This document shows positions 1 through 64,000 of a stretch of 64,000 nt of DNA, piece by piece. Every line of letters begins with the position of its first letter. Within the stretch, counting starts at the first letter, position 1. The position numbers were made by a program, and so were the translations under genes. Under the pieces are notes generated by a model. The model ran no database searches. It saw only the letters and a program-made list of their open reading frames with translations, and had not been told where the DNA came from. The stretch comes from Pseudomonadota bacterium (GTDB taxonomy: Bacteria > Pseudomonadota > Alphaproteobacteria > UBA2136 > JASBTF01), in NCBI GenBank assembly GCA_030148545.1, contig JASBTF010000002.1, positions 485,218 through 549,217 of the forward strand. The letters run 5' to 3'.

Positions 1-314
1 AAAAACTGCCGTGCAGAAAGTCCGCTAGCGCGAATAGCACTCAGCTCCTGTGTGCGGCTAAGGCGCGTAAAACTAATCAGCGTACCTAGCAAAATAGCAA
101 ACGGTGCCAGCTGCACCAACATGTCTGGTAGCTTAAGCACAGCAAGGTACAACGCACTTATCACGCTATCCTGCACATTACTGAGCCGACCCATCAGTTC
201 CAACACATCAATTAGGTAAATGAACGTTGCCAGCACCGCTGTGGTCAACAGTACTGTGCGCAAAAACTGTACGCCTAAGTAAAAGGATAGAGTGAGAGAA
301 AGTCGACGCTTCAT
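1..314 (-). CDS. lptG: LptG, LPS export permease (N-terminal part)
   Basis: Inner-membrane subunit of the LptB2FG transporter that extracts lipopolysaccharide for export. Only the first ~104 residues lie in the window; the gene runs off the left edge. The translation starts MKRRLSLTLSFYLGVQFLR and has the hydrophobic first helix, a second hydrophobic stretch (LVQLAPFAILLGTLISF) and the ELSAIRASGLS motif that is typical of YjgP/YjgQ proteins. Its ATG overlaps the stop codon of lptF (ATGA), so the two are translationally coupled. Assignment as G rather than F rests on the gene order. Confidence 0.85.
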   Translation of the reverse strand, partial: MKRRLSLTLSFYLGVQFLRTVLLTTAVLATFIYLIDVLELMGRLSNVQDSVISALYLAVLKLPDMLVQLAPFAILLGTLISFTRLSRTQELSAIRASGLSARQF

Positions 315-1387
315 CGCTGCTCTCCCATATATAGCCAGGTGAAAATAATCACCGCAGCAGGAATAAACCACTGTGCCTGCAGCACAACAGGCATACCTTG
401 CGCCGCCATGTTGTTCAGCGCCATCAGCAAGGCCTGTAAGCCAAACACAATCACACTACACATCAGCACTGGGCGCATACTGCTCATGCGTGGCGGTTGT
501 GGGCGAATCATAAAAATAGCCATCAAGCAGCCAAACATGAGCGGCAATAGTGGCCACAGCAAACGTTTGTGGAACTCTGCCTTAAACTCCATACGTTGTT
601 GTGGGCTAAGTTTTTCACCCAAACCACGTAGTTGGTACAGCGTGCGTTCGTCTGCTTCGGCAGTGCGTTCGGGCAGAGGGCCATAGCGTTGTGTAATGTC
701 TAGCGTGTGGCGTTCAAACTCCAGCATGCTCACGCGGTTCGGCGCCACATCTTGCCGAATCCCCTGTTCCAGCACCAACATTGGTTGGCCATTATCACTG
801 GCCACCACTTCGCCGTGGCGTGCCATCCACGTTACCGGTTGGGCCGGGTCGCGGCTGTCGTGCACTAACAATTGGCGCAAGCGGTTGTAACCATCACGTT
901 CGCGCATATACACCATCACCCCGTTACCCAGCTGGTTAAAGGTACCGGGCTGCACTAGTAGATGTGCTTCCTGGTGGCGGATTTTATGTTGCAGTTCTTT
1001 AAACTCAGTTTTGCTAATAGGGAGTGCCCACAAGTTAATAAAATAGCTCAGCGCCACCACCAACATGCTGGCAATCATCAGTGGTTGTACCAGCTGTTTG
1101 CGGCTATAGCCATGGGCAAACAGGCTGTTGAGTTCGTTATCATCGTGCCAGCGTTTAAGGGTAAGGGCGGTACCAATAAAAAACGCTAACGGCAAAATAA
1201 CTTGTAACAGCATAGGTACCAACAAACCAGTGAGTTGGAAAAAGACCATAATAGAAAGGCCTTTGTTCACAATCATGTCCAAAAAGCGCAGCGATTGCGT
1301 AAGCCACACAATCACTAACAATACCGTGGCAGTAAGCCCGCTCAGGTAAAGCGATTCTTTCAGGAAATAACTATTTAATCTGCGCAT
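311..1387 (-). CDS. lptF: LptF, LPS export permease
   Basis: YjgP/YjgQ family permease, 358 aa, partner of LptG in the LPS export complex. Hydrophobic helices lie near residues 15-35 and 50-75, then the conserved ELNSLFAHGYSRKQL coupling region, a periplasmic beta-jellyroll-like middle (about 120-270) and C-terminal helices. Length fits the family. Together with lptG and the lpx operon this shows a full LPS outer membrane. It is read toward lptG with a 4-nt overlap. Confidence 0.9.
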   Translation of the reverse strand: MRRLNSYFLKESLYLSGLTATVLLVIVWLTQSLRFLDMIVNKGLSIMVFFQLTGLLVPMLLQVILPLAFFIGTALTLKRWHDDNELNSLFAHGYSRKQLVQPLMIASMLVVALSYFINLWALPISKTEFKELQHKIRHQEAHLLVQPGTFNQLGNGVMVYMRERDGYNRLRQLLVHDSRDPAQPVTWMARHGEVVASDNGQPMLVLEQGIRQDVAPNRVSMLEFERHTLDITQRYGPLPERTAEADERTLYQLRGLGEKLSPQQRMEFKAEFHKRLLWPLLPLMFGCLMAIFMIRPQPPRMSSMRPVLMCSVIVFGLQALLMALNNMAAQGMPVVLQAQWFIPAAVIIFTWLYMGEQR

Positions 1388-1429
1388 AGAGTCACTCTTA
1401 TAGCCCGTAAGCTAGTTGTGCTTCAAGCA

Positions 1430-2530
1430 TCATGAGCCATCCATACGTGAGAGAATTGTCGCGGCTCGGTGTCGATACGTATGCCGTTGCTCGTAGTGTT
1501 TGCGTGCTGTTTGCGCTAATTTATCAGCTTCAGCTGGTGCTTTAATAAGTGAGCTTAACTTAGCCGACCAATCATCAATATCATCTGGTACGCACATCAT
1601 CACGTCGTCACCATCGGCAACCACTTCACGCAATACGGGTAAATCGGCACACAAAATGGCCTTACCATGTGCCATGTACTCAAACAGTTTGAGCGGACTA
1701 AACCAGCGCGCCAAATCACCACCAGTACCACCACGTACCGATTGGCTAAACGGCGCCAACGCCACATCAAATGTTTCTACAGTTTTAAAAGCTTGTTTGT
1801 GCGGTATATGTCCATGCCATGTAATGTTGTCGGTGGCTTTAGGCTGCCATTGTGCCACCTGTTCGGGCGTGCCCCCCAGTACATGAAACTCTAATTTGGG
1901 GTGCTTAGCTGCCAGTGGTACCAATGTTTCAATACCTTTGCCGGGGTATAGGTTACCCATAAAGCCAATGCGTTTTACTTCTTTAACGCGTTTTACTGTT
2001 TTGGCATCCACGGGTGGGGCAGCATCGTGCGCTACAATTACTTTCTCTGCCGGCAGGTTTAGCGTGGTTTGGTAGTACTGCCCCAATGCGCCAGATATCC
2101 CCACCAACCAACGAAAGTTTGGCCGCTTCACCGCATAACGCAGCATCCAACGGTTAAGCTTGCTATAGGGAGATAAATCTTGGTGTGCCTCAAACGCAGT
2201 GGGTAACCCAAGCAACGTGCAGAAAAACGCTGTCGCCATATCTCGTGTATAAACCAGCGAGATATCATCTTGCTGTACGGCCCATAGTGCTGCTTTTAGT
2301 GCCCAGCGGTAGCCATTAGCAATACCATCGGCACGTTTTAAGTTATGTACCTTATAGGTCGCCTCGGTGTTGTAGCCTTCGTGGTAGGCGGTCATGTCGT
2401 CGGTCAAAATAGGGGCCACAAGGGTAATGTCGCAGCCTAGTTCGGCAAAGCCGGCGCACTGGTAGTTCACTTGCACGCTACTGCCGTTGCGGCGTGGCAT
2501 GCGCCCCGAGTGGAGGTAAAGGATGTTCAT
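1430..2530 (-). CDS. Family 4 glycosyltransferase
   Basis: GT-B fold glycosyltransferase of 366 aa, probably acting on a surface polysaccharide or LPS sugar. The N-terminus (MNILYLHSGRMPRRNGSSVQ) is a typical acceptor-side Rossmann start. The C-terminal half has the GFMGNLYPGKGIETL segment and the nucleotide-sugar site SPLKLFEYMAHGKAILCADL with the GT4 glutamate region. Acceptor and donor cannot be told from sequence. There is no Shine-Dalgarno; a promoter with its -10 six nt before the ATG suggests a leaderless mRNA. Confidence 0.8.
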   Translation of the reverse strand: MNILYLHSGRMPRRNGSSVQVNYQCAGFAELGCDITLVAPILTDDMTAYHEGYNTEATYKVHNLKRADGIANGYRWALKAALWAVQQDDISLVYTRDMATAFFCTLLGLPTAFEAHQDLSPYSKLNRWMLRYAVKRPNFRWLVGISGALGQYYQTTLNLPAEKVIVAHDAAPPVDAKTVKRVKEVKRIGFMGNLYPGKGIETLVPLAAKHPKLEFHVLGGTPEQVAQWQPKATDNITWHGHIPHKQAFKTVETFDVALAPFSQSVRGGTGGDLARWFSPLKLFEYMAHGKAILCADLPVLREVVADGDDVMMCVPDDIDDWSAKLSSLIKAPAEADKLAQTARKHYEQRHTYRHRAATILSRMDGS

Positions 2531-2564
2531 ACCCGCAGTGTAGGGGAAGTGCTGTTATTTGCAA
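2531..2564 (-). promoter_or_regulatory. Promoter, probably leaderless start of glycosyltransferase
   Basis: On the minus strand: -35 TTGCAA (2559-2564), 16-nt spacer, -10 TACACT (2537-2542), then 6 nt to the ATG at 2530. That distance puts the transcription start at or within a base or two of the ATG. Confidence 0.6.
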
Positions 2565-2631
2565 CAAGAGTCTTGTTTTTACAACCTTACATGGTTAACG
2601 TAACGAGCATAATAAATGTATGGAGGCCAGC

Positions 2632-3585
2632 ATGGCAGCTCTCGCAAAACAAAATCCACAAGCAAAAAACTACCAATTTAAGGTGTGTACTGACTGCCCG
2701 TTGTGCCAAAGTACCCATACAGAAACGCTTTATAATGAGCCGTTTACCAAAGGTAAAACAGCGGGGTTTGTTTCTTCTTACTATCAATCTCGCGTCCCAA
2801 TGGAAAAATTAGCCGATGGTAATTACCATGTGCGCGAATGCACCGATTGTGGCTTTGCCTGGCAGGCCGAGGTGCTAGAGGGTGCAGGTATTAATGCATT
2901 ATATAGTGAGTGGATTGAACCGCAGGAGAGTTTGCGCAAACGGGAAAACCCGGGCACGACATTCTCCGCCAAACAAGCTAACGAGGTGGCGTTATTTTGC
3001 TTCCTCAAACACAAACAGCCGGCAGAGCTTAAGGTGATGGACTTTGGCACCGGATGGGGTAATTGGCCGATTATTGCCGCTGCCATGGGTGCCGATGCTT
3101 ATGGCGCTGAGCTGGACTCGCAGCGCCGTGCACGCTTTACTACCAAAGGTGTAAAGCCAGTAGAAGATATTTTTAACTGCACTGAACAGTTTGATGTAAT
3201 TAACAGCGACCAAGTTTTTGAACACCTTACCGAGCCGCTACCACTGCTTAAACAGTTGGTAAAGCTACTGAAAGATGATGGTGTATTGCGTATTTCCGTT
3301 CCAGATGGCACGAAGACGTTGAAGAAAATTCGGCAACAGGGCATGCAATATCAGCCTGCTAAAAATGCACTGCATCCGTTGGAACATGTACTGTGCTACC
3401 AACACCAGCATGTTATTGCGTTAGCCGCACAAGCTGGTTTGGTGCCTATTTCACCAATGCAGTTGTTTAAAGCTCAGCTAGAAAATTTGCGCCACGGCAG
3501 CTATAACATCAGCATGTTAGTGCGGGATATGTGGGCACAGCTGCGTAGTACGCGTATCATCTTCCAAAAGAAAAGCACCGCCTAA
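2632..3585 (+). CDS. SAM-dependent methyltransferase with N-terminal Cys pairs
   Basis: Class I methyltransferase of 317 aa. Motif I is VMDFGTGWGNW near residue 130, and FDVINSDQVFEHL is the acidic post-motif region of Methyltransf_23 proteins. The N-terminal quarter has CPLCQ and ECTDCGFAW, two CxxC pairs that probably bind zinc, as in sugar or cell-surface methyltransferases. The ATG at 2632 is preferred over 2620 because GGAGG lies 5 nt upstream of it. It is divergent from the glycosyltransferase, which suggests a shared role in surface glycan decoration. Substrate unknown. Confidence 0.75.
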   Translation: MAALAKQNPQAKNYQFKVCTDCPLCQSTHTETLYNEPFTKGKTAGFVSSYYQSRVPMEKLADGNYHVRECTDCGFAWQAEVLEGAGINALYSEWIEPQESLRKRENPGTTFSAKQANEVALFCFLKHKQPAELKVMDFGTGWGNWPIIAAAMGADAYGAELDSQRRARFTTKGVKPVEDIFNCTEQFDVINSDQVFEHLTEPLPLLKQLVKLLKDDGVLRISVPDGTKTLKKIRQQGMQYQPAKNALHPLEHVLCYQHQHVIALAAQAGLVPISPMQLFKAQLENLRHGSYNISMLVRDMWAQLRSTRIIFQKKSTA

Positions 3586-3597
3586 TCAGGCGGTGCT
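3574..3597. terminator. Hairpin between convergent genes
   Basis: CACCGCC / GGCGGTG inverted repeat that contains the stop codons of both converging genes. On the minus strand a T-rich run (TTTTCTTTT) follows, so it should terminate the minus-strand gene best. Confidence 0.65.
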
Positions 3598-3977
3598 GGA
3601 ATTACTTGTTTGCTGAGATATTTAGCATAGCGATCTGCGGTGTCTGCTAATACAGGCTTAACCAGATCAATTTTATAAGAGGTTTCGTAGGTGTTATTAA
3701 GCGTATCTAGCAAATCTTGAATAGTTTTTTCATCAACGATCACGTAAAAGCTTACCAAGGCATGGCTAATGCATTGCTTAACCTCAACATGGCCCGCATA
3801 AGTTGTAGAGTTGGTGATGTCTTCAATTTTCTGAGCGAGATCTCTGATCTTATCGCTTCTAACGGCACCTTTCACTCTAAATTGAATGAATGGGGGTAGG
3901 CCATCAATTTTTGCTTGAGGGGCTGATACAGGCTTGGGTTCAGCAAGCTGAAATAACTTGCGTAAAAAAGAAAACAT
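3582..3977 (-). CDS. Hypothetical small soluble protein
   Basis: 131-aa protein that I do not recognise. It starts MFSFLRKLFQL, then a short Pro/Ala linker (PKPVSAPQAKIDG) and a compact alpha/beta-like domain (FIQFRVKGAVRS to YAKYLSKQV). The start at 3977 has AAGGAG nine nt upstream; a longer frame exists but lacks a ribosome site. The N-terminal FLRKLF helix could be amphipathic and membrane-touching. It is convergent with the methyltransferase and overlaps its end by 4 nt. Confidence 0.55.
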   Translation of the reverse strand: MFSFLRKLFQLAEPKPVSAPQAKIDGLPPFIQFRVKGAVRSDKIRDLAQKIEDITNSTTYAGHVEVKQCISHALVSFYVIVDEKTIQDLLDTLNNTYETSYKIDLVKPVLADTADRYAKYLSKQVIPAPPD

Positions 3978-4045
3978 GACTAGTACTCCTTCCGAAGAGT
4001 AACCATAGTGTTGCTTCGGGATACAATTAACAGAGAGTAGAGTCA

Positions 4046-5143
4046 ATGGGATTTTCATGTGGAATTGTTGGATTGCCAAATGTAGGTAAATCCACACTGT
4101 TTAATGCGCTAACGCAAACAGCAAGCGCAGCGGCGGCTAATTTCCCGTTCTGCACTATTGAGCCAAACACCGGTATTGTCCCTGTGCCAGACAACCGCAT
4201 GGATACGCTGTGCGGCATTGTTAGTCCCGAAAAAAGTATCCCCACTAGTATGGAATTTGTGGATATTGCAGGCCTTGTTGCCGGCGCGCACGAGGGAGAG
4301 GGGCTGGGTAACCAGTTTTTGGCTAACATCCGCGAAGTATCGGCCATTGCCCATGTGGTACGTTGCTTTGAGGATGATGACATCACCCACGTAGATGGTG
4401 GTGTAGACCCACTACGCGATATTGAAACGATTGAAACCGAGCTCATGCTGGCAGACCTAGCAAGCCTCGATAAGCAAATCAGCGGTATTCAGAAAAAAGT
4501 AAAATCAGGTGATAAAACGCAAGCGCCACTGCTAGCTATTATGGAACGTGCACATGCATCGCTGTCAGACGGTAAGGCCGCGCGCACGGTGGAGCTAAGT
4601 GCAGAAAAAGCACCGTTAATGACATCACTTAACCTGCTGACCACCAAGCCGTTACTATACATTGCCAATGTGGCAGAGGGCGACTTGCCCGATGGTAATG
4701 CCTACAGCGCCAAGGTGCAGCAGCACGCTACCGCCCAAGGGGCGCAGTGCGTGGTTGTATGTGCAGCAATTGAGGCCGAGCTGGTAGGACTAGAAGATGC
4801 TGAGCGTGATGAGTACCTGAGCGCTCTAGGTCTAGAAGAACCAGGCCTGCACCGTGTAATCCGCGCTGGCTATGCCTTGCTAGACCTCATCACCTTCTTC
4901 ACCGCTGGTAAAAAGGAAGTACGCGCCTGGACCGTACGCCGCGGTAGTACCGCACCGCAAGCTGCTGGCCGTATTCATACCGATTTTGAGCGTGGCTTTA
5001 TCCGTGCCGAAACAGTTTCTTACGATGATTACACAGGTCTAGGTGGTGAAAACGCCGCGCGTGACGCTGGTAAACTGCGCCAAGAAGGCAAAAGCTACAT
5101 CGTACAAGATGGCGATGTGCTCCATTTTAAATTCAACGTTTAA
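4046..5143 (+). CDS. ychF: Obg-like ATPase YchF
   Basis: Universally conserved P-loop ATPase of the Obg group, 365 aa, associated with ribosomes and stress responses. Visible motifs: G1 [14 protein letters not shown], the switch region [11 protein letters not shown]3 [20 protein letters not shown], and NVAE in place of NKxD, which gives ATP rather than GTP preference. The C-terminal TGS domain is intact ([12 protein letters not shown] ... GFIRAE). Length is normal. Confidence 0.95.
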
Positions 5144-5185
5144 GTACAGTAAAAGTCGTTGAAAGAATAAAAAAAGAAGGATACA

Positions 5186-5707
5186 GTGCGACCTATGAAA
5201 CACATATTTGCTGCTTTAATTTTGGGTTTCGGTATTGCTGCACAAGCTGCCGATGATGTTAAAATCGCTGTGCTCGACGCACAGGAAGTAATTAACAATA
5301 CCAACGCTGCTAAGCGTGCGGTGGAGGCTCTAAAAAGCCGCCAAGCTGAAGCACAAAAGCAGATCGAAGACCTAGAAGCCCCACTAATTTCCCGCCGTGA
5401 AGAGCTGGAGCGTAAGCGTAGCGCCATGACCCAAGAGCAGTTCTTGGAAGCACAAAGTGGCCTACGTCGCGATATCAACCAATTCCGTGCCGAAGCACAA
5501 AACATTCAAGAATCTCTAGACCGTGAGCAACTGCGCCTCCGTCGCGAGATTGCTGAAACCGTAAAACAAGAGGTGGAAGCTATGTCCGCCGAGCGTAACT
5601 ACACCATTGTATTGCCAAAAGGCTTGGTGTTCTTTGCGGTGGATAGCGTGGATATTTCTAGCGAGGTGCTTAAGCGCGCTAACGCTAAGCTGGACGCTAA
5701 CCAGTAA
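5186..5707 (+). CDS. skp: OmpH/Skp family periplasmic chaperone
   Basis: Trimeric chaperone that carries unfolded outer-membrane proteins to the BAM complex. It has a signal peptide ending near AAQA|ADD, then a coiled-coil-rich middle (residues ~40-140, with many Lys, Glu and Arg) and the short beta C-terminus (YTIVLPKGLVFFAVDSVDIS). The GTG start at 5186 is favoured because GAAGGA lies about 5 nt upstream; the ATG at 5195 is too far from it. It precedes lpxD, the usual order, although bamA, which normally precedes it, is not here. Confidence 0.85.
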   Translation: MRPMKHIFAALILGFGIAAQAADDVKIAVLDAQEVINNTNAAKRAVEALKSRQAEAQKQIEDLEAPLISRREELERKRSAMTQEQFLEAQSGLRRDINQFRAEAQNIQESLDREQLRLRREIAETVKQEVEAMSAERNYTIVLPKGLVFFAVDSVDISSEVLKRANAKLDANQ

Positions 5708-5734
5708 GCTTGCGCCACCCAAAAGGGAGCAAAA

Positions 5735-6661
5735 ATGGCTATTACCATGGAGAAAATTGCCACAACACTGGGGGTAGAGCCCCCAGTTGTTGATTTTACG
5801 GCTTCTCATGCCGCCCCACTGGAGGAGGCAACATCAACAGCTCTGAGCTTCTTTTTCGATAAATCACAAGCCGATTTTGCCAGCCAAACACAGGCTGGTG
5901 TGGTGGTCACCACCGCTGATTTGGCAAGTACACTGCCAGCACAAACACACAAATTGGTTGTGGAAAATCCACGCGCAACTATGCCTCAGGTGCTTGCCTT
6001 ATTTGCCCCAGTGGCGCCACAAGCTGGTGTTCACCCCACTGCTGTTGTGGATGAAACTGCAACGGTAGCTGCTAGCGCTTATGTGGGCCCACACTGCGTT
6101 ATTGGCCCTAACGTACATGTGGGTGAAGGTACAGTTATTCTTGGCCAAGCATGGCTTGCACATTGCCGCATTGGCGCACGCGTTTTGTTGCATCCTGGTG
6201 TGCGTATTGGTACGGATGGTTTCGGCTTTGTGCCCGGTGCAGAGGGGGCAAATAAAATCCCTCACGTTGGCACGGTAGAAGTTGGTGATGATGTAGAAAT
6301 TGGCGCCAACAGCACGATTGATCGTGGCACCATGGGCGCTACACGTATTGGCCCAGGCAGCAAGCTAGATAACCAGGTACAGGTAGCGCACAACGTAACT
6401 ATTGGTGCGCATTGTCTCATAGCCGCACAGGTGGGGCTAGCTGGTAGCTGTACTTTGGGTAACGGCTGCATGCTGGGTGGCCAAGTGGGCGTTGCCGACC
6501 ATGTTGAACTGGCCGATGGCACCACAGTAGCCGGTGGTAGCGGTGTTACCAAAAGCATTACCGAACCTAAGCAAACATGGGCCGGTTTACCAGCACAGCC
6601 TATGAAAAACTGGCGCCGCGAAGTAGTAGCGCTGCGTCAATTGACCAAAAAGGGAGCGTAA
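5735..6661 (+). CDS. lpxD: LpxD, UDP-3-O-acylglucosamine N-acyltransferase
   Basis: Third step of lipid A synthesis, adding the N-linked acyl chain. The 308-aa protein has the N-terminal uridine-binding domain, then a left-handed beta helix with many hexapeptide repeats ([14 protein letters not shown]), and the [14 protein letters not shown] segment with the catalytic His. SD AAGGGAG lies just upstream of the ATG. Second gene of the skp-lpxD-fabZ-lpxA-lpxI-lpxB operon. Confidence 0.95.
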
Positions 6662-6664
6662 CCC

Positions 6665-7117
6665 ATGCCACAAACGCTAACCAAAACCCAAATTGAGCAA
6701 CATTTACCGCACCGTGAGCCTATTTTAATGGTGGATGAAGTTACAGACTGGCAGGCGGATGATTACCTTACCTCCACGTGCTTTTTTGGCGAGGATCACA
6801 GCGCATTTAGCGGCCATTTTCCCGGTAACCCTATTTTGCCCGGTGTATTGCAGGTAGAGGCCTTGGCACAGGCTTCAGCACTACTCGTAGCGCTTAGCCG
6901 TGGCTATACCACCGCCGATGCTAACTACCTGTTTGCCGCTATCGAAAATGCGCGTTTTAAACAGGTTGTAAAACCAAACACAACGCTTACTTGGCGTATC
7001 AAATATCACCAGCACCGTGGTGACCTATATAAATTTAATGCCGAGGCACATACACCCGATGGTGTGAGCGCTTCAGCCCAACTCACTGCGAAAGTTGTAC
7101 GACATGAAAAATCCTAA
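6665..7117 (+). CDS. fabZ: FabZ, 3-hydroxyacyl-ACP dehydratase
   Basis: Dehydrates 3-hydroxyacyl-ACP in fatty acid elongation, competing with LpxA and LpxD for the same acyl-ACP pool. The 150-aa hotdog fold has the catalytic His/Glu segments LPHREPILMVDEV and HFPGNPILPGVLQVEALAQ. It starts 3 nt after lpxD and overlaps lpxA by 14 nt, so balanced expression with lipid A synthesis is likely. Confidence 0.95.
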   Translation: MPQTLTKTQIEQHLPHREPILMVDEVTDWQADDYLTSTCFFGEDHSAFSGHFPGNPILPGVLQVEALAQASALLVALSRGYTTADANYLFAAIENARFKQVVKPNTTLTWRIKYHQHRGDLYKFNAEAHTPDGVSASAQLTAKVVRHEKS

Positions 7118-7898
7118 TATTCACCCAACTGCCATTATCGATCCTTCTGCCCAGCTAGCGGCAGATGTTACTGTTGGTGCCTATAGCATTATTGGGGCAG
7201 AAGTAACTATTGGTAGCGGCACAGTGGTGGACCACCATGTGGAAATTCACAGCGGTACAGTTATGGGTGCCCGCAATAAAATTGGTAGTTTTAGTAGCCT
7301 AGGTGGTGTGCCACAGCACAAAACATATCAAGGCGAACCAACGCATTTGGTTATTGGTGACGATAATGAAATTCGCGAGCACGTGGTCATTCACCGCGGC
7401 TCTCAGGTAGATGGATGGGGTACCACAAAAATTGGCAACAATTGCTACATTATGGCGCAAACCCACATTGGGCACGATTGCCAACTGGCCGATAATGTAA
7501 CCCTTACCACCGGTGCGGCACTTGCCGGCCACTGTCAAGTGGCCGAAGGCGTTTTGCTGGGCGGCAAGTGCGGCTTGCACCAGTTTGTCCGCGTAGGTCG
7601 TTGGGCCATGGTAGGTGGCCAAAGTACGGTAGCGCACGATGTACCGCCGTTTTGTATTGCTGTTGGTAATCGCGCCAAGCTGGAAGGCTTGAACCTAGTA
7701 GGGCTAAAGCGTCGTAATATTCCGCGTGAGACACGCGTTATGCTGCAAGCCGCCTTCGATGAATTATTCCGCGAAGATGGCGAAGTATTTGCCGACCGCT
7801 TAGACCAAGTTGCTAGCGATTATGGCGAAGTTTCAGAAGTTCAGGAGCTGATTGACTTTGCCCGCGGTACCAAACGCAAATTGACCCAAGGTGCCTAA
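7104..7898 (+). CDS. lpxA: LpxA, UDP-GlcNAc acyltransferase
   Basis: First committed step of lipid A synthesis. The 264-aa protein consists of hexapeptide beta-helix coils, the HRGS acyl-binding strip (REHVVIHRGS), the catalytic His in YIMAQTHIGHDC, and a C-terminal helical domain. The ATG at 7104 is chosen over an upstream TTG because it gives the normal LpxA N-terminus (MKNPNIHPTAIIDPSA). Confidence 0.95.
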   Translation: MKNPNIHPTAIIDPSAQLAADVTVGAYSIIGAEVTIGSGTVVDHHVEIHSGTVMGARNKIGSFSSLGGVPQHKTYQGEPTHLVIGDDNEIREHVVIHRGSQVDGWGTTKIGNNCYIMAQTHIGHDCQLADNVTLTTGAALAGHCQVAEGVLLGGKCGLHQFVRVGRWAMVGGQSTVAHDVPPFCIAVGNRAKLEGLNLVGLKRRNIPRETRVMLQAAFDELFREDGEVFADRLDQVASDYGEVSEVQELIDFARGTKRKLTQGA

Positions 7899-8810
7899 AT
7901 GAATAGTGCAGCTGCTCCTATCCAAGCGCCCGTAGCTATTTTAGCGGGTGGTGGAGCTTTGCCAAGCATGGTTGCGCAAGCCCTGCAAGCCGAGCATGGT
8001 GTAGCAGCGGAAGATATTCGCATTATTACCTTTACCGAACAGCCACAGCCAACTGCATTGCCAGAGGATTTAACGCAGCGTGAATACCCGCTAGGCGAGG
8101 TGCATCAAATTTTTGATGACTTAAAATATTACGGCATTAAATCTGTTGTGCTGTGCGGTCGTATTGCGCGGCCAAAATTGTTCTCGCTAAAGCTCGATAA
8201 AACTGCACGGCGCATTTTATTTGGCGATGCTGGTGCATCGGCATGGATCAGCACCGTATGCCGACTTATGCCGAATATCGGCACCGCAGAGCAGCCACCG
8301 CAGTTGAGACATGATAACGCCTTGCTGGAAGCTGCAAAGCGCGAACTAGAGCGCCAAGGTATAACCCTTGTTGCACCGCATAATATTGTGCCAAATATTC
8401 TGGCAAAAGATAAAAATTACAGTGAGTTATCCATTTCTAAAGCGCAAGAAACTGATATCGAACTCGGTTTCCAAGCATTAAAAGACCTCGCCGTGGTCGA
8501 TGTTGGCCAGTCAATTATCATTAAAAATCAAACAATTATTGGTATCGAGGCGGTAGAAGGCACCACGCAGCTTATTAGCCGGTGTGCACCCTTGCGGGAG
8601 TCGGGCGGGTTGCTTATTAAAGGGGTGAAGCCAAACCAAAACAAAGAGTTAGATGTGCCAACTGTCGGCCCAGATACATTGCAAGACCTCGCCAAACACG
8701 GCTACGATGGCTTAGTCGTTCAAGCTGGGGAAACACAAATTATTGATTTAGATCAATGTGTTAAAGTGGCAAAGCAGCATAATCTGATCTTTAGTGGGTG
8801 GCGTGCATGA
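7899..8810 (+). CDS. lpxI: LpxI, UDP-2,3-diacylglucosamine pyrophosphatase
   Basis: Alphaproteobacterial replacement for LpxH; hydrolyses UDP-2,3-diacyl-glucosamine to lipid X. The 303-aa protein matches the LpxI (DUF1009) family: AILAGGGALPSMVAQAL at the N-terminus, LCGRIARPKLFSLKLD, and the C-terminal catalytic domain (VDVGQSIIIKNQTIIGIEA, GLLIKGVKPNQNKELDVPTV). The stop overlaps lpxB (ATGA). The presence of LpxI instead of LpxH supports the alphaproteobacterial assignment. Confidence 0.93.
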   Translation: MNSAAAPIQAPVAILAGGGALPSMVAQALQAEHGVAAEDIRIITFTEQPQPTALPEDLTQREYPLGEVHQIFDDLKYYGIKSVVLCGRIARPKLFSLKLDKTARRILFGDAGASAWISTVCRLMPNIGTAEQPPQLRHDNALLEAAKRELERQGITLVAPHNIVPNILAKDKNYSELSISKAQETDIELGFQALKDLAVVDVGQSIIIKNQTIIGIEAVEGTTQLISRCAPLRESGGLLIKGVKPNQNKELDVPTVGPDTLQDLAKHGYDGLVVQAGETQIIDLDQCVKVAKQHNLIFSGWRA

Positions 8811-9922
8811 GCATGCTCATCATTGCTGGTGAACCTTCGGCCGATCAGCTGGCTGCCCCCGTATATGCCAAGCTGAGTAAGCTTTTCCCTAATTTAAATA
8901 TTACTGGTGTAGGTGGCCCAGCCATGGCGGAGCATGGCTTTAAAAGCTTGTTCCCAATGGAAGAATTAAGCCTTATGGGGCTTACGGAAATCATTCCTCA
9001 TCTGCCGAATATATTTAAAAGAATTAAAGAGTTAGAAGATTATGTGCTGGCAAACAACATTAAGCTGGTGCTCACAGTTGATACGCAAGAGTTTAGCTAC
9101 CACCTTGCCAAGCGTTTGGCTCCTCATGGTGTAAACTGTGTGCAGTTAGTCGCGCCAACTGTGTGGGCATGGCGCCCCGGGCGTGCACAAAAATATGCTA
9201 AATATTTTAAACATATATTAAGTATTCTTCCGTTTGAAGATGAGCATTTTAAACCCCATGGTGTGGATGTAACCTATGTAGGTAACCCTGTGGCACAGCG
9301 CATGGCTAAATGGCAAAAAACAGCACCACTGGCGCCAGCAACACCAATGCGTATTGCTGTGCTGCCAGGTAGCCGTGGTGGTGAATGGCGGCGTTTGCTG
9401 CCTCGGTTTATGACGGCTATTTCCCGCATACGCTTGCGCCGTGGACGTTTGCCAATTGTGGTACCCATTGCTGATACACGCCACCGTGAGTGGGCTAAAA
9501 AGCTGTCCGAGCTAGGCGGTGTGGAAATTGTGGAAGGGGAAAACCGCTGGCCTGCATTGCAAGAATGTCGTGTGGCATTAGCGGCTTCGGGTACAGCTAA
9601 TTTAGAGCTCGCTATGTTGGGTGTTCCAATGGTGGTGGGTTATCGTGTGGCTGATACCACGGCAGCAATTGGTAAGCACCTAGTAAAAATTCCGTATATT
9701 AGCCCGGTAAATTGGGTGGCTGGCAAAGCTGTGGTGCCAGAGCTTGTGCAAGGCGCCTGTACCGCAACAGCTTTGGCTACAGCGCTTCGTCCGTTAATTG
9801 AGCAAGATGCTTTGTGGCACCAGCAAGCTGAACAGCTGGCGTTGGTGCGTAATAAATTACTGGTTAAACAAGACCCTGCTGACCTTATTTGCGACGTTCT
9901 GGCGCAATATTTACAAGTTTAA
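8807..9922 (+). CDS. lpxB: LpxB, lipid A disaccharide synthase
   Basis: GT19 glycosyltransferase that joins lipid X to UDP-diacylglucosamine. The 371-aa protein has IIAGEPSADQLAAPVYAKL at the N-terminus, VAPTVWAWRPGRAQ, VLPGSRGGEWRRLLP and the C-terminal ASGTANLELAMLGVPMVVGY. The ATG at 8807 overlaps the lpxI stop. Last gene of the operon. Confidence 0.95.
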   Translation: MSMLIIAGEPSADQLAAPVYAKLSKLFPNLNITGVGGPAMAEHGFKSLFPMEELSLMGLTEIIPHLPNIFKRIKELEDYVLANNIKLVLTVDTQEFSYHLAKRLAPHGVNCVQLVAPTVWAWRPGRAQKYAKYFKHILSILPFEDEHFKPHGVDVTYVGNPVAQRMAKWQKTAPLAPATPMRIAVLPGSRGGEWRRLLPRFMTAISRIRLRRGRLPIVVPIADTRHREWAKKLSELGGVEIVEGENRWPALQECRVALAASGTANLELAMLGVPMVVGYRVADTTAAIGKHLVKIPYISPVNWVAGKAVVPELVQGACTATALATALRPLIEQDALWHQQAEQLALVRNKLLVKQDPADLICDVLAQYLQV

Positions 9923-10014
9923 TATCTAAGTGTGCGGCCATTTTTGGCACACTCCTTGAATGTATGCAGTCGTAAGGCGCGTTGAGCGCTAAGAACGATG
10001 AGAGGAGGTGAGCC

Positions 10015-10620
10015 ATGAGTGCAACCGTAGGAAAAGGGAATATACCGCCGTTAATGACCCGGCTGAAAGAAGAGCTTAGCTTGCTGCGTGAGCAAGTAGC
10101 GGTACAGGACGAACTCATTAAAGAACTTGAAAAACAAGCACATGAAGATAGTTTAACCGCACTGCCAAATCGCCGTGCTTTTGAGCGCGAGATGAAGCGT
10201 GCGTTACACCAATATCGCCGTTACCGCCGTAGTGGTGCCGTGTTGTTGGTAGATATTAATAGTTTTAAAAGCATTAACGATTCATTAGGCCATGCCGCAG
10301 GTGACCGTGTGTTACAGCATGTAGCGCGTTTACTGCGCCAACATGTACGTGAGAGCGACATGGTAGCGCGCTGGGCAGGCGATGAGTTTGTCATACTGAT
10401 GGTTGAAGCTGATGGTGTGGATGCTGAGCTAAAAGCTGCAGAATTAATGGCTGCGATAAAGCAGGTGCCATGTCGTATTGATGACCAAGAAGTAAGCGTG
10501 AGCTTGAGTATTGGTAGTTGTGGGTTTGAAGCTGCACGCAGTGTTAAAGGGCTGATTGAGCGTGCCGATGCCGCAATGTATGAGCAGAAGAGTAATTACC
10601 ATACAGCTTTAGCAGTTTGA
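10015..10620 (+). CDS. GGDEF-domain protein (AGDEF variant)
   Basis: Soluble 201-aa diguanylate cyclase-like protein. A short N-terminal coiled coil (residues ~10-40, LKEELSLLREQVAVQDELIK) precedes the GGDEF domain (DSLTALPNRRAF). The signature is AGDEF in RWAGDEFVIL; this variant can be active in other proteins. RESD five residues before it is a canonical RxxD inhibitory site, so product feedback is possible. A very strong ribosome site (GAGGAGGTG) precedes the ATG. The next gene is a paralogue with the same architecture, so the pair looks like a tandem duplication. Confidence 0.85.
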   Translation: MSATVGKGNIPPLMTRLKEELSLLREQVAVQDELIKELEKQAHEDSLTALPNRRAFEREMKRALHQYRRYRRSGAVLLVDINSFKSINDSLGHAAGDRVLQHVARLLRQHVRESDMVARWAGDEFVILMVEADGVDAELKAAELMAAIKQVPCRIDDQEVSVSLSIGSCGFEAARSVKGLIERADAAMYEQKSNYHTALAV

Positions 10621-10716
10621 TAATAAACAGGGTTGTGCTAATTTTTTGCACCAACACTTGAAATAATAACTTTGTTGAATACAATATAGTTAGAGAGTTT
10701 GAAAAAGGACGTAGCC

Positions 10717-11364
10717 ATGAGCAAGAAAACAGCAAGCCACACAATGGAAGACCTGATGCAAATGCGTACCCGCGCAGGGGATACTGACTCTGCAGAAATG
10801 GATGGTCTACTTGCTGAGATGATTGAGCTAAAGAAAACTGTAGATTATCAAAACAAGCTTATCCACTCACTAGAAGAAGATGCGATGACCGACCCGCTGA
10901 CAAAGCTGGTGAATCGCCGTGTTTTTGAGCAAGAGCTGGTACGTTCCTTAGCTTCTGCTAAGCGTTATAACCGCCAACATGCACTGCTGATGATTGATGT
11001 AAATGGCTTTAAAGATATTAACGATAATTTGGGCCACAGCACGGGTGACCGTGTGTTGCAGCATATTGCCCAGCTGGTGAAGCAAAACACACGTCCAACC
11101 GATGTGGTGGCGCGTTACGGTGGTGATGAGTTTTGTGTAATTCTTAATGACATCCGTGCTGCGGAGAATGGTATGGAGCGTGCTAAAGCTCTATCTGATC
11201 TTATTGCTTTAACACCTTGCGCGACCGATAAAGGTACGATCACAGTACAACTTAGCATTGGGGCGTATGCTTTTGGTGCGAGTGATGAGTTGAAAGAGGT
11301 AATTGCGAAGGCAGACAAGTCTATGTACGACATTAAGCAGACTGCACCGCGCTCAATTTTTTAA
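10717..11364 (+). CDS. GGDEF-domain diguanylate cyclase
   Basis: 215-aa soluble protein, a paralogue of the gene just upstream: coiled-coil N-terminus (LLAEMIELKKTVDYQNKLI), then DPLTKLVNRRVFEQEL and the intact signature RYGGDEFCVIL with RPTD as I-site. It should make cyclic di-GMP. The ATG at 10717 has AAGGA upstream; a TTG 18 nt earlier is rejected. A promoter-like TTGAAA (10658-10663), 16-nt spacer, TACAAT (10680-10685) lies upstream, so it has its own transcript. Confidence 0.9.
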   Translation: MSKKTASHTMEDLMQMRTRAGDTDSAEMDGLLAEMIELKKTVDYQNKLIHSLEEDAMTDPLTKLVNRRVFEQELVRSLASAKRYNRQHALLMIDVNGFKDINDNLGHSTGDRVLQHIAQLVKQNTRPTDVVARYGGDEFCVILNDIRAAENGMERAKALSDLIALTPCATDKGTITVQLSIGAYAFGASDELKEVIAKADKSMYDIKQTAPRSIF

Positions 11365-11381
11365 GCTGAGTTTAAAATTTA

Positions 11382-11406
11382 AAAAGCGCCCTACGGGGCG
11401 TTTTTT
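11382..11406 (+). terminator. Rho-independent terminator after GGDEF pair
   Basis: GCGCCC-TAC-GGGGCG stem flanked by A-run and six T, directly after the second GGDEF gene. Confidence 0.85.
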
Positions 11407-11466
11407 GTTGTGACTTGCGTGCAAGAGATGGGGCAGATATGGTGCTCATCCGAAAGGGGTAAAACC

Positions 11467-11625
11467 ATGTTTGAATTCTTAAAGAAATTTTGGAAATGGA
11501 ATATGAAAACCAATGGTTTTTTTATTAATCGGATCATTGTCACTATCGTGATTGGAACCTTATTCGCCGCTTGGTTTTTCATAGATGCGTTTTTGTTAGG
11601 GAATTTAAATAACTGGATAAGCTAG
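11467..11625 (+). CDS. Small single-pass membrane protein
   Basis: 52-aa protein beginning MFEFLKKFWKWN, with one hydrophobic helix around residues 20-44 (INRIIVTIVIGTLFAAWFF). GAAAGGGG lies about 7 nt upstream of the ATG, which decides this start over a longer frame. It is followed after 12 nt by a second tiny membrane protein with the same layout (basic/aromatic head, one helix). I do not recognise either. Confidence 0.55.
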   Translation: MFEFLKKFWKWNMKTNGFFINRIIVTIVIGTLFAAWFFIDAFLLGNLNNWIS

Positions 11626-11637
11626 GGCGAGGTGCTA

Positions 11638-11772
11638 ATGCTTGAAATTATAAGAAGGGTTTTTATTGGTTATTGGAGATATAATTCCGGAAGAAGCCTA
11701 GGCTTTTTAATTATTATGTTTTGTATTCTTTTATTTTTTGTCAGTTTATTAATTAATGATTTTTTAATATAA
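11638..11772 (+). CDS. Small single-pass membrane protein
   Basis: 44-aa frame: a basic head (MLEIIRRVFIGYWRYNSGRS) and one long hydrophobic helix (LGFLIIMFCILLFFVSLL) ending NDFLI. GAGGTG lies 4 nt upstream of the ATG. Pairs with the preceding 52-aa membrane protein, probably on the same mRNA. The two could be a toxin-like or membrane-stress pair, but this is guesswork. Confidence 0.5.
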   Translation: MLEIIRRVFIGYWRYNSGRSLGFLIIMFCILLFFVSLLINDFLI

Positions 11773-12056
11773 AAAGTAAGGGCATTAGCCTCGCACCCTG
11801 CAGGCGGCTAAAGCCGTCCAAAAGCGACGTGCTGTCACTTTTAATTTTTGCCAAGCTTAATTGCTGCGTAGGACTTTCGTGGTCCCCAGCTCGCAGTGCG
11901 AGTGGGTCCACGCGGGGGACCGAGCTGGTATGGCAAAGCCATAAAAAAGGATTAAATATCGTTTTTAGGCGAGTGTCCCGGAGACTGATCTTTAGGTCAT
12001 GTCATAGGGGGGTGCCCCCAGTAATAAACCCCGGCTTTGCCGGGGTGAAATTATAT
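11773..12056. other. Intergenic stretch with repeats, no gene
   Basis: No credible coding frame. It contains one copy of the dispersed window repeat (11879-11940) and a GC-rich hairpin (CCCCGGC ttt GCCGGGG, about 12029-12045) that ends shortly before the left attachment site. Confidence 0.5.
11879..11940 (+). repeat. Dispersed intergenic repeat, copy A
   Basis: Begins GGTCCCCAGCTCGCAG, then a GCGAG inverted half, a GGTCCACGCGGGGG segment and ends near GGCAAAGCC. Related copies lie at 25094-25175, 42702-42787, 48958-49046 (reverse) and 63783-63866. Confidence 0.7.
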
Positions 12057-12085
12057 AAGTGGTGGCCAGGGGCGGGCTCGAACCG
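12057..12085. repeat. attL: copy of tRNA-Phe 3' end
   Basis: 29-bp sequence identical to 20450-20478. It contains the last 26 nt of tRNA-Phe including CCA but no other tRNA part, so it is the attachment half-site left by site-specific integration. The following bases contain GTTACAAAA-type repeats (about 12149-12170) that also occur near the other end, possible integrase arm sites. Confidence 0.9.
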
Positions 12086-12294
12086 AGTTTATGATAACCC
12101 AATAAAATCAATTATTTAGCAGAAGCCTGTTCGCCTCAACTACCCCAAACTGTTACAAAAACGTTACAAAAGCGCAAGCTCTAAGTGAACAGGGGGTGCC
12201 TTTTTATACGCCCGTTGAACGAGGGGGTACCAAGGGGGAGTGACATACTCTTTAGTATTCTATGAGAGCTTGAGATTTTCTCGTAGAAATTGGT

Positions 12295-13707
12295 TTAATT
12301 TAGTTCATCTGAGATAACTTTACGGTGCTTTTTAATTTGTTTCTTGATAGCTTTGGAGCCTAGTTTATTAGCTGCTCGGATAGCATATTTGATTGCATTA
12401 GCAGCTTCATTATAGTTTTGTGCGGTGAATTTATTTGAAATATTACGCCTGCGTATTTTAGTTTCACCTCTTTTGAGTCTATCTACTAAAAAAGTTTTGG
12501 ATGCTCTTCGTTTTTCTACTTCTAACTTCCAACGCAGCCTTCGCCAATAACGAGATAAAGTAGAAGAGCGAATTAAATAGCGCTTACCGTTAAAGGAAAT
12601 ACCTAAGTAGTCTAATTCTTTTGTTATTCCAGTGGTTGCAACTATTCCATTCTGTCTTACAAAACTGCATATAGTGGTTTTGGCATCGTTAATTTTTAGG
12701 GTGGTTCCTACATACTCTTTTAAGAGCTTGTTAACATTAGTCGCAACTTCCTGCTGAGTAAGGGTATTCTCTGGTAGAGAGACAAGTATATCATCAGAGT
12801 ATCTTTTATATAAGCCACCAAGGTTTACTTCAATGTATGCTTTCATCTGTAAGTCAAACTGCATCATGACAATATTAGATAAAAGAGCGGACATTGGTGA
12901 GCCTTGAGGGATACCATAGCTTTCAGTGTTACGTATTACGATAGACTTAGCATGTTTTCTAAAGTTATCGATTGAGCAAAGCCGGCCTTTTGGGGGAACC
13001 TTTAGACCTTGACTTTGTAACAGGTTTATCAATTCTTCTTTATCGCAGTGAGCATAATTTGTGTGTGATTTATATACCGTGAATTCTCCGTGGGGAAGTC
13101 GACCTTTACGAAGGGTTTGCCAATTAGCCAGCAAGGTGTCATGTGGGATAAAGTCAAAGAAACTTTTAATATCATATGCATACGCAGTACATGGAGCTAT
13201 CTCAGCTATTCGTTCAAATGCATCTTTAGCTAAATCAATATTGTCTAACCCCGTTTTGCGATAGGCAATTGAATTATTCTCTAGATGGTTATCTTTTACC
13301 CACTGGTCATATATAGGCTGTATTCTTTTTGCATAATATCTGTAAATATATCCATCCTTGTGACTTGCGTAGCGAAGTGGACGCTCTTTTTGTTTAACAC
13401 GGGTTCCAAAACCTTTGAAATATTTACCGAACCTACGTACTTTCTTATTGTAGCTTATGAAGGGTAAAAAAGAGTGTTTTGCAAGCTTAGACTCTGGTGC
13501 AGTAACCAATTTATAGGCTACCTCAGAATTACACGGCTCGTCTAAATGTTGGTAATATTTGCGTTGATAAACCTGAGATGCGTCACTGAGGAACTCTTTG
13601 TATGATAACTTTTTTAGTGGTGTTGCGAATGGCAAAACCCCTGAAGGGGACGTCGCGTCTGTCGCTAAATCCTTCAGGGGTGTCTTAAGGTGCTGTTTGG
13701 TGGTCAT
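12295..13707 (-). CDS. Defence-type reverse transcriptase (DRT2-like)
   Basis: Reverse transcriptase of 470 aa from the ATG at 13707 (a GTG at 13734 is the alternative; neither has a clear ribosome site). Motifs in order: RPLRYASH followed by IYRYYAKRI (~110-130), AYDIKSFFDFI with catalytic Asp (~177-187), SYGIPQGSPMSALLSNI (~263-279), KRYSDDILVSL with the catalytic Asp pair in YSDD (~303-306), and LDYLGISFNGKRY, then a Lys/Arg-rich C-terminus. No maturase, HNH or integrase domain is present. From family knowledge the RPL.YASH...IY.YYA region and YxDDI context resemble the DRT2/UG class of antiviral RTs more than retrons or group II introns; the exact class is inference. It is preceded by a candidate template RNA with its own promoter. 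Confidence 0.8.
   Translation of the reverse strand: MTTKQHLKTPLKDLATDATSPSGVLPFATPLKKLSYKEFLSDASQVYQRKYYQHLDEPCNSEVAYKLVTAPESKLAKHSFLPFISYNKKVRRFGKYFKGFGTRVKQKERPLRYASHKDGYIYRYYAKRIQPIYDQWVKDNHLENNSIAYRKTGLDNIDLAKDAFERIAEIAPCTAYAYDIKSFFDFIPHDTLLANWQTLRKGRLPHGEFTVYKSHTNYAHCDKEELINLLQSQGLKVPPKGRLCSIDNFRKHAKSIVIRNTESYGIPQGSPMSALLSNIVMMQFDLQMKAYIEVNLGGLYKRYSDDILVSLPENTLTQQEVATNVNKLLKEYVGTTLKINDAKTTICSFVRQNGIVATTGITKELDYLGISFNGKRYLIRSSTLSRYWRRLRWKLEVEKRRASKTFLVDRLKRGETKIRRRNISNKFTAQNYNEAANAIKYAIRAANKLGSKAIKKQIKKHRKVISDELN
13637..13681 (-). other. Strong hairpin inside the 5' part of the RT gene
   Basis: Perfect 11-bp inverted repeat (arms 13637-13647 and 13671-13681, ACCCCTGAAGG and complement), loop of 23 nt. 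On the coding strand the 3' arm runs into TTTT, so it resembles an intrinsic terminator inside codons ~9-24. It could be the 3' boundary of the upstream RNA, or attenuate RT expression. Confidence 0.6.
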
Positions 13708-13739
13708 ACAAAAACCGCTCAGCCAACGCCACACTTTGG

Positions 13740-13987
13740 TGAAAGAGAGGGATTCACCGCAAGGTTATTTAGCAGCATAATCACTCATACCTCACTCTAC
13801 GCAATTGCCATAGTATGTTACTATACAATATGGGGTAACCATTAGCATGAGTTACAGAAACAAAGTTCGTAACTTAACTTGGTATACCATCAAGGTTATA
13901 CTTGTGACTTACGATATTATCGAAGTTATCAAGTTTGTACTTGACTCGGTAAACCGACCATCCCTGCTCAGCTTTCCTAGCAGGCGG
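13740..13987 (-). ncRNA. Candidate structured template RNA of the RT locus
   Basis: About 250 nt between the promoter at 13993-14020 and the RT gene. In transcript order the sequence holds these hairpins: 13963-13984 (6 bp), 13946-13957 (5 bp), 13929-13944 (5 bp), 13908-13926 (8 bp, one bulge), 13891-13904 (4 bp), 13850-13874 (6 bp), 13810-13824 (6 bp) and 13738-13758 (6 bp). Two of them share the motif CAAG-N6-CTTG 39 nt apart. No sense ORF with a start and ribosome site covers it. DRT2-type and retron RTs use an upstream RNA as template, so this is the expected place and size; the RNA itself is inferred. Confidence 0.6.
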
Positions 13988-13990
13988 TAG
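13847..13990 (+). other. Open frame on the cDNA strand of the candidate RNA
   Basis: ATG (13847) to TAG (13988-13990), 47 codons; the frame is open from 13814. The peptide starts MSYRNKVRNLTWYTIKVI and carries an internal hydrophobic repeat (IKVILV, then IKFVLD 13 codons later). It has no good ribosome site. Its only stop lies at the predicted 5' end of the RNA on the other strand, so a cDNA ending at the RNA terminus would lack it. May be chance; noted because DRT2 makes a concatemeric ORF this way. Confidence 0.3.
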
Positions 13991-13992
13991 TG

Positions 13993-14020
13993 AATATACC
14001 ATAAGTAGTAGTTTTGTCAA
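13993..14020 (-). promoter_or_regulatory. Near-consensus sigma-70-type promoter for the RT RNA
   Basis: Minus strand: -35 TTGACA (14015-14020), 16-nt spacer, -10 TATATT (13993-13998). Expected transcription start near 13986, right before the first hairpin. It lies 68 nt after the OLD gene stop, so the RNA/RT unit can be expressed separately. Confidence 0.75.
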
Positions 14021-14087
14021 TCACCTATTGAGAGTGATAATGATAGCTTTATGCTCTTTGAGCTATGGATTTCATAAAGAGTCAAAA

Positions 14088-15812
14088 CTAGCTTTCTATC
14101 CCATTCCATTGACGTATTTGTTGGCATAAATCATTTAGCTGCTTTTCTAAGTCTAGAGTGTACATGTTTGTTTGATTAATTTCTGGGGTAAGGCGTTCTG
14201 CAAGGATAGATTTCTTAGCTTTATTGGTCATGTATGATTTTCTAGTTACACTTAGTGTGGGAGCATAGGATTCATGAAAGTCTTCATAGGTTTCAATTTG
14301 TTTAACAGATGTTTTGCCAATGTGTTTAGCAATAGCTTCAGGGGGTAAGTAGTTTTCAATTTCCTTACCTTTGGTAACCCAAACCATGAGAGAGTTTTCT
14401 TCAAAACCAGCTTTTAACCGTTTCTTAGTACTATTTAGCCCAGTACTAGAAGTTTTTTTATCACTATCCATTAAAATGGCAGCATTCCGGTTAAAGGTAA
14501 GAATATTAATTAGCTCGTTATTCTCTGTAGATGTATCAAAGTGAGACAGAATGCGTCCACCATAGTAAATACATTGGTAGTGCAACCCTTCTTGTAATTG
14601 ACCATTAGTATGTTCAGCTATCCAGCGGTTAAGGTAAATACGATCAGAAGGGCCTTCAACCCAGATTACTCCGTTGGACTGTAGTATATCACTGGCTCTA
14701 ATGTCTAAGTCATCCAAGATATTACAATTGCAAATATACGTTTTAGCTGTTGTCGCGCTAGAAACATTGTTTTTACTTGAGACATGAATAATTTGGCTAT
14801 CTTCACATGCGCTATATTGATCAATTAATACGTTTGAATGGGTGGTAATAAAAATGGGGCAGCCGTGTTCAATAGATATGTGGTGTAGATAGTTGATAAG
14901 TCGCCTTAGTAGAGCTGGGTGTAAATTGTTTTCTAACTCTTCAAAGCAGAAAATAAACTCTGAAAGCTTCTTCTTTTTTTCTTTAGGTAGAATATGAATA
15001 TAAGTCAAAACCATAATCACAGTTTTTAAGCCGCTGCCAGATAGAGATAGTGCGATATGTGTTTTACCTTCTTCTGATAAGTATATTTCCCAGTAACCAT
15101 TGTCCTTCTGTTGGCAGTGAATACTTTTAAATGTAAACTCGGGCTCAAATATTGTATTGAGGGCGTTAAGAATATCTTCATCTACAACAGAGCTGTTTTT
15201 TTCAACTTTATTTAAATACCTTTGTATTATGTTAGTGACACCAGTTCCATTATTTTGAATGGCGGTATTGGTATCAGGCTCTGGCACAATATCTCTCTCT
15301 GCGTGAATGCGTGCAAGTTCTTTACCAGCAAAGGGGTTTTCAAAGATCGCTCCCAACTTTCTTAGGTGTGATGTATCGTAAAGCTCTTCTATGTGTGGGT
15401 TGGGGTTAGCATCAATGGTTGCTGGTTTTTGTACGCTTATGATTTGATAATTATTGCTACTAACACCTTCGGCTTTTGCTAGTTTCCCAATGTATTCTTT
15501 ACCATAGTGCCAGTGATTTCCTAATATACCGTCACTGCTGGTACGACGTTTTTGAAAGACTGTTTCTAGTACATTTTGAGTAAGGTTGCGGTGTATTTCA
15601 ATAGTAGGTTCGTGTTTCTTTAAGTGGTAGCTAGCTTCTGGAAAAGAGAAGTCTTCCTGTATGAGATGCTTGAATATATCCAGCAGTGATGATTTTCCAG
15701 AGTTGTTACGTCCAATGATAATATTCAAATTTTTGATATCATCAAAACCAGCAAGTTTCTCATCAAAGCATTTGTAATTTTTGAAGTAAACTCGCACACC
15801 TTGGTATTGCAT
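14088..15812 (-). CDS. OLD-family ATPase/TOPRIM nuclease
   Basis: 574-aa protein with an N-terminal ABC/SMC-type ATPase and a C-terminal TOPRIM domain. Walker A is GRNNSGKSS (34-42); the signature-like LSLSGSGLKTVIMVL and Walker B FCFEELENNLHP follow near 260-300; the TOPRIM Glu is in WVEGPSDRIYLNRW and the acidic pair in AILMDSDKK, then KGKEIENYLPPEA. This is the layout of overcoming-lysogenization-defect nucleases, which act in several anti-phage systems (Gabija GajA, PARIS-like and Retron-Eco8-type effectors). No UvrD-like GajB partner is present. AAGGAT lies 7 nt upstream of the ATG. Convincing as an ATPase-nuclease; its partnership with the RT is inference from position. Confidence 0.85.
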   Translation of the reverse strand: MQYQGVRVYFKNYKCFDEKLAGFDDIKNLNIIIGRNNSGKSSLLDIFKHLIQEDFSFPEASYHLKKHEPTIEIHRNLTQNVLETVFQKRRTSSDGILGNHWHYGKEYIGKLAKAEGVSSNNYQIISVQKPATIDANPNPHIEELYDTSHLRKLGAIFENPFAGKELARIHAERDIVPEPDTNTAIQNNGTGVTNIIQRYLNKVEKNSSVVDEDILNALNTIFEPEFTFKSIHCQQKDNGYWEIYLSEEGKTHIALSLSGSGLKTVIMVLTYIHILPKEKKKKLSEFIFCFEELENNLHPALLRRLINYLHHISIEHGCPIFITTHSNVLIDQYSACEDSQIIHVSSKNNVSSATTAKTYICNCNILDDLDIRASDILQSNGVIWVEGPSDRIYLNRWIAEHTNGQLQEGLHYQCIYYGGRILSHFDTSTENNELINILTFNRNAAILMDSDKKTSSTGLNSTKKRLKAGFEENSLMVWVTKGKEIENYLPPEAIAKHIGKTSVKQIETYEDFHESYAPTLSVTRKSYMTNKAKKSILAERLTPEINQTNMYTLDLEKQLNDLCQQIRQWNGIES

Positions 15813-15912
15813 ATACTATCCTTAAATCTATTGTGAATTAGCGTTTGCAAGCTAACATCATTCTACTAGAAGTTAAAGGTGTTGGTGCTTATTAGTTATG
15901 TACAGCCAGATA

Positions 15913-16086
15913 TTAATTTGTTCGCTCGCACCGTTTCCACTGCTCTTCCTCTCCGCCGTCTTCTAGCTCACCTGTTTCGGTATTGTAGTTCATGATTTGT
16001 ACAACCTTCTTGCATAGTTTGGGTGCGTTAGGTGGTGGGGCGAACAAGAGGGCTGTTCCGAATAGTACTGCTGCTAAGATTTCCAT
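15913..16086 (-). CDS. Small exported-looking protein, two cysteines
   Basis: 57-aa frame starting MEILAAVLFGTALLFAPPP: a short hydrophobic N-terminus like a signal peptide or anchor, then a basic stretch (KLCKKVVQIM) and an acidic stretch (ETGELEDGGEEEQW), ending KRCERTN. Cys25 and Cys53 could form a disulfide if exported. GAAGGA lies 9 nt upstream of the ATG. Third in a run of three small genes ahead of the OLD gene (100-nt gap). Not recognised. Confidence 0.6.
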   Translation of the reverse strand: MEILAAVLFGTALLFAPPPNAPKLCKKVVQIMNYNTETGELEDGGEEEQWKRCERTN

Positions 16087-16105
16087 TAGATTTATCCTTC
16101 GTTAC

Positions 16106-16300
16106 CTAAGCAAGATAATTCAATGGCCAAAGGATCACTTGAAGCATATACAGCAAGCCGTTCCCAGTGTCACACCAGAGTAAGCCCCAGAACCCTGACT
16201 CTGACATACAGCTTAAGCGACTACCGATTAACATCAGTAAACCATGTAGGCCACCAACGATACAGTAGCCATAACCAATATAAGCAATCCAACTAGGCAT
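16106..16300 (-). CDS. Small membrane protein
   Basis: 64 aa, hydrophobic throughout with two likely helices (IAYIGYGYCIVGGLHGLLMLI and WGLLWCDTGNGLLYMLQVIL region). GGAGAT lies 8 nt upstream, inside the end of the preceding gene; only one base separates the genes, so translation is coupled. Unknown function. Confidence 0.6.
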   Translation of the reverse strand: MPSWIAYIGYGYCIVGGLHGLLMLIGSRLSCMSESGFWGLLWCDTGNGLLYMLQVILWPLNYLA

Positions 16301-16301
16301 T

Positions 16302-16685
16302 TTATTTATCTCCTTTGCTTCTTAAGAGGTAGGCGATGGGGGCGAATACTAACGATATGACGAACCACATTAGTAGGAGCTTTGAGTAATCAACATTCTG
16401 TCCCCAGTGTGGGCGAGTCAGAAGAAAGCTATGTCCTGCGGGTTCACCTTGAAAGCCTATCCATGGCGGGAATATGCCAAGTGCGAGTATAGCTATAACC
16501 CATAGGCCAATAAGTGCGTTGGTTTTATGTTGCATGAGTATTCTAATGCCCCTTCCTAGTAGTTTTATCTTGTGAATGTTGCGTGCGATGTTTTCAATGA
16601 GCTTACAAATGTATTTCCCTAGTAGGTATATGAGCCAAAGCTTCAAAGGGATAACGATAATGGCAGCCATAATTTCAAAGGGCAT
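16302..16685 (-). CDS. Membrane protein with three helices
   Basis: 127 aa starting MPFEIMAAIIVIPLKLWL. Hydrophobic helices at about 3-25, 53-72 and 98-118, with a basic loop (KLIENIARNIHKIKLLGRGIR) between the first two. GGAGGA five nt upstream fixes this start; the longer frame runs through a structured RNA region and is not credible. Heads a three-gene run before the OLD nuclease; could be a membrane effector or an unrelated element gene. Confidence 0.6.
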   Translation of the reverse strand: MPFEIMAAIIVIPLKLWLIYLLGKYICKLIENIARNIHKIKLLGRGIRILMQHKTNALIGLWVIAILALGIFPPWIGFQGEPAGHSFLLTRPHWGQNVDYSKLLLMWFVISLVFAPIAYLLRSKGDK

Positions 16686-16741
16686 AATTTCCTCCATGTT
16701 ATACAATAGGCTGCATGTGCTGAGCATATAGCAGCCGGAGG

Positions 16742-16877
16742 TTAAGAACCGAACGATAGAACGGCGCAGTGCTTTTGGGCAAGGCCTTGGACAGAACACT
16801 GCCCTCCGGCCAAATGGAACCGAAAGGCAGCACTGTTTAACGACTGTGCAGAGAGTCGCTATCGTTGGGGTTCTTAA
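16742..16877. ncRNA. Long stem-closed structured element
   Basis: Two distant arms pair over 17 bp with one small internal loop: 16742-16750 with 16869-16877 (TTAAGAACC) and 16752-16759 with 16859-16866 (AACGATAG). Inside are a 7-bp helix (16767-16773 with 16829-16835) and a 5-bp hairpin (16841-16858). A separate 7-bp hairpin (CATGCCA) follows at 16884-16902. If transcribed on the minus strand it would be the leader of the membrane-protein operon, where ACCTCC (complement of 16737-16742) could mask the GGAGG ribosome site at 16691-16695. Alternatives are a stand-alone RNA or a replication origin. Confidence 0.5.
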
Positions 16878-16902
16878 GCCCCACATGCCAACCACTGGCA
16901 TG

Positions 16903-17249
16903 CCTAAGCACTTTAGAGAATGTTACGACGGAGCACAACCCATCTGTTTTTGTATGACCGAAGGGGGGCGAGTACAATCGTATAAACCTACCGTAACCTA
17001 CCGTTGATTACCTATAGAGGTGGTACGAAGGAGGGCGCCCCTACAGACTAACACTAGAACTATTAGTTACATTACCGTTCCCATCAACACATAACGCTGA
17101 CCACCGAAGGGGAGACGGTCGCGGCGCCACCCCATTGCTCTGTTAAGCAAATGAACAATGGCCAACGCCGGTCACCTAACCAATGGCCGCCAATTGCTTA
17201 CAATTGTACCATTAGGGGAACCCGTTAATTTAACAATTGATACAGTTGG
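16903..17249. other. Intergenic region with short repeats, possible origin
   Basis: No gene seen. Contains a tandem pair of 10-mers AACCTACCGT (16985-16994, 16995-17004), two CAATGGCC direct repeats (17156 and 17181 areas) and small palindromes (CAATTG near 17191 and 17201). It lies next to the polymerase-like gene, where an element origin could sit, but two repeats are too few to claim iterons. Confidence 0.35.
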
Positions 17250-18677
17250 TTACGGACTAGCTAACTGCTCTCTGTAACAATATCCATTGTACTCCCTTAG
17301 GTCATACCGTTGTTCGTACAACTCATGGTCAATCTCAGAAATCTCATCAGGCTTCTCAGGGGCAGCAGAACTTTGCATAACATCCTTAAAGCTCTCTCTC
17401 ATGGTTTCTTTGAGAATATCCTTAGCTTGTGTTTGAACAATAAAGCTATCATGTACGGCAAGTACTACATACCCTTGTTCAAGCATACGTAACATCACTT
17501 GTTCAGCAATCTGTGCATCTCGATACTGCAACTCTTTACCAATGCCCTGAAAGAAGTAATCTGCCACAGGTGCATGCATCTCACTAAAAGCTACTGTAAT
17601 CGGTTCAAGAGAGTCAATACCAGGTGGGAGTGGTGGTAGCTGTCTAGGGGCTATATTTGCTTTAGCATTGAGTAACCGTTGGAACTGAATTTTGTAGGTT
17701 TTACGGAAGTCAGGGGTAAGTAGGGGGTTAATATGCTCCAAGCGGTAGGCGTCATCATTCGGATCCCATTTCTCACCGATATGAGCATAAAGCAAAGATG
17801 GATGAATAGCTTGGTAGTCTAATTCAACAGTAGGCTTAGAGTTTATTGTAATGAATCTTCGGTATTTGCTCTCGATTCCCTCCCACCATGCGCCATAGAA
17901 TCGACCACCTCGGTCAAACTCTGCTCGACCATCGTTAAACACCCTGTGTAAGTATTTTTTACTGAAGTTAACAGGAGGTTTGTAGGATTCTTCTTGTTCA
18001 TCACTGGCATCGTTTGCAATCGCAGCATAGCGTCTCTTGTTGTACTCTTGTAATTCATCATCAGTGACGAATAGATTTATATGGGCAGCGTCTAAGGCGC
18101 TATTGATGGTCAATAAGTTGCTACGCATTGTATTCGTGTGGTCAGTGTCGCTGTAATCGATACGTTGCTTGTTATCATCCTTAAGAATAATAGTTTCAGC
18201 GTTACGGTAGTCTATTTCCACATAGGGTAAACCCTCAGGGAAGTGCTCGGCTAACTTACTGAGGAGCTTAGGCGTTGCTCTAACAACTGTGCTTAACCCT
18301 CTGCCAATCTCACCCTCAACAATATCTAGATAACCAAGTTTAACCAATGGGTGCATGGATTTTTCAATCAGGTGAGCATGGCTAATCTCTGCTCGTTGGT
18401 AACGTGACTGGCTAGAATAGTAATTACTTCTGCACCGCATAATAATACTGAGGTTAGGATCGGCCACATGGTTGTACACAATATTTAGCAGAAGTGCTCT
18501 GAGGCTTATTCTAAAGCTGTTTGATTGGCTTTCTGTTAAACCTCTGCCTCGATTCAAATGGCTGAGTATTTCTTCCTCAAATCTGCATACAGTAAGTGCC
18601 ATTTGTTCGTCATCTGACTCAAGGTAAAAATCAAAGTGTTGAGCGTACTTAGGATTAATGGGGAGGGTGGCAGTCAT
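17250..18677 (-). CDS. Element protein with family A DNA polymerase-like palm motifs
   Basis: 475 aa from the ATG at 18677 (ATG 18722 is an alternative). The C-terminal half has GGRFYGAWWEGI (~258-269), then PTVELDYQAIHPSLLYA (~283-298), which looks like polymerase motif A with its catalytic Asp, a Lys/Arg helix RKTYKIQFQRLLNAKA (~325-340) in the place of motif B, and VLAVHDSFIVQ (~405-415), a motif C. The N-terminal half is helical, perhaps a DNA-binding domain. No exonuclease domain is seen. Similar proteins sit next to integrases in other alphaproteobacterial elements as far as I recall; a polymerase function is inference. It overlaps the integrase gene by 23 nt. Confidence 0.6.
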   Translation of the reverse strand: MTATLPINPKYAQHFDFYLESDDEQMALTVCRFEEEILSHLNRGRGLTESQSNSFRISLRALLLNIVYNHVADPNLSIIMRCRSNYYSSQSRYQRAEISHAHLIEKSMHPLVKLGYLDIVEGEIGRGLSTVVRATPKLLSKLAEHFPEGLPYVEIDYRNAETIILKDDNKQRIDYSDTDHTNTMRSNLLTINSALDAAHINLFVTDDELQEYNKRRYAAIANDASDEQEESYKPPVNFSKKYLHRVFNDGRAEFDRGGRFYGAWWEGIESKYRRFITINSKPTVELDYQAIHPSLLYAHIGEKWDPNDDAYRLEHINPLLTPDFRKTYKIQFQRLLNAKANIAPRQLPPLPPGIDSLEPITVAFSEMHAPVADYFFQGIGKELQYRDAQIAEQVMLRMLEQGYVVLAVHDSFIVQTQAKDILKETMRESFKDVMQSSAAPEKPDEISEIDHELYEQRYDLREYNGYCYREQLASP

Positions 18678-20379
18678 CGTTTGTATCTCGTGTTGGTTTA
18701 ATATTATCCCATGGTAAGTCAAAGGCTACAGTGTTGATAGCTTCTTGCATTGCGTTCAGGGTTGTTTGGCCATAGTTTGAACGAGCAGAACCCTCGTTAT
18801 GGCCTGCAAGACTATCGATAATAATCTGATTGGTATTGAGCTCACGTAGTTTGGTGATAAACGTATGGCGGAAACTGTGGAACACGAGCCCACCACCGTG
18901 TAGCTCAAGGGTTTTCATCCACGTAGCGTAACGCTTAGAGAAGATATTAGCGTAGTTCTGACGCTTGCTACATAAAGGTAGCTCAGGGAATAACTTGCTA
19001 TGTCCTTCAGTGGTAGCTCGCTGCTGGTAATCCAGTAAGCCTAGCTCAATGAGCTTTTGATGCAGAGGAACCTTACGGGCTGAATGGTGGTTCTTAAGTT
19101 TTTTGTGTGTGCCGTTAGTATTAATATCTATGAGCCAAATGCCTTCCTGTTCGTAAATATCGTTAGTATCTAATTGACAGATTTCATTCATACGAGCGCC
19201 AGAGAGTAGGGCAATGAGCGGTACCCAAAAGAGCCCATCTTCAATAACGGTAGTACCAGCAGCATAGCGATGATGGCTGTTACGTGAACCACGATAAACA
19301 GGACTGCTAAAGATTTTCTGTAGATGCTCCAGTTTGTAGGGCTTGATAGGTGTAACTTGGCTACTAGAGCCATTTATCTGTAGACCTTGGAATGGATTAT
19401 CACCCTCATAGTAAGCATTGTTAACTGCCCATGTGAACAACGTTTGCATAGAGAGCAGCTTTTCATTCACAGTCTTTACGCTTTGTCGTTCAGTTTCAGG
19501 AACGTTGAACTCTAGAATCTTTTGAATATCCATATCGCGATAAGGTTTACGTTTACGCATATTCTTAGGGAGCTTAAGTAGGTTTTCCTTAAAGGTTACG
19601 GCATCGTGTTTGGTGATATCGGCAAGTGGCTTATCACCCATGAGTTCTTGCCACAGGGCAAAGGTGGCTGTCTTAGTTGTTTTACTACTGGTACCAGAGG
19701 TATCTTGCTGTTGGTATTTTTGTATTGCTTCGGAGAACTGTAGGGGTGGAAGAGCTGTTTGTTGGTTAGCCTCCTGTTCGGGTGGGTACTGTAACCAATC
19801 GCTCTTATGTGCCAAAGGTTGGTGGTGTACGTACTGCTGGCACAATTGTTGGATAGCCTCTTGTACCTGTAAGGCTCCCATACGTGCTAGCTCTTTGTAA
19901 GCTGGTGTGGATTTACCAACGGTAAGCCTCTGTGTGCTAATGATATGGTCGCTTATATCAAACAGTGGGTCAGTAGCACTACGGTTCTCAAATGGCTTTA
20001 GGATGTTATCTGTAACGTCTTCTAGAGTAGGGGCATCCGGGTGGGGTTCGTACTCTGTGCCGGGGATAAGCTTAAAGCGGTCACCTGTTCGCGTTTGCTG
20101 CATCCATGCTTCAAAGCGTTCGATACACTCTTGGTAGTAGCGTTGGGTAATCTGTTGAATTTCTGCTGTTGTGAGGTCGGGCATGCTCTCTACTGTTCTA
20201 AATATCTCTTTAGTTACCAGAGCCATACTAGAGCAAAGCTCCTTAGCTTCGTAGAGGAAAGTTGTGTTGAGCGATTTAACAAGCTCTGGCTTACCAAAGC
20301 GTTGCCTTAGTTCTATTGGGACACTGATACGAAAGTAATACGTAGCACTGCGTCGGAGTAGGTACGATTGCTTTGCCAT
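18655..20379 (-). CDS. int: Tyrosine recombinase (integrase)
   Basis: 574-aa site-specific recombinase that should integrate and excise this element at tRNA-Phe. The N-terminus (YLLRRSATYYFRISVPIELR) is the DUF6538-type head common in proteobacterial island integrases; a core-binding region follows, then the catalytic domain with Arg in LLSGARMNEICQL, Lys near RKVPLH, HSFRHTFITKL and the LAGHNEGSARSNYGQ segment with the Tyr nucleophile. The ATG at 20379 has AGGTG upstream. The gene starts 71 nt from the attachment repeat. Confidence 0.93.
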   Translation of the reverse strand: MAKQSYLLRRSATYYFRISVPIELRQRFGKPELVKSLNTTFLYEAKELCSSMALVTKEIFRTVESMPDLTTAEIQQITQRYYQECIERFEAWMQQTRTGDRFKLIPGTEYEPHPDAPTLEDVTDNILKPFENRSATDPLFDISDHIISTQRLTVGKSTPAYKELARMGALQVQEAIQQLCQQYVHHQPLAHKSDWLQYPPEQEANQQTALPPLQFSEAIQKYQQQDTSGTSSKTTKTATFALWQELMGDKPLADITKHDAVTFKENLLKLPKNMRKRKPYRDMDIQKILEFNVPETERQSVKTVNEKLLSMQTLFTWAVNNAYYEGDNPFQGLQINGSSSQVTPIKPYKLEHLQKIFSSPVYRGSRNSHHRYAAGTTVIEDGLFWVPLIALLSGARMNEICQLDTNDIYEQEGIWLIDINTNGTHKKLKNHHSARKVPLHQKLIELGLLDYQQRATTEGHSKLFPELPLCSKRQNYANIFSKRYATWMKTLELHGGGLVFHSFRHTFITKLRELNTNQIIIDSLAGHNEGSARSNYGQTTLNAMQEAINTVAFDLPWDNIKPTRDTNDDCHPPH

Positions 20380-20449
20380 TCTGTTACACCTCACTGTTAC
20401 AAAACGAGGTTTTTCAGAAATCTGCCAGTTAACTATTTGATTTTAATAG

Positions 20450-20478
20450 AAGTGGTGGCCAGGGGCGGGCTCGAACCG
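20450..20478. repeat. attR within tRNA-Phe
   Basis: 29-bp sequence identical to 12057-12085, covering the 3' end of the intact tRNA-Phe gene. Crossover falls within this block, which restores a full tRNA after integration. Confidence 0.9.
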
Positions 20479-20528
20479 CCGACACAAGGATTTTCAGTCC
20501 TTTGCTCTACCAACTGAGCTACCTGGCC
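20453..20528 (-). tRNA. tRNA-Phe (GAA)
   Basis: 76 nt with a 7-bp acceptor stem (GGCCAGG/CCTGGCC), D-arm (AGCTCAGTTGGTAGAGC), anticodon loop CTGAAAA with GAA, T-arm GGTTCGAGCC and encoded CCA. It is the integration target of the element. Confidence 0.97.
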
Positions 20529-20624
20529 AGCGCGGCGGTTATAAAACGCTTTGGCCCCTTAGGGCAACTGTTTTGTTGTTTTTTCTGCATTTTGGTAGCT
20601 GGGTAAGCAAAGGCAATTTTTTAT

Positions 20625-20650
20625 AACCGCAGAATTCTGCGGTTTTTTCT
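20625..20650 (+). terminator. Palindromic terminator-like hairpin before the RTX gene
   Basis: 20-bp perfect palindrome (AACCGCAGA and complement) followed by TTTTTT on the plus strand, about 34 nt upstream of the RTX-like gene. No plus-strand gene precedes it, so it is either an attenuator for the RTX gene or a leftover of the pre-insertion arrangement. Confidence 0.6.
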
Positions 20651-20683
20651 CTTTTGGCATTAATATTGAATACAATATACAAT

Positions 20684-23059
20684 ATGGAGAGAAACACACC
20701 GCACCACGTTACACAGGCCGAGCAAGATGCTCTTATTGAAACAACTGTAGCAGTTGCTGAAGAAGCACCTGTAGAGCAGGAAGCTACTGAAGCAGAAGTA
20801 GCTGCTGAAGTTGTGATTGAAGAAGGCCAGCCAACTCCTGAGTTTATTGATTTTAGCGCTATTGAGCCTGCAGCAGGCCCTGCGGTGTTGAGTGAATCTT
20901 CTGCGCTGACCCCACCACAACTAGTACCAGCTAGTATTGAACGTGATGAAGAGCTAGGTGCAGAGCGTGACGCTCGCAGCGATGTAATTAGCGACGTACC
21001 AGCAATTGCACCAGCGGTTGCGCAAATTCCATTTTTTGCACAAGTAGCTAACCGTGCTGATTTGCCACCACGTATTATTCGTGTTGCTTTGCGTCAACTG
21101 CGTGAGGAAGCACCAGTGCAGCAAGAGCCTGCACCACAGCCACAGCCAACGCCTGACCCAGAACCACAGCCTGAACCTACTCCAGATCCTGAGCCTCAGC
21201 CAGAGCCGGAGCCAACACCAGAACCTACGCCAGAGCCTGCGCCACAACCTGAGCTGATCCGTGGTACCGAGCGTGCAGATGTATTAACTGGTGGTAAAGC
21301 TTGGGAGCGTATTGAAGGTTTGAACGGTAACGACACAATTGACCCAGGTAATAGCAATGCTGACCAATTGGTGGGTGGTCGCGGTAGTGATATTTACATT
21401 GGCCATCATGGTAAATGGTCGGAGATTCGTGATGAGCAAGGCAGTAACGATGTGCTGCGTGCAGAAGGCCGTACTGATATTGATTTGAAGCTAGAAGATG
21501 GCTTTAGCGGTGATGTAAGTGGTTTGGAGCGTATTAGCAAAGGTGCAGATGTAGATACGCTGGATATTATTGCTCGCAATAATAACACCGCCGTAGATTG
21601 GGATTTTAATGGCGTGAACATGAGCGCTGTGGATGAAATTCGCGGTAGCAACATGGATGATGAGATTCATGGTGGTAACAGCGCCGAGGTTATTGATGGC
21701 GGTAAGGGTGACGATATTCTTCATGGTGGTGAAGGTAGCGATGTACTGCGCGGTAACAGTGGCGTGGACCAGCTAAATGGTGGCGGTGGTAACGACCGTT
21801 TGGATGGTGGTAACACTAACGGTGATATTCTGGATGGTGGCCGCGGTAGCGATATTTTCCTCGCGCGCCATGATAAAGCTTGGCATTACGATGATGAGCA
21901 AGGTAGCAACGATGTAATTTTGGCTGAAGGCCGCAGTAATTTCCGCGTAAAACTGTACGATGGATTTAGCGGTGAGGATAGCGGTATTGAGCGTATTAGC
22001 GCTGGCGATGATGTAAATGACCTAGACGTGGTAGCACAAAGCAATAATGTTGCCGTAGATTGGGATTTCAGCGGTGTGAACATGAATGATGTTGACGAAA
22101 TTCGCGGTAGTAATCTGGATGATGAAATTCGTGGCGGTAACAGCGCTGAAACTATTAATGGCGGTAAGGGTAACGATATCCTCCACGGTGGTGAAGGTAG
22201 CGATGTATTGCTTGGCCATAGCGGTGTGGACCAGCTAAACGGTGGCGGCGGTAACGACCGTTTGGATGCTGGTAACACCAACGGTGATATTTTGGATGGT
22301 GGCGGCGGTAGCGATATTTTCCTCGCGCGTCATAACAAAGCTTGGCAGTACAATGACGAGCAAGGTAGCAACGATGTAATTTTGGCAGAGGGCCGCAGTA
22401 ACTTTAACATTAAGCTGTACGATGGCTTTAATGGCGATGATAGCGGTATTGAGCGTATTAGTGCTGGCGATGATGTGAATAACCTAGATGTCATCGCGCA
22501 AAGTAATAACACCGCTGTAAACTGGGATTTCAGCGATGTGAACATGAATGATGTAGATGAAATTCATGGTAGCCATAAAGCTGATACCATTATTGGTTCT
22601 AACGGCCATGATGTAATTGAAGGTGAAAAAGGTAACGACATTCTGGTTGGTGGTAACGGTAACGACCAACTGTTTGGTGAAGCAGGTGACGACATGCTGC
22701 TGTGGGACCGTGGTGATAGCGTGATTGATGGCGGTAGCGGTTTTGATACTGTAGTTGCTGAAAACCGTAGCTTGAATGTAGACCTAGATAGCGGTGTATT
22801 TGCCAATGTGGAAGCATTCGATGTAACCAACAACCGTAATGATGACCTTACCATTAATGCCTCAGATGTACTGGACCTAAGCGATGACCGTCGCCTGGTG
22901 ATTGAAGGTGATGCAGGTGATGAAATTAGCAGTGTAGATTTTGTTGACCGCGGCGCAAATGAAGTGCTGGGTGATACAACATTTGCCACCTTTAGCAGCG
23001 GTAGAGCTGACCTATGGGTAGAGCTAGGCCTAGAGCTAAACGGTGTGGTGCTGGTATAA
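20684..23059 (+). CDS. RTX-like calcium-binding repeat protein
   Basis: Acidic 791-aa protein. Residues ~1-150 are Glu/Ala/Pro-rich with no signal peptide; a Pro-Glu/Gln/Asp linker (about 145-185) follows; the rest has glycine-rich nonapeptides of the GGxGxDxLx type. Three copies of a 154-aa module lie in tandem with an exact 462-bp period (DNA anchors at 21389, 21851, 22313). Each module pairs an LxxGFSG..SGIERIS segment with RTX repeats. Such proteins usually leave by type I secretion and bind calcium; no type I exporter is nearby. The start has no ribosome site; TACAAT abuts the ATG. Confidence 0.8.
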   Translation: MERNTPHHVTQAEQDALIETTVAVAEEAPVEQEATEAEVAAEVVIEEGQPTPEFIDFSAIEPAAGPAVLSESSALTPPQLVPASIERDEELGAERDARSDVISDVPAIAPAVAQIPFFAQVANRADLPPRIIRVALRQLREEAPVQQEPAPQPQPTPDPEPQPEPTPDPEPQPEPEPTPEPTPEPAPQPELIRGTERADVLTGGKAWERIEGLNGNDTIDPGNSNADQLVGGRGSDIYIGHHGKWSEIRDEQGSNDVLRAEGRTDIDLKLEDGFSGDVSGLERISKGADVDTLDIIARNNNTAVDWDFNGVNMSAVDEIRGSNMDDEIHGGNSAEVIDGGKGDDILHGGEGSDVLRGNSGVDQLNGGGGNDRLDGGNTNGDILDGGRGSDIFLARHDKAWHYDDEQGSNDVILAEGRSNFRVKLYDGFSGEDSGIERISAGDDVNDLDVVAQSNNVAVDWDFSGVNMNDVDEIRGSNLDDEIRGGNSAETINGGKGNDILHGGEGSDVLLGHSGVDQLNGGGGNDRLDAGNTNGDILDGGGGSDIFLARHNKAWQYNDEQGSNDVILAEGRSNFNIKLYDGFNGDDSGIERISAGDDVNNLDVIAQSNNTAVNWDFSDVNMNDVDEIHGSHKADTIIGSNGHDVIEGEKGNDILVGGNGNDQLFGEAGDDMLLWDRGDSVIDGGSGFDTVVAENRSLNVDLDSGVFANVEAFDVTNNRNDDLTINASDVLDLSDDRRLVIEGDAGDEISSVDFVDRGANEVLGDTTFATFSSGRADLWVELGLELNGVVLV

Positions 23060-23071
23060 CTTTCTAACTCA

Positions 23072-23100
23072 TTGCGAAAATACGGATAACGCGCTACTCT
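23072..23100 (+). promoter_or_regulatory. surA promoter, leaderless arrangement
   Basis: -35 TTGCGA (23072-23077), 17-nt spacer, -10 TACTCT (23095-23100), then 7 nt to the ATG. No ribosome site fits between. Confidence 0.6.
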
Positions 23101-23107
23101 GCGCGCC

Positions 23108-24310
23108 ATGCAACGCATATTTATTGTTTTAAGCATTTTGCTATTTGGGGCAACTAGCCAAGCTGTAGAGGACCGTATTGTCGCCGTAGTGAACGATGCC
23201 GTGATTACCGAACAGCAGTTAGATCAACGTTTTCAGCTTGTATTACGCGGTATGCCGCAACGCGTGCCACCAGCGCAGCTTAAGCTGTTTTACACGCAAG
23301 TACTCAACCAATTGGTAGATGAAGAACTACAGCGCCAGTTTGCCGAAAAAACTGAAATGAAGGTACCTGCCGGCATGGTATCGCTTACGTTGCAGTCGTT
23401 AGCGCCGCAGCAGTCTCTTGGTTCTATCATGGCGCAAGCTGGGCCAATGGCGCCTACTTTGCAAGCACAAGCCACAGCACAGGCGCGTTGGCGCCGTATT
23501 ATGCAGCGCTATATTGTGCCTGGGGTTAATGTATCTAACGCCGAGGTGGATCGCTTAATTAAAAACCTTCTTGGTAATCAACAGCAAACCGAGTGGGAAG
23601 TAGCGCAAATTTTCATCCCAGTGGATGAGGCAACAGGTGTAACTCCAGAAACAGAAAAACGTTTGGCAGAAATTGCTGCAGAAGTAAAAGCAGATCCAAG
23701 CAAGTTTGAGCAATATGCAGCCACCTTTAACCCACAAGCAAACCAGCAAAATGCAGGTTATTTGGGTTGGTTTGGCTCTGGTGAGCTGTTCCCCGAGTTG
23801 GAGCATGAGCTAACAATGACCGAAGTAGGTAAGCCAACGCCGTTGGTGCGTACGCAGGCGGGGTTGCACATTGCGCTGGTTATTAACCGCCGTGAGCGTG
23901 AGGTGGTGGTGCTAGAACCGCAAGAGCAGTGGCGTTACCTAACCTTTAAAGGTGAAAGCCAGCGTGAGCTGCGCCGCACACTGAAAGATTTGGACCGCCC
24001 AAGTGCGGCGCTTAACCTTGCGCGCAAATCAGCCGATGTTAGCGATAGCCAGTGGGTAAGCCCAAGTGAGCTAGATAAAAAACTGGCCAAGCAGCTTAAA
24101 AGCAAAAAAGCAGGTGAGGGCGTTGTGACGACGGTAGATGGTGAGGCTACGCTATACTACGTATATGGTAAGCGGTCCCAATTTCCTGCAAAAACTGAGC
24201 AATACCGTGAACGTGTGCGCGAACGCCTGATGAATAATCGGGTAGAGCTAGAAGCACGCCGCTTTATGCGTGATTTGCGTCGCGTTGCTTATGTTGAACT
24301 CCGTATTTAA
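23108..24310 (+). CDS. surA: SurA-like periplasmic peptidyl-prolyl isomerase
   Basis: Outer-membrane protein chaperone, 400 aa. Signal peptide to about residue 20 (LLFGATSQAVE), then the N-domain starting DRIVAVVNDAVITEQQLDQR, a helical segment, one parvulin domain (WEVAQIFIPVDEAT ... YLGWFGSGELFPELE) and a C-terminal part. The second parvulin domain of the E. coli protein is absent or degenerate, as is common in alphaproteobacteria. It is followed after 3 nt by rsmA, the usual neighbour. Confidence 0.88.
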   Translation: MQRIFIVLSILLFGATSQAVEDRIVAVVNDAVITEQQLDQRFQLVLRGMPQRVPPAQLKLFYTQVLNQLVDEELQRQFAEKTEMKVPAGMVSLTLQSLAPQQSLGSIMAQAGPMAPTLQAQATAQARWRRIMQRYIVPGVNVSNAEVDRLIKNLLGNQQQTEWEVAQIFIPVDEATGVTPETEKRLAEIAAEVKADPSKFEQYAATFNPQANQQNAGYLGWFGSGELFPELEHELTMTEVGKPTPLVRTQAGLHIALVINRREREVVVLEPQEQWRYLTFKGESQRELRRTLKDLDRPSAALNLARKSADVSDSQWVSPSELDKKLAKQLKSKKAGEGVVTTVDGEATLYYVYGKRSQFPAKTEQYRERVRERLMNNRVELEARRFMRDLRRVAYVELRI

Positions 24311-24313
24311 GAC

Positions 24314-25084
24314 ATGACCACCCCAGCCGCCGATAAACGTTTTGGCCAGCATTATTTGCGGGATCATTCTGTGGTGCAGAAAATGATTGCCGCTATGAAG
24401 CTGAGCGCCGATACACCGGTGCTGGAAATTGGTCCAGGCCCGGGTGTGCTCACCAAAGCATTGCTCGCTACAGGTGCACCAGTAACGGTGGTGGAAATTG
24501 ATGAGCGGATGCTACCGGGGTTGGAAGAGCTAGCGGCAGAGTATCCAAACCAGCTGACGATTCACCATGCGGATGCGCTGGAGGTAGATTTTACCACGCT
24601 AGTACCAGCTGGTAGCCGTTTTTGCGGTAATTTGCCATATAACGTGGGCACCGAGATCGTGCTGCGTGCGCTGTGGCAAGGTACCCACTGGCATAGCCTG
24701 ACGGTCATGCTGCAAAAGGAAGTAATTGACCGCTTTTTGGCCAATGCGGGTGACCGTGATTGGGGTAAATTGGGTGTGTGGGCAGATTTGCTTAGCACGC
24801 GCTATAACTTGGTAACTGTAAAACCCGGCGCGTTTGTGCCACCACCAAAAGTAATGAGCGCGGTGGCGCAGCTTATACCGCGGGAGCAGCCGGCATATCC
24901 GTATCAGCATAAAGCGCTGGAGCGTACATTACACGCCACCTTTGGACAACGTCGCAAAATGCTGCGTGCTAGCCTCAAAGGTAAAATCACCACCGACCAG
25001 CTGGAGCAACTGGGCATAGAACCCACAGCACGCCCAGAAACATTGGCTACAGAGCAGTTCTGTAAACTTTCAGAACAGTTATAA
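24314..25084 (+). CDS. rsmA: RsmA (KsgA), 16S rRNA dimethyladenosine transferase
   Basis: Dimethylates the two adjacent adenosines near the 3' end of 16S rRNA during 30S maturation. The 256-aa protein has KRFGQHYLRDHSVVQKM, SAM motif VLEIGPGPGVLTKALL, acidic VVEIDERM, catalytic NLPYNVG and the C-terminal FGQRRKMLRASLKG. Length is normal. Coupled to surA. Confidence 0.95.
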   Translation: MTTPAADKRFGQHYLRDHSVVQKMIAAMKLSADTPVLEIGPGPGVLTKALLATGAPVTVVEIDERMLPGLEELAAEYPNQLTIHHADALEVDFTTLVPAGSRFCGNLPYNVGTEIVLRALWQGTHWHSLTVMLQKEVIDRFLANAGDRDWGKLGVWADLLSTRYNLVTVKPGAFVPPPKVMSAVAQLIPREQPAYPYQHKALERTLHATFGQRRKMLRASLKGKITTDQLEQLGIEPTARPETLATEQFCKLSEQL

Positions 25085-25093
25085 TAGAAATAT

Positions 25094-25175
25094 CGCCATC
25101 CCCAGCTCGCAGCACGAGTTGGTCAGCGGAGGTCCAGGATTCTTCCTAGTAGCGAGGGGTGGCTTTGCCAGCCCC
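25094..25175 (+). repeat. Dispersed intergenic repeat, copy B
   Basis: Starts CCATCCCCAGCTCGCAGC, has GAGTTGGTCAGCGGAGGTCC in the middle and ends GGTGGCTTTGCCAGCCCC. Fills the gap between two convergent genes. Confidence 0.75.
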
Positions 25176-25179
25176 GAAG

Positions 25180-25785
25180 TTAGAATCCAATAGGCCTGCC
25201 GCTTACAACACTCCCGGCACGGAACCACAGGGTGTTGGTGTTATCGGGGTTAACATCCCACTGTAGGCGGCCGCTATTGGCAGCATCGGTTTCTTCGCGA
25301 GGGTCAAAAATTTTGTTGAGTTCACGGGTTACGTTAGGTGGGGTTTGGTCAAACGTGAGCCACAGGCTACACACCATGCCAATACCACAAGTGTTGCGGT
25401 GGTTTTGGTCCTCACGGCGCAGTAGGCGAATTTTGCCATACACAGGGTGTACGGTAGAGCGGTTTTGCACATAAGGTCCAAGCCAGCGCGCTTGTAGCTT
25501 GGCATCCATTTTTAGGGAGCCTTTGTCGTACAGAGCGCGGTAAGCATCCTCATCGCCACCAGTGTATGTGGCGTAGTGTACACCTACTTTAAGGTCGTAC
25601 TGCATGCCTTCAATAGCGCGTGCGGTTTCTTCCAGTTCTTTACTAAAGCCATGAGCACGAATAGAACCCACGCTCATTACTCCGGCGGTACCCGCTACAA
25701 CGGAGAGAATACTAAAAATACCAATGGCAATGCGAGCATCGAGCCCAAATAGTGCACCGCGCTGGCAGGTGAATATGTTTTTCAT
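25180..25785 (-). CDS. Prepilin-like protein B
   Basis: 201-aa protein with a short basic head, then RGALFGLDARIAIGIFSIL and one hydrophobic helix (to about residue 45), then a soluble C-terminal domain. This layout is that of type IV pilin-like or type II secretion pseudopilins, though the classical GFTLIE site is not present. It is a paralogue of the gene upstream, which shares QRGA-FGLDARIA-G. Stop and start overlap as TAATG, so bamE and both paralogues form one operon. Confidence 0.55.
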   Translation of the reverse strand: MKNIFTCQRGALFGLDARIAIGIFSILSVVAGTAGVMSVGSIRAHGFSKELEETARAIEGMQYDLKVGVHYATYTGGDEDAYRALYDKGSLKMDAKLQARWLGPYVQNRSTVHPVYGKIRLLRREDQNHRNTCGIGMVCSLWLTFDQTPPNVTRELNKIFDPREETDAANSGRLQWDVNPDNTNTLWFRAGSVVSGRPIGF

Positions 25786-26405
25786 TAACGTCTCATACCT
25801 TTATGTTCAGTAGTGCGGAAGTACAAGTCTACCATATCATCGGTATTGCTGCTGCCTTGTAGGCGGCCTAGTTGGTGTTCGCTCGCTTCGTCTTCAGGCA
25901 CGGCACTGGCGTCAAAATAGTGGTTAATGGTTTGCCACACTTTGAGCGGCACCTCGGTCAGTACAATCCAAGCGTAGCAAGGCTTGCCATAGGCACAGGC
26001 TTCTCGTGCATTAATTTGTCCAATGGAAATACTATATTCGCCAAAGCGTGGGTGGTCGCGGTTCATTTCACGCAAGTAGGGGCCGTTCCAGTGGCGACGC
26101 AGGCGTGGCATAACGGCGTTTTTATCGGTTAGTGCTTGGAAATCGCGAATACCATCGCTGCCACCATTAATGCTAAAGGGCACAAACACACCAATATCTG
26201 CTTGGTACTCGGTCATTGCATCGTTAATGGCTTCAAGTTCATGAATAGCAGCAGCGTAACGTGCTTGGTGAATTTTGCTCATGGCAAAAAAGCCAATCAT
26301 GGTGGTCATAATACCAAAAACGCCAAGGGCAATCCGGGCGTCTAGCCCAAACATAGCACCACGCTGTGCGCTAGAAAGACGGCGTAATGCGGCGAGGATA
26401 GGCAT
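25785..26405 (-). CDS. Prepilin-like protein A
   Basis: 206 aa, same layout as its downstream neighbour: basic head (LRRLSSAQRGAMFG), LDARIALGVFGIMTTMIGFF as hydrophobic helix, a helical region with YAAAIHELEAINDAMTEYQ and a globular C-terminal part with two Cys (EACAYGKPCYAW). A similar cysteine pair occurs in the paralogue (NTCGIGMVCSLW), so a conserved disulfide loop like that of pilins is likely. Exact role unknown. Confidence 0.55.
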   Translation of the reverse strand: MPILAALRRLSSAQRGAMFGLDARIALGVFGIMTTMIGFFAMSKIHQARYAAAIHELEAINDAMTEYQADIGVFVPFSINGGSDGIRDFQALTDKNAVMPRLRRHWNGPYLREMNRDHPRFGEYSISIGQINAREACAYGKPCYAWIVLTEVPLKVWQTINHYFDASAVPEDEASEHQLGRLQGSSNTDDMVDLYFRTTEHKGMRR

Positions 26406-26833
26406 TAAAACCCAGTTCCAAAGTTTTCTAGCAGCTGGCCAGCAATACTTGGTTTTTGCCCATGGGTACGGGTGGTGCGGTTGCTTGGATCAATAGTACG
26501 ACCATCATCCGCGCCGCGCTCTTGCAGTTCGCTCAAGCGGTTACTCTCATCAAAAGTAAGCTCTAGCACGGTACGTTCAGTTAAAATGCCAGGGTTTAGC
26601 GGTTTATCAATCACACGCTCGGATACGTAGTACCACACATCTTGCTCAAAGGTAGATGTAGAGGAGGGGCTACCAAGAATCATTGATACTTGTTCTTTAG
26701 TAGTAATACCTACACGCAGTTGTTCTAGCTGGTCGCTATGAATCACTTGGCCTCGGGTGTGCACCACGGTAGAGCAAGCGCCCAATAAAATTGCAATGCA
26801 GCCCCCATAAAATACTTTGCAGAATGTTTTCAT
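26405..26833 (-). CDS. bamE: BamE (SmpA/OmlA) outer-membrane lipoprotein
   Basis: Small lipoprotein of the outer-membrane assembly complex, 142 aa. Lipobox LLGACS gives a lipidated Cys near residue 20; HSDQLEQLRVGITTKEQVSMILGSPSS and DVWYYVSERV are the BamE core. It is divergent from the chaperone-domain gene, a common order in alphaproteobacteria. Confidence 0.9.
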   Translation of the reverse strand: MKTFCKVFYGGCIAILLGACSTVVHTRGQVIHSDQLEQLRVGITTKEQVSMILGSPSSTSTFEQDVWYYVSERVIDKPLNPGILTERTVLELTFDESNRLSELQERGADDGRTIDPSNRTTRTHGQKPSIAGQLLENFGTGF

Positions 26834-26853
26834 GCGCGTACTTTAGGCGAACT

Positions 26854-27357
26854 ATGAGTTTGAGACAACTTTTCCGGCGGCTACGTACCCCAAAACGTGA
26901 ACAACGCGCGTTGGTTTTATACAACTGGGTATGGGAACAAGCGCAAACTGCGGCGCCAAAGTTATTTGATGGCGAGCAAAATGCAAGTGATGAACCAACG
27001 CGTCAGCAACGGTTTGAGGTGTTAGGCAGCTTTGCTGTGGCCACCATTGCACAACTTAAAACACAAGGTGAGCACCCACTGGCACAGCGCTTTCATGATG
27101 TGTTTTTTGACCAGGTAGAAGCAAGTATTCGCCAAGGTGGGGTGGGTGACCCAAGTATTAATAAGCATATGAAAAAGTTTATTGGTGCATTTCAAGGTCG
27201 TTTGGTGGCGTATATGCCTGCACTGGCCGATAGCGATGCCGATGTACTTGCCGTGGCGATGGAACGCAACAAAGTGCCACAGCCTAAAAAGCTTGCAAAA
27301 ACAGTACTTGCAGAGGTGACACAGAAAAATCTGGATACAGTGCTTGATTTATCCTGA
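26854..27357 (+). CDS. Ubiquinol-cytochrome c chaperone domain protein
   Basis: 167-aa protein of the CBP3/UQCC1 type. It starts MSLRQLFRRL and has VLYNWVWEQAQ, RFEVLGSFAVATIAQLK, FDQVEASIRQGGVGDPSINKHMKKFIGAFQGRL, the typical Cbp3 helical core with the GVGD loop. In mitochondria the homologue assists cytochrome b assembly. Its position between bamE and rpmF is an alphaproteobacterial hallmark. Confidence 0.85.
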   Translation: MSLRQLFRRLRTPKREQRALVLYNWVWEQAQTAAPKLFDGEQNASDEPTRQQRFEVLGSFAVATIAQLKTQGEHPLAQRFHDVFFDQVEASIRQGGVGDPSINKHMKKFIGAFQGRLVAYMPALADSDADVLAVAMERNKVPQPKKLAKTVLAEVTQKNLDTVLDLS

Positions 27358-27421
27358 AATATGCGCTAAACAGCGCCCCTAACGACAAATTTATATATAG
27401 TTATAAGCAAGGAATAGAGCC

Positions 27422-27646
27422 ATGGCTGTACAAAAGAGCAAAAAATCGACCTCACGCCGCGATATGCGCCGTGCACACGATGCATTGAGTGGTGCCCCAA
27501 TATCTGAAAGTGCAGATACTGGTGAGCTGCACCGTCGTCACCATATTACTGCTGATGGGTGGTACCGTGGTCGCCAAGTGATTAAGCCAAAAGCGGCACC
27601 AGCACAGGCAGAAGCTCCTGCTGCTGAAGCTGCTAGCGCTGAATAG
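27422..27646 (+). CDS. rpmF: Ribosomal protein bL32
   Basis: 74-aa large-subunit protein; [20 protein letters not shown] and [17 protein letters not shown] are the L32 core, followed by an Ala/Pro-rich tail that is longer than usual. The zinc-binding Cys pairs of other L32 forms are absent. AAGGAA upstream. Usually followed by plsX; here fabH follows directly. Confidence 0.93.
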
Positions 27647-27663
27647 TCAGCCTAGTTTCTGCC

Positions 27664-28620
27664 GTGAGTACGGCTGCAACAATTATTGCCGGTGTGGGAG
27701 CAGCGCTCCCCGCCGGCAAAATTTCTAATGACGAGCTAGCACGCTCGGTTCAAACTTCTGATGAGTGGATTCGTACCCGTACGGGTATTTCTCAACGTTA
27801 CGTATGTAGCGAAGGGGAAACCACAACAACACTAGCCAGTAATGCAGCACGCCATGCATTGGCCGAAGCTGGTTTAGACCGTGCAGATATTACTATTGTA
27901 GCTACTGCTACCCCAGATTTAACCTTTCCAGGTGTTTCTAGCCAAATTCAACAAATGTTGGGTTACCAAGGTGTTGCGTTTGATATTAATGCCGCGTGTA
28001 GTGGCTTTGTACATGCTATGAGCATTGCTGATAGCATGATGGCGCAAGGCGATTTAACCACTGCCTTGGTGGTTGGCGCTGATACGTTTAGCAATTTGCT
28101 CGACTGGTCGGATCGCCGTACTGCAGTGCTATTTGGCGATGGTGCTGGTGCTGTGGTGTTAAAACGCCAATTTGGTGTGCCGGGCGTACTTGGTTTTCAG
28201 TTACAGGGTGATGGCGCATTTGTAGAAGATTTACGCGCAACTGACGGCGTGGCAACCACACAAACATCTGGCTTTACCACCATGAACGGTGGTGAAGTAT
28301 TTAAACATGCAGTACGTGGTATGGCAGATAACTTAACCGAAACACTAGCTGCGCATGGGCTAGATGTAGATGCCGTGGACCACTGGGTACCACACCAAGC
28401 CAATGCACGTTTGCTGCAATCTGCCGCTAAGCAAGCTGGTATTTCGCTAGAAAAAGTGGTGATGACGGTTGACCGCCATGCCAATACATCTGCTGCTTCT
28501 GTGCCGTTGGCATTATCGGTAGCGGTGCAGGAAAAACGCTTTACAGCTGGTGACTTGGTAGCCTTTAGTGCCTTTGGTGCAGGTTTTAATTGGGGCACGG
28601 TGCTCTATCGCTGGCAATGA
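27664..28620 (+). CDS. fabH: FabH, beta-ketoacyl-ACP synthase III
   Basis: Starts fatty acid synthesis by condensing acetyl-CoA with malonyl-ACP. 318 aa with the thiolase-fold triad: Cys in DINAACSGFVHAM, His in WVPHQANARLL and Asn in RHANTSAASVPL. Starts with GTG at 27664. The rpmF-fabH-ihfA-merR order is conserved, but plsX is missing between rpmF and fabH. Confidence 0.95.
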   Translation: MSTAATIIAGVGAALPAGKISNDELARSVQTSDEWIRTRTGISQRYVCSEGETTTTLASNAARHALAEAGLDRADITIVATATPDLTFPGVSSQIQQMLGYQGVAFDINAACSGFVHAMSIADSMMAQGDLTTALVVGADTFSNLLDWSDRRTAVLFGDGAGAVVLKRQFGVPGVLGFQLQGDGAFVEDLRATDGVATTQTSGFTTMNGGEVFKHAVRGMADNLTETLAAHGLDVDAVDHWVPHQANARLLQSAAKQAGISLEKVVMTVDRHANTSAASVPLALSVAVQEKRFTAGDLVAFSAFGAGFNWGTVLYRWQ

Positions 28621-28624
28621 TTGC

Positions 28625-28653
28625 TTGACCGCGTTTAATAACAGCTTTATCTT
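28625..28653 (+). promoter_or_regulatory. ihfA promoter, leaderless arrangement
   Basis: -35 TTGACC (28625-28630), 17-nt spacer, -10 TATCTT (28648-28653), then 6 nt to the ATG at 28660. Confidence 0.65.
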
Positions 28654-28659
28654 ACTGTT

Positions 28660-28962
28660 ATGGCTAATAAAGTTCCAACACATACACGTGCTTCTCTAGC
28701 AGAAGCTGTTTATCACGAAGTCGGCTTGTCGCGTAAAAATGCGTCTGAGCTGGTGGATGCCGCAATCGAAACTATGATTGGTAGTTTAGAAAAAGGCCAA
28801 ACAGTTAAAATTTCTGGCTTTGGTAATTTTGCTGTACGCCACAAAAACGAGCGTGTAGGCCGTAACCCAAAAACTGGGGAAGAAGTGCCAATTACTCAGC
28901 GCCGTGTGGTTGTGTTCCGTGCCTCCAATATTTTGAAGGCTCAAGTTAACGGCGACGAGTAG
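28660..28962 (+). CDS. ihfA: Integration host factor subunit alpha
   Basis: DNA-bending architectural protein, 100 aa. HU/IHF fold with KISGFGNFAVRHKNERVGRNPKTGEE, the beta-arm that enters the minor groove, and the helical N-terminus (ASLAEAVYHEVGLSRKNA). Leaderless-looking promoter. Followed 4 nt later by the MerR gene. Confidence 0.92.
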   Translation: MANKVPTHTRASLAEAVYHEVGLSRKNASELVDAAIETMIGSLEKGQTVKISGFGNFAVRHKNERVGRNPKTGEEVPITQRRVVVFRASNILKAQVNGDE

Positions 28963-28966
28963 GGCT

Positions 28967-29389
28967 GTGTCGAGCACTCCTGAGCTGGATTTGTTTGGCG
29001 AGCCTATTACGGCAACGCCTGCTTCTGCTAATTCTACAAACAGTAACCAACCTTCCGAGCGAGGATATAAAGCTATTAGCGCTGCCGCTAAAGAGTTGGA
29101 TGTGGCAACACATGTACTGCGTTTTTGGGAGAGCAAATTTCCACAGCTGCAACCGATTAAAAAATCTGGCCGTCGTTATTATGGCCCAGAGCACATGGCA
29201 TTGCTTAAGCGCATTAAAACGTTGCTGCACGAGCAGGGCTACACCATTAAAGGTGTGCAAGGCGTGCTGAAAAAGCCAGGTGTGGTTAAAGAAGCTAAAG
29301 CACCAACGCCAGTTGCAGCAGCAGAACCTTTACCGCTAGATAAATGGCGTAAAGACCTTGAGCAAGCCCGTAAACTGCTCAGTGACTAA
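28967..29389 (+). CDS. MerR-family transcriptional regulator
   Basis: 140 aa from a GTG start. Winged helix with AISAAAKELDVATHVLRFWE, KKSGRRYYGPEHMALLKRI and LHEQGYTIKGVQGVL, then a disordered linker. No metal-binding Cys, so not a metal sensor. This regulator follows ihfA in many alphaproteobacteria. Confidence 0.88.
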   Translation: MSSTPELDLFGEPITATPASANSTNSNQPSERGYKAISAAAKELDVATHVLRFWESKFPQLQPIKKSGRRYYGPEHMALLKRIKTLLHEQGYTIKGVQGVLKKPGVVKEAKAPTPVAAAEPLPLDKWRKDLEQARKLLSD

Positions 29390-29840
29390 AATTTTTACTT
29401 TGTTGGCTGTTGGGTTGTGTAGCGTACCATTGGCGCAAGCGCAGGATATTTTCAGTGAACTCCGTTTGCTGAGCGAGCCACTTTTTCCCGGCAAAATTAG
29501 CATGATTAGCGAGACTGTCACGGATGTATCTGCCACCTGGCCACTGTATGAAACGGCAGAGGGGGCAAACTTTCGTGTGGTAGCCTACACACCCGGCCGC
29601 ACGCAGGAGGTGGCTTTGCCAGTAACGCAAACGTGGCAAGCTTTACCCAGCACAGCATTACAGGTGCAATTAAGCCGTTGTGTAAACCAATCACCAAACA
29701 AGCAAGGCGCAGCTGCCTTTGTGAGTGTAGCAGGTGCAGCGTCGCAAACCTTGTTTAGTGGTTGGATGTTTGCCGATGCCCCACACGCCAGCACCCTTAA
29801 CCACCGCCAGTTTGGATTACTCTTCCTCAATTGCGAATAA
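29382..29840 (+). CDS. DUF2155 periplasmic protein
   Basis: 152 aa from a GTG that overlaps the MerR stop. Signal peptide KIFTLLAVGLCSVPLAQAQ, then a small beta-rich domain whose end (LFSGWMFADAPHASTLNHRQ...LNC) is the DUF2155 signature. Two conserved Cys (SRCVNQ and the C-terminal LNC) could form a disulfide. Function unknown; the family is confined mostly to alphaproteobacteria. Confidence 0.75.
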   Translation: MTKIFTLLAVGLCSVPLAQAQDIFSELRLLSEPLFPGKISMISETVTDVSATWPLYETAEGANFRVVAYTPGRTQEVALPVTQTWQALPSTALQVQLSRCVNQSPNKQGAAAFVSVAGAASQTLFSGWMFADAPHASTLNHRQFGLLFLNCE

Positions 29841-29845
29841 AAGAA

Positions 29846-29873
29846 AACCCCGCTTAATAGCGGGGCTCTTTTT
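29846..29873 (+). terminator. Terminator of the ihfA-merR-DUF2155 unit
   Basis: CCCCGC-ttaata-GCGGGG stem followed by CTCTTTTT. Confidence 0.8.
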
Positions 29874-29894
29874 ATGCATTGGCGTGAGTAACGG

Positions 29895-32309
29895 TTAACT
29901 CTTACCCCACCAGCGTTGGAACGTACCTTTGGATTTTTCCTCAGAACCTTTTTCGGCAGTTGGCAGCGTTTCTACGTTATCTGCTTTATCATCAGCTTTT
30001 TTAGCACTAGCTTTGCGTGGTGCACGCTTGGCTTTTGGCTTATCTGATGACTTTTCGTCAGATTTAGCTGATTTTTTAGCCTTACTCTCTTCGGTAGATG
30101 CCTCATCGGCTGTGTTACGTGTCGTTTTTAGGCGGCGCACAGCTTTGGTTTTTACTGGTTTATCGCTTGCAGCACTGGCTGCTGCTGCCACGGCAGATTG
30201 CTCTGCTGGCTTAGCTTCAGCCGATTCCTCAGTACCACCATCTACTGGCTTGGAACCTTTGGTAAGGCGCTTAATAGCTGATTTTTTAGCCTGCTTGGCA
30301 GGTTTTTTACCTGCTGTAGCTTTTGGCGTAGGGGCATCATCAGCTTTAGCGTCTTTTTTGGTATTTTCTTTACGGGTACGTGGTTTACGCTCTTTTTTAT
30401 CGCTACCTTTGTTACCACCGCTAGGTTTACCATGCTTTTTCTTGCTGTAGCGTACTTCGGGTGGCTCATACGGCTTTTCACGCAGTTCTACATTAATAAT
30501 ACTGCTCGATTCTGTACCATCTGCTTTTACGCGTACCAGCTCTAGCTTCATGTCTGGCACCATAACGGTGGCATCAGCCATAAACTGAATTTGGTATTTG
30601 TATTTTGCTTCTAGGTCTTGGATCAAGGCACGTTTGTGGTTGAGAATGTACAGGCTCAACTCGGCAGAGGTATGCACAATCACGCGGTCTGCTTCGCCAG
30701 CAATATCATTTTCTTCCAAGCGGCGCAGAATCATCAGCGCAGCTGTGGCGTTAGAAACAATGCTACCACTACCCTGACAATGCGGGCAGGTAATAAAGGT
30801 AGATTCGTTTAATGATGGACGCAGACGCTGGCGGGAAATTTCCATCAAACCAAAGTTGGAGATATCGCCAACTTGCATGCGCGCACGGTCTTTACGCGCT
30901 AGTTTGCGCATCGCACGTTCCACCTGGCCGTTATGGCGGCGGTGGTCCATATCAATAAAGTCGACCACAATTAGGCCGGCCAAGTCACGCAGGCGAATTT
31001 GGCGTGCCAGTTCTTCTGCTGCTTCTAAGTTTGTTTTTAGTGCGGTTTCCTCAATATTACTACCTTGTGTGGCACTACCGGAGTTCACATCTACCGATAC
31101 CAGTGCCTCGGTAGGGTCAATAATGAGATAACCACCTGAAGGAAGCACAACACGTGTGTGGTGCAGCTTATTCAGTTTTTGCTCTACGGTATATTCGGTA
31201 AAGATTGGGCTTTTGCCGCGGTGCTCTTTCATTTTCTTCGCTGCTTCGGGCACCATGGTTTTAGCATGGTCCTTGGCTTGGCGGTAAATGCGGCGGCCAG
31301 CAATCACAATTTCCTCAACATCTTCGTTGAACATATCGCGAATGGCGCGGGCAACAAGGCTTGCATCCTCATGTACGCAGGCAAGGTTATCTTCTTTATC
31401 GAAAGATTTTTGAATGCCTTTCCATTGGTCAAGCAGGCTATCTACATCACCTTGGATGCTCTTTTGGTCTTGGCCAACACCAGCGGTGCGGATGATCAGG
31501 CCATTCTCACGTGGAATATCTAGCTTGTTGAAAATCTCACGTAGTGGCTTACGCTCGCTTGAATCATTAATTTTACGAGAGATACCACCAGCATATGGTG
31601 TGTTTGGCATCAGCACGCTAAAGCGACCAGCCAAGGCGTAGTATGTGGTCATAGCAGCGCCTTTACCGCCACGCTCTTCTTTGGTGATTTGCACCAAAAT
31701 TTTCATACCCGGCTTAAGCACTTGTTCAATACGGTAGCGGCGGTGGATTGGTGGTTTGCGCGTGTTTGGTACGCTATTATCAGGCGCTTCCTTAGGCTTT
31801 TCTTCTTGTGCTTCTTCAGCTTTAGCCGCTGTAGCAGCACGTCGTGGTGCTTTGCTTGGTACAGCTGTGCTGGTGTCTTCTGGGTTTAGGCTATTGGCAA
31901 TCGCAGCAGCACGAGCGTCTTCATCTTGCTCTGCCTCGCTTAGTTCGTGGTCGTGGCTTTCTGTTGCAGCGTTACCTACTTCCTCATCTGGGGCATTATC
32001 ATTGCCACGGCGGCGATCAGCTAGATCTTGAAGTTCTTGCAGAAGCTCGTTTTTTTCATCTTTTTCAAGGTCAAACCACTGTGGGTGAACTTCGCTAAAG
32101 GCCAAAAAGCCATTGCGTTGACCACCATAGCGGAGGAACGCAGCTTGTAGCGAGGCTTCCACGCGGTCTACTTCAGCTACATATAGGTTACCCTTTAGTT
32201 GGGTTTTACCTGCGGTTTCAACTTCAAAATCGTCAATTTTATTATCATCGGCAACGACAACGCGAATTTCTTCAGCGTGCGTACCATCGATCAGCATGCG
32301 CTTGGTCAT
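29895..32309 (-). CDS. rne: Ribonuclease E/G
   Basis: Endoribonuclease central to mRNA decay and rRNA processing, 804 aa. N-terminal S1 domain (LYVAEVDRVEASLQAAFLRYGG...GFLAFSEVHP) with an acidic insertion of ~100 residues, 5'-sensor and catalytic region (PSGGYLIIDPTEALVSVDVNSG, VVDFIDMDHRRHN), Zn-link CPHCQGSG, then a Lys/Ala/Pro-rich disordered tail of ~200 residues for RNA or degradosome binding. Monocistronic. Confidence 0.95.
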   Translation of the reverse strand: MTKRMLIDGTHAEEIRVVVADDNKIDDFEVETAGKTQLKGNLYVAEVDRVEASLQAAFLRYGGQRNGFLAFSEVHPQWFDLEKDEKNELLQELQDLADRRRGNDNAPDEEVGNAATESHDHELSEAEQDEDARAAAIANSLNPEDTSTAVPSKAPRRAATAAKAEEAQEEKPKEAPDNSVPNTRKPPIHRRYRIEQVLKPGMKILVQITKEERGGKGAAMTTYYALAGRFSVLMPNTPYAGGISRKINDSSERKPLREIFNKLDIPRENGLIIRTAGVGQDQKSIQGDVDSLLDQWKGIQKSFDKEDNLACVHEDASLVARAIRDMFNEDVEEIVIAGRRIYRQAKDHAKTMVPEAAKKMKEHRGKSPIFTEYTVEQKLNKLHHTRVVLPSGGYLIIDPTEALVSVDVNSGSATQGSNIEETALKTNLEAAEELARQIRLRDLAGLIVVDFIDMDHRRHNGQVERAMRKLARKDRARMQVGDISNFGLMEISRQRLRPSLNESTFITCPHCQGSGSIVSNATAALMILRRLEENDIAGEADRVIVHTSAELSLYILNHKRALIQDLEAKYKYQIQFMADATVMVPDMKLELVRVKADGTESSSIINVELREKPYEPPEVRYSKKKHGKPSGGNKGSDKKERKPRTRKENTKKDAKADDAPTPKATAGKKPAKQAKKSAIKRLTKGSKPVDGGTEESAEAKPAEQSAVAAAASAASDKPVKTKAVRRLKTTRNTADEASTEESKAKKSAKSDEKSSDKPKAKRAPRKASAKKADDKADNVETLPTAEKGSEEKSKGTFQRWWGKS

Positions 32310-32600
32310 GGTCGGTGCTCCTTATCGGCGACCACTGGTGTGTGCGATACATCAAAACCATCCGCTTAAAAGCGGTAGTATGGGGAATCCTTGTGGTTAA
32401 TGTGATTCATTATGATGTAGTTTTAAAATCTTGTTTTAATTGCGACAAACACTCAGTTGGTCAGTTGGTATCAAATCTTTTTTCGTTCTCGGGCAGGGGT
32501 TTTGTTGCCTGCATTTGTTGCGGCATCCTCGCCACAGCAGAAGCATCATAAACCGCTCGAGCATGGTACGCAAATGTTCTGTGCGTTAAATTTAAAATTG
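32310..32600. other. Divergent intergenic region rne / ABC permease
   Basis: About 290 nt. It must hold the rne leader on the minus strand. A CCGCTTaaaAGCGG hairpin lies at about 32361-32374. No gene seen; no clear ribosome site for the permease. Confidence 0.4.
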
Positions 32601-33533
32601 ATGCTGGGGTTATGTATTCGCCGTTTACTGACTACGCTACCAACTGCGCTGTTGGTGGCAACTTTTGTGTTTTTACTATTGCGTATTTTGCCGGGTGACC
32701 CATTAGACGTTTTGTTGGGTGAAACAGCGTTACCAGCCAATCGGGATGCTTTATCTGCGGCACTTAAGCTAGACCAGCCTTTGTTGAGCGCATATGGCAG
32801 CTATTTATTGGGCTTGGTACAGGGCAATTGGGGACAGTCTTTTTACAGTCAGCAGCCAGTGTTGAACATGCTGTGGCAGCGGTTACCAGCCACTTTGGAG
32901 CTAGGCTTGGCAGCGTTAGCGGTAGCATTAACCATTGCCATACCTGCGGGCGTTATTGCGGCACTTAACCAGCAAAAGTGGGTAGATAAAGCAGTTTTGG
33001 GCACAACCACCTTGCTATTTGCATTGCCAAGCTTTGTATTAGGCCCGTTGCTGATGCTTATTGTTGCAGTATGGCTCGGTTGGTTGCCTGTGGCTGGTCG
33101 TGGTGAGTTGGCGCACGTGGTATTGCCAGCTATAACACTGGGCGCTGCCTTAAGCGCACTCACAGCGCGGTTACTGCGCAATAGTTTGCTAGAAATTTTG
33201 AATAAAGTTTACATAACAACGGCACAAGCCAAAGGGGCTAGCTTTTGGCGTCAACTGTGTAACCACCTGTTACCTAATGCTTTATTGCCAGTGGTTACCA
33301 TTGTGGCTCTGCAGGCAGGGGTGGTGCTAACCGGTGCCGTGTTGACCGAGGCGGTATTTGCTTGGCCTGGTGTGGGCCAGTTACTGGTGGATGCTTTGGC
33401 ACAGCGTGATTATCCGCTTATTCAGGCCACAGTACTGTTTATTGCTTTGGTGTATTTGCTCATGAGCGTGCTGGCCGATGTAGGTGTAGCTGCACTAGAC
33501 CCACGTGTGCGTGACCAATGGGGGGCAAGCTAA
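32601..33533 (+). CDS. Oligopeptide-type ABC permease (DppB/OppB class)
   Basis: 310-aa inner-membrane permease with N-terminal signature LCIRRLLTTLPTALLVATFV and ILPGDPLDVLLG, six likely helices, and the EAA-type coupling loop AKGASFWRQLCNHLLPNALLPV. Start chosen at 32601 to give the family's usual N-terminus; an ATG at 32574 is possible. Neither binding protein nor ATPase is nearby, so partners must be encoded elsewhere. Substrate probably peptides or nickel. Confidence 0.85.
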   Translation: MLGLCIRRLLTTLPTALLVATFVFLLLRILPGDPLDVLLGETALPANRDALSAALKLDQPLLSAYGSYLLGLVQGNWGQSFYSQQPVLNMLWQRLPATLELGLAALAVALTIAIPAGVIAALNQQKWVDKAVLGTTTLLFALPSFVLGPLLMLIVAVWLGWLPVAGRGELAHVVLPAITLGAALSALTARLLRNSLLEILNKVYITTAQAKGASFWRQLCNHLLPNALLPVVTIVALQAGVVLTGAVLTEAVFAWPGVGQLLVDALAQRDYPLIQATVLFIALVYLLMSVLADVGVAALDPRVRDQWGAS

Positions 33534-34333
33534 TGCAATTTCCATTGAGTATGAAGTTAGCGCTAGGTTTTTTGTTGTTTGTTGTGGTGATAGCGCAGTT
33601 GAACGGTCATAGCGCCCAGTGGCAGTACTGGGATGCGTTTTTTGCAGCACCTTCGTTTGAATTTTTATGGGGTACCGATAGTTTGGGGCGAGATGTTCTC
33701 TCTCGTGCAGCGGCTGGTGTACATGTGGCGCTCGTGGTTGCAGTGGGGGTATTAGTGCTTACAGCGTTAATTGGTATCCCACTAGGGTTATTGGCCGCTT
33801 GGTATGGTGGCTGGGTGGAACAAGTGTTAACCCGTGTGAGCGATGCATTTTTAGCTATTCCCGGCTTTTTACTTGCAGTGTTGGTTACATCGTTACTGGG
33901 GCCGGGGCTTATTAATGTTATTGCCGCATTAGCCATTGCGGGGTGGATCACGTTCTACCGCCTTACACGTATTGAAACGTTAAAACTACAACAGCAAGAG
34001 TTTGTGCAAGCAGCCAAAGTGCTGGGCCAGTCACCGTGGCACATCGTATGGCAGCATTTGTTACCAAATATGGCGCCTGTATTGTTGGTGGAAGCTATTT
34101 TTGTGGCAGGTGGTGCAATTTTGGCAGAGGCAGGATTATCGTTTTTGGGTATTGGACTGCCGCTACCCGAGGCCAGCCTTGGCCAAATGCTACGTGAGGG
34201 GAGCCGCTATATGCTCGTTGCGCCACACCTCGTAGTGGCTCCGGCACTGGTTTTGGTAGCACTGTTATTGATTTTTAGTCAGCTCGGTGAAACACTCCGC
34301 CGTAACTTAACACCACAGGGAGAAGGGAACTAA
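33533..34333 (+). CDS. Oligopeptide-type ABC permease (DppC/OppC class)
   Basis: 266-aa partner permease. GTDSLGRDVLSRAAAGVHVAL is the DppC-family N-terminal motif; the coupling loop is AAKVLGQSPWHIVWQHLLPN; LAEAGLSFLGIGLPLPEASLGQML is typical of the C-terminal half. The ATG overlaps the previous stop (TAATG), and GGGG lies just upstream. Confidence 0.87.
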   Translation: MQFPLSMKLALGFLLFVVVIAQLNGHSAQWQYWDAFFAAPSFEFLWGTDSLGRDVLSRAAAGVHVALVVAVGVLVLTALIGIPLGLLAAWYGGWVEQVLTRVSDAFLAIPGFLLAVLVTSLLGPGLINVIAALAIAGWITFYRLTRIETLKLQQQEFVQAAKVLGQSPWHIVWQHLLPNMAPVLLVEAIFVAGGAILAEAGLSFLGIGLPLPEASLGQMLREGSRYMLVAPHLVVAPALVLVALLLIFSQLGETLRRNLTPQGEGN

Positions 34334-34336
34334 TTT

Positions 34337-35497
34337 ATGTTGCGGGCGTTGCTACTCGTACCTTGTTTATTGCTAGCATTAGGGGCTCAGGCAGCGCCTA
34401 CGCTGCAAAAAGTACGCCTTGGCCAACATGAGCAAGAAACCCGCGTGGTGCTAGAATTTAGCGGTGAAGTAAAGCCTAAAGCTGTATTTGACCTGCCAAA
34501 CCCTAACCGGCTGGTGCTAGATTTTCCGCAAATTAACATTGCTAAAAAGGCATTAGAACAGAGCTATAATAAAAATACCCTGATTACGGATATTCGCTCA
34601 GCACAGAACAAACCGGGTGTAGTGCGTGTGGTGATGGACCTAACCAGCCCAGCGCAAAGTAAAGTGTTTACACTTCCGCCAACTAAAGGTCGTGGCCACC
34701 GTGTGGTGGTGGATTTATTACCTTCTAAAAAGGCTGCTACCAAGCAGGTTGCGCAAGCCCGTGCACCACGCAGTATTTTAAGCACTGTGCCGCCGGTACC
34801 TAGCGCAAAAACCGAGCCTAAAGGTCCGCTTGTGGTGGTGATTGACCCTGGCCATGGCGGTAAAGACCCGGGTGCTATTGGCCGCGCACGTAATTATGAG
34901 AAACATGTGGTGCTAAGTGTGGGTAAAAAGCTGCGTGATGAACTGCGGGGTGAGGATATTAAAGTAGTGATGACCCGCAGTAGCGATAAGTTTATTCCCC
35001 TGCGTGAGCGCATGCGCATTGCACAGCGCCATAATGCAGATATGTTTATTAGCATCCATGCCGATGCTCATAAAAAACGTAGTGTACGTGGTGGTACGGT
35101 ATATGTGTTGTCAGAAAAAGCATCAGACAGAGAAGCCGCGCGCTTAGCGCGTAATGCCAATAAAGTCATTACACCGGGGCTAGATATTTCGCACGAAGCA
35201 CCAGACGTGCAAGATATTCTGATTGACCTTACGCAACGCGAAACCATGAACCGCAGTGCACTACTGGGGCGTGAGGTGTTGGAGGAGTTCCGCAAAGTAG
35301 CTTACTTGCGTAAAGACCATTTGCTTTATGCTGGCTTTGCCGTGCTTAAGGCACCTGAAGTACCGTCTATTTTAGTAGAGCTGGCCTACCTTTCTAACCC
35401 AGATGAAGAACGCAAATTGGTAGATAAAGCTTACCAAACAAAACTAGCAAAATCCTTGGCGCAAGGTATTCGTGATTACGCGAATAGGTATCATTGA
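34337..35497 (+). CDS. amiC: N-acetylmuramoyl-L-alanine amidase, AMIN + Amidase_3
   Basis: Periplasmic zinc amidase that splits septal peptidoglycan, 386 aa. Signal peptide to about residue 20 (LLALGAQAAP), AMIN domain (about 25-120, LVLDFPQINIAKK), then the catalytic domain from VVVIDPGHGGKDPGAIG with zinc ligands His, Glu (RNYEKHVVL) and His (ISIHADAH), and catalytic Glu in ILVELAYLSN. AAGGGA upstream. Symbol by family; AmiA/B cannot be excluded. Confidence 0.9.
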   Translation: MLRALLLVPCLLLALGAQAAPTLQKVRLGQHEQETRVVLEFSGEVKPKAVFDLPNPNRLVLDFPQINIAKKALEQSYNKNTLITDIRSAQNKPGVVRVVMDLTSPAQSKVFTLPPTKGRGHRVVVDLLPSKKAATKQVAQARAPRSILSTVPPVPSAKTEPKGPLVVVIDPGHGGKDPGAIGRARNYEKHVVLSVGKKLRDELRGEDIKVVMTRSSDKFIPLRERMRIAQRHNADMFISIHADAHKKRSVRGGTVYVLSEKASDREAARLARNANKVITPGLDISHEAPDVQDILIDLTQRETMNRSALLGREVLEEFRKVAYLRKDHLLYAGFAVLKAPEVPSILVELAYLSNPDEERKLVDKAYQTKLAKSLAQGIRDYANRYH

Positions 35498-35668
35498 CCA
35501 ACACGTTACCGCATAGCGGTAAACAACAATTAAATATTGTTGTTAGGGTTGTGTCCCGGAGACTTATGCCCTCGCCATAGGCGAGGTGCGTAATGTCGCA
35601 GGTAAGAACATCATGTAAATCGATAGGTATACATTGCCTAAAACTAAGCAAACAGGTATCAATACAAT

Positions 35669-38143
35669 ATGTTTGCCCCATTAAAGCAATTAGCACAGTT
35701 TGTGAAGAGTTTGCCTAAACGCTCCCTGCGTTGGTGGTTGGCTGCCTGCGCTGTGCTTGGTGCTGTGGGTGCTGCTTTTGCGATGTTGCTTATTATTGGA
35801 GTGTATGTTTGGTTTTCACGCGATTTGCCGAATTATAAATCACTAGCCGATTACCGCCCAGCACAGGTAACCCAAGTTTTTGCAGCCGATGGTACATTAC
35901 TGGCCGAATTTGCACGTAAACGCCGCTACTACACGCCCATTAGCGATGTGCCACAGGAGCTGATTAATGCGTATTTAGCGGCAGAAGACACTCAGTTTTA
36001 TGAGCACGGCGGTTTTAATTTAAAGGCTATTGTACGCGCAGCATTAACCAACTTGCTCACCAACCGTTTGCAAGGCGCCAGTACCATTACGCAGCAAGTG
36101 GCTAAAACTTTTCTGCTCACGCGAGACCGTACCTATACACGTAAAATTAAGGAGCTCATCCTTTCTCGTCGTATTGAAAAAGCCTTTACGAAGGACGAAA
36201 TTTTGGAGCTCTACCTCAACCAAATTTATTTGGGAGCAGGGGCATATGGCGTAACGGCAGCGGCATTAGCTTATTATGGCAAAACGTTGGATGAACTCAC
36301 ACTAACCGAGCGTGCCATGCTGGCGGGTTTGCCAAAGGCGCCAAGCACGTATAATCCGTTGCGCAACCCACGCCGTGCCCGCGCTCGCCGCGATACCATT
36401 GTACGCCGTATCCAAAATGCTGGCTTTATTGATAAAGCAACAGCGGATGAAGCTGTGCAACAACCATTAGCACTCCAGCCTCAACCACTACTACGTGGGG
36501 AGAGCCACTTTGTAGAGCATGTACGCCGCGAGTTAGTGGCTAAATATGGTAGCGATAAAGTATTTGAAGGCGGCCTAAAGGTATGGACCACGCTGAGCAA
36601 ACCAGTGCAAGAGGCATCAGAGCTTGCGGTATATAATGGTGTACGTGCGTATGACCGTCGCCATGGCTGGCGCGGGCCAGTAGCACGCTTTGGTCTGCTT
36701 GTTGGTTGGCAGCGCCGTTTGGAACAGCTGACCGACGAACTCTCCTTACCTAATATTTTGGGTGAGCTAGCCGTTGTGCAAAGTGTGGATGATGCAACTA
36801 AGCAGGCCAGCATTAGCTTTTTAGGTGGTGCTGAAGGTACCATTCCATTCCATGCGTTGAGCTGGGCGCGGCAGTATGAATCACCCGACGACCTTGGCCC
36901 TAAAATTAAACGTGTAAGCGATGTACTGGAAGTAGGAGATGTTGTGCTAGTGCGCCCATTGGGAGAGGTAGCACGTGGTGCAACAGGTAACGCACCAGTA
37001 AACCATTACAGCTTGGAGCAAGTACCACAGGCACAGTCTGCCGTGGTGGTGATGAACCCGCACGATGGCGGCATTATGGCAATGGTAGGTGGCCTAGGTG
37101 GAGACCGTGGCTTTAACCGTGCAGTACAAGCCAAACGCCAGCCTGGCTCTGCTTTTAAACCTATTGCTTACCTAGCAGCGCTGGAGAATGGCTATACTCC
37201 TGCCACACCAGTGCTAGATGCACCTGTGGTGTTTGATGGCACGGCAGATGGCCAACGTTGGAAACCGCAAAACTACAGCCAACGCATTTATGGTGCATCA
37301 CCATTGCGTATTGGGCTAGAGAAATCCCGTAACTTGATGACCATTCGCCTAGCGCAAGACATTGGCATGCGCCGTATTATCGCTCGCGCAAAAAGCCTCG
37401 GCTACGATGCTAATATGGAATCGGGCGACCTTTCAGTAGCGTTGGGTTCGGCTGCTGTAACGCCGCTTAATCTCACACAGGTTTATGCCACGTTTGCCAA
37501 CTTAGGTAAGCAAGTAAAACCGTATAGCGTTAGTAAAGTGCTGGATAGCAATGGCGGTGTGCTGATGCAACGTGGCCGTAGCTGTGAGAGCTGCTTAAGT
37601 GCGTGGGGTTCTACCGCAGAGAATATTCCACAATATCCGCAGGAAGTTTTCCCGCAGGTGATTGACCCGCAATATGCTTACCAGGTGAATAGCATGCTGG
37701 AAGGCGTGGTGCTGCGTGGTACTGCGTGGCGCGCTAAGGAGCTCAATTTGCCATTAGCCGGTAAAACAGGCACCACGAACGACTATATCGACGCTTGGTT
37801 TATGGGGTATAGCCCGCAGGTGGTGGCTGGCGTATGGTTTGGGTTGGACCGTCCAACAACATTAGGTAACCCCGAAACTGGCTCTAAAGCAGCATTACCA
37901 ATTTGGAAAGAAGTGATGGCTGCAGCGCATGCTGGTAAAGCTGTACCGCCATTTACAGTGCCACCAGGACTAAGCTTGGTGAAGATTGACGCTGAAAATG
38001 GTACTCTGCCAACGGCGCAAACCAAACGCACGTTGTTGGAGGCGTTTATTCCCGGTACAGAACCGGGGCAAGCCAAATCTGGCAATAATAGCGTACCAAC
38101 CACCACCAGTGGCCAGCCACTGCGTTTAGATGACATTTACTAA
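35669..38143 (+). CDS. mrcA: Penicillin-binding protein 1A
   Basis: Bifunctional peptidoglycan synthase, 824 aa. One N-terminal membrane helix (WWLAACAVLGAVGAAFAMLL), the GT51 domain with catalytic Glu in AAEDTQFYEHGGFN and GASTITQQVAKTFLL, an OB-like insert, then the transpeptidase with RQPGSAFKPIAYLA (Ser nucleophile), SRN and KTGTTNDYIDAWF. No ribosome site; ATACAAT abuts the ATG. The amiC-mrcA-prfB order is common in proteobacteria. Confidence 0.95.
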   Translation: MFAPLKQLAQFVKSLPKRSLRWWLAACAVLGAVGAAFAMLLIIGVYVWFSRDLPNYKSLADYRPAQVTQVFAADGTLLAEFARKRRYYTPISDVPQELINAYLAAEDTQFYEHGGFNLKAIVRAALTNLLTNRLQGASTITQQVAKTFLLTRDRTYTRKIKELILSRRIEKAFTKDEILELYLNQIYLGAGAYGVTAAALAYYGKTLDELTLTERAMLAGLPKAPSTYNPLRNPRRARARRDTIVRRIQNAGFIDKATADEAVQQPLALQPQPLLRGESHFVEHVRRELVAKYGSDKVFEGGLKVWTTLSKPVQEASELAVYNGVRAYDRRHGWRGPVARFGLLVGWQRRLEQLTDELSLPNILGELAVVQSVDDATKQASISFLGGAEGTIPFHALSWARQYESPDDLGPKIKRVSDVLEVGDVVLVRPLGEVARGATGNAPVNHYSLEQVPQAQSAVVVMNPHDGGIMAMVGGLGGDRGFNRAVQAKRQPGSAFKPIAYLAALENGYTPATPVLDAPVVFDGTADGQRWKPQNYSQRIYGASPLRIGLEKSRNLMTIRLAQDIGMRRIIARAKSLGYDANMESGDLSVALGSAAVTPLNLTQVYATFANLGKQVKPYSVSKVLDSNGGVLMQRGRSCESCLSAWGSTAENIPQYPQEVFPQVIDPQYAYQVNSMLEGVVLRGTAWRAKELNLPLAGKTGTTNDYIDAWFMGYSPQVVAGVWFGLDRPTTLGNPETGSKAALPIWKEVMAAAHAGKAVPPFTVPPGLSLVKIDAENGTLPTAQTKRTLLEAFIPGTEPGQAKSGNNSVPTTTSGQPLRLDDIY

Positions 38144-38157
38144 GGAAGGACCTTGCG

Positions 38158-39262
38158 ATGGACGCAGAACAGCGCAGTCAGTTGGGTAAAATTCAGGAGT
38201 CGTTAGAACTCCTGAGGGGGCATCTTTGACGTTGATCAAGCCCGCACCGACCTCCAACAACTAGAAGAAAAAGCAGCTGACCCAAACTTGTGGAACTCGC
38301 CCGACGCGGCGCGTGACGTGATGCAGCAAAAAGCTCAGGTAGAGGGCAAGCTTAAGCAGTACGATGCAGCGGCACAAAAACTGGACGACGTACAAACGTT
38401 GTTTGAGTTGGCGCAAGAAATGGAAGATGAGGATACGCTGCAAGAAGCGGGCGGTGAGCTAAAAGCACTGGCGCAAAAATTAGATCAGCTAGAAACCCTA
38501 ACCATGTTGAGTGGTGAGGCAGATGGTAACAATGCGTTTGTGGAAATTCATGCAGGGGCAGGGGGCACAGAGTCGCAAGATTGGGCGCAAATGCTACTGC
38601 GTATGTACAGCCGCTATGGCGAGCGCGAAGGGTTTAAAGTTGGCTTAATTGACCAAAGCGATGGGGAAGAAGCAGGGATAAAATCTGCCACCCTTAAGCT
38701 AGAAGGCACTAACGCATTTGGGTTTTTAAAAACAGAGGGTGGCGTACACCGCTTGGTGCGCATTTCTCCCTTTGATAGCCAAAACCGGCGCCATACATCG
38801 TTTGCATCGGTGTTTGTGTACCCAGAGGTAGATGACAGCATTGAGATTGATATTAACCCCGAAGATTTGCGCGTAGATACCTACCGTGCCAGTGGTGCTG
38901 GTGGCCAGCACGTAAACACTACAGACAGCGCGGTGCGTATTACCCATACACCAACTAATATTGTTGTAACGTGCCAACAGGAGCGCTCTCAGCACCGCAA
39001 CCGTGAAAAAGCAATGAACATGCTGCGCGCACGATTGTATGAGCACGAGCTACGTCAACGCCAAGCTGCAAAGGATGAAATGGAAGCCGGTAAAACCGAA
39101 ATTGGTTGGGGGCATCAAATTCGCTCCTACGTATTACACCCCTACCAAATGGTGAAGGATTTGCGCACGGGTGTGGAAACCAGCCAATCACAACACGTGC
39201 TAGATGGCGATTTACAGAGCTTTATTCGTGCGGCATTAGCACAAAAAGTGGTGGAGGTTTAG
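38158..39262 (+). CDS. prfB: Peptide chain release factor 2 (programmed +1 frameshift)
   Basis: Reads UGA and UAA stop codons and releases the peptide; about 367 aa in two frames. The short first frame starts ATG at 38158 and ends at TGA 38227-38229; translation shifts +1 at CTT T to GAC and continues to 39262. The second frame holds the stop-recognition SPF loop (RISPFDSQN) and the GGQ motif (ASGAGGQHVNTTDSAV). The gene is intact, not a pseudogene. Confidence 0.95.
38215..38230 (+). promoter_or_regulatory. prfB autoregulatory frameshift site
   Basis: AGGGGG (internal Shine-Dalgarno-like stimulator), then CAT CTT TGA C. Low release factor 2 favours slippage on CTT, high factor favours termination. 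Confidence 0.95.
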
Positions 39263-39273
39263 GTAGGTTCGCT

Positions 39274-42240
39274 ATGGTTATTCGCACGTGCCGCCTTGCT
39301 CTCTACGCTACAATTTTATTGGTTGTGGTGCTGTTGAGTGCGGTCATAGCTGTTTTGAGCCATAGTGGGTTACTCACACAAACCATTAATAATCAGCTGG
39401 CACAGGTGCACGTGAATGCTCAAAGTTGGCAATGGCAGTGGCGTAGCGCTACTTTGGTAGGGCAAAATATTCGCTACACCCAAGCGCCAGATTTAAACAT
39501 TCCAACGCTGAATATTTCTCTAGGGTGGCGCATGGGCTTACCAAGCCTGGGGAGTATCAGTACCGAAGGTATTAGCTTAAACCTTAAACAAAATGATGCT
39601 GGTTGGCAGCTAAATGGCTGGCAGCTACCACAGCAGCAACAGCAACAATTTGAGCTTTCCATACCGTGGTGGCTACCACTCCCTACCGAAGTAAGTGCCA
39701 TTAACACGGCACTAAGCGTGCAAGCCCAAGCTTTGTCGGAAACAGTGGTGCTAGAGCAAGCTAACCTGCGTTTATTGCGCTTGGCTGATAAGTACTATGA
39801 TTTTAGCGCTACCGGTAGCTTTGGGTTCCAAAACCAGCCTGAGCGTTTGCCAGTATTGGTACGTGGTGAGCCAAGTGCTGATAATAAGGCGATTCATTTA
39901 TCTGCCAAATTTGACCACCTCCCAACAAGCTTGTTAGAGCCCATTATGCCTACCGATTTAGGCAAAGTGATTGATGCGGAAGGGCGCCTTTCGGTAGCTA
40001 TGTCACTAGGCTGGGATGGCAGCATGGGGCAGCCGCAATTTACATTACTTTTTGGTGAAGGTGAGGCACGTGTACCTGGGGTGTACCAAGGTACGGTACC
40101 GTTTAAACAGCTGAGCTTAACAGGTTGGTGGGCAGCAGATGGCGCAGCGCTGCATGTATCGCCCATTATGTTGCAAACAGTGGGGGGAGCTACAGTTTCG
40201 GTAGCAGGTAAGTTGGCACACCTAGACGACCCTGAAAAATTACACATTGATGTACGTGCGCAAGTGCCACGCATTGCTTTTGCAGATTTTTTGCCGCTCT
40301 TACCCGATGTTGACCTAGACGACACCGTAGGCTGGCTACGCGACCATATTGATGGTGGTGTGCTGCACGATATTGATTTTGTATTTAAAGGTGGTGTGGA
40401 CCAAGCCATGAATTGTGCTGCCAAATGTGGCTATGGCGGTACCGCTTGGTTCGAAAAAGCTGATGTACGCGTGCTAGATAATTTGCCCGTGCTTTACCAA
40501 GCAGGTGGAGATTTTGAACTGCGCGAAGATAAAATTTATATTCACCTACCACAGGCCGAACTACACAGCACAGCAGCGCAAGCGGTCACCCTTACTTTTG
40601 GCAAGCTATTCCGCGAAACGCATATTAAGCCAGAGCTCACTGTTAATGCCGGTACTCTAAAGGGCAATGTACAGCGCGTGATTGAAATGATTGGCATGGA
40701 GCTAGAAGATCCTGACTGGTTTGGTCCGGTACAAGGTGAGCATGTTACGAAGGGTTGGTTTAAAACACCACTTGGTGACGATGTAGACTACCCCGATGCT
40801 ACCTTTGATTTAACCGCGCAGCTCCGCAATGTGGGTCTTACGGTGCCAGATATGCCAGAACTGGTATTTAGCGGTAAAACAGGTGTGGTAAATCTCACCG
40901 AAAAAGAATTGGTGTATAAAGGGCAAGGTACGCTTGGTGGCGCACAAGTGAGCATGACCCGTGTAGATGACCTAACCCAACCTGGTGAACGTAGCGAGAC
41001 ATGGCTAGAAGGCGAAATTCCGCTTAAGCCATGGGAGCAAAGCTTACGTGATATGGGTCTGCGCTGGGAAGCACCACTGCGCGGCACAGTGCAAGTAAGC
41101 GAATATGGCGATGAGTTCCGTTTTGACTTAGCAAGTAACGCAAGTGCTAACAGCCTTACCATGGTGAACTTAAAGTGGCACAAACCACCGCAGCAGGAGC
41201 TGCATGTGGAACTATTAGGAAATTACACCCCACGCGGCACTGACTTAGACCAAATTATTGTTGGTGGCTATAATGTTGAGGTTCTTGGTCGTGGCCGGGT
41301 AACGGCTGATGAAGAGGTGGAGTTTCTTAACTTTGCACCGTTCAAGGTTGGTCCCTTAGGTATTCAGCAGCTAGATTTTCGCCCCAATATGTTGGAAGTA
41401 GTTGGTGGTAGCGTGGATTTGCGCCCATGGTGGGGTGAAAAACCAAACAAAAAACAGCAACAAAGCGAGCTGCCAGAGCAGATGGAAGTACAAATTGTGC
41501 TAGACCGGCTCCATGCACCGGGTGGCCAGTTTGCAGGTGTCTCTTTAAATGCGTTGCGCCAAGGTGGCCATTGGCAATCGGCAAAGTGGCAAGCGTTGTT
41601 GGGTTCAAGTGGCGAGGTTACCGGCCATATGGATGCTGGCCAAACCCGGCAAATTTACCTACACGCAACAGATGCTGGTCGTTTCCTCCGTTTGGTTGGG
41701 GCACATAAATCTATTGAAGGCGGTGCATTACAGCTGCAGGCACAAGTACCGCTCACCGCCAAACCTCATACAACGGGTGTGGTTAATATTAATGATATCC
41801 GTTTGCATAACGCACCGGTGCTTGCGCAGCTATTGGGTTTGCTCTCGCTAGAGCAGCTTACATCAGGTAGTGGTATTATCTTCAATACGCTCACATTCCC
41901 GTTTGAAATTCAAAATGATGTTGTAAAGCTCTCTAAGGTGCGTATGGATGGGCCAGCTATTGGTATTACAGGCGATGGCACGGTAGATACCGCGCAAAAC
42001 ATTTTAGATTGGCGCGGTAAGCTTGTGCCCGTTGCTGGGTTAAACAAGGTTGTAAGTAGCGTACCATTGCTGGGTACTATCCTTACTGGTAGCCAAGAAG
42101 GGTTGGTTGTGGCTGACTTTAGCGTAAAAGGGCCGCTGGATAGCCCGCGTGTTGGCGTTAACCCCATTTCTGTTGTAACGCCGGGTTTGGTAAAGGATAT
42201 TTTTAGTGTACTAAAAGGAACCGTAAGCGATGAAGAGTAA
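39274..42240 (+). CDS. AsmA/YhdP-like large envelope protein
   Basis: 988-aa protein with one N-terminal membrane helix (YATILLVVVLLSAVIAVL) and a long periplasmic beta-rich body; the C-terminal third (LHNAPVLAQLLGLLSLEQL, GDGTVDTAQNILDWRGKLVPV, GTILTGSQEGLVVADFSVKG) is the DUF3971/AsmA_2 tail of proteins thought to bridge lipids between membranes. ATG at 39274 chosen because AGGTAGG lies upstream and prfB ends at 39262. Overlaps the next gene by 11 nt. Confidence 0.8.
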   Translation: MVIRTCRLALYATILLVVVLLSAVIAVLSHSGLLTQTINNQLAQVHVNAQSWQWQWRSATLVGQNIRYTQAPDLNIPTLNISLGWRMGLPSLGSISTEGISLNLKQNDAGWQLNGWQLPQQQQQQFELSIPWWLPLPTEVSAINTALSVQAQALSETVVLEQANLRLLRLADKYYDFSATGSFGFQNQPERLPVLVRGEPSADNKAIHLSAKFDHLPTSLLEPIMPTDLGKVIDAEGRLSVAMSLGWDGSMGQPQFTLLFGEGEARVPGVYQGTVPFKQLSLTGWWAADGAALHVSPIMLQTVGGATVSVAGKLAHLDDPEKLHIDVRAQVPRIAFADFLPLLPDVDLDDTVGWLRDHIDGGVLHDIDFVFKGGVDQAMNCAAKCGYGGTAWFEKADVRVLDNLPVLYQAGGDFELREDKIYIHLPQAELHSTAAQAVTLTFGKLFRETHIKPELTVNAGTLKGNVQRVIEMIGMELEDPDWFGPVQGEHVTKGWFKTPLGDDVDYPDATFDLTAQLRNVGLTVPDMPELVFSGKTGVVNLTEKELVYKGQGTLGGAQVSMTRVDDLTQPGERSETWLEGEIPLKPWEQSLRDMGLRWEAPLRGTVQVSEYGDEFRFDLASNASANSLTMVNLKWHKPPQQELHVELLGNYTPRGTDLDQIIVGGYNVEVLGRGRVTADEEVEFLNFAPFKVGPLGIQQLDFRPNMLEVVGGSVDLRPWWGEKPNKKQQQSELPEQMEVQIVLDRLHAPGGQFAGVSLNALRQGGHWQSAKWQALLGSSGEVTGHMDAGQTRQIYLHATDAGRFLRLVGAHKSIEGGALQLQAQVPLTAKPHTTGVVNINDIRLHNAPVLAQLLGLLSLEQLTSGSGIIFNTLTFPFEIQNDVVKLSKVRMDGPAIGITGDGTVDTAQNILDWRGKLVPVAGLNKVVSSVPLLGTILTGSQEGLVVADFSVKGPLDSPRVGVNPISVVTPGLVKDIFSVLKGTVSDEE

Positions 42241-42688
42241 GTTATTATTGCTGTTTGCATTTGTATTAGGTGCATGCCAACCCGTTGCAGACGCAGCGCC
42301 AACGCACACTGTAAAGCTTGTAGCGCCAAATAAGCGCGATGCTGTGGCTTATGATGTAGCACTGGCACATACACCAGCTAAGCGTAGCCGTGGGTTGATG
42401 TATCGCCGCGAAATGCCAGCCGCACAAGGGATGCTATTTATATGGCCTCGCCAAGATAATGTAAAAATGTGGATGAAGAATACGCTCATTCCGCTGGATG
42501 TATTTTTCATCCGTGATCGTAAAATTGTAGCGGTAGAGCGTAATATGCGCCCACACGACTTAACACCACGCGGGCCTGGCACACCGGTAGACATGGTGTT
42601 GGAACTCAATGCTGGCCAAGCTGAACAATACGGCATTGGCCGCGGTTGGACAGTGCAAATTCTAGGCGATGTGCCAAAAGCTAAGTAA
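42230..42688 (+). CDS. DUF192 lipoprotein
   Basis: 152 aa. Lipoprotein-type signal (LLLFAFVLGACQP, Cys 16), then the DUF192 domain: SRGLMYRREMPAAQGMLFIWP, VKMWMKNTLIPLDVFFI, VDMVLELNAGQAEQYGI. Function is unknown for the family; it is small, exported and widespread. Coupled to the AsmA-like gene. Confidence 0.8.
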   Translation: MKSKLLLLFAFVLGACQPVADAAPTHTVKLVAPNKRDAVAYDVALAHTPAKRSRGLMYRREMPAAQGMLFIWPRQDNVKMWMKNTLIPLDVFFIRDRKIVAVERNMRPHDLTPRGPGTPVDMVLELNAGQAEQYGIGRGWTVQILGDVPKAK

Positions 42689-42701
42689 AATCACATTTAG
42701 T

Positions 42702-42787
42702 TCGTGGTCCCTAGGTCACGGAGTGACTAGGTCCACGCGGGGGCTGGGGTGCCCCCAGTAATAGGGGAGTGGCTTTGCCAGCTGCCC
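42702..42787 (+). repeat. Dispersed intergenic repeat, copy C
   Basis: Diverged copy: GTGGTCCCTAGGTCACGGAG, GGTCCACGCGGGGG, GGTGCCCCCAGTAATAGGGG, ending GTGGCTTTGCCAGC. Fills the gap between convergent genes. Confidence 0.65.
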
Positions 42788-42796
42788 TGTTATCAT

Positions 42797-44215
42797 CTAA
42801 TTATGGAAGGGCTTAATAGCAAAGCCTTGCCCATCTTTTTGGGAGCGTTGGTAATCTAGCAGTAAGCGGCGTACCAGCGGTGCCAGAATAATCAACCCAA
42901 TCAAGTTCGGGATAATCATCAGGCCAATGCTAATCTCCGCAATGTTCCAAACCAGCGGTACAGAAGCAAAGGTACCCAATGCCACCGCAATAACAAAAGC
43001 AAATTTATACAGTGTAATGCCACGCCCTTTGCTGAGGTAATTCAGCGCTTGTTCGCCGTAGTAACCCCAGCCTAAAATGGAGGTGAAGGCGAAGAAGATG
43101 AGGCAGAAACTTACAATCAGGTTACCAAGTGGAATGTCCCAAATGCTTAACGATAGTGTTTGGCTAAACGCAGCAGCAGTTAGGCCAGCACCAATGTTAT
43201 TGTCCGCCACTGCGGTTTGCCACAAACCGGAGGAGATAATAACCAGCGCTGTAAAGGTACACACTACTAAAGTGTCAATCATGGTTTGTGTCATGGAGAC
43301 AAGTGCTTGCTCCACCGGGTGTTTGGTTTTGGCAGCTGCCGCCGCAATAGGGGAGGAGCCTAGGCCAGATTCATTAGAAAATACACCACGGGAGAACCCT
43401 TGGCGCAAAACATCTTTCAGTACGGCGCCGGCAAAACCACCTGCAGCAGCAGTACCAGTAAAGGCATCGGTAAATACCATGGCAAGAATGCTTGGGATGT
43501 GTGTAATGTTAGCCAGCAGCACAACGCTACCTGTTACCACGTAAATAAGGATCATAGTTGGGGCAACGGCACCGGCAAACTGGCCAATACGCTGTACACC
43601 ACCAAACCAAACTAGGGCTAAAGGTACAATAATAAGAATGGCTGTAACTTCCTTAGGCAGGGCAAAAGTTTGCCATAGTACATCGCCAATGCTGTTGCTT
43701 TGCACCATGCCACCAGCACCAATACCACCCAAAATAAGGAATACGGCAAATAGCGCACCCAAAATAGGCCAGCGCACACCATCACGCAGGTAGTACATAG
43801 GCCCACCAGCCAATGTGCCATCACGACGTTTTAGGCGGAAGTGCACACCCAGTACACCTTCGGCAAACTTGGTTGCCATACCCAAAATACCGGTTACCCA
43901 CATCCAAAACAGGGCGCCTGGTCCACCAAGAGCAATAGCCGTAGCCACACCAGCAATGTTACCGGTACCTACGGTGGCGCATAGTGCTGTCATCAATGCT
44001 TGAAAGTGCGAGATATCGCCATCGTGATCGTTCTTTTTATGTTTATTATTGTGGTTGGGGTGAAAAGCTAAATTAAGCGCATAACCCAGTAGGCGGAACT
44101 GCACACCTTTAAGCAAAACAGTATAAAGCACACCAGTGCCAACAAGTAGGGTCAGCATAGGCCAGCCCCATAAAAAACCACCTAATGCGTCCATTAAAGC
44201 CTTAAATTCAATCAC
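42797..44215 (-). CDS. Sodium:alanine/glycine symporter (AGCS family)
   Basis: 472-aa inner-membrane amino acid transporter with about 10-11 helices. Family motifs: VGTGNIAGVATAIALGGPGALFWMW, GGPMYYLRDG, GVFSNESGLGSSPIAAAAA and FAFTSILGWGYYGEQALNYL. GTG start at 44215 has GGAG 7 nt upstream and overlaps the end of dsbD by 8 nt. Substrate alanine or glycine by family. Confidence 0.9.
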   Translation of the reverse strand: MIEFKALMDALGGFLWGWPMLTLLVGTGVLYTVLLKGVQFRLLGYALNLAFHPNHNNKHKKNDHDGDISHFQALMTALCATVGTGNIAGVATAIALGGPGALFWMWVTGILGMATKFAEGVLGVHFRLKRRDGTLAGGPMYYLRDGVRWPILGALFAVFLILGGIGAGGMVQSNSIGDVLWQTFALPKEVTAILIIVPLALVWFGGVQRIGQFAGAVAPTMILIYVVTGSVVLLANITHIPSILAMVFTDAFTGTAAAGGFAGAVLKDVLRQGFSRGVFSNESGLGSSPIAAAAAKTKHPVEQALVSMTQTMIDTLVVCTFTALVIISSGLWQTAVADNNIGAGLTAAAFSQTLSLSIWDIPLGNLIVSFCLIFFAFTSILGWGYYGEQALNYLSKGRGITLYKFAFVIAVALGTFASVPLVWNIAEISIGLMIIPNLIGLIILAPLVRRLLLDYQRSQKDGQGFAIKPFHN

Positions 44216-46244
44216 GGATATGCTCCAATTGTTTACGTATTTCGCCACTGGTTAACAACTGGGGCAGTACTATAGGGTCTTTTCCAGCTGCCATCAATAC
44301 ATACAGCGGTACACCTTGGCGGCCGTAACGCTCTAGCTCTTGGCTAATGGCAGGGTCGTAGCGGGTCCAGTCACCCACAAACTGCTGCACGTTATATGTT
44401 ATGAATAATTTGCGCACATCGGCAGATTTTAGCGTGGTGTGCTCGTTTACCTTACAGGTAATACACCAATCAGCCGTAAAGTTAAGGAACACAATTTGCC
44501 CATCTGCCAAAGCTTGTTCTACAGCTTTGGGTGACCATGCTTGCTCATGTTGCCTGTGTTGATCAGCTGGCATGGAGGTAGCGGGCACATAAAATTGCAC
44601 CGCCCACACGCTACCAATAACAGCCGCTAGCAAAATAACCCAGCCACCAAAGCGCGTATCATTACTTTGTGTCGGCTGGTTGAGTAAGTTAAACATCCAC
44701 ATTGCTAGCGATAACAGCAGTGCCAGTGCCAGTACAAAAGCAAGTGTATTTACCGATGTTTGCTGCCCTAGCACCCACAACAGCCATAAAGCTGTCGCAA
44801 TTAGTGGAAAACCGAGAAACTGCTTGAAGTACTCAAGCCATGGGCCGGGTTGTGGTACCCGCTGCAGCAAGTTGGGGTACAGGCTAATCAGCAAAAATGG
44901 TAGCGCTAAGCCAAGACCTAAGCTGGTAAAAATGAGCACCGCAGCAAGGCCACCTTGGGTAAGTGCCACGGCAACAGCGCCACCCATGAAAGGTGTGGTA
45001 CATGGCGTTGCCAATACTGTTACCAGTAGCCCAAACAGGGCCGAGCTCACAACGCTGCCGTTATCACGCGGGGTGAGGCGTGCTAAACTTTGCCCAAAAC
45101 TAATAAAGCCAAAAAAGTTAAAGGCTAGCAGTAACAACAGTAGTGATAGCAGCGCTACAAATAAGGGTGACTGTAGCTGAAAACCCCAACCCAACTGCGC
45201 ACCGGCAGCTTTAAGCGAGAGCAACACAAGCGCAATACCCACAAAGCTTGCCACCACACCAGCTGTGTAAGCCACGCCATGGCGCCATGGCTGTGCTACA
45301 TGAGCTTTTTTAATAATGCTTAACGCCTTAAGCATCAGTACCGGCAGCACACAAGGCATCAGGTTTAAAATAATCCCTGCAATAAAAGCCAGTGCAATAA
45401 TCAGCAATAAGTTGTGTGATGATGCATCAGCAACCGCAGGGTCACCCATAGGGATGTCATTTACCCAATAATCTTGCCCATCTAATGTTAGGCGTCCGCT
45501 GAGTGTGCTTGGCATGCCTCGGTGAACATCAGCTTTTAGTAGGAGGTTACCTTTGCTGATTTTTTGCGCTGCCGTATCGTTAATTATCCCTTCTTGTGCG
45601 GGGTAAAAGTAGGCAGTTTTGGTACCAGCGGGGAGCTGTAGTGCCATCGTATCCTCAGTAATGCTAAAGCTAAGTGGCGCTCCGGCCCACGGTTGTGCAT
45701 ATTGAGTGCGTACATTAGCAAACTGTTGCTGCACATCCTGTTTGGCAATGCTGCTGCTACCCACATTAACCGGGAGCTCTAGTGTCCCTTCGCCAGGGAT
45801 GCAAACATCCTTACACATGAGCAGGCCAGCGTGTGTTTGCAGGTGATATGTGCCAGGTGCAGCATGCTGTGGAATGCTGAGTTCATACAGTAAAATCAGC
45901 TCATCTTCATAGCCATAGTTAACGAGTGGTGGAATATCTAGCCGCAAAGGTGTTGGCCACCCTTGAATACTACTAATGCTCCAGCCTGGGGGTAGGGTCC
46001 AGTTCAGTTCGGGTGGTAGGCCGCTATCTCCAGCATTATGCCAATATACATGCCAATGTGGGGTGAGGTTAATGCGCCAGCCAATAGTTATTGTTTGGCC
46101 TGGTTGTGCTTGTTGGTGGTCGCTAATAAGCTTCAGTACCGATTGTTCGGCCACCACTTGTTGGCTTTCGGTAGCGGTTGCAAAGGAGCTAAAAAGTGCT
46201 GCAGCACATAGCAGTAACGTTGTGATAAAGCTTGATTTTTTCAT
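44208..46244 (-). CDS. dsbD: DsbD, thiol:disulfide interchange protein
   Basis: Carries reducing power from cytoplasmic thioredoxin to the periplasm; 678 aa. Signal peptide, N-terminal domain with the Cys pair MCKDVCIPGEG, a central CcdA-like membrane domain with NLMPCVLPVL and ATPCTTPFMGGA, and a C-terminal thioredoxin-like domain with DWCITCKVNE. All three Cys pairs are present. ATG 46244 is used; a GTG two codons earlier is equally placed for AAGGTG. Confidence 0.93.
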   Translation of the reverse strand: MKKSSFITTLLLCAAALFSSFATATESQQVVAEQSVLKLISDHQQAQPGQTITIGWRINLTPHWHVYWHNAGDSGLPPELNWTLPPGWSISSIQGWPTPLRLDIPPLVNYGYEDELILLYELSIPQHAAPGTYHLQTHAGLLMCKDVCIPGEGTLELPVNVGSSSIAKQDVQQQFANVRTQYAQPWAGAPLSFSITEDTMALQLPAGTKTAYFYPAQEGIINDTAAQKISKGNLLLKADVHRGMPSTLSGRLTLDGQDYWVNDIPMGDPAVADASSHNLLLIIALAFIAGIILNLMPCVLPVLMLKALSIIKKAHVAQPWRHGVAYTAGVVASFVGIALVLLSLKAAGAQLGWGFQLQSPLFVALLSLLLLLLAFNFFGFISFGQSLARLTPRDNGSVVSSALFGLLVTVLATPCTTPFMGGAVAVALTQGGLAAVLIFTSLGLGLALPFLLISLYPNLLQRVPQPGPWLEYFKQFLGFPLIATALWLLWVLGQQTSVNTLAFVLALALLLSLAMWMFNLLNQPTQSNDTRFGGWVILLAAVIGSVWAVQFYVPATSMPADQHRQHEQAWSPKAVEQALADGQIVFLNFTADWCITCKVNEHTTLKSADVRKLFITYNVQQFVGDWTRYDPAISQELERYGRQGVPLYVLMAAGKDPIVLPQLLTSGEIRKQLEHIRD

Positions 46245-46302
46245 GGTCACGCGTCACCTTATCACCAATAAACAACAATTTATAGTACTCTATATACACA
46301 CT

Positions 46303-48051
46303 ATGCGTTTGCTCGGCCAATTGCTCCTTGTTCTACTTATTAGCTTACTGTTTGTACCTGTTTTGCTGTGGTTGGTGGTAGAGCTGTGGATTGCCTACCC
46401 ACCACAGGCCGACCTAGTACCAGCTAAAGCTGCCGCCATGGCACGTATTTGGCAAAATATGGGCTTAAATGGCTTTGGTTATTTAGTTGGTTTTTACCGC
46501 GACATTATGGTGGGCGTTTGGCCGCTGTGGCTTGTTGGCTTTTTGGGTGTGGCCGTTGCTGTGGTGCTCATGCTTATTTCTCGCCTACAGCAGCAGGCAG
46601 GCCCGTACCTTAAGCGTATTCACCAGCTGGAGGCACATTTGAGCCAAGCAACGCGTGAACAACGCATGACACAAGAACAGCTGCAAACCTATAACACGCG
46701 CCTTATCGCCAGCTATGCCGAGAGCCGTACTGGGCTAATTGAACTAGCTCCTTCTGGACAAATTGTACAGTTAAATAAAGCTGCCATGCGCTTGCTACAT
46801 AAATGGAGCGGCACAACCGAGCCATTGGAACAAAAAGTGTTGCAGCTAGTGCTACCAGATTACGCTAATACGGCGCTAGCAACAGCCGTACATAACAGCC
46901 TTGCCGAAGGTGCAGCTTGGGAGGGGGAAGTTACTTTACCAAGCCTGCAAGCGCATGCGTATTCACGCGTGTTCCCGTCGGTTGGTGGTGCGTTCATGAC
47001 CTTGCGTGACATTAGCCATAAATACCAAGATGAATCTGCCGTATATGCTGACCAGGCCGCGCTTTCTGCATTGTTAAACAACATGCCATTGCCAGCAGCT
47101 GTGTTGGACCAAGATTGGTGCTATTTGCGTGTTTCCAAAGCGTGGGGACAGCAGTTCCGCATTGCTGAAGACCATGTAGAAGGCCAATACCACTTTGACC
47201 ATATGGCAAGTTTCCCCCGTGCTCGGGAGGAGCTAGAACAGCTGGTGCAAAGCAAACAAGCTCAGGGCGAAGAACCACTTAAATTTGGTGACCAAGAAGA
47301 ATGGTACCGCTGGCAAGTAACCCCCTGGCGCGACCAAGCCAGTAACCGTGGTGGTTATATTTTGAGCGCAGAGGTTATTACCGAGCAGGCGCAAACCAAA
47401 AACCGTTTGGCAAGCCAACTCCAGCAAGAACATAAACTGGCCTACCACGATGTACTTACTGGGTTGCCAAACCGCCAGCTGTTCTACGATCGACTGAATT
47501 TGGGATTAGCACAGGCTTATCGCCAGTTGAGTCGCGTGGGCCTTATGTTCCTCGACTTAGATGGCTTTAAAAGCGTGAACGATACCCACGGCCACGATGC
47601 AGGGGATATTTTGCTGAAGGAAGTTTCTGAGCGTTTAAAAAGCTGTGTGCGCAAAACCGACACTGTTGCCCGTTTGGGTGGGGACGAGTTTACCATTATC
47701 CTCTCTGCCGTACGCAGTGCTGAGGATGTGGTCATGGTGGCCAATAAGGTGATTGAGCGCATTAACCTGCCATACCCCATTATGGATAAAGAGCTACATG
47801 TAGGTACCAGTATTGGTATTGCCATGTACCCCGATGATGGCGCCAGTGCTGGTGACCTGCTAACTCTGGCTGATGAAGCAATGTATGACGCCAAGCACAG
47901 CGGTAAAAACCAGTACCGATTTATTTCTGAGCTGAAGGAAAAGCAGCAAGCCGAAGGTGGTAAAGCCGAACCAGAACAGGTAGACCCTACTGAACGGCGT
48001 GCTCCAGTTGAAGAAGAACAGAAAAAAGAAGCCGAAAAAAAATCGGTGTAA
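46303..48051 (+). CDS. Membrane PAS-GGDEF diguanylate cyclase
   Basis: 582 aa. Two N-terminal helices (LLLVLLISLLFVPVLLWLVV and PLWLVGFLGVAVAVVLMLI) flank a short periplasmic loop, then a coiled coil (~110-140), two PAS-like segments (~145-240 and ~255-370) and GGDEF from about 390 (DVLTGLPNRQLFYDRL, RLGGDEFTIIL, with I-site RKTD). A Lys/Glu tail ends the protein. No ribosome site; TATATA six nt before the ATG suggests a leaderless start. No EAL domain. Confidence 0.88.
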   Translation: MRLLGQLLLVLLISLLFVPVLLWLVVELWIAYPPQADLVPAKAAAMARIWQNMGLNGFGYLVGFYRDIMVGVWPLWLVGFLGVAVAVVLMLISRLQQQAGPYLKRIHQLEAHLSQATREQRMTQEQLQTYNTRLIASYAESRTGLIELAPSGQIVQLNKAAMRLLHKWSGTTEPLEQKVLQLVLPDYANTALATAVHNSLAEGAAWEGEVTLPSLQAHAYSRVFPSVGGAFMTLRDISHKYQDESAVYADQAALSALLNNMPLPAAVLDQDWCYLRVSKAWGQQFRIAEDHVEGQYHFDHMASFPRAREELEQLVQSKQAQGEEPLKFGDQEEWYRWQVTPWRDQASNRGGYILSAEVITEQAQTKNRLASQLQQEHKLAYHDVLTGLPNRQLFYDRLNLGLAQAYRQLSRVGLMFLDLDGFKSVNDTHGHDAGDILLKEVSERLKSCVRKTDTVARLGGDEFTIILSAVRSAEDVVMVANKVIERINLPYPIMDKELHVGTSIGIAMYPDDGASAGDLLTLADEAMYDAKHSGKNQYRFISELKEKQQAEGGKAEPEQVDPTERRAPVEEEQKKEAEKKSV

Positions 48052-48156
48052 CCCCCTTGCAACGTGGGAACAAGGCCCTACATGGATAGTAGGAACAAAG
48101 ATTGACAACAGCAGTAGAAATTGCATACGCTAGTAGATATTGGAACGGGAGTAACG

Positions 48157-48390
48157 ATGATGAGTAATACACAACAGATTTTTGACCAGCTTTTTAGCAG
48201 CATGGTGCTGCCTGTTAAGCCTGCAATTCAGGCTACTGGCGCCAAAATTGATGTGACCGACCCAGGCACAGTGCAAATGGCAGAAGGCTTTGAAGGTTAC
48301 ACAGGTGATGACATGTTGGCCAATGCTGGTTTTCAGCACGAAGAAGCACAAAGCGGCACACAACAGGAATTACATGCTGAAAAAGAGTAA
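48157..48390 (+). CDS. Small acidic hypothetical protein
   Basis: 77 aa, MMSNTQQIFDQLFSSMVLPV..., soluble and acidic, no signal or helix, no known motif that I recognise. GGGAG lies 6 nt upstream of tandem ATGs. Own terminator follows. Confidence 0.6.
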   Translation: MMSNTQQIFDQLFSSMVLPVKPAIQATGAKIDVTDPGTVQMAEGFEGYTGDDMLANAGFQHEEAQSGTQQELHAEKE

Positions 48391-48418
48391 AAATTCAGCA
48401 TCATTCAGCATATTTAAG

Positions 48419-48445
48419 AACCGCTGCTTGGCAGCGGTTTTTTTT
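48419..48445 (+). terminator. Terminator overlapping the next promoter
   Basis: AACCGCTGC-ttg-GCAGCGGTT stem and T-run. The TTGGCA at 48428-48433 inside its loop and right arm also serves as a -35 for the next gene. Confidence 0.85.
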
Positions 48446-48455
48446 GTGCTAAACT
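48428..48455 (+). promoter_or_regulatory. Promoter of the YbjQ-like gene, leaderless arrangement
   Basis: -35 TTGGCA (48428-48433), 16-nt spacer, extended -10 TGCTAAACT with TAAACT at 48450-48455, then 6 nt to the ATG at 48462. Confidence 0.6.
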
Positions 48456-48461
48456 CCGTTT

Positions 48462-48791
48462 ATGTTGATTACCACTGCCCCATTTGTTGAAGGTTACCGC
48501 ATTAAACGTTACGGCCCACTGGTGTGTGCCGAGGCGGTGATGGGTACTAACTTGTTTAAAGACTATTTTGCCAAAGTGCGTGACGTTGTGGGTGGTCGCT
48601 CTGGCTCTTTCCAAAACGCACTGGCCGATGCCCGTGAGAGCATTCTGCACGAGGTGCAAGTGCAGGCCAAAAAGGCCGACTGTAATGCCATTATCGCCAT
48701 TGATATCGACTACGGCGAGGTAAGCGGTTCCAACAAAACCATGCTCATGGTGGCGGTGCAGGGCACTGCTGTATACATCGAACCTGCTTAG
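48462..48791 (+). CDS. YbjQ/UPF0145 family protein
   Basis: 109-aa soluble pentamer-type protein. Family features: GYRIKRYGPLVCAEAVMGTNLFKDYFAKVRDVVGGRSGSF, then ARESILHEVQVQAKKADCNAIIAIDIDY. Sometimes annotated as heavy-metal binding; function unproven. Leaderless-looking start. Confidence 0.8.
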   Translation: MLITTAPFVEGYRIKRYGPLVCAEAVMGTNLFKDYFAKVRDVVGGRSGSFQNALADARESILHEVQVQAKKADCNAIIAIDIDYGEVSGSNKTMLMVAVQGTAVYIEPA

Positions 48792-48871
48792 CGGTTATTT
48801 GTTAGCTATTTTTAGGGTAGTTGGATATTTCAGCTTGCAATTTAGCGTACATTTTTCTACAAAGCAGCCAC

Positions 48872-48948
48872 GGCCGAGTGGTGAAGTGGCTTAACACAGC
48901 GGTTTGCAAAACCGTCATTCGCGGGTTCGAATCCCGCCTCGGCCTCCA
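48872..48948 (+). tRNA. tRNA-Cys (GCA)
   Basis: 77 nt with acceptor GGCCGAG/CTCGGCC, anticodon loop TTGCAAA with GCA, T-arm GGGTTCGAATCCC and encoded CCA. A duplicate of its 3' end lies 237 bp downstream. Confidence 0.95.
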
Positions 48949-49188
48949 TTTCAAATACCTTCGCGGTTGGCAAAGCCACCGCTTGGTACCAAGAAGTATC
49001 TTGGAACTCCGCCAACCAAGTCGCGCAGCGACCTTGGGATGGCGATGATTACACAACTTCAGAAGTGGGATGAGAACCCGCGATGCGGGTTCGTAGCGGA
49101 GGCAGCACGCCGGAGCAGACGTGCTATAGGCACGCCCGTAGGGTGGGGCGCAGCAGGCGCTCCATCAATCCCGCCTCGGCCTCCATTT
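48930..49188. mobile_element. Small insertion between duplicated tRNA-Cys ends
   Basis: A 22-bp direct repeat from the tRNA-Cys 3' end (48930-48951 and 49167-49188) encloses about 215 bp with no gene. The interior has a reverse copy of the dispersed repeat and a GC-rich end. Looks like a remnant or non-autonomous integration at the tRNA. The second copy overlaps the rluD stop codon. Confidence 0.6.
48958..49046 (-). repeat. Dispersed intergenic repeat, copy D (reverse)
   Basis: In reverse complement: GCCATCCCAAGGTCGCTGCG, then GGTTGGCGGAGTTCCAAG, ending GGTGGCTTTGCCAACCGC; matches copies B and E best. Confidence 0.65.
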
Positions 49189-50143
49189 ATATTTCTTTCA
49201 ATTGTTGAATCAATGTTGCCATATCGGCAGGTGGTTGCTGCTCAAAGCGCATGTTTTGGCCGCTTACGGGGTGGGTAAAGCCCAATGTGGTGGCGTGGAG
49301 CATTTGGCGGTGGGTGTTTTTAATGGTGGTAAGTACTTCTTCTGGCAGATGCTTAAGTACACGCGGGCGGCCGTAAACAGGGTCTCCCACCAAGGGGTGG
49401 CCATGGTGCGCTATATGTACGCGAATTTGGTGTGTGCGACCGGTAAACAGCTTGCAGGTCACCAGTGCTAGCGGGCCGGAGAAGGTAGCTTGCACGTTGT
49501 ATTTAGTGCGGGCAGGCTTGCCGCTGTTCTCCACCACCGCCATTTTTTTACGATCCTTAGGGTGGCGGCCAATATTCCCTTCAATCTCAGCAATATTTGG
49601 CTGCGGGTGGCCATACACCAGCGCGGTGTACTGCCGCTCAATAGTGCGGTCAGCAAACTGGGCGGAAAGGTGTTGGTGCGCGGCATCGTTTTTGGCAACT
49701 ACCACCAAACCAGATGTATCCTTATCCAGCCGGTGCACCAAACCTGGGCGCTCCACACCACCAATGCCAGAAAGGTCGGTACAGTAATGCAGTAGGGCAT
49801 TTACCAAGGTACCGCTATAGTTCCCCGGCGCTGGGTGCATGGTGAGCCCAGCAGGCTTATTAATCACCAGTAAATCCGCATCCTCATACACCACGTCTAG
49901 CGGAATATCCTCCGCCTCAATGGTGGTTGGCTCAGCTGGTGGTTCATGCACGGTTAGGCAGTCGCCTTCCTTCACCTTATAGGTTTTGCTGGTGAAGGGA
50001 ATATCGTTGAGTTCCACATAGCCCTGTTGCAGCAAGCTTTGCAGCCGTGTGCGACTAAGCGTAGGCAAGCTACTTGCCAAATATTTATCTAATCGCTGGC
50101 CTTGGTGCGCCGCTTCAATTGGGGGCAGGGTGTGGGTCTCCAT
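49187..50143 (-). CDS. rluD: RluD-family 23S rRNA pseudouridine synthase
   Basis: Makes pseudouridines in 23S rRNA helix 69 by family. 318 aa: N-terminal S4 domain (QGQRLDKYLASSLPTLSRTRLQSLLQQGYVELN), then catalytic domain with VINKPAGLTMHPAP, catalytic Asp in GLVHRLDKDTSGLVVVAK and TGRTHQIRVHIAHHGHPLVGD. ATG at 50143 gives the normal N-terminus; no ribosome site, but an extended -10-like TGCTACAAA precedes it. RluA-family paralogues cannot be fully excluded. Confidence 0.88.
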   Translation of the reverse strand: METHTLPPIEAAHQGQRLDKYLASSLPTLSRTRLQSLLQQGYVELNDIPFTSKTYKVKEGDCLTVHEPPAEPTTIEAEDIPLDVVYEDADLLVINKPAGLTMHPAPGNYSGTLVNALLHYCTDLSGIGGVERPGLVHRLDKDTSGLVVVAKNDAAHQHLSAQFADRTIERQYTALVYGHPQPNIAEIEGNIGRHPKDRKKMAVVENSGKPARTKYNVQATFSGPLALVTCKLFTGRTHQIRVHIAHHGHPLVGDPVYGRPRVLKHLPEEVLTTIKNTHRQMLHATTLGFTHPVSGQNMRFEQQPPADMATLIQQLKEI

Positions 50144-50333
50144 GCGGCTTTGTAGCACAAAATAGATATCGGCATAAGCCATGTTGTTTACCATGGCTTT
50201 GCCGACCACGAGAGCATGATAAAATCTTGACAGCGTATACGGAAATAGCTAAACACCATCTACCTCGTTAATACGTGGGGCCGATCCCGGCGGCAGGGCG
50301 CTGTCGGTGGCAATTGAAAAAAGGACAATGAAT

Positions 50334-50993
50334 ATGAGTACTATTCCTGCTCAAAGCCGTACCGAAACCGGTAAAGGTATTTCCCGCAAACTACGCCGTG
50401 ATGGCCGTATTCCTGTAACTGTTTACGGTAGTGGTGATCCAATTAATTTATCTATGGCAGCTAATGATTTGCTGCGTAGCGTACGTGCTGGTGCGTTTTG
50501 GACCACCAAACACACTTTGGATATTGATGGTAAAGACAAGCTAGATGTTTTGGCACGTGATGTACAAACCCACGTGGTGAATGGCCTGCCAATGCACGCT
50601 GACTTCATGCGCTTTGATGCGAAGAAGCAAGTACGTGTGAACGTGACTGTACGTGTAACTGGTGAAGACCAGTCTCCAGGTCTGCTTAAAGGTGGTGTAC
50701 TACAGTTGGTACGCTCCGACATTGAAATGGTATGTCGTGCCGATAGTATTCCAAACGAATTGGTAATTAGCATGGCAGGCACCGACATTGGTGACAGCGT
50801 GCACATGAGCAGCATTGAGTTGCCAGAAGGCGTACGCCCAGCTATTGCTGACCGTGACTTTACCGTAGCCAGCGTGGTGGGTACCCGTACCTCTACCATG
50901 GCTAACTTGGCCGAAGGCGAAGAAGGCGCAGACGCTGATGCAGAAGGCGCAGAAGGTGCTGAAGAAGGCGGCGAAGAAAAAGCTGCTGAATAA
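50334..50993 (+). CDS. rplY: Ribosomal protein bL25 (CTC form)
   Basis: 5S rRNA-binding protein, 219 aa, with the L25 domain (TGKGISRKLRRDGRIPVTVYG) and the C-terminal TL5/CTC beta domain, ending in an acidic Ala/Glu tail. AAGGA 8 nt upstream of the ATG at 50334 decides it over nearby ATGs. Followed by pth, the usual pair. Confidence 0.93.
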   Translation: MSTIPAQSRTETGKGISRKLRRDGRIPVTVYGSGDPINLSMAANDLLRSVRAGAFWTTKHTLDIDGKDKLDVLARDVQTHVVNGLPMHADFMRFDAKKQVRVNVTVRVTGEDQSPGLLKGGVLQLVRSDIEMVCRADSIPNELVISMAGTDIGDSVHMSSIELPEGVRPAIADRDFTVASVVGTRTSTMANLAEGEEGADADAEGAEGAEEGGEEKAAE

Positions 50994-51011
50994 GTATCCC
51001 GCTTATTTGGA

Positions 51012-51042
51012 AAGGTCGGCATTGCCGGCCTTTTCTTTTTGC
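51012..51042 (+). terminator. rplY terminator
   Basis: AAGGTCGGC-att-GCCGGCCTT stem, then TTCTTTTT. Confidence 0.75.
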
Positions 51043-51064
51043 TAAGAGCTTGGTACAAGTGCGT

Positions 51065-51598
51065 ATGAAATTAATTGTTGGTTTAGGCAACCCCGGTAGT
51101 GAATATGCATCCACGCGCCACAATGTGGGCTGGATGGTGATTGATAAATTGGCCGAGCAGTTTGGCGCCCGTGCCTGGCAGGGTAAGTTTAAGGGTCGTT
51201 ATAGTGCGAGCACTATTGATGGTGCTAAGGTAGGCTTCCTCAAGCCGGAAACATTTATGAACCTATCGGGTGAGTCGGTACGGGCGGCTATGGATTTCTT
51301 CAAAATCACGCCAGCTGATGTGATTGTTATTCATGATGAACTAGACCTCGACTTTGGTGATATTCGTACCAAGGTTGGTGGTGGCACAGCGGGGCACAAT
51401 GGGCTGAAGTCTATTAAGCAGCATTTGGGCACGCTAGATTTTGCGCGTGTACGCTTTGGTGTTGGCCACCCTAGCGATAAAAACCGCGTAAGCAGCTACG
51501 TGCTGAATGATTTCAGCAAAGAAGAAGCGCCTCAGCTGCCAGATTTACTAGGTGATGCAGCTAAAGCAACGGCAACAGTTTTAGAAAAGCTTCAGTGA
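51065..51598 (+). CDS. pth: Peptidyl-tRNA hydrolase
   Basis: Recycles tRNA from stalled peptidyl-tRNA; 177 aa. GLGNPGSEYASTRHNVGWMV has the catalytic His, then KPETFMNLSGESV and VIHDELDLDFGDIRTKVGGG. ATG at 51065. Confidence 0.95.
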   Translation: MKLIVGLGNPGSEYASTRHNVGWMVIDKLAEQFGARAWQGKFKGRYSASTIDGAKVGFLKPETFMNLSGESVRAAMDFFKITPADVIVIHDELDLDFGDIRTKVGGGTAGHNGLKSIKQHLGTLDFARVRFGVGHPSDKNRVSSYVLNDFSKEEAPQLPDLLGDAAKATATVLEKLQ

Positions 51599-51610
51599 AA
51601 ATAAAAGCAC

Positions 51611-51697
51611 CGACGTCATTCCCGTGAAAACGGGAATCCAGTTGGCAGGCACTGTACTTAACTCTCTAGATTCCCGCCTACGCGGGAATGACCAAGT
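51611..51697. repeat. REP-like inverted repeat pair
   Basis: Two hairpins in mirror arrangement: GTCATTCCCG...CGGGAATCCAG and CTAGATTCCCG...CGGGAATGAC. This ATTCCCG-type repeat family is widespread in proteobacterial intergenic DNA. It lies between convergent genes. Confidence 0.8.
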
Positions 51698-51734
51698 TAT
51701 GCATCACTTATCGTTATAGGCAAATTAAGGCGCG

Positions 51735-53456
51735 CTAAAATAAATCGCTATAAAGATTTTCCAACACGCCAATCGTGGGGTGTGGGGCGGTGCGCAGGCA
51801 TTGGTCCCAGCTGGCCATGGGTAGTGAAAACCCAGTTTTTTTGCGTTCAAAGTGGCCTTGAGGTAGGCAGCTTACAAAAGCATCCTTCAGCAATTTTTTG
51901 TTCATTTGCCACTGTGGCGGCAGGTTGAGCGCAAGCTCCACCACAGGTACGCTCAGTAATGGCACACGAACTTCTAAGCTTACGGCCATACTCACGCGAT
52001 CCATTTTGGTGAGGATATCATCCGGTAGGAAGGTATGAATATCCAGCCATTGCTGGCGCAGTGGGTGCGGTAAATCTTCGCGCCAGTGCGGGCGGAACGA
52101 CCATAAATCATCATAATCTTGCGGAATACCCAGCGGCTCTTTCCATAAATTACGCCAACTGGCAGGGAGGCCGCTGGCCAAAGCGTAATGGTGTTGTTCC
52201 AGTCCATCACGCGGGGTGAAAGGTTCCAAACGGTTGGCAGCCTTGCGGCCAAGTGGGCCAGCATAGTGGCGAAGTAAGCTGAGGAAAGGACGCCACGCTG
52301 GAATTTGCAAAGCGCTAGGTTGCTGTTGGTACCAGCGGTAGCCAGCAAATAGCTCGTCGCCACCGTCACCACTTAAGGCCACGGTTACATGCTCACGCGC
52401 GGCTTTGCACACCAAGTAACTTGGCCACGCAGATGTATCAGAAAATGGTTGGTCGTACCACTGGTGCAGTTGCTCTAGCGAGAAATCCTGTTGTTGCAGG
52501 TCGTAGCTGAGTTTATGGTGCTCAATATTTAAGTGGTTTGCAACGGCTGTTGCCTCGGCTGTCTCATCACGGTGGCTACCGTTAAAGCCAACAGTGTAGG
52601 CGGCAATGTTGGGGTTTTCCTCTGCTGCTGCGGCAATCACGCAGGCGCTATCCACCCCACCGCTGAGGAAGAAGCCCAGCGGCACATCCGCCACTTGTTG
52701 ATCTTTTACTGCTTTGATCACAGCGTGGCGAATGTAATCGCTCGCCTGTACCTCGTTAATGTAGTCAGGGAAGGTGAGCTCAGGCTCCCAATAGCGCCAC
52801 ATGTGTTGGCTGTGGTCGGTAAGGTTAATGGTGAGCGCATGTGCAGCAGGGAGCTGCTTAACCTCGTTATACAGTGTTTTAGGGGTTGGGATATAACGGT
52901 AGGTCAAAAAGTCGTACAGAGCGGTATTATCAACCGTTAAATTATCCCACAGGGCAGTGAGTGCCTTAAGCTCGCTGGCAAAGGCAAATTGCCCATTATG
53001 CAAGCCATAGAGCATCGGTTTAATGCCCAGTTGGTCGCGCACCAAGTGCAGTTGGCCTTGTTTTGCATCGTACAGCACAATAGCAAACATACCATCTAGC
53101 TTGCTGAGTAGCTTTTGTAGTCCCCAACGTTGGTAGCCGTACAAAATGGCTTCGCCATCACCATCGCTGGTAAAGGTAACGCCTTCTTTAGCAAGCTCGT
53201 CACGTAGCTCGCGGAAGTTATAAATCTCTCCGTTAAAAATAAGGCTAATAGCACCATCGGGCGTGTGTAGTGGTTGGTCTGCTGCAGTGGAGAGGTCAAT
53301 AATGCTTAAGCGGCGATGTCCCAGAAAAATACCGGTACTTTCTTGGTAGTAATCATGGCCGCCATCGGGGCCACGGTGTGCCATAACGTCCCGTGCTGCG
53401 CGGGCGTGTTCCAGTTGAGTTTTAGGTAGGGCTGTAACCCCAAAAATACCGCACAT
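51735..53456 (-). CDS. asnB: Asparagine synthase (glutamine-hydrolysing)
   Basis: 573 aa. MCGIFGV gives the Cys2 nucleophile of the class II amidotransferase domain; RHRRLSIIDLS-type and FNGEIYNFRELR segments follow; the synthetase domain has the PP-loop FFLSGGVDSACV and ALSGDGGDELFAGYRWY. Could also amidate a surface sugar, as some homologues sit in polysaccharide loci, but no such locus is here. Starts 13 nt after the upstream gene. Confidence 0.9.
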   Translation of the reverse strand: MCGIFGVTALPKTQLEHARAARDVMAHRGPDGGHDYYQESTGIFLGHRRLSIIDLSTAADQPLHTPDGAISLIFNGEIYNFRELRDELAKEGVTFTSDGDGEAILYGYQRWGLQKLLSKLDGMFAIVLYDAKQGQLHLVRDQLGIKPMLYGLHNGQFAFASELKALTALWDNLTVDNTALYDFLTYRYIPTPKTLYNEVKQLPAAHALTINLTDHSQHMWRYWEPELTFPDYINEVQASDYIRHAVIKAVKDQQVADVPLGFFLSGGVDSACVIAAAAEENPNIAAYTVGFNGSHRDETAEATAVANHLNIEHHKLSYDLQQQDFSLEQLHQWYDQPFSDTSAWPSYLVCKAAREHVTVALSGDGGDELFAGYRWYQQQPSALQIPAWRPFLSLLRHYAGPLGRKAANRLEPFTPRDGLEQHHYALASGLPASWRNLWKEPLGIPQDYDDLWSFRPHWREDLPHPLRQQWLDIHTFLPDDILTKMDRVSMAVSLEVRVPLLSVPVVELALNLPPQWQMNKKLLKDAFVSCLPQGHFERKKTGFSLPMASWDQCLRTAPHPTIGVLENLYSDLF

Positions 53457-53468
53457 GGGTGTGACGCT

Positions 53469-54215
53469 CTACGTATTCAGCGTTTTCGCGCCAAGCTCAT
53501 CGGCGAGTTGTACAAAGGCTTGGTAGGCGTCATCCACTTGGGTGGCATCGGTACCACGAGCAACCAGCGATGTGCCGGGTACGTTTTCTACACGGAAAGG
53601 GTAAGAGCCAATGTCTAGCTCGTTAAAGCGTTGTTGGATAATTTCCAAATCTTCGCTGACTTGGCCTTCGGTCGCCATAACATCCAAGCTGCGGCTATGG
53701 AAAATTTCGCCGCGTTGTAGCAGTGGCACGCAAGCTTCGAACATGGCTTGGCAAATTTTGGGAATACCAGCTAGCACAAACACGTTATGCATTTTAGCGC
53801 CGGGATGTTTCGTAATTGGGTTATTTACCAGCTGCGCACCTTGTGGAAAATCTGCCATGCGGAACGTGGCTGGAGTAGCACGGTCGCCATAGCTCTGTTT
53901 AAAGCTTTCCACAGTTGGCACATGGCGTTCTAGCTCCACGCCAAAGGCTTCAGCCACGCAGGCCATGGTAATATCGTCGTGCGTGGGGCCAATACCGCCT
54001 GTGGTAAACACGTAGTCTGCCTGTTTGCGCAGTGTATTAATGGTGGTGACAATGGCGTCGTGGTCATCGGCAATAACGCGGGCTTCCTGCAGAGTAATGC
54101 CAAGCTCGTCCAAACGGCGGGCAATGTAATTAAGGTTTGCATCAGGTGTACGGCCACTTAGCAGCTCATTACCAATAAGAATAAGAGCAGCGGTGGGATT
54201 GTTATTTTTACTCAT
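53469..54215 (-). CDS. CinA/MoaB-like molybdopterin-binding domain protein
   Basis: 248 aa. ALILIGNELLSGRTPDANLNYIARRL and VFTTGGIGPTHDDITMACVAEAFG are the MoCF domain of CinA N-termini; the C-terminal nicotinamide-deamidase domain of full CinA is absent. In related stand-alone proteins the role is ADP-ribose pyrophosphatase or unknown. Overlaps the exonuclease gene by 8 nt and leads into asnB. Confidence 0.8.
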   Translation of the reverse strand: MSKNNNPTAALILIGNELLSGRTPDANLNYIARRLDELGITLQEARVIADDHDAIVTTINTLRKQADYVFTTGGIGPTHDDITMACVAEAFGVELERHVPTVESFKQSYGDRATPATFRMADFPQGAQLVNNPITKHPGAKMHNVFVLAGIPKICQAMFEACVPLLQRGEIFHSRSLDVMATEGQVSEDLEIIQQRFNELDIGSYPFRVENVPGTSLVARGTDATQVDDAYQAFVQLADELGAKTLNT

Positions 54216-55044
54216 GGGTAGATTCTGCCTCAGCTGTTTCCGGTTGCCAAGCTTCTAGAAATTCGCCTAGATGGGGGCGGTTTTCTATATCGTTTGCACA
54301 GTAGTGCGCGGCGTCTTCCATTGCGCGTTTAAAATCAGCGCTGTTGAGCACACCTGTATGGTGCTGCCAGTGCAGGTATACCAAGTAGGTGTTCAGCACA
54401 TCGGTTTCGCAGTAGTCGCGGATTTCTTTCAGCAAGCCATCATCGTACATGGTAGCTACTTTGCTGCCATCAATACCCAGTTTGCCGGGGAGGCCTAAAA
54501 TAGAGCACATTTCATTCAGTTTAAGGCCGCGGGTGGCAGCACCGTAGTTGGTAAGCACATCCAGTAAATCGCAGTGCCAGTCAGCGCTATAGCGGCTGTT
54601 GTAGCTGTTCCATTTATCGCCGCTTTGGTGTAGCCACGGCGCGGTGATGCCGTATTTCATGGCGCGGAATTGCAGTACAGGGAGGTCGAACGTGCGGCCA
54701 TTGTAGCTCACAAAGCGTGGCTTGGTACGGCTAAGGTGTTGGAACAAACCTTTAAGCAGTTCCTCTTCCGTTGCTTCCACACGGCCACCAGTGCGTAGCT
54801 CTTGCAAGTGGTAGCGCTCATTGCCGCCATCGCGTTCAATTTCTGCTTCTAAAAAGCTAATCGCCACGACCTTATGGAAAGGTTGGCGAGGAAAGCCATT
54901 ATTACCGTTAGTGATATCTAGGTGGTATTGCTCTAGCATATCGCGGCCTTGTGCTTCATCCTTAGGGTGTTCGCCTGTTAGGCTTGGTAGAACTTGGGTG
55001 TCGGGGACTGTTTCGATATCGAACACAAATAAACTTTGTAGCAT
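54208..55044 (-). CDS. PolB-type 3'-5' exonuclease
   Basis: 278 aa, ribonuclease H-like. LFVFDIETVPDT carries the first catalytic Asp-Glu pair, FVSYNGRTFDLPVLQFRA the second Asp, and DYCETDVLNTYLVYLHW the last Asp. No polymerase domain. Related stand-alone exonucleases occur in many alphaproteobacteria. The ATG at 55044 lies 6 nt after TATAAC. Confidence 0.82.
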   Translation of the reverse strand: MLQSLFVFDIETVPDTQVLPSLTGEHPKDEAQGRDMLEQYHLDITNGNNGFPRQPFHKVVAISFLEAEIERDGGNERYHLQELRTGGRVEATEEELLKGLFQHLSRTKPRFVSYNGRTFDLPVLQFRAMKYGITAPWLHQSGDKWNSYNSRYSADWHCDLLDVLTNYGAATRGLKLNEMCSILGLPGKLGIDGSKVATMYDDGLLKEIRDYCETDVLNTYLVYLHWQHHTGVLNSADFKRAMEDAAHYCANDIENRPHLGEFLEAWQPETAEAESTHE

Positions 55045-55050
55045 AAGGCT

Positions 55051-55079
55051 GTTATACGCCAAAAAAATGCCCCCGCCAA
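55051..55079 (-). promoter_or_regulatory. Exonuclease promoter inside upstream terminator
   Basis: Minus strand: -35 TTGGCG (55074-55079), 17-nt spacer, -10 TATAAC (55051-55056), 6 nt to the ATG. The -35 lies in the terminator hairpin of the previous gene. Confidence 0.55.
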
Positions 55080-55089
55080 TGGCGGGGGA
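55061..55089 (-). terminator. Terminator of the isochorismatase-like gene
   Basis: CCCCCGCC-at-GGCGGGGG-type stem with seven T downstream on the minus strand. Confidence 0.85.
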
Positions 55090-55107
55090 CTGTAAAAATG
55101 CGTTTAT

Positions 55108-55689
55108 TTAGCGCACCAAACGTGGGGATACTTCACCAAAAGTTAGCACTTCAGCAAAGCGAGCCATGTTATTGAGTGAGCATTTTTGCTCATCATCGGA
55201 GCGGCCAATGCAGGCATCGCTAATAACTACGGTGTTAAAGTCACCATCGTGTGCGGCGCGTACGGTAGATTCGATAGAACCAGAAGTATCAGCACCAACA
55301 ATGTACAAGGTGTCTACACGGTTTGCGCGTAGTACAATTTCCAAACGGGTGCGGAAAAATGCGCTAGAACGGTGCTTGTGCATGCGTGGATCTTCATCTT
55401 TCGGTGCGGTTAGCTCGTGGAAAGTACCGCCCCATTCTTTAGACAGCAGTGCGCCTTTGTCTTTCACTTCACCATATAGTGGAGACTGGCTGTAAAGCTC
55501 TGGGTAGCCAGGCATAAACCAAGTACCAACGTGAATTACCAAACGCTCAGGGCTGCGGAAATGCTCCTGAATACGGGCAATACGTGGCAAAATTTCCTGT
55601 GCATTGTTTGCCATGCCGCCAGCCAAGGCGCCATCGGCGTGTACATAGTCGTTTACAAGATCAACACAAAGCAAAGCGCTGGTGGTCAT
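55108..55689 (-). CDS. Isochorismatase-family protein lacking the catalytic Cys
   Basis: 193 aa. ALLCVDLVNDYVHADGAL has the catalytic-type Asp, and SAFFRTRLEIVLRANRVDTLYIVG the lysine/arginine region; however the nucleophile loop reads GADTSGSIESTVRAAHD where family members usually have Cys in the SGC(V/I) position. It may use another residue or be non-hydrolytic. The stretch after it (DACIGRSDDEQKCSLNNMA) is normal. Single gene with own terminator. Confidence 0.75.
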   Translation of the reverse strand: MTTSALLCVDLVNDYVHADGALAGGMANNAQEILPRIARIQEHFRSPERLVIHVGTWFMPGYPELYSQSPLYGEVKDKGALLSKEWGGTFHELTAPKDEDPRMHKHRSSAFFRTRLEIVLRANRVDTLYIVGADTSGSIESTVRAAHDGDFNTVVISDACIGRSDDEQKCSLNNMARFAEVLTFGEVSPRLVR

Positions 55690-55902
55690 AAGAAAGTTCC
55701 GTTTCTATTTTTATAATTTAGCTACAAATTCGGCGCGTATTTGCCGCCAGAAAGCATACGCTGTCAAGCTACTTTCTACAAATATGTAAATAAAGTTTAA
55801 GAGGGGTTGACGCTTGTTGTAAATGGGCGTAAAAGCCGCCTTCGATACACGTATTAAATGTAAGACAAATTACAGATATATAAATAATTTCAAAGGATTA
55901 TC

Positions 55903-57258
55903 ATGCAAATTGCACACGCAGCAACGGAAGCTGTTCATACTGTTGACTGGTCTAGCACCAGTGTTTGGCTAGCGATTGGTTTATTTATTAGTACCTATGC
56001 ATTGATTTTGACCGAGCGTATTAACCGCGCGGTTTTGGCGGTACTGGGCTCGGGGTTGATGATTCTGCTGGGCGTGCTCAGCCAAAGTGAGGCTGTTGCT
56101 GGTATTGATTTTAACACCATTGGTTTGCTGTTGGGGATGATGATGATTGTCGCCATCACCAAGGAATCTGGTGTGTTTCAGTACATTGCGATTCTCTCCG
56201 CCCAAAAAGTAAAAGCCGACCCGTTGGGGTTATTGGCCGTTATTGCGTTGGTAACAGCGGTATTCTCTGCATTGCTAGATAACGTAACAACCGTATTGCT
56301 AACCACGCCGGTTATTTTGTTGCTCACGCGTGAGCTGGAGGTAAAGCCATACCCATATCTGTTTACCAGTATTTTAGCGTCTAACCTTGGTGGTGCGGCA
56401 ACGCTTATTGGTGACCCACCAAACATTATGATTGGTTCTGCAACCCACTTAACCTTTAACGATTTTGTTGTGCATATGGCACCTGTAGCTTTTGTGAGCT
56501 TGGGTATTACCATGGCGGTTATCTTGTTCTTCTGGCGTAATAGCCTCACTACTAGCGAGCAAGCTAAAGAGCGTATTATGAAAATGGATGCCGTTGCAGC
56601 GATTACCGATAAAGGCCTGCTGATTAAGTCTTTGATTGTGATGGGCTTGGTACTGCTTGGCTTTACTGTGGGTCACACCATGTTCCATATGCCGCCTGCA
56701 ACTATTGCGCTGACTGGTGCAGTGATTTTGCTGCTGTGGGAAACGATTCAGCACGATAGCGAGACACAGCATGAAAAAGTACACCACACCATTGCTGAGG
56801 CTGAGTGGGTAACCTTGTTCTTCTTCGGTGGTTTGTTTGTGTTGGTACACGGGCTGGAAAAAGTTGGTATTATTAACTTCCTTGCTGACCAAATGATGAC
56901 CGCCACAGCAGGAGACATGCAAATGACAGCTATGGCTATTTTGTGGGGCTCTGCAATTGTTTCAGCGCTGGTGGATAACATTCCGTTCGTAGCGACAATG
57001 ATTCCGCTCCTCAAGGCAGTAGCGCCAGAGTTTGGTGGTGCCATGGCAATTGACCCATTGTGGTGGGCGTTGGCCATGGGTGCATGCTTTGGTGGTAATG
57101 GTTCCTTGATTGGTGCCAGCGCTAACTTGGTAGTTGCCGGTTTGGCAGAGCGTAGTGGGCAGAAAATTCCCTTTGTGAAATTTATGCTGGGTGCATTCCC
57201 GCTGATGATTCTGAGTATTGTGATTGCCACCGGCTACATGTGGCTGCGCTACTTGTAA
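55903..57258 (+). CDS. nhaD: ArsB/NhaD-type sodium/proton antiporter
   Basis: 451-aa ion transporter with about 12 helices. Typical half-site motifs: SALLDNVTTVLLTTPVILLL, GGAATLIGDPPNIMIGSATH and SALVDNIPFVATMIPLL, GACFGGNGSLIGASANLV. NhaD is the best guess; arsenite or citrate carriers of the same superfamily are alternatives. AAAGGA upstream. Confidence 0.8.
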   Translation: MQIAHAATEAVHTVDWSSTSVWLAIGLFISTYALILTERINRAVLAVLGSGLMILLGVLSQSEAVAGIDFNTIGLLLGMMMIVAITKESGVFQYIAILSAQKVKADPLGLLAVIALVTAVFSALLDNVTTVLLTTPVILLLTRELEVKPYPYLFTSILASNLGGAATLIGDPPNIMIGSATHLTFNDFVVHMAPVAFVSLGITMAVILFFWRNSLTTSEQAKERIMKMDAVAAITDKGLLIKSLIVMGLVLLGFTVGHTMFHMPPATIALTGAVILLLWETIQHDSETQHEKVHHTIAEAEWVTLFFFGGLFVLVHGLEKVGIINFLADQMMTATAGDMQMTAMAILWGSAIVSALVDNIPFVATMIPLLKAVAPEFGGAMAIDPLWWALAMGACFGGNGSLIGASANLVVAGLAERSGQKIPFVKFMLGAFPLMILSIVIATGYMWLRYL

Positions 57259-57290
57259 AAGCCATTACTGAGCGATAGCTCTTGGCGATG

Positions 57291-57317
57291 TGAGCGCACC
57301 CTGCTAGGGTGCGCTCA
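57291..57317. terminator. 12-bp hairpin ending on the sfsA start codon
   Basis: Perfect TGAGCGCACCCT-gct-AGGGTGCGCTCA stem; its last base is the A of the sfsA ATG. Not followed by a T-run, so more likely a start-site structure or the 3' end of the antiporter mRNA. Confidence 0.5.
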
Positions 57318-58015
57318 TGCGTTATGATGTACCGTTACAGCCTGCTAAATTCATTAAGCGATATAAGCGATTTTTTGTAGATGCCGAACTGCCAGATGGC
57401 AGCATTGCCGTGGCGCACTGCGCTAATACCGGCTCTATGAAAGGACTGCTGAACGAAGGCGCGACCTGTTACTTAATGCCACAAGAAAGCGGCAAGCTAG
57501 ACTGGAAGTTTGAGCTGGTTGAAGCGCCAAGTGGTGCGCTGGTTGGGGTCAATACCGCACGGCCAAACAAACTGGTGGAAGAAGCTATTTTGGCCAATGA
57601 AGTGCCAGAGCTAATGGGGTATGAAAACCTAAAGCGTGAAGTGAAGTATGGCCAAAACTCACGCATTGATATTTTGCTGACCGACCCAAATAAGCCCGAT
57701 TGTTACGTAGAAGTAAAAAACACCACGCTGCAAGTGGGAGAGGTGGCGCAGTTCCCCGATGCAGTAACAACGCGCGGCTTAAAACACCTCAATGAACTGA
57801 TGGATATGGTGAAAGAGGGGCATCGTGCCGTGATGTTTTATTGGGTACACCGTAACGACTGCACGCACTTTGAACCAGCTGTAGAGCTAGACCCAGAATA
57901 TGCCGCGGGCCTAAAACAAGCGGTAGAGCAGGGGGTTGAAGTGCTGGTTTATGCAGCCAATGTGCAACCAGAGGGCGTGACAATTGCAAATAAATTACCT
58001 ATAAAACTTTCCTAA
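57317..58015 (+). CDS. sfsA: SfsA family DNA/RNA nuclease-like protein
   Basis: 232 aa, historically a sugar fermentation stimulation protein. PLQPAKFIKRYKRFFVDAELPDG, HCANTGSMKGLL, EVKYGQNSRIDILLTD and CYVEVKNTTL form the PD-(D/E)XK-like core. The start matches family length; there is no ribosome site because the start is the edge of a hairpin. Confidence 0.9.
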   Translation: MRYDVPLQPAKFIKRYKRFFVDAELPDGSIAVAHCANTGSMKGLLNEGATCYLMPQESGKLDWKFELVEAPSGALVGVNTARPNKLVEEAILANEVPELMGYENLKREVKYGQNSRIDILLTDPNKPDCYVEVKNTTLQVGEVAQFPDAVTTRGLKHLNELMDMVKEGHRAVMFYWVHRNDCTHFEPAVELDPEYAAGLKQAVEQGVEVLVYAANVQPEGVTIANKLPIKLS

Positions 58016-58029
58016 CAAGGATATTAACT

Positions 58030-58818
58030 GTGAGCCAGAAGCCAAAAAACCGAGTAGAACTGGATAAAATGCGTAAAGCCGGAGAACTGGCTGCGCAAAC
58101 GTTGGATTATATTACTCCGCATGTACAACCGGGCGTGAGCACAGAGCGCATTAACCAGCTGGTGCACGATTTTATTACCGAGCATCACGCCATTCCTGCG
58201 CCATTGAACTATCGCGGTTTTCCTAAGTCAGTTTGTACCAGCATTAACGATGTTGTGTGCCACGGCATTCCTACCGAAAAGGAAGTCTTGGCCGAAGGTG
58301 ATATTGTAAATATTGATGTAACGGTGATTGTGGATGAGTTCCATGGCGATACATCACGCATGTTTTACGCTGGCGAGGTGAAGGATAACGCACGCCAGCT
58401 TGTGGAAAGCACCTATAAAGCGATGTGGGCGGGGATTGAAACGGTAAAATCCGGCAGTAAGTTGATTGAAGTCGCCGATGCGATTGAAGCAGAAGCGAAG
58501 CAGCATAATTACGGCGTAGTACGTGAGTTTACCGGCCATGGCATTGGTAAAACTTTCCACGATGAGCCGATGGTGCTGCACTACAATGCTGGCCACCCAA
58601 CCCAAATGAAGCGTTTGCGCAGTGGCCAGTGCTTTACTATTGAGCCAATGCTAAACGAAGGTACCTGGCAAACTAAAATGCTGGACGATGGTTGGACTGC
58701 CAAAACAAACGATGGCAAATTAAGTGCCCAATGGGAGCACACATTGGCAGTAACCGATGATGGGTACGAGGTGTTTACCCTTAGCCCTGCCGGGTATAAA
58801 CTGCCGCCGTATGGCTAA
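58030..58818 (+). CDS. map: Methionine aminopeptidase, type I
   Basis: Removes the initiator Met; 262 aa. GTG start with AAGGA upstream. Metal ligands: Asp in NIDVTVIVDEFHGDTSRMF, His in GHGIGKTFHDEP and Glu in FTIEPML and WEHTLAV. Overlaps radC by 8 nt. Confidence 0.95.
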   Translation: MSQKPKNRVELDKMRKAGELAAQTLDYITPHVQPGVSTERINQLVHDFITEHHAIPAPLNYRGFPKSVCTSINDVVCHGIPTEKEVLAEGDIVNIDVTVIVDEFHGDTSRMFYAGEVKDNARQLVESTYKAMWAGIETVKSGSKLIEVADAIEAEAKQHNYGVVREFTGHGIGKTFHDEPMVLHYNAGHPTQMKRLRSGQCFTIEPMLNEGTWQTKMLDDGWTAKTNDGKLSAQWEHTLAVTDDGYEVFTLSPAGYKLPPYG

Positions 58819-59506
58819 TTCTACCGCTAAACTCAAACCACATTATCACGGCCACCGTGGCCGCTTGCGCGATAAGCTGATTAACCATGGCCCGCATGCA
58901 CTGGCAGATTATGAGCTATTGGAGCTTGTACTGGGTGTGGCACTACCACGACGGGATGTAAAACCACTCGCTAAGGAACTTTTGGCAAAATTTGGTGGGC
59001 TTTCTAACCTATTGGCAGCATCACCAGGTGAACTTGCTAAGTTTGAAGGTGTTGGTGATTCAGTTATAGGTATGCTCAAAGCGCAGGAAGCGTTGGTATT
59101 GCGCTATCGGCGTGAAGTGGCGCAAGATCGCCCACGCATGGACAGCACAGCCGTAGTGGTGGAGTATTTACAAGCACGTATGAACGGTCTGCAGCATGAG
59201 GTTTTTCATGTCCTAGCATTGGATAATAAATATAAACTGGTTGCGGATGAAGAGCTGTTTCGTGGCACCATTAACGCCACAGCAGTATACCCGCGTGAAG
59301 TGGTAAAACTGGCATTGCAGCACGGTGCTGCAGCGCTGATTATTGCCCATAATCACCCCAGTGGAGACTCAACCCCAAGCGATGATGACCACCTGTTAAC
59401 GCGTGAGCTGATGCAGATTTGCGCTAGCATGGGTGTGGAATTGGTGGACCACTTAGTGATTGGTGAAGGGGCTTACTATTCCTTCCGTGCCCACGGCCAA
59501 ATTTAA
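58811..59506 (+). CDS. radC: RadC-family JAMM protein
   Basis: 231 aa. N-terminal helix-hairpin-helix-like part (LADYELLELVLGVALPRRDVK, FGGLSNLLAASPGELAKFEGVG) and a C-terminal JAMM/MPN domain with HNHPSGDSTPSDDD. Once called a repair protein; real role unclear. Map-radC overlap suggests co-expression. Confidence 0.92.
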   Translation: MANSTAKLKPHYHGHRGRLRDKLINHGPHALADYELLELVLGVALPRRDVKPLAKELLAKFGGLSNLLAASPGELAKFEGVGDSVIGMLKAQEALVLRYRREVAQDRPRMDSTAVVVEYLQARMNGLQHEVFHVLALDNKYKLVADEELFRGTINATAVYPREVVKLALQHGAAALIIAHNHPSGDSTPSDDDHLLTRELMQICASMGVELVDHLVIGEGAYYSFRAHGQI

Positions 59507-59547
59507 TAACTCGCTAGCTAAGTTAATAATTGAGATAAAAAAGGAAA

Positions 59548-59571
59548 CCCCGCAGCATCATTGCTGCGGGG
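59548..59571 (+). terminator. radC terminator
   Basis: CCCCGCAGCA-tcat-TGCTGCGGGG, 10-bp stem, followed by TCCTTT. Confidence 0.85.
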
Positions 59572-59576
59572 TCCTT

Positions 59577-60110
59577 TATGACAACCCGCCGGGGGGTGAC
59601 GTAGTTAGTTGTCATAACCGAAAATAGTGATGCGCCGACACATTGCTTTCGGGGGGAATGAGGTGAAAGAAATATGCCGGCGCTGCCTGTGCTTTCTCAT
59701 GGGGTGAGAAGGGTTATAGCACAGGGCATTCTGTAAACAGGGGCGGGCGCGGTGGCTGGGCCCCATGGCCGTAGCATTAGCGTGGTTAAGATACCTTGCT
59801 AAAAAACCCAGCCACCGCGGTTGGCGCTGCACATGTTCCGAGTGAACACGACGCTGCCGACATATAGGTTAAAGACTTACTGAAAGAACAAAGCTGCTCA
59901 GAACACAGTTAATGTGTCCCAATCGCGCACGAGGCAGTCCAATCTGGGTAATAGCTATTGTATAGCTATACTTGGTAGAGTGGTGCTGCTATCGCGTCTA
60001 GCGCTGTGTTATCTCAGGGTGGAGCACGGCAGGCCTTGCGGCGGCGTCTCAACATCCGGTCTTTAACGGATTCAGGTCATCGGGGGTGCCCCGAAAAAAA
60101 GCTATTAAAA
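59577..60110. other. 530-nt intergenic block rich in stems, unassigned RNA?
   Basis: No credible gene on either strand. Perfect stems include TATGACAAC (59577-59585 with 59607-59615), CCTGTGCT/AGCACAGG with an inner TTCTCA/TGAGAA (about 59687-59726), a 13-bp CGCGGTGGCTGGG stem (59748-59760 with 59807-59819) and ATCCG/CGGAT (about 60054-60071). I looked for RNase P, tmRNA, SRP and 6S signatures and found none convincingly. The density of stems makes a structured RNA likely, strand unknown. Confidence 0.5.
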
Positions 60111-60161
60111 AATTAGGTGACGACCAAAATAGGTAGCTGTGGATAACTTGTCAAATATTTT

Positions 60162-60968
60162 TTATTCAGCTGCAACTGGCGTGGGGCCTAACACATGGGC
60201 ACCACCATCCACAAAGTGCACTGTACCACTTACACCTTGGCTCAAATCGCTCAGCAAGTAAGCACCAGCGCCTGCCACATCATCCTGCGAGGTGAGGCGT
60301 TTGAGTGGGACGGTTTGTTTGTGGTAGTTAAGCATGCTGCTAAAGTCACCAATGCCGCTCGCAGCAAGGGTTTTTACTGGCCCAGCGCTAAGCGCGTTTA
60401 CGCGAATATTTTGCGTGCCTAAATCTGCTGCCAAGTAGCGTACGCTAGCTTCTAAAGCGGCTTTAGCTACACCCATAACGTTATAGTTGGGTACCACTTG
60501 CGTTGCGCCAAGGTAGGTAAGAGTAAGAATACTACCGCCATTTACCATCAGTGGTGCAAGGGCTTGTGTGGTCGCTACAAGCGAGTAGGCAGAAATATCT
60601 AGTGAGCTCAAAAACTGCTCGCGGCTGGTTTCCACAAATGGTTTGTGTAAAGCATCGTGGTCAGCAAAAGCAATAGCGTGCAGAACAAAATCAATATTGC
60701 CCCATTGCTCTTTTAAGGTGTTTGCCATAGCGGCAATAGAATCGTCATCACCGACATCGCAAGGAATAAGGTTGTTAATACCCGCATCTTCAGCTAGGGG
60801 GCGAATGCGTTTTTCCACCGCCTCGTTAGGGAAATAGCTTAGTGCTAGTTCAGCGCCCTGTTCGTGCAGCAGCTTGGTGATGCCCCAAGCAAGAGAGCGT
60901 TTGTTGGTAACGCCCATAATAAGGCCGCGCTTCGGTGTGCCGTCTGGCTTGGTAAATAATTCTTTCAT
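60162..60968 (-). CDS. fabI: FabI, enoyl-ACP reductase
   Basis: NADH-dependent last step of fatty acid elongation and target of triclosan-like drugs; 268 aa. GLIMGVTNKRSLAWGITK binds cofactor; LTYLGATQVVPNYNVMGVAKAALE has the Tyr-x6-Lys pair of the FabI class. ATG at 60968 gives the family start; TATAAA six nt before it suggests a leaderless mRNA. Confidence 0.93.
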   Translation of the reverse strand: MKELFTKPDGTPKRGLIMGVTNKRSLAWGITKLLHEQGAELALSYFPNEAVEKRIRPLAEDAGINNLIPCDVGDDDSIAAMANTLKEQWGNIDFVLHAIAFADHDALHKPFVETSREQFLSSLDISAYSLVATTQALAPLMVNGGSILTLTYLGATQVVPNYNVMGVAKAALEASVRYLAADLGTQNIRVNALSAGPVKTLAASGIGDFSSMLNYHKQTVPLKRLTSQDDVAGAGAYLLSDLSQGVSGTVHFVDGGAHVLGPTPVAAE

Positions 60969-61207
60969 AAAACGTTTATACCATTCTACACAGCTGTTGA
61001 CGAGGGGCAAAAATAGGTATACCAAGAGTATTGAAACGCCTTGTTTCCTCACTTTTAATGATACACAAAAAAGCCTTTATAGGCTCTGCTTTCGGAAGCT
61101 TCCGGGATTCGTGATGGCCATCTGCCTCTCTGCAATCTGGTAGCTACCAATCGACTGTCCCTCGTATAGGTTCCGCGCTCATTTTCCTTGCGTGTTACTG
61201 GTTCCCC

Positions 61208-62038
61208 ATGCACACTTTGTTGTGTATGTTGATTACCAGAATGTTAGGAATTATTGCCGCGTTATACTTATTAGGTGCCGGATATGCGTATGTTACGCAA
61301 GATGCTCAAATTTTTCCTCGTGAACAATTTGAACCTTATCCCATCACCCTTGATAGCTCGATGACTGATGTACACTTGCCTACGTCTGACGGTGCTACAC
61401 TTCATGGTTTAATCGTGAATGTTAGCCCAACAGTGCCCAAACAAGTGTTAGTGGTTGTCTACCCAGGCAACCAGCATGATGGTCGCCGCTTTGCAGGTTT
61501 CATCGGTCGCGATGTTTTGCAAAGCGATGCCGTGGTAGTGGGTTTCCAACACCGTGGTTATGGCCAAAGTACTGGCACACCTAGTATGGATAACCTCTAT
61601 GCGGATGCCGTACACATTTATGACACCTATGTATCGAAGTTTAAGCCCAGCCACGTTTACGTGCTGGGCTATTCTCTTGGCTCTAGTATTGCAGCGTATG
61701 TAGCCAGCCAACGTGAGGCTAGTGGGCTTATGCTCATTACCCCGTTTACATCTATGGTAGATATGGCTAAGGCGGAATACCCGTACTATCCCGTAGGCAT
61801 GCTGCTTAAACACCATTTCCCCACACAGGATATTTTGCAAGATGTACAAGTGCCTACAGCCATTGTGGTTGCCGGTAAGGAGGAGCTGATCCCCACTAGC
61901 CATGCCCCACGCTTGGCAGATACTGTAGGCAGCAACTTGCTGTTTAGCCGTACATTGCCTCATGCCACTCATGGCGATGTGCTAGACCAGCCGGAATTTC
62001 CGGATGTGGTAAAAGAATTTATAAAACAAGCCCATTAA
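61208..62038 (+). CDS. Membrane-anchored alpha/beta hydrolase
   Basis: 276 aa. One N-terminal helix (MLGIIAALYLLGAGYAYV), then an alpha/beta hydrolase with oxyanion region VVVYPGNQHDGRRF, nucleophile elbow VLGYSLGSSIAAYVAS and the catalytic His near PHATHGDVLD. Similar to YfhR/ABHD17-type serine hydrolases. Substrate unknown. Confidence 0.8.
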   Translation: MHTLLCMLITRMLGIIAALYLLGAGYAYVTQDAQIFPREQFEPYPITLDSSMTDVHLPTSDGATLHGLIVNVSPTVPKQVLVVVYPGNQHDGRRFAGFIGRDVLQSDAVVVGFQHRGYGQSTGTPSMDNLYADAVHIYDTYVSKFKPSHVYVLGYSLGSSIAAYVASQREASGLMLITPFTSMVDMAKAEYPYYPVGMLLKHHFPTQDILQDVQVPTAIVVAGKEELIPTSHAPRLADTVGSNLLFSRTLPHATHGDVLDQPEFPDVVKEFIKQAH

Positions 62039-62044
62039 ACGACT

Positions 62045-62068
62045 CAAGGCCGTCACTTAGTGACGGCC
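62045..62068. terminator. Bidirectional hairpin between convergent genes
   Basis: AGGCCGTCACT-t-AGTGACGGCCT, containing the stop of the minus-strand gene. No strong T-run on either side. Confidence 0.55.
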
Positions 62069-62256
62069 TCGTTGGTGTTTTCCTTCTTGTGGGCAAAATG
62101 CATCACCAGAAGCGATATGCCGAAAAAAATCAGCGATTCACGAAGGTTTTCGTAGGTACCGTCGAATCCAACGAATTCGACAAAGGTCACCATACTCAGC
62201 AAAAAGCTCATGCCAATGGTTGCATATCCGTAGATCTTCATGAAAATACGAGTCAT
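62053..62256 (-). CDS. Small two-helix membrane protein
   Basis: 67 aa, MTRIFMKIYGYATIGMSFLL..., with hydrophobic helices at about 8-28 and 42-56 and a charged Lys/Glu tail. AAGGGA 7 nt upstream fixes the start. Not recognised. Confidence 0.55.
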   Translation of the reverse strand: MTRIFMKIYGYATIGMSFLLSMVTFVEFVGFDGTYENLRESLIFFGISLLVMHFAHKKENTNEAVTK

Positions 62257-62438
62257 TTTAATCCCTTTCAGGAAAATGCGCGCACAGGGCACGACTTCCC
62301 GTTTCAGTTTATACTGAGTAAAACGGGCAAAATTAAGATAGGTCTAAGCCCGAAGGCTTGTTTATTATTTATAATGTGGGGCGCAAAAAGTTGGCTGACA
62401 AGTGGCGTATCCCATAAAAATGCCCTACACTCTGTGGT

Positions 62439-62669
62439 ATGAGCAAAAACGAATTTAATTTTGAGGCCGCTATGGGCCAGGTACAGCAGTTAGTTGAGCA
62501 GTTAGAGCAGGGAGAGCTGCCGCTAGAGCAGTCATTAAAGGAATATGAAAGTGGCATGAAGCTAGTACAGCAATGCCGCCAATACCTGACTGAGGCGGAG
62601 CTAAAGGTAGAAAAAATTATCGCACAACAGGCCGATGGCAACGTAACAACTGAAGAGCTGGACATTTAA
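62439..62669 (+). CDS. xseB: Exodeoxyribonuclease VII small subunit
   Basis: 76 aa. FEAAMGQVQQLVEQLEQGEL, then LEQSLKEYESGMKLVQQCRQYL are the XseB helical hairpin. Leaderless-looking start (TACACT seven nt before ATG). Next to ispA as in many proteobacteria. Confidence 0.93.
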   Translation: MSKNEFNFEAAMGQVQQLVEQLEQGELPLEQSLKEYESGMKLVQQCRQYLTEAELKVEKIIAQQADGNVTTEELDI

Positions 62670-62674
62670 CTGCT

Positions 62675-63613
62675 ATGTCCTTAGCGCTATCAACAGAGCA
62701 AGCGAATAGTTTTAAGCAACTGGTGCGCGAGAATGCTGCTGCATTGGAGCAATCACTGGCAGACCTGCTCCCCAAAGCGGGTACTGAGCTGGAAAGCCGT
62801 GTGATTAACGCGATGCGTTATAGCACGCTGGGCGGTGGCAAGCGTTTGCGCCCGTTTTTGGTGCGTTATAGTGCGTTGCTGGGTGCGGAGGCGAGTGAGC
62901 AATCTATTCTGCGTACAGGCGCTGCAATGGAGGTGATGCACACCTATTCACTGATTCACGATGATTTACCATGCATGGATGATGATAGTATTCGCCGTGG
63001 TCAACCCACCTGTCATGTAGAGTACGACGAGGCAACAGCTGTATTAGCAGCAGACGCTTTGCAATGCCTAGCATTTGAATTGTTAGCCGACCCACAAACC
63101 CATGCTGATGCGGATATACGTTGCCAATTGGTGCAGCATTTTGCCAAAGCTGCTGGAGCACATGGCATGGTAGGTGGCCAAATGGTGGATTTACATACCG
63201 ATGAAGGCCGCTATGCCGAGCAAGCTATATTGAGCCAAGCACAGCTACAACGCCTGCACGCCATGAAAACCGGCGCCATTATTGAGGCTGCTTGCCACAT
63301 GGGTGCGTTAATTGGCGGTGTGGATGAAGCAACCACACAAGTATTAGCAATCTACAGCAAGCACTTTGGCTTGGCCTACCAAATTACCGATGATGTGCTG
63401 GACGAAACCGGCAGTGCTGAAGCTCTGGGCAAAACCCCAGGTAAAGATGCCGCGAGTGGAAAATCTACCTTTGTATCGTTACTAGGGTTAGAGGGTGCAC
63501 AACAAGCTGCCGAGGCAACCGTGCAACAAGCGTTAGATGCGCTAGCACCGTTGGATGACCATGCCGAGCCGCTACGCCAGCTTGCTCAATATTTGCTTAC
63601 ACGCACAAAATAG
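62675..63613 (+). CDS. ispA: Farnesyl diphosphate synthase
   Basis: Isoprenoid chain elongation; 312 aa, with the first Asp-rich motif DDLPCMDDDSIRRGQPTCH and the second DDVLDETG. GGGKRLRPFLV and KTGAIIEAACHMGA fit. Starts 5 nt after xseB. dxs, often next, is not in view. Confidence 0.93.
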   Translation: MSLALSTEQANSFKQLVRENAAALEQSLADLLPKAGTELESRVINAMRYSTLGGGKRLRPFLVRYSALLGAEASEQSILRTGAAMEVMHTYSLIHDDLPCMDDDSIRRGQPTCHVEYDEATAVLAADALQCLAFELLADPQTHADADIRCQLVQHFAKAAGAHGMVGGQMVDLHTDEGRYAEQAILSQAQLQRLHAMKTGAIIEAACHMGALIGGVDEATTQVLAIYSKHFGLAYQITDDVLDETGSAEALGKTPGKDAASGKSTFVSLLGLEGAQQAAEATVQQALDALAPLDDHAEPLRQLAQYLLTRTK

Positions 63614-63782
63614 CCATCTTTACTGATTTATGAACATTTTCTGGTGCCTGCGCTCCGCATGTAGGCTAACTACATCTTACGGTGCTCAGCACTGGCGAAA
63701 ACATCCTTAAATACAGCAAATCTAGCTATTTGAAGTGCAAGCTTGCCACGAGTTGGCTGTGTGAGTTGGTGGTGTATGGGCC

Positions 63783-63866
63783 GCCATCCCCAGCTCGCAG
63801 CGCGAGTGGGTTGGCGCGGATCCAAGGTGCCTTTGGTAGTGGTGCTGCGGCTTTGCCGACAGCGCC
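63783..63866 (+). repeat. Dispersed intergenic repeat, copy E
   Basis: CCATCCCCAGCTCGCAGC, GAGTGGGTTGGCGCGGATCC, ending in GCGGCTTTGCCGACAGCG. Ends at the yebC stop codon. Confidence 0.7.
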
Positions 63867-63867
63867 G

Positions 63868-64000
63868 CTAACCTAAATTTGTATAAACGTCTTGCACGTC
63901 TTGGTCGTCGTCTAGTGCGGCAACCAGCTTTTCCACTTTTTCGCGGGTTTCGTCATTCACAGCTTGGGTTTGGGTGGCAATGTAGTTGAGCTGTGCTTCT
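63868..64000 (-). CDS. yebC: YebC/PmpR regulator, C-terminal end
   Basis: Only the last ~43 residues are visible. The sequence EKVEKLVAALDDDQDVQDVYTNL before the stop is the typical YebC/PmpR tail. Role in other bacteria: translation factor or transcription regulator. The gene continues beyond the right edge. Confidence 0.85.
   Translation of the reverse strand, partial: EAQLNYIATQTQAVNDETREKVEKLVAALDDDQDVQDVYTNLG

Follow-up and report, generated by a model that had tools for sequence, protein, structure and literature searches.

In DRT2 systems, ribonucleoproteins copy an ACA-flanked template, and the tandem repeats so formed recreate a sigma-70 promoter, with a spacer of 17 bp, together with an endless reading frame (neo) that runs on the opposite strand to the RNA; the lengths of the repeat units are divisible by three (PMC12039810, PMC11100668). 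This RNA-templated gene creation has been established for DRT2 systems close to that of Klebsiella, with the divergent clades left open (PMC12039810, PMC11100668); for the latter, annotation of Neo was described as more challenging and possible alternative mechanisms were suggested (PMC11100668). Here we describe a locus within a 64,000-nucleotide stretch of an alphaproteobacterial contig (hereafter the window), which probably encodes a divergent DRT2 antiphage system that is carried on a tRNA-Phe genomic island and copies a central RNA template into a neo gene.

The window encodes a DRT2 reverse transcriptase

A first-pass annotation of the window had pointed to a DRT2-like reverse transcriptase (RT) with the motifs RPLRYASH, GIPQGSP and YSDD. 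All three motifs lie within one intact open reading frame (ORF), in which the catalytic residues are complete (Table 1). The NCBIfam Drt2 profile (NF041746) matched residues 56-477 with 381 bits (E 1e-114 to 7e-114), which is 9 bits below its curated equivalog cut-off of 390, and the next family scored 72 bits. The Drt2 profile of PADLOC matched with 386 bits (E 1e-116), and the closest solved protein by sequence is the DRT2 RT of Klebsiella pneumoniae (KpDRT2; 9c0i; E 9e-66). We also generated an AlphaFold2 (AF2) model from an alignment of 35 sequences (pLDDT 89.7). Its best match in the PDB was again 9c0i (E 2e-37, TM 0.88 over the whole chain), in agreement with the DRT2 fold, which is characterized by a long thumb and a fingers insertion; weaker matches were obtained for DRT9 (E 4e-12) and a group II intron RT (E 1e-10).

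Phylogenetic placement, one of the checks named in the first-pass annotation, put the RT inside DRT2 with no grouping with group II intron maturases. The tree comprised 88 rows, with relatives taken from plasmids, genomes and viral contigs, and was obtained by a quick maximum-likelihood search with few outgroups. The window RT falls within a mostly-YSDD clade of 33 rows (SH-aLRT 98) that lies apart from the all-YCDD clade of KpDRT2. Its sister is locus L015 from uncultured Alphaproteobacteria (39% identity, support 88), and its exact position is unsure because the end branch is long. The presence of YSDD instead of YCDD, which had been raised as a reservation, is real, but it is no argument against DRT2, since RYSDD occurs in 29 of the 88 rows. 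Taken together, profile, tree and fold make the assignment of the window RT to DRT2 secure.

No relative with more than 39% identity to the window RT was found among 96 relatives and in genomes of the same order (18), class (385), phylum (398) and the order of G071 (4), and a related-locus search with the window protein alone returned no relatives. Elsewhere in the family, stops or frameshifts have shortened the DRT2 RTs of L059 (5980-6969) and L016 (384-1262), which come from Alishewanella jeotgali and an Acinetobacter MAG.

The in-frame RT starts are GTG at 13734, ATG at 13707 and TTG at 13635. DRT2 homology starts at residue 53-56 of the longest ORF (about 13578-13569), and translation probably begins downstream of the start of that ORF. 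The late onset of homology makes TTG 13635 a likely start codon.

Table 1. Features of the DRT2 locus and of the island that carries it, in window coordinates.
Feature	Position	Strand	Description
RT ORF	12295-13734	-	479 codons counted from first GTG (13734); intact
DRT2 RT, proposed part	12295-13635	-	Profiles and AF2 model; TTG 13635 as probable start from position of RNA 3' scaffold
Sigma-70-type promoter for RNA and RT	13993-14020	-	TTGACA (14020-14015), 16-nt spacer, TATATT (13998-13993), TG ahead of -10; 11/12 consensus matches
Predicted non-coding RNA, about 359 nt	13628-13986	-	Fold z -3.65 and 3' scaffold match; ends predicted
5' handle hairpin	13963-13984	-	CCUGCU-AGGAAAGCUG-AGCAGG; in MFE and centroid folds
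Terminal scaffold hairpin	13630-13681	-	ACCCCUGAAGG...CCUUCAGGGGUUUUGCC; best but weak match to canonical scaffold model; 11-bp perfect inverted repeat
Candidate pseudoknot strand UUGCGU	13801-13806	-	Complementary to ACGCGA in loop of terminal hairpin
Candidate neo frame, antisense to RNA	13814-13987	+	58 codons; sole open antisense frame
Candidate neo -35, TTGACT	13941-13946	+	Encodes LD of ..VLDSVN..; compare CLDSVN in L065
Candidate neo -10 boxes	13814-13829	+	TATGTT (13814-13819), TATACA (13822-13827), TACAAT (13824-13829)
Candidate neo ATG start	13847-13849	+	In frame; TGGGG (13831-13835) upstream
Candidate repeat unit A, 150 nt	13812-13961		Word CCAT at 13808-13811 and 13958-13961 (AUGG in RNA)
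Candidate repeat unit B, 120 nt	13819-13938		Word TGT (ACA in RNA); endless 40-aa frame; no good -35
Candidate repeat unit C, 141 nt	13819-13959		Endless frame; TTGACT-18-TACAAT; no jump word
Left direct repeat (att)	12057-12085	+	29-bp identity with 20450-20478
Right direct repeat	20450-20478	+	Overlaps 3' end of tRNA-Phe (20453-20528)
Tyrosine integrase, beside tRNA-Phe	18655-20394	-	PF00589 E 1e-13; phrog_1 E 4e-30

A structured RNA is predicted between the promoter and the reverse transcriptase

The near-consensus promoter that the first-pass annotation had noted on the RT strand is present, and the region 13550-14120 contains 6 promoter-like sites, whereas shuffles contain 1.3 +/- 1.3. 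The interval from this promoter to the RT is free of sense genes. The segment 13705-13993 (289 nt), which roughly represents the hairpin-rich RNA of about 250 nt proposed earlier, folds modestly better than shuffles (z -1.97), whereas 13986-13628 (359 nt) folds with z -3.65, below 100 of 100 shuffles. Its terminal hairpin has a perfect stem of 11 bp, with UUUUGCC after it, and is the candidate counterpart of the canonical GCCGGGG...CCCCGGUUUUGCUA. The best match to the canonical DRT2 scaffold model, at 13681-13635, scored 6.5 bits (E 0.046 for 501 nt), which is weak alone; given a palindromic hairpin, the opposite strand also reached 4.2 bits with this model. This match suggests that the RNA overlaps the annotated N-terminus of the RT, with its 3' end near 13628, so that it would be about 100 nt longer than first proposed and the RT would probably start later than the longest ORF. 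The earlier proposal was right about a structured region free of sense genes, and its estimate of the extent of the RNA was probably short.

The canonical RNA model covers only the terminal hairpin of the window RNA, and does so weakly. Run over 55 sources, a covariance model of the canonical scaffold recovered canonical members and almost nothing from the YSDD clade, and Rfam reported no family in the window except tRNA. The hairpin at the 5' end may correspond to the handle that canonical and clostridial RNAs have before their template, and pairing of UUGCGU with ACGCGA in the terminal loop may be the counterpart of the canonical UGCGGU:ACCGCA pairing. We considered UUGCGGUGAA (about 13751-13761) as the canonical post-template sequence and rejected it by hand inspection, because the implied template lacks an open frame and the terminal loop lacks a CCGC partner.

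The locus resides on a tRNA-Phe island

That the RT is carried on a tRNA-integrated element, as had been proposed, was borne out by identical 29-bp repeats, the overlap of one repeat with tRNA-Phe and a tyrosine integrase. These features delimit an island of about 8.4 kb, integrated at tRNA-Phe, that carries the integrase together with the RT and RNA unit. Directly upstream of the DRT2 promoter, the same island encodes an OLD-like ATPase (14088-15812, minus strand) with a weak TOPRIM match (GajA/AriA-like profiles), which is probably a second defence gene. Among the related loci searched, a homologue of this ATPase was found near DRT2 in L023 only (41% identity), and with just one other DRT2 locus so accompanied, we rejected the gene as a component of DRT2.

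Other genes on and around the island were recorded as observations in their own right. An ORF of 490 aa (17250-18722, minus strand) matches phrog_4756, of unknown function (E 5e-46), has no Pfam match and contains DYQAIHPSLLY and VHDSF, which are reminiscent of the family A DNA polymerase palm. A protein of 801 aa with GGxGxD-like (RTX) repeats lies immediately past tRNA-Phe (20654-23059, plus strand), and a tandem pair of GGDEF-type proteins lies to the left of the island (10015-11364, plus strand). At 25180-26405 (minus strand), two neighbouring paralogues of pilin-like appearance share the N-terminal motif RGA(L/M)FGLDARIA.

Most divergent DRT2 loci carry the gene-writing signature

Because Neo is hard to annotate in divergent clades (PMC11100668), we built a neo test that does not assume ACA motifs. 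It calls for a promoter with a 17-nt spacer rebuilt over the repeat junction, a unit length divisible by three, an endless frame and a word of 3 nt or more, of whatever sequence, that both ends share, hereafter the jump word. A scan restricted to ACA words recovered canonical loci with constant geometry (-35 at -12, a 17-nt spacer and -10 at +11 around the junction) and was unsuccessful for most of the divergent clade. With the motif-free test, 30 of 45 divergent loci passed (1.5 in shuffles, 3 on the other strand), as did 31 of 40 canonical loci (0.5 and 3) and 20 of 30 loci from the RT clade of the window (1.2 and 2), counts that overstate the number of separate events because the rows are not independent and include some close relatives. 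Related loci carry an upstream RNA with conserved neo logic, which is in line with the conservation across homologues expected from the first-pass annotation.

Jump words tend to be common within lineages. In the RT clade of the window they include ACGC in a Hyphomicrobium/Rhizobium group, AGTTTAT in Gastranaerophilales, AACT and others, and ACA is not used by the relatives there; outside the clade, a Vibrio/Photobacterium group shares ATCT, and the word in Acinetobacter is AGAT. All eight loci from Clostridia (L073, L078, L080, L083, L088, L090, L093 and L094) have CAAT (ATTG in RNA) as a candidate jump word, with units of 132-150 nt, a rebuilt TTGACA-17-TATAAT (TACAAT in L090) and an endless frame that spans 44-50 codons. 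Alignment of the clostridial loci showed conservation of ATTGTTGTCAA at the 5' end and of the second ATTG after the -10 hairpin. Failures in the RT clade of the window, which include L066, L068, L069, L071, L079, L085 and L086, may use another geometry. Taken together, these sequence comparisons indicate that the gene-writing signature reaches through divergent DRT2 systems with exchangeable jump words, which goes beyond earlier reports in the open-licence literature.

Candidate neo units in the window

In the window, no unit unites a jump word, a promoter with a 17-nt spacer and an endless frame. We do not take this result to exclude membership in DRT2, because the published criterion covers no more than the near homologues of the Klebsiella system. 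Three units are candidates, with lengths of 120, 141 and 150 nt, and the one that fits best anatomically, of 150 nt, has an in-frame stop; which -10 box would be in use depends on the unit. The order of -10-like boxes, TGGGG, ATG, TTGACT and open frame is the same as in L015 and in L065, a locus from a Rickettsiales MAG, and the peptide proposed for the candidate neo product is TIKVILVTYDIIEVIKFVLDSV. The length of the 58-codon antisense frame is not significant, with frames as long in 29% of shuffles, and we rejected this frame alone as evidence of neo. It is nonetheless likely that the copy in the window writes a gene, because most of its clade has the full signature.

One possible reading, though a doubtful one, is that this gene is closed. 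Joining of the 150-nt unit at AUGG would rebuild TTGACT-17-TATGTT and, because an in-frame TAG falls at the junction, would yield a discrete 38-aa protein per repeat (MSYRNKVRNLTWYTIKVILVTYDIIEVIKFVLDSVNRP). The unit is divisible by three, the spacer is exactly 17 nt, the unit in L065 is also 150 nt and, as it does in both canonical and clostridial RNAs, the 3' word immediately precedes the pseudoknot strand, here a candidate. However, the -10 is weak (4/6), the pattern of promoter plus word appears in 5.8% of shuffles, the 5' word is 1 nt from the handle compared with 6-7 nt elsewhere, and frames are endless in published systems and in all relatives that pass the test. We regard as improbable the combined proposal that DRT2 systems unlike that of Klebsiella keep gene writing with lineage-specific words and that the toxin gene written in the window is closed, with 38 aa and a stop at the junction.

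It is somewhat unlikely that the window undergoes canonical rolling-circle copying of the 120-nt unit, with endless Neo expressed from a weak or internal promoter. This unit is bounded by TGT at both ends, as in canonical DRT2, has the length of the Klebsiella unit, is open throughout and contains TTAACT-17-TATACT, but it offers no usable -35 over the junction, leaves outside the TTGACT that aligns with the -35 of relatives and relies on ACA, which relatives in the clade do not use. Loss or change of the neo function, such that the RNA still primes DNA synthesis but yields a product with another mode of action, as in DRT9 or DRT10, or decay of the system, also appears improbable: the window fails a test passed by two thirds of its clade, as do 10 of 30 others, yet its RT is intact with all catalytic residues, its promoter is strong and its fold is DRT2-like and far from DRT9 (E 2e-37 compared with 4e-12). 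A retron or group II intron RT, to which we assign next to no probability, shares the RT core and yields 63.8 bits (retron St85 model) and 71.8 bits (group II model, TIGR04416), but is ruled out by profile (381 bits for Drt2, with the retron cut-off of 235 and the maturase cut-off of 300 not approached), by the tree and by a fold nearest to DRT2, and Pfam finds RVT_1 only, with no maturase or endonuclease domain.

Discussion

Computation established the DRT2 membership and fold of the window RT, the island, a structured RNA and the neo logic of its RT clade as a whole; for the copy in the window, we infer repeated copying, toxicity and defence. In the gene-writing mechanism that we favour, a single promoter would drive expression of an RNA of about 360 nt followed by the RT, which would bind the RNA through the 3' scaffold, composed of the terminal hairpin and the pseudoknot, and through the 5' handle. 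Upon infection, the RT would copy the central template over and over: on reaching the 5' end of the template it would jump to the 3' end, by way of a short word present at both. In the resulting tandem-repeat DNA, the -35 of one repeat would meet the -10 of the next to form a new promoter, and a short, hydrophobic, toxic Neo would be expressed from the strand opposite the RNA, which would stop growth.

According to the comparative test, divergent DRT2 clades widely follow the same gene-writing logic, with ACA as one of several interchangeable jump words. What appears conserved is the outcome, namely the spacing of the promoter, the reading frame and the length of the unit. The choice of jump word thereby becomes testable through word swaps between lineages, and copies like that in the window are marked as candidates for a different outcome.

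Among known systems, the DRT2 of K. pneumoniae (9c0i; PMC12039810, PMC11100668) shares with the window an RT of the same family and fold (32% identity, TM 0.88), a single promoter ahead of RNA and RT, the order of handle, template and scaffold, as predicted for the window, and a terminal hairpin followed by UUUUGC. In both, the antisense strand of the template has a promoter half at either end, as candidates in the case of the window. In contrast, the Klebsiella RT has YCDD and an RNA of 280 nt, whereas the window RT has YSDD and belongs to another clade, with an RNA of about 360 nt that the canonical scaffold model barely matches, in which the use of ACA-1 and ACA-2 is not clear and the frame is a candidate only. 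Like the window, L015 has YSDD and TTGAC followed by T.AAC, and its ATG lies 24 nt downstream of the -10, compared with 23 nt between TACAAT and ATG 13847; unlike the window, L015 passes the neo test, with the word AAC, a 129-nt unit and AAGGAGG before the ATG. L065 reads ..LDSVN.. at the -35, has GGGTAAC..ATT at an equal distance after the -10 and a 150-nt unit, as the window does, but differs in its endless frame and its word, ACGA.
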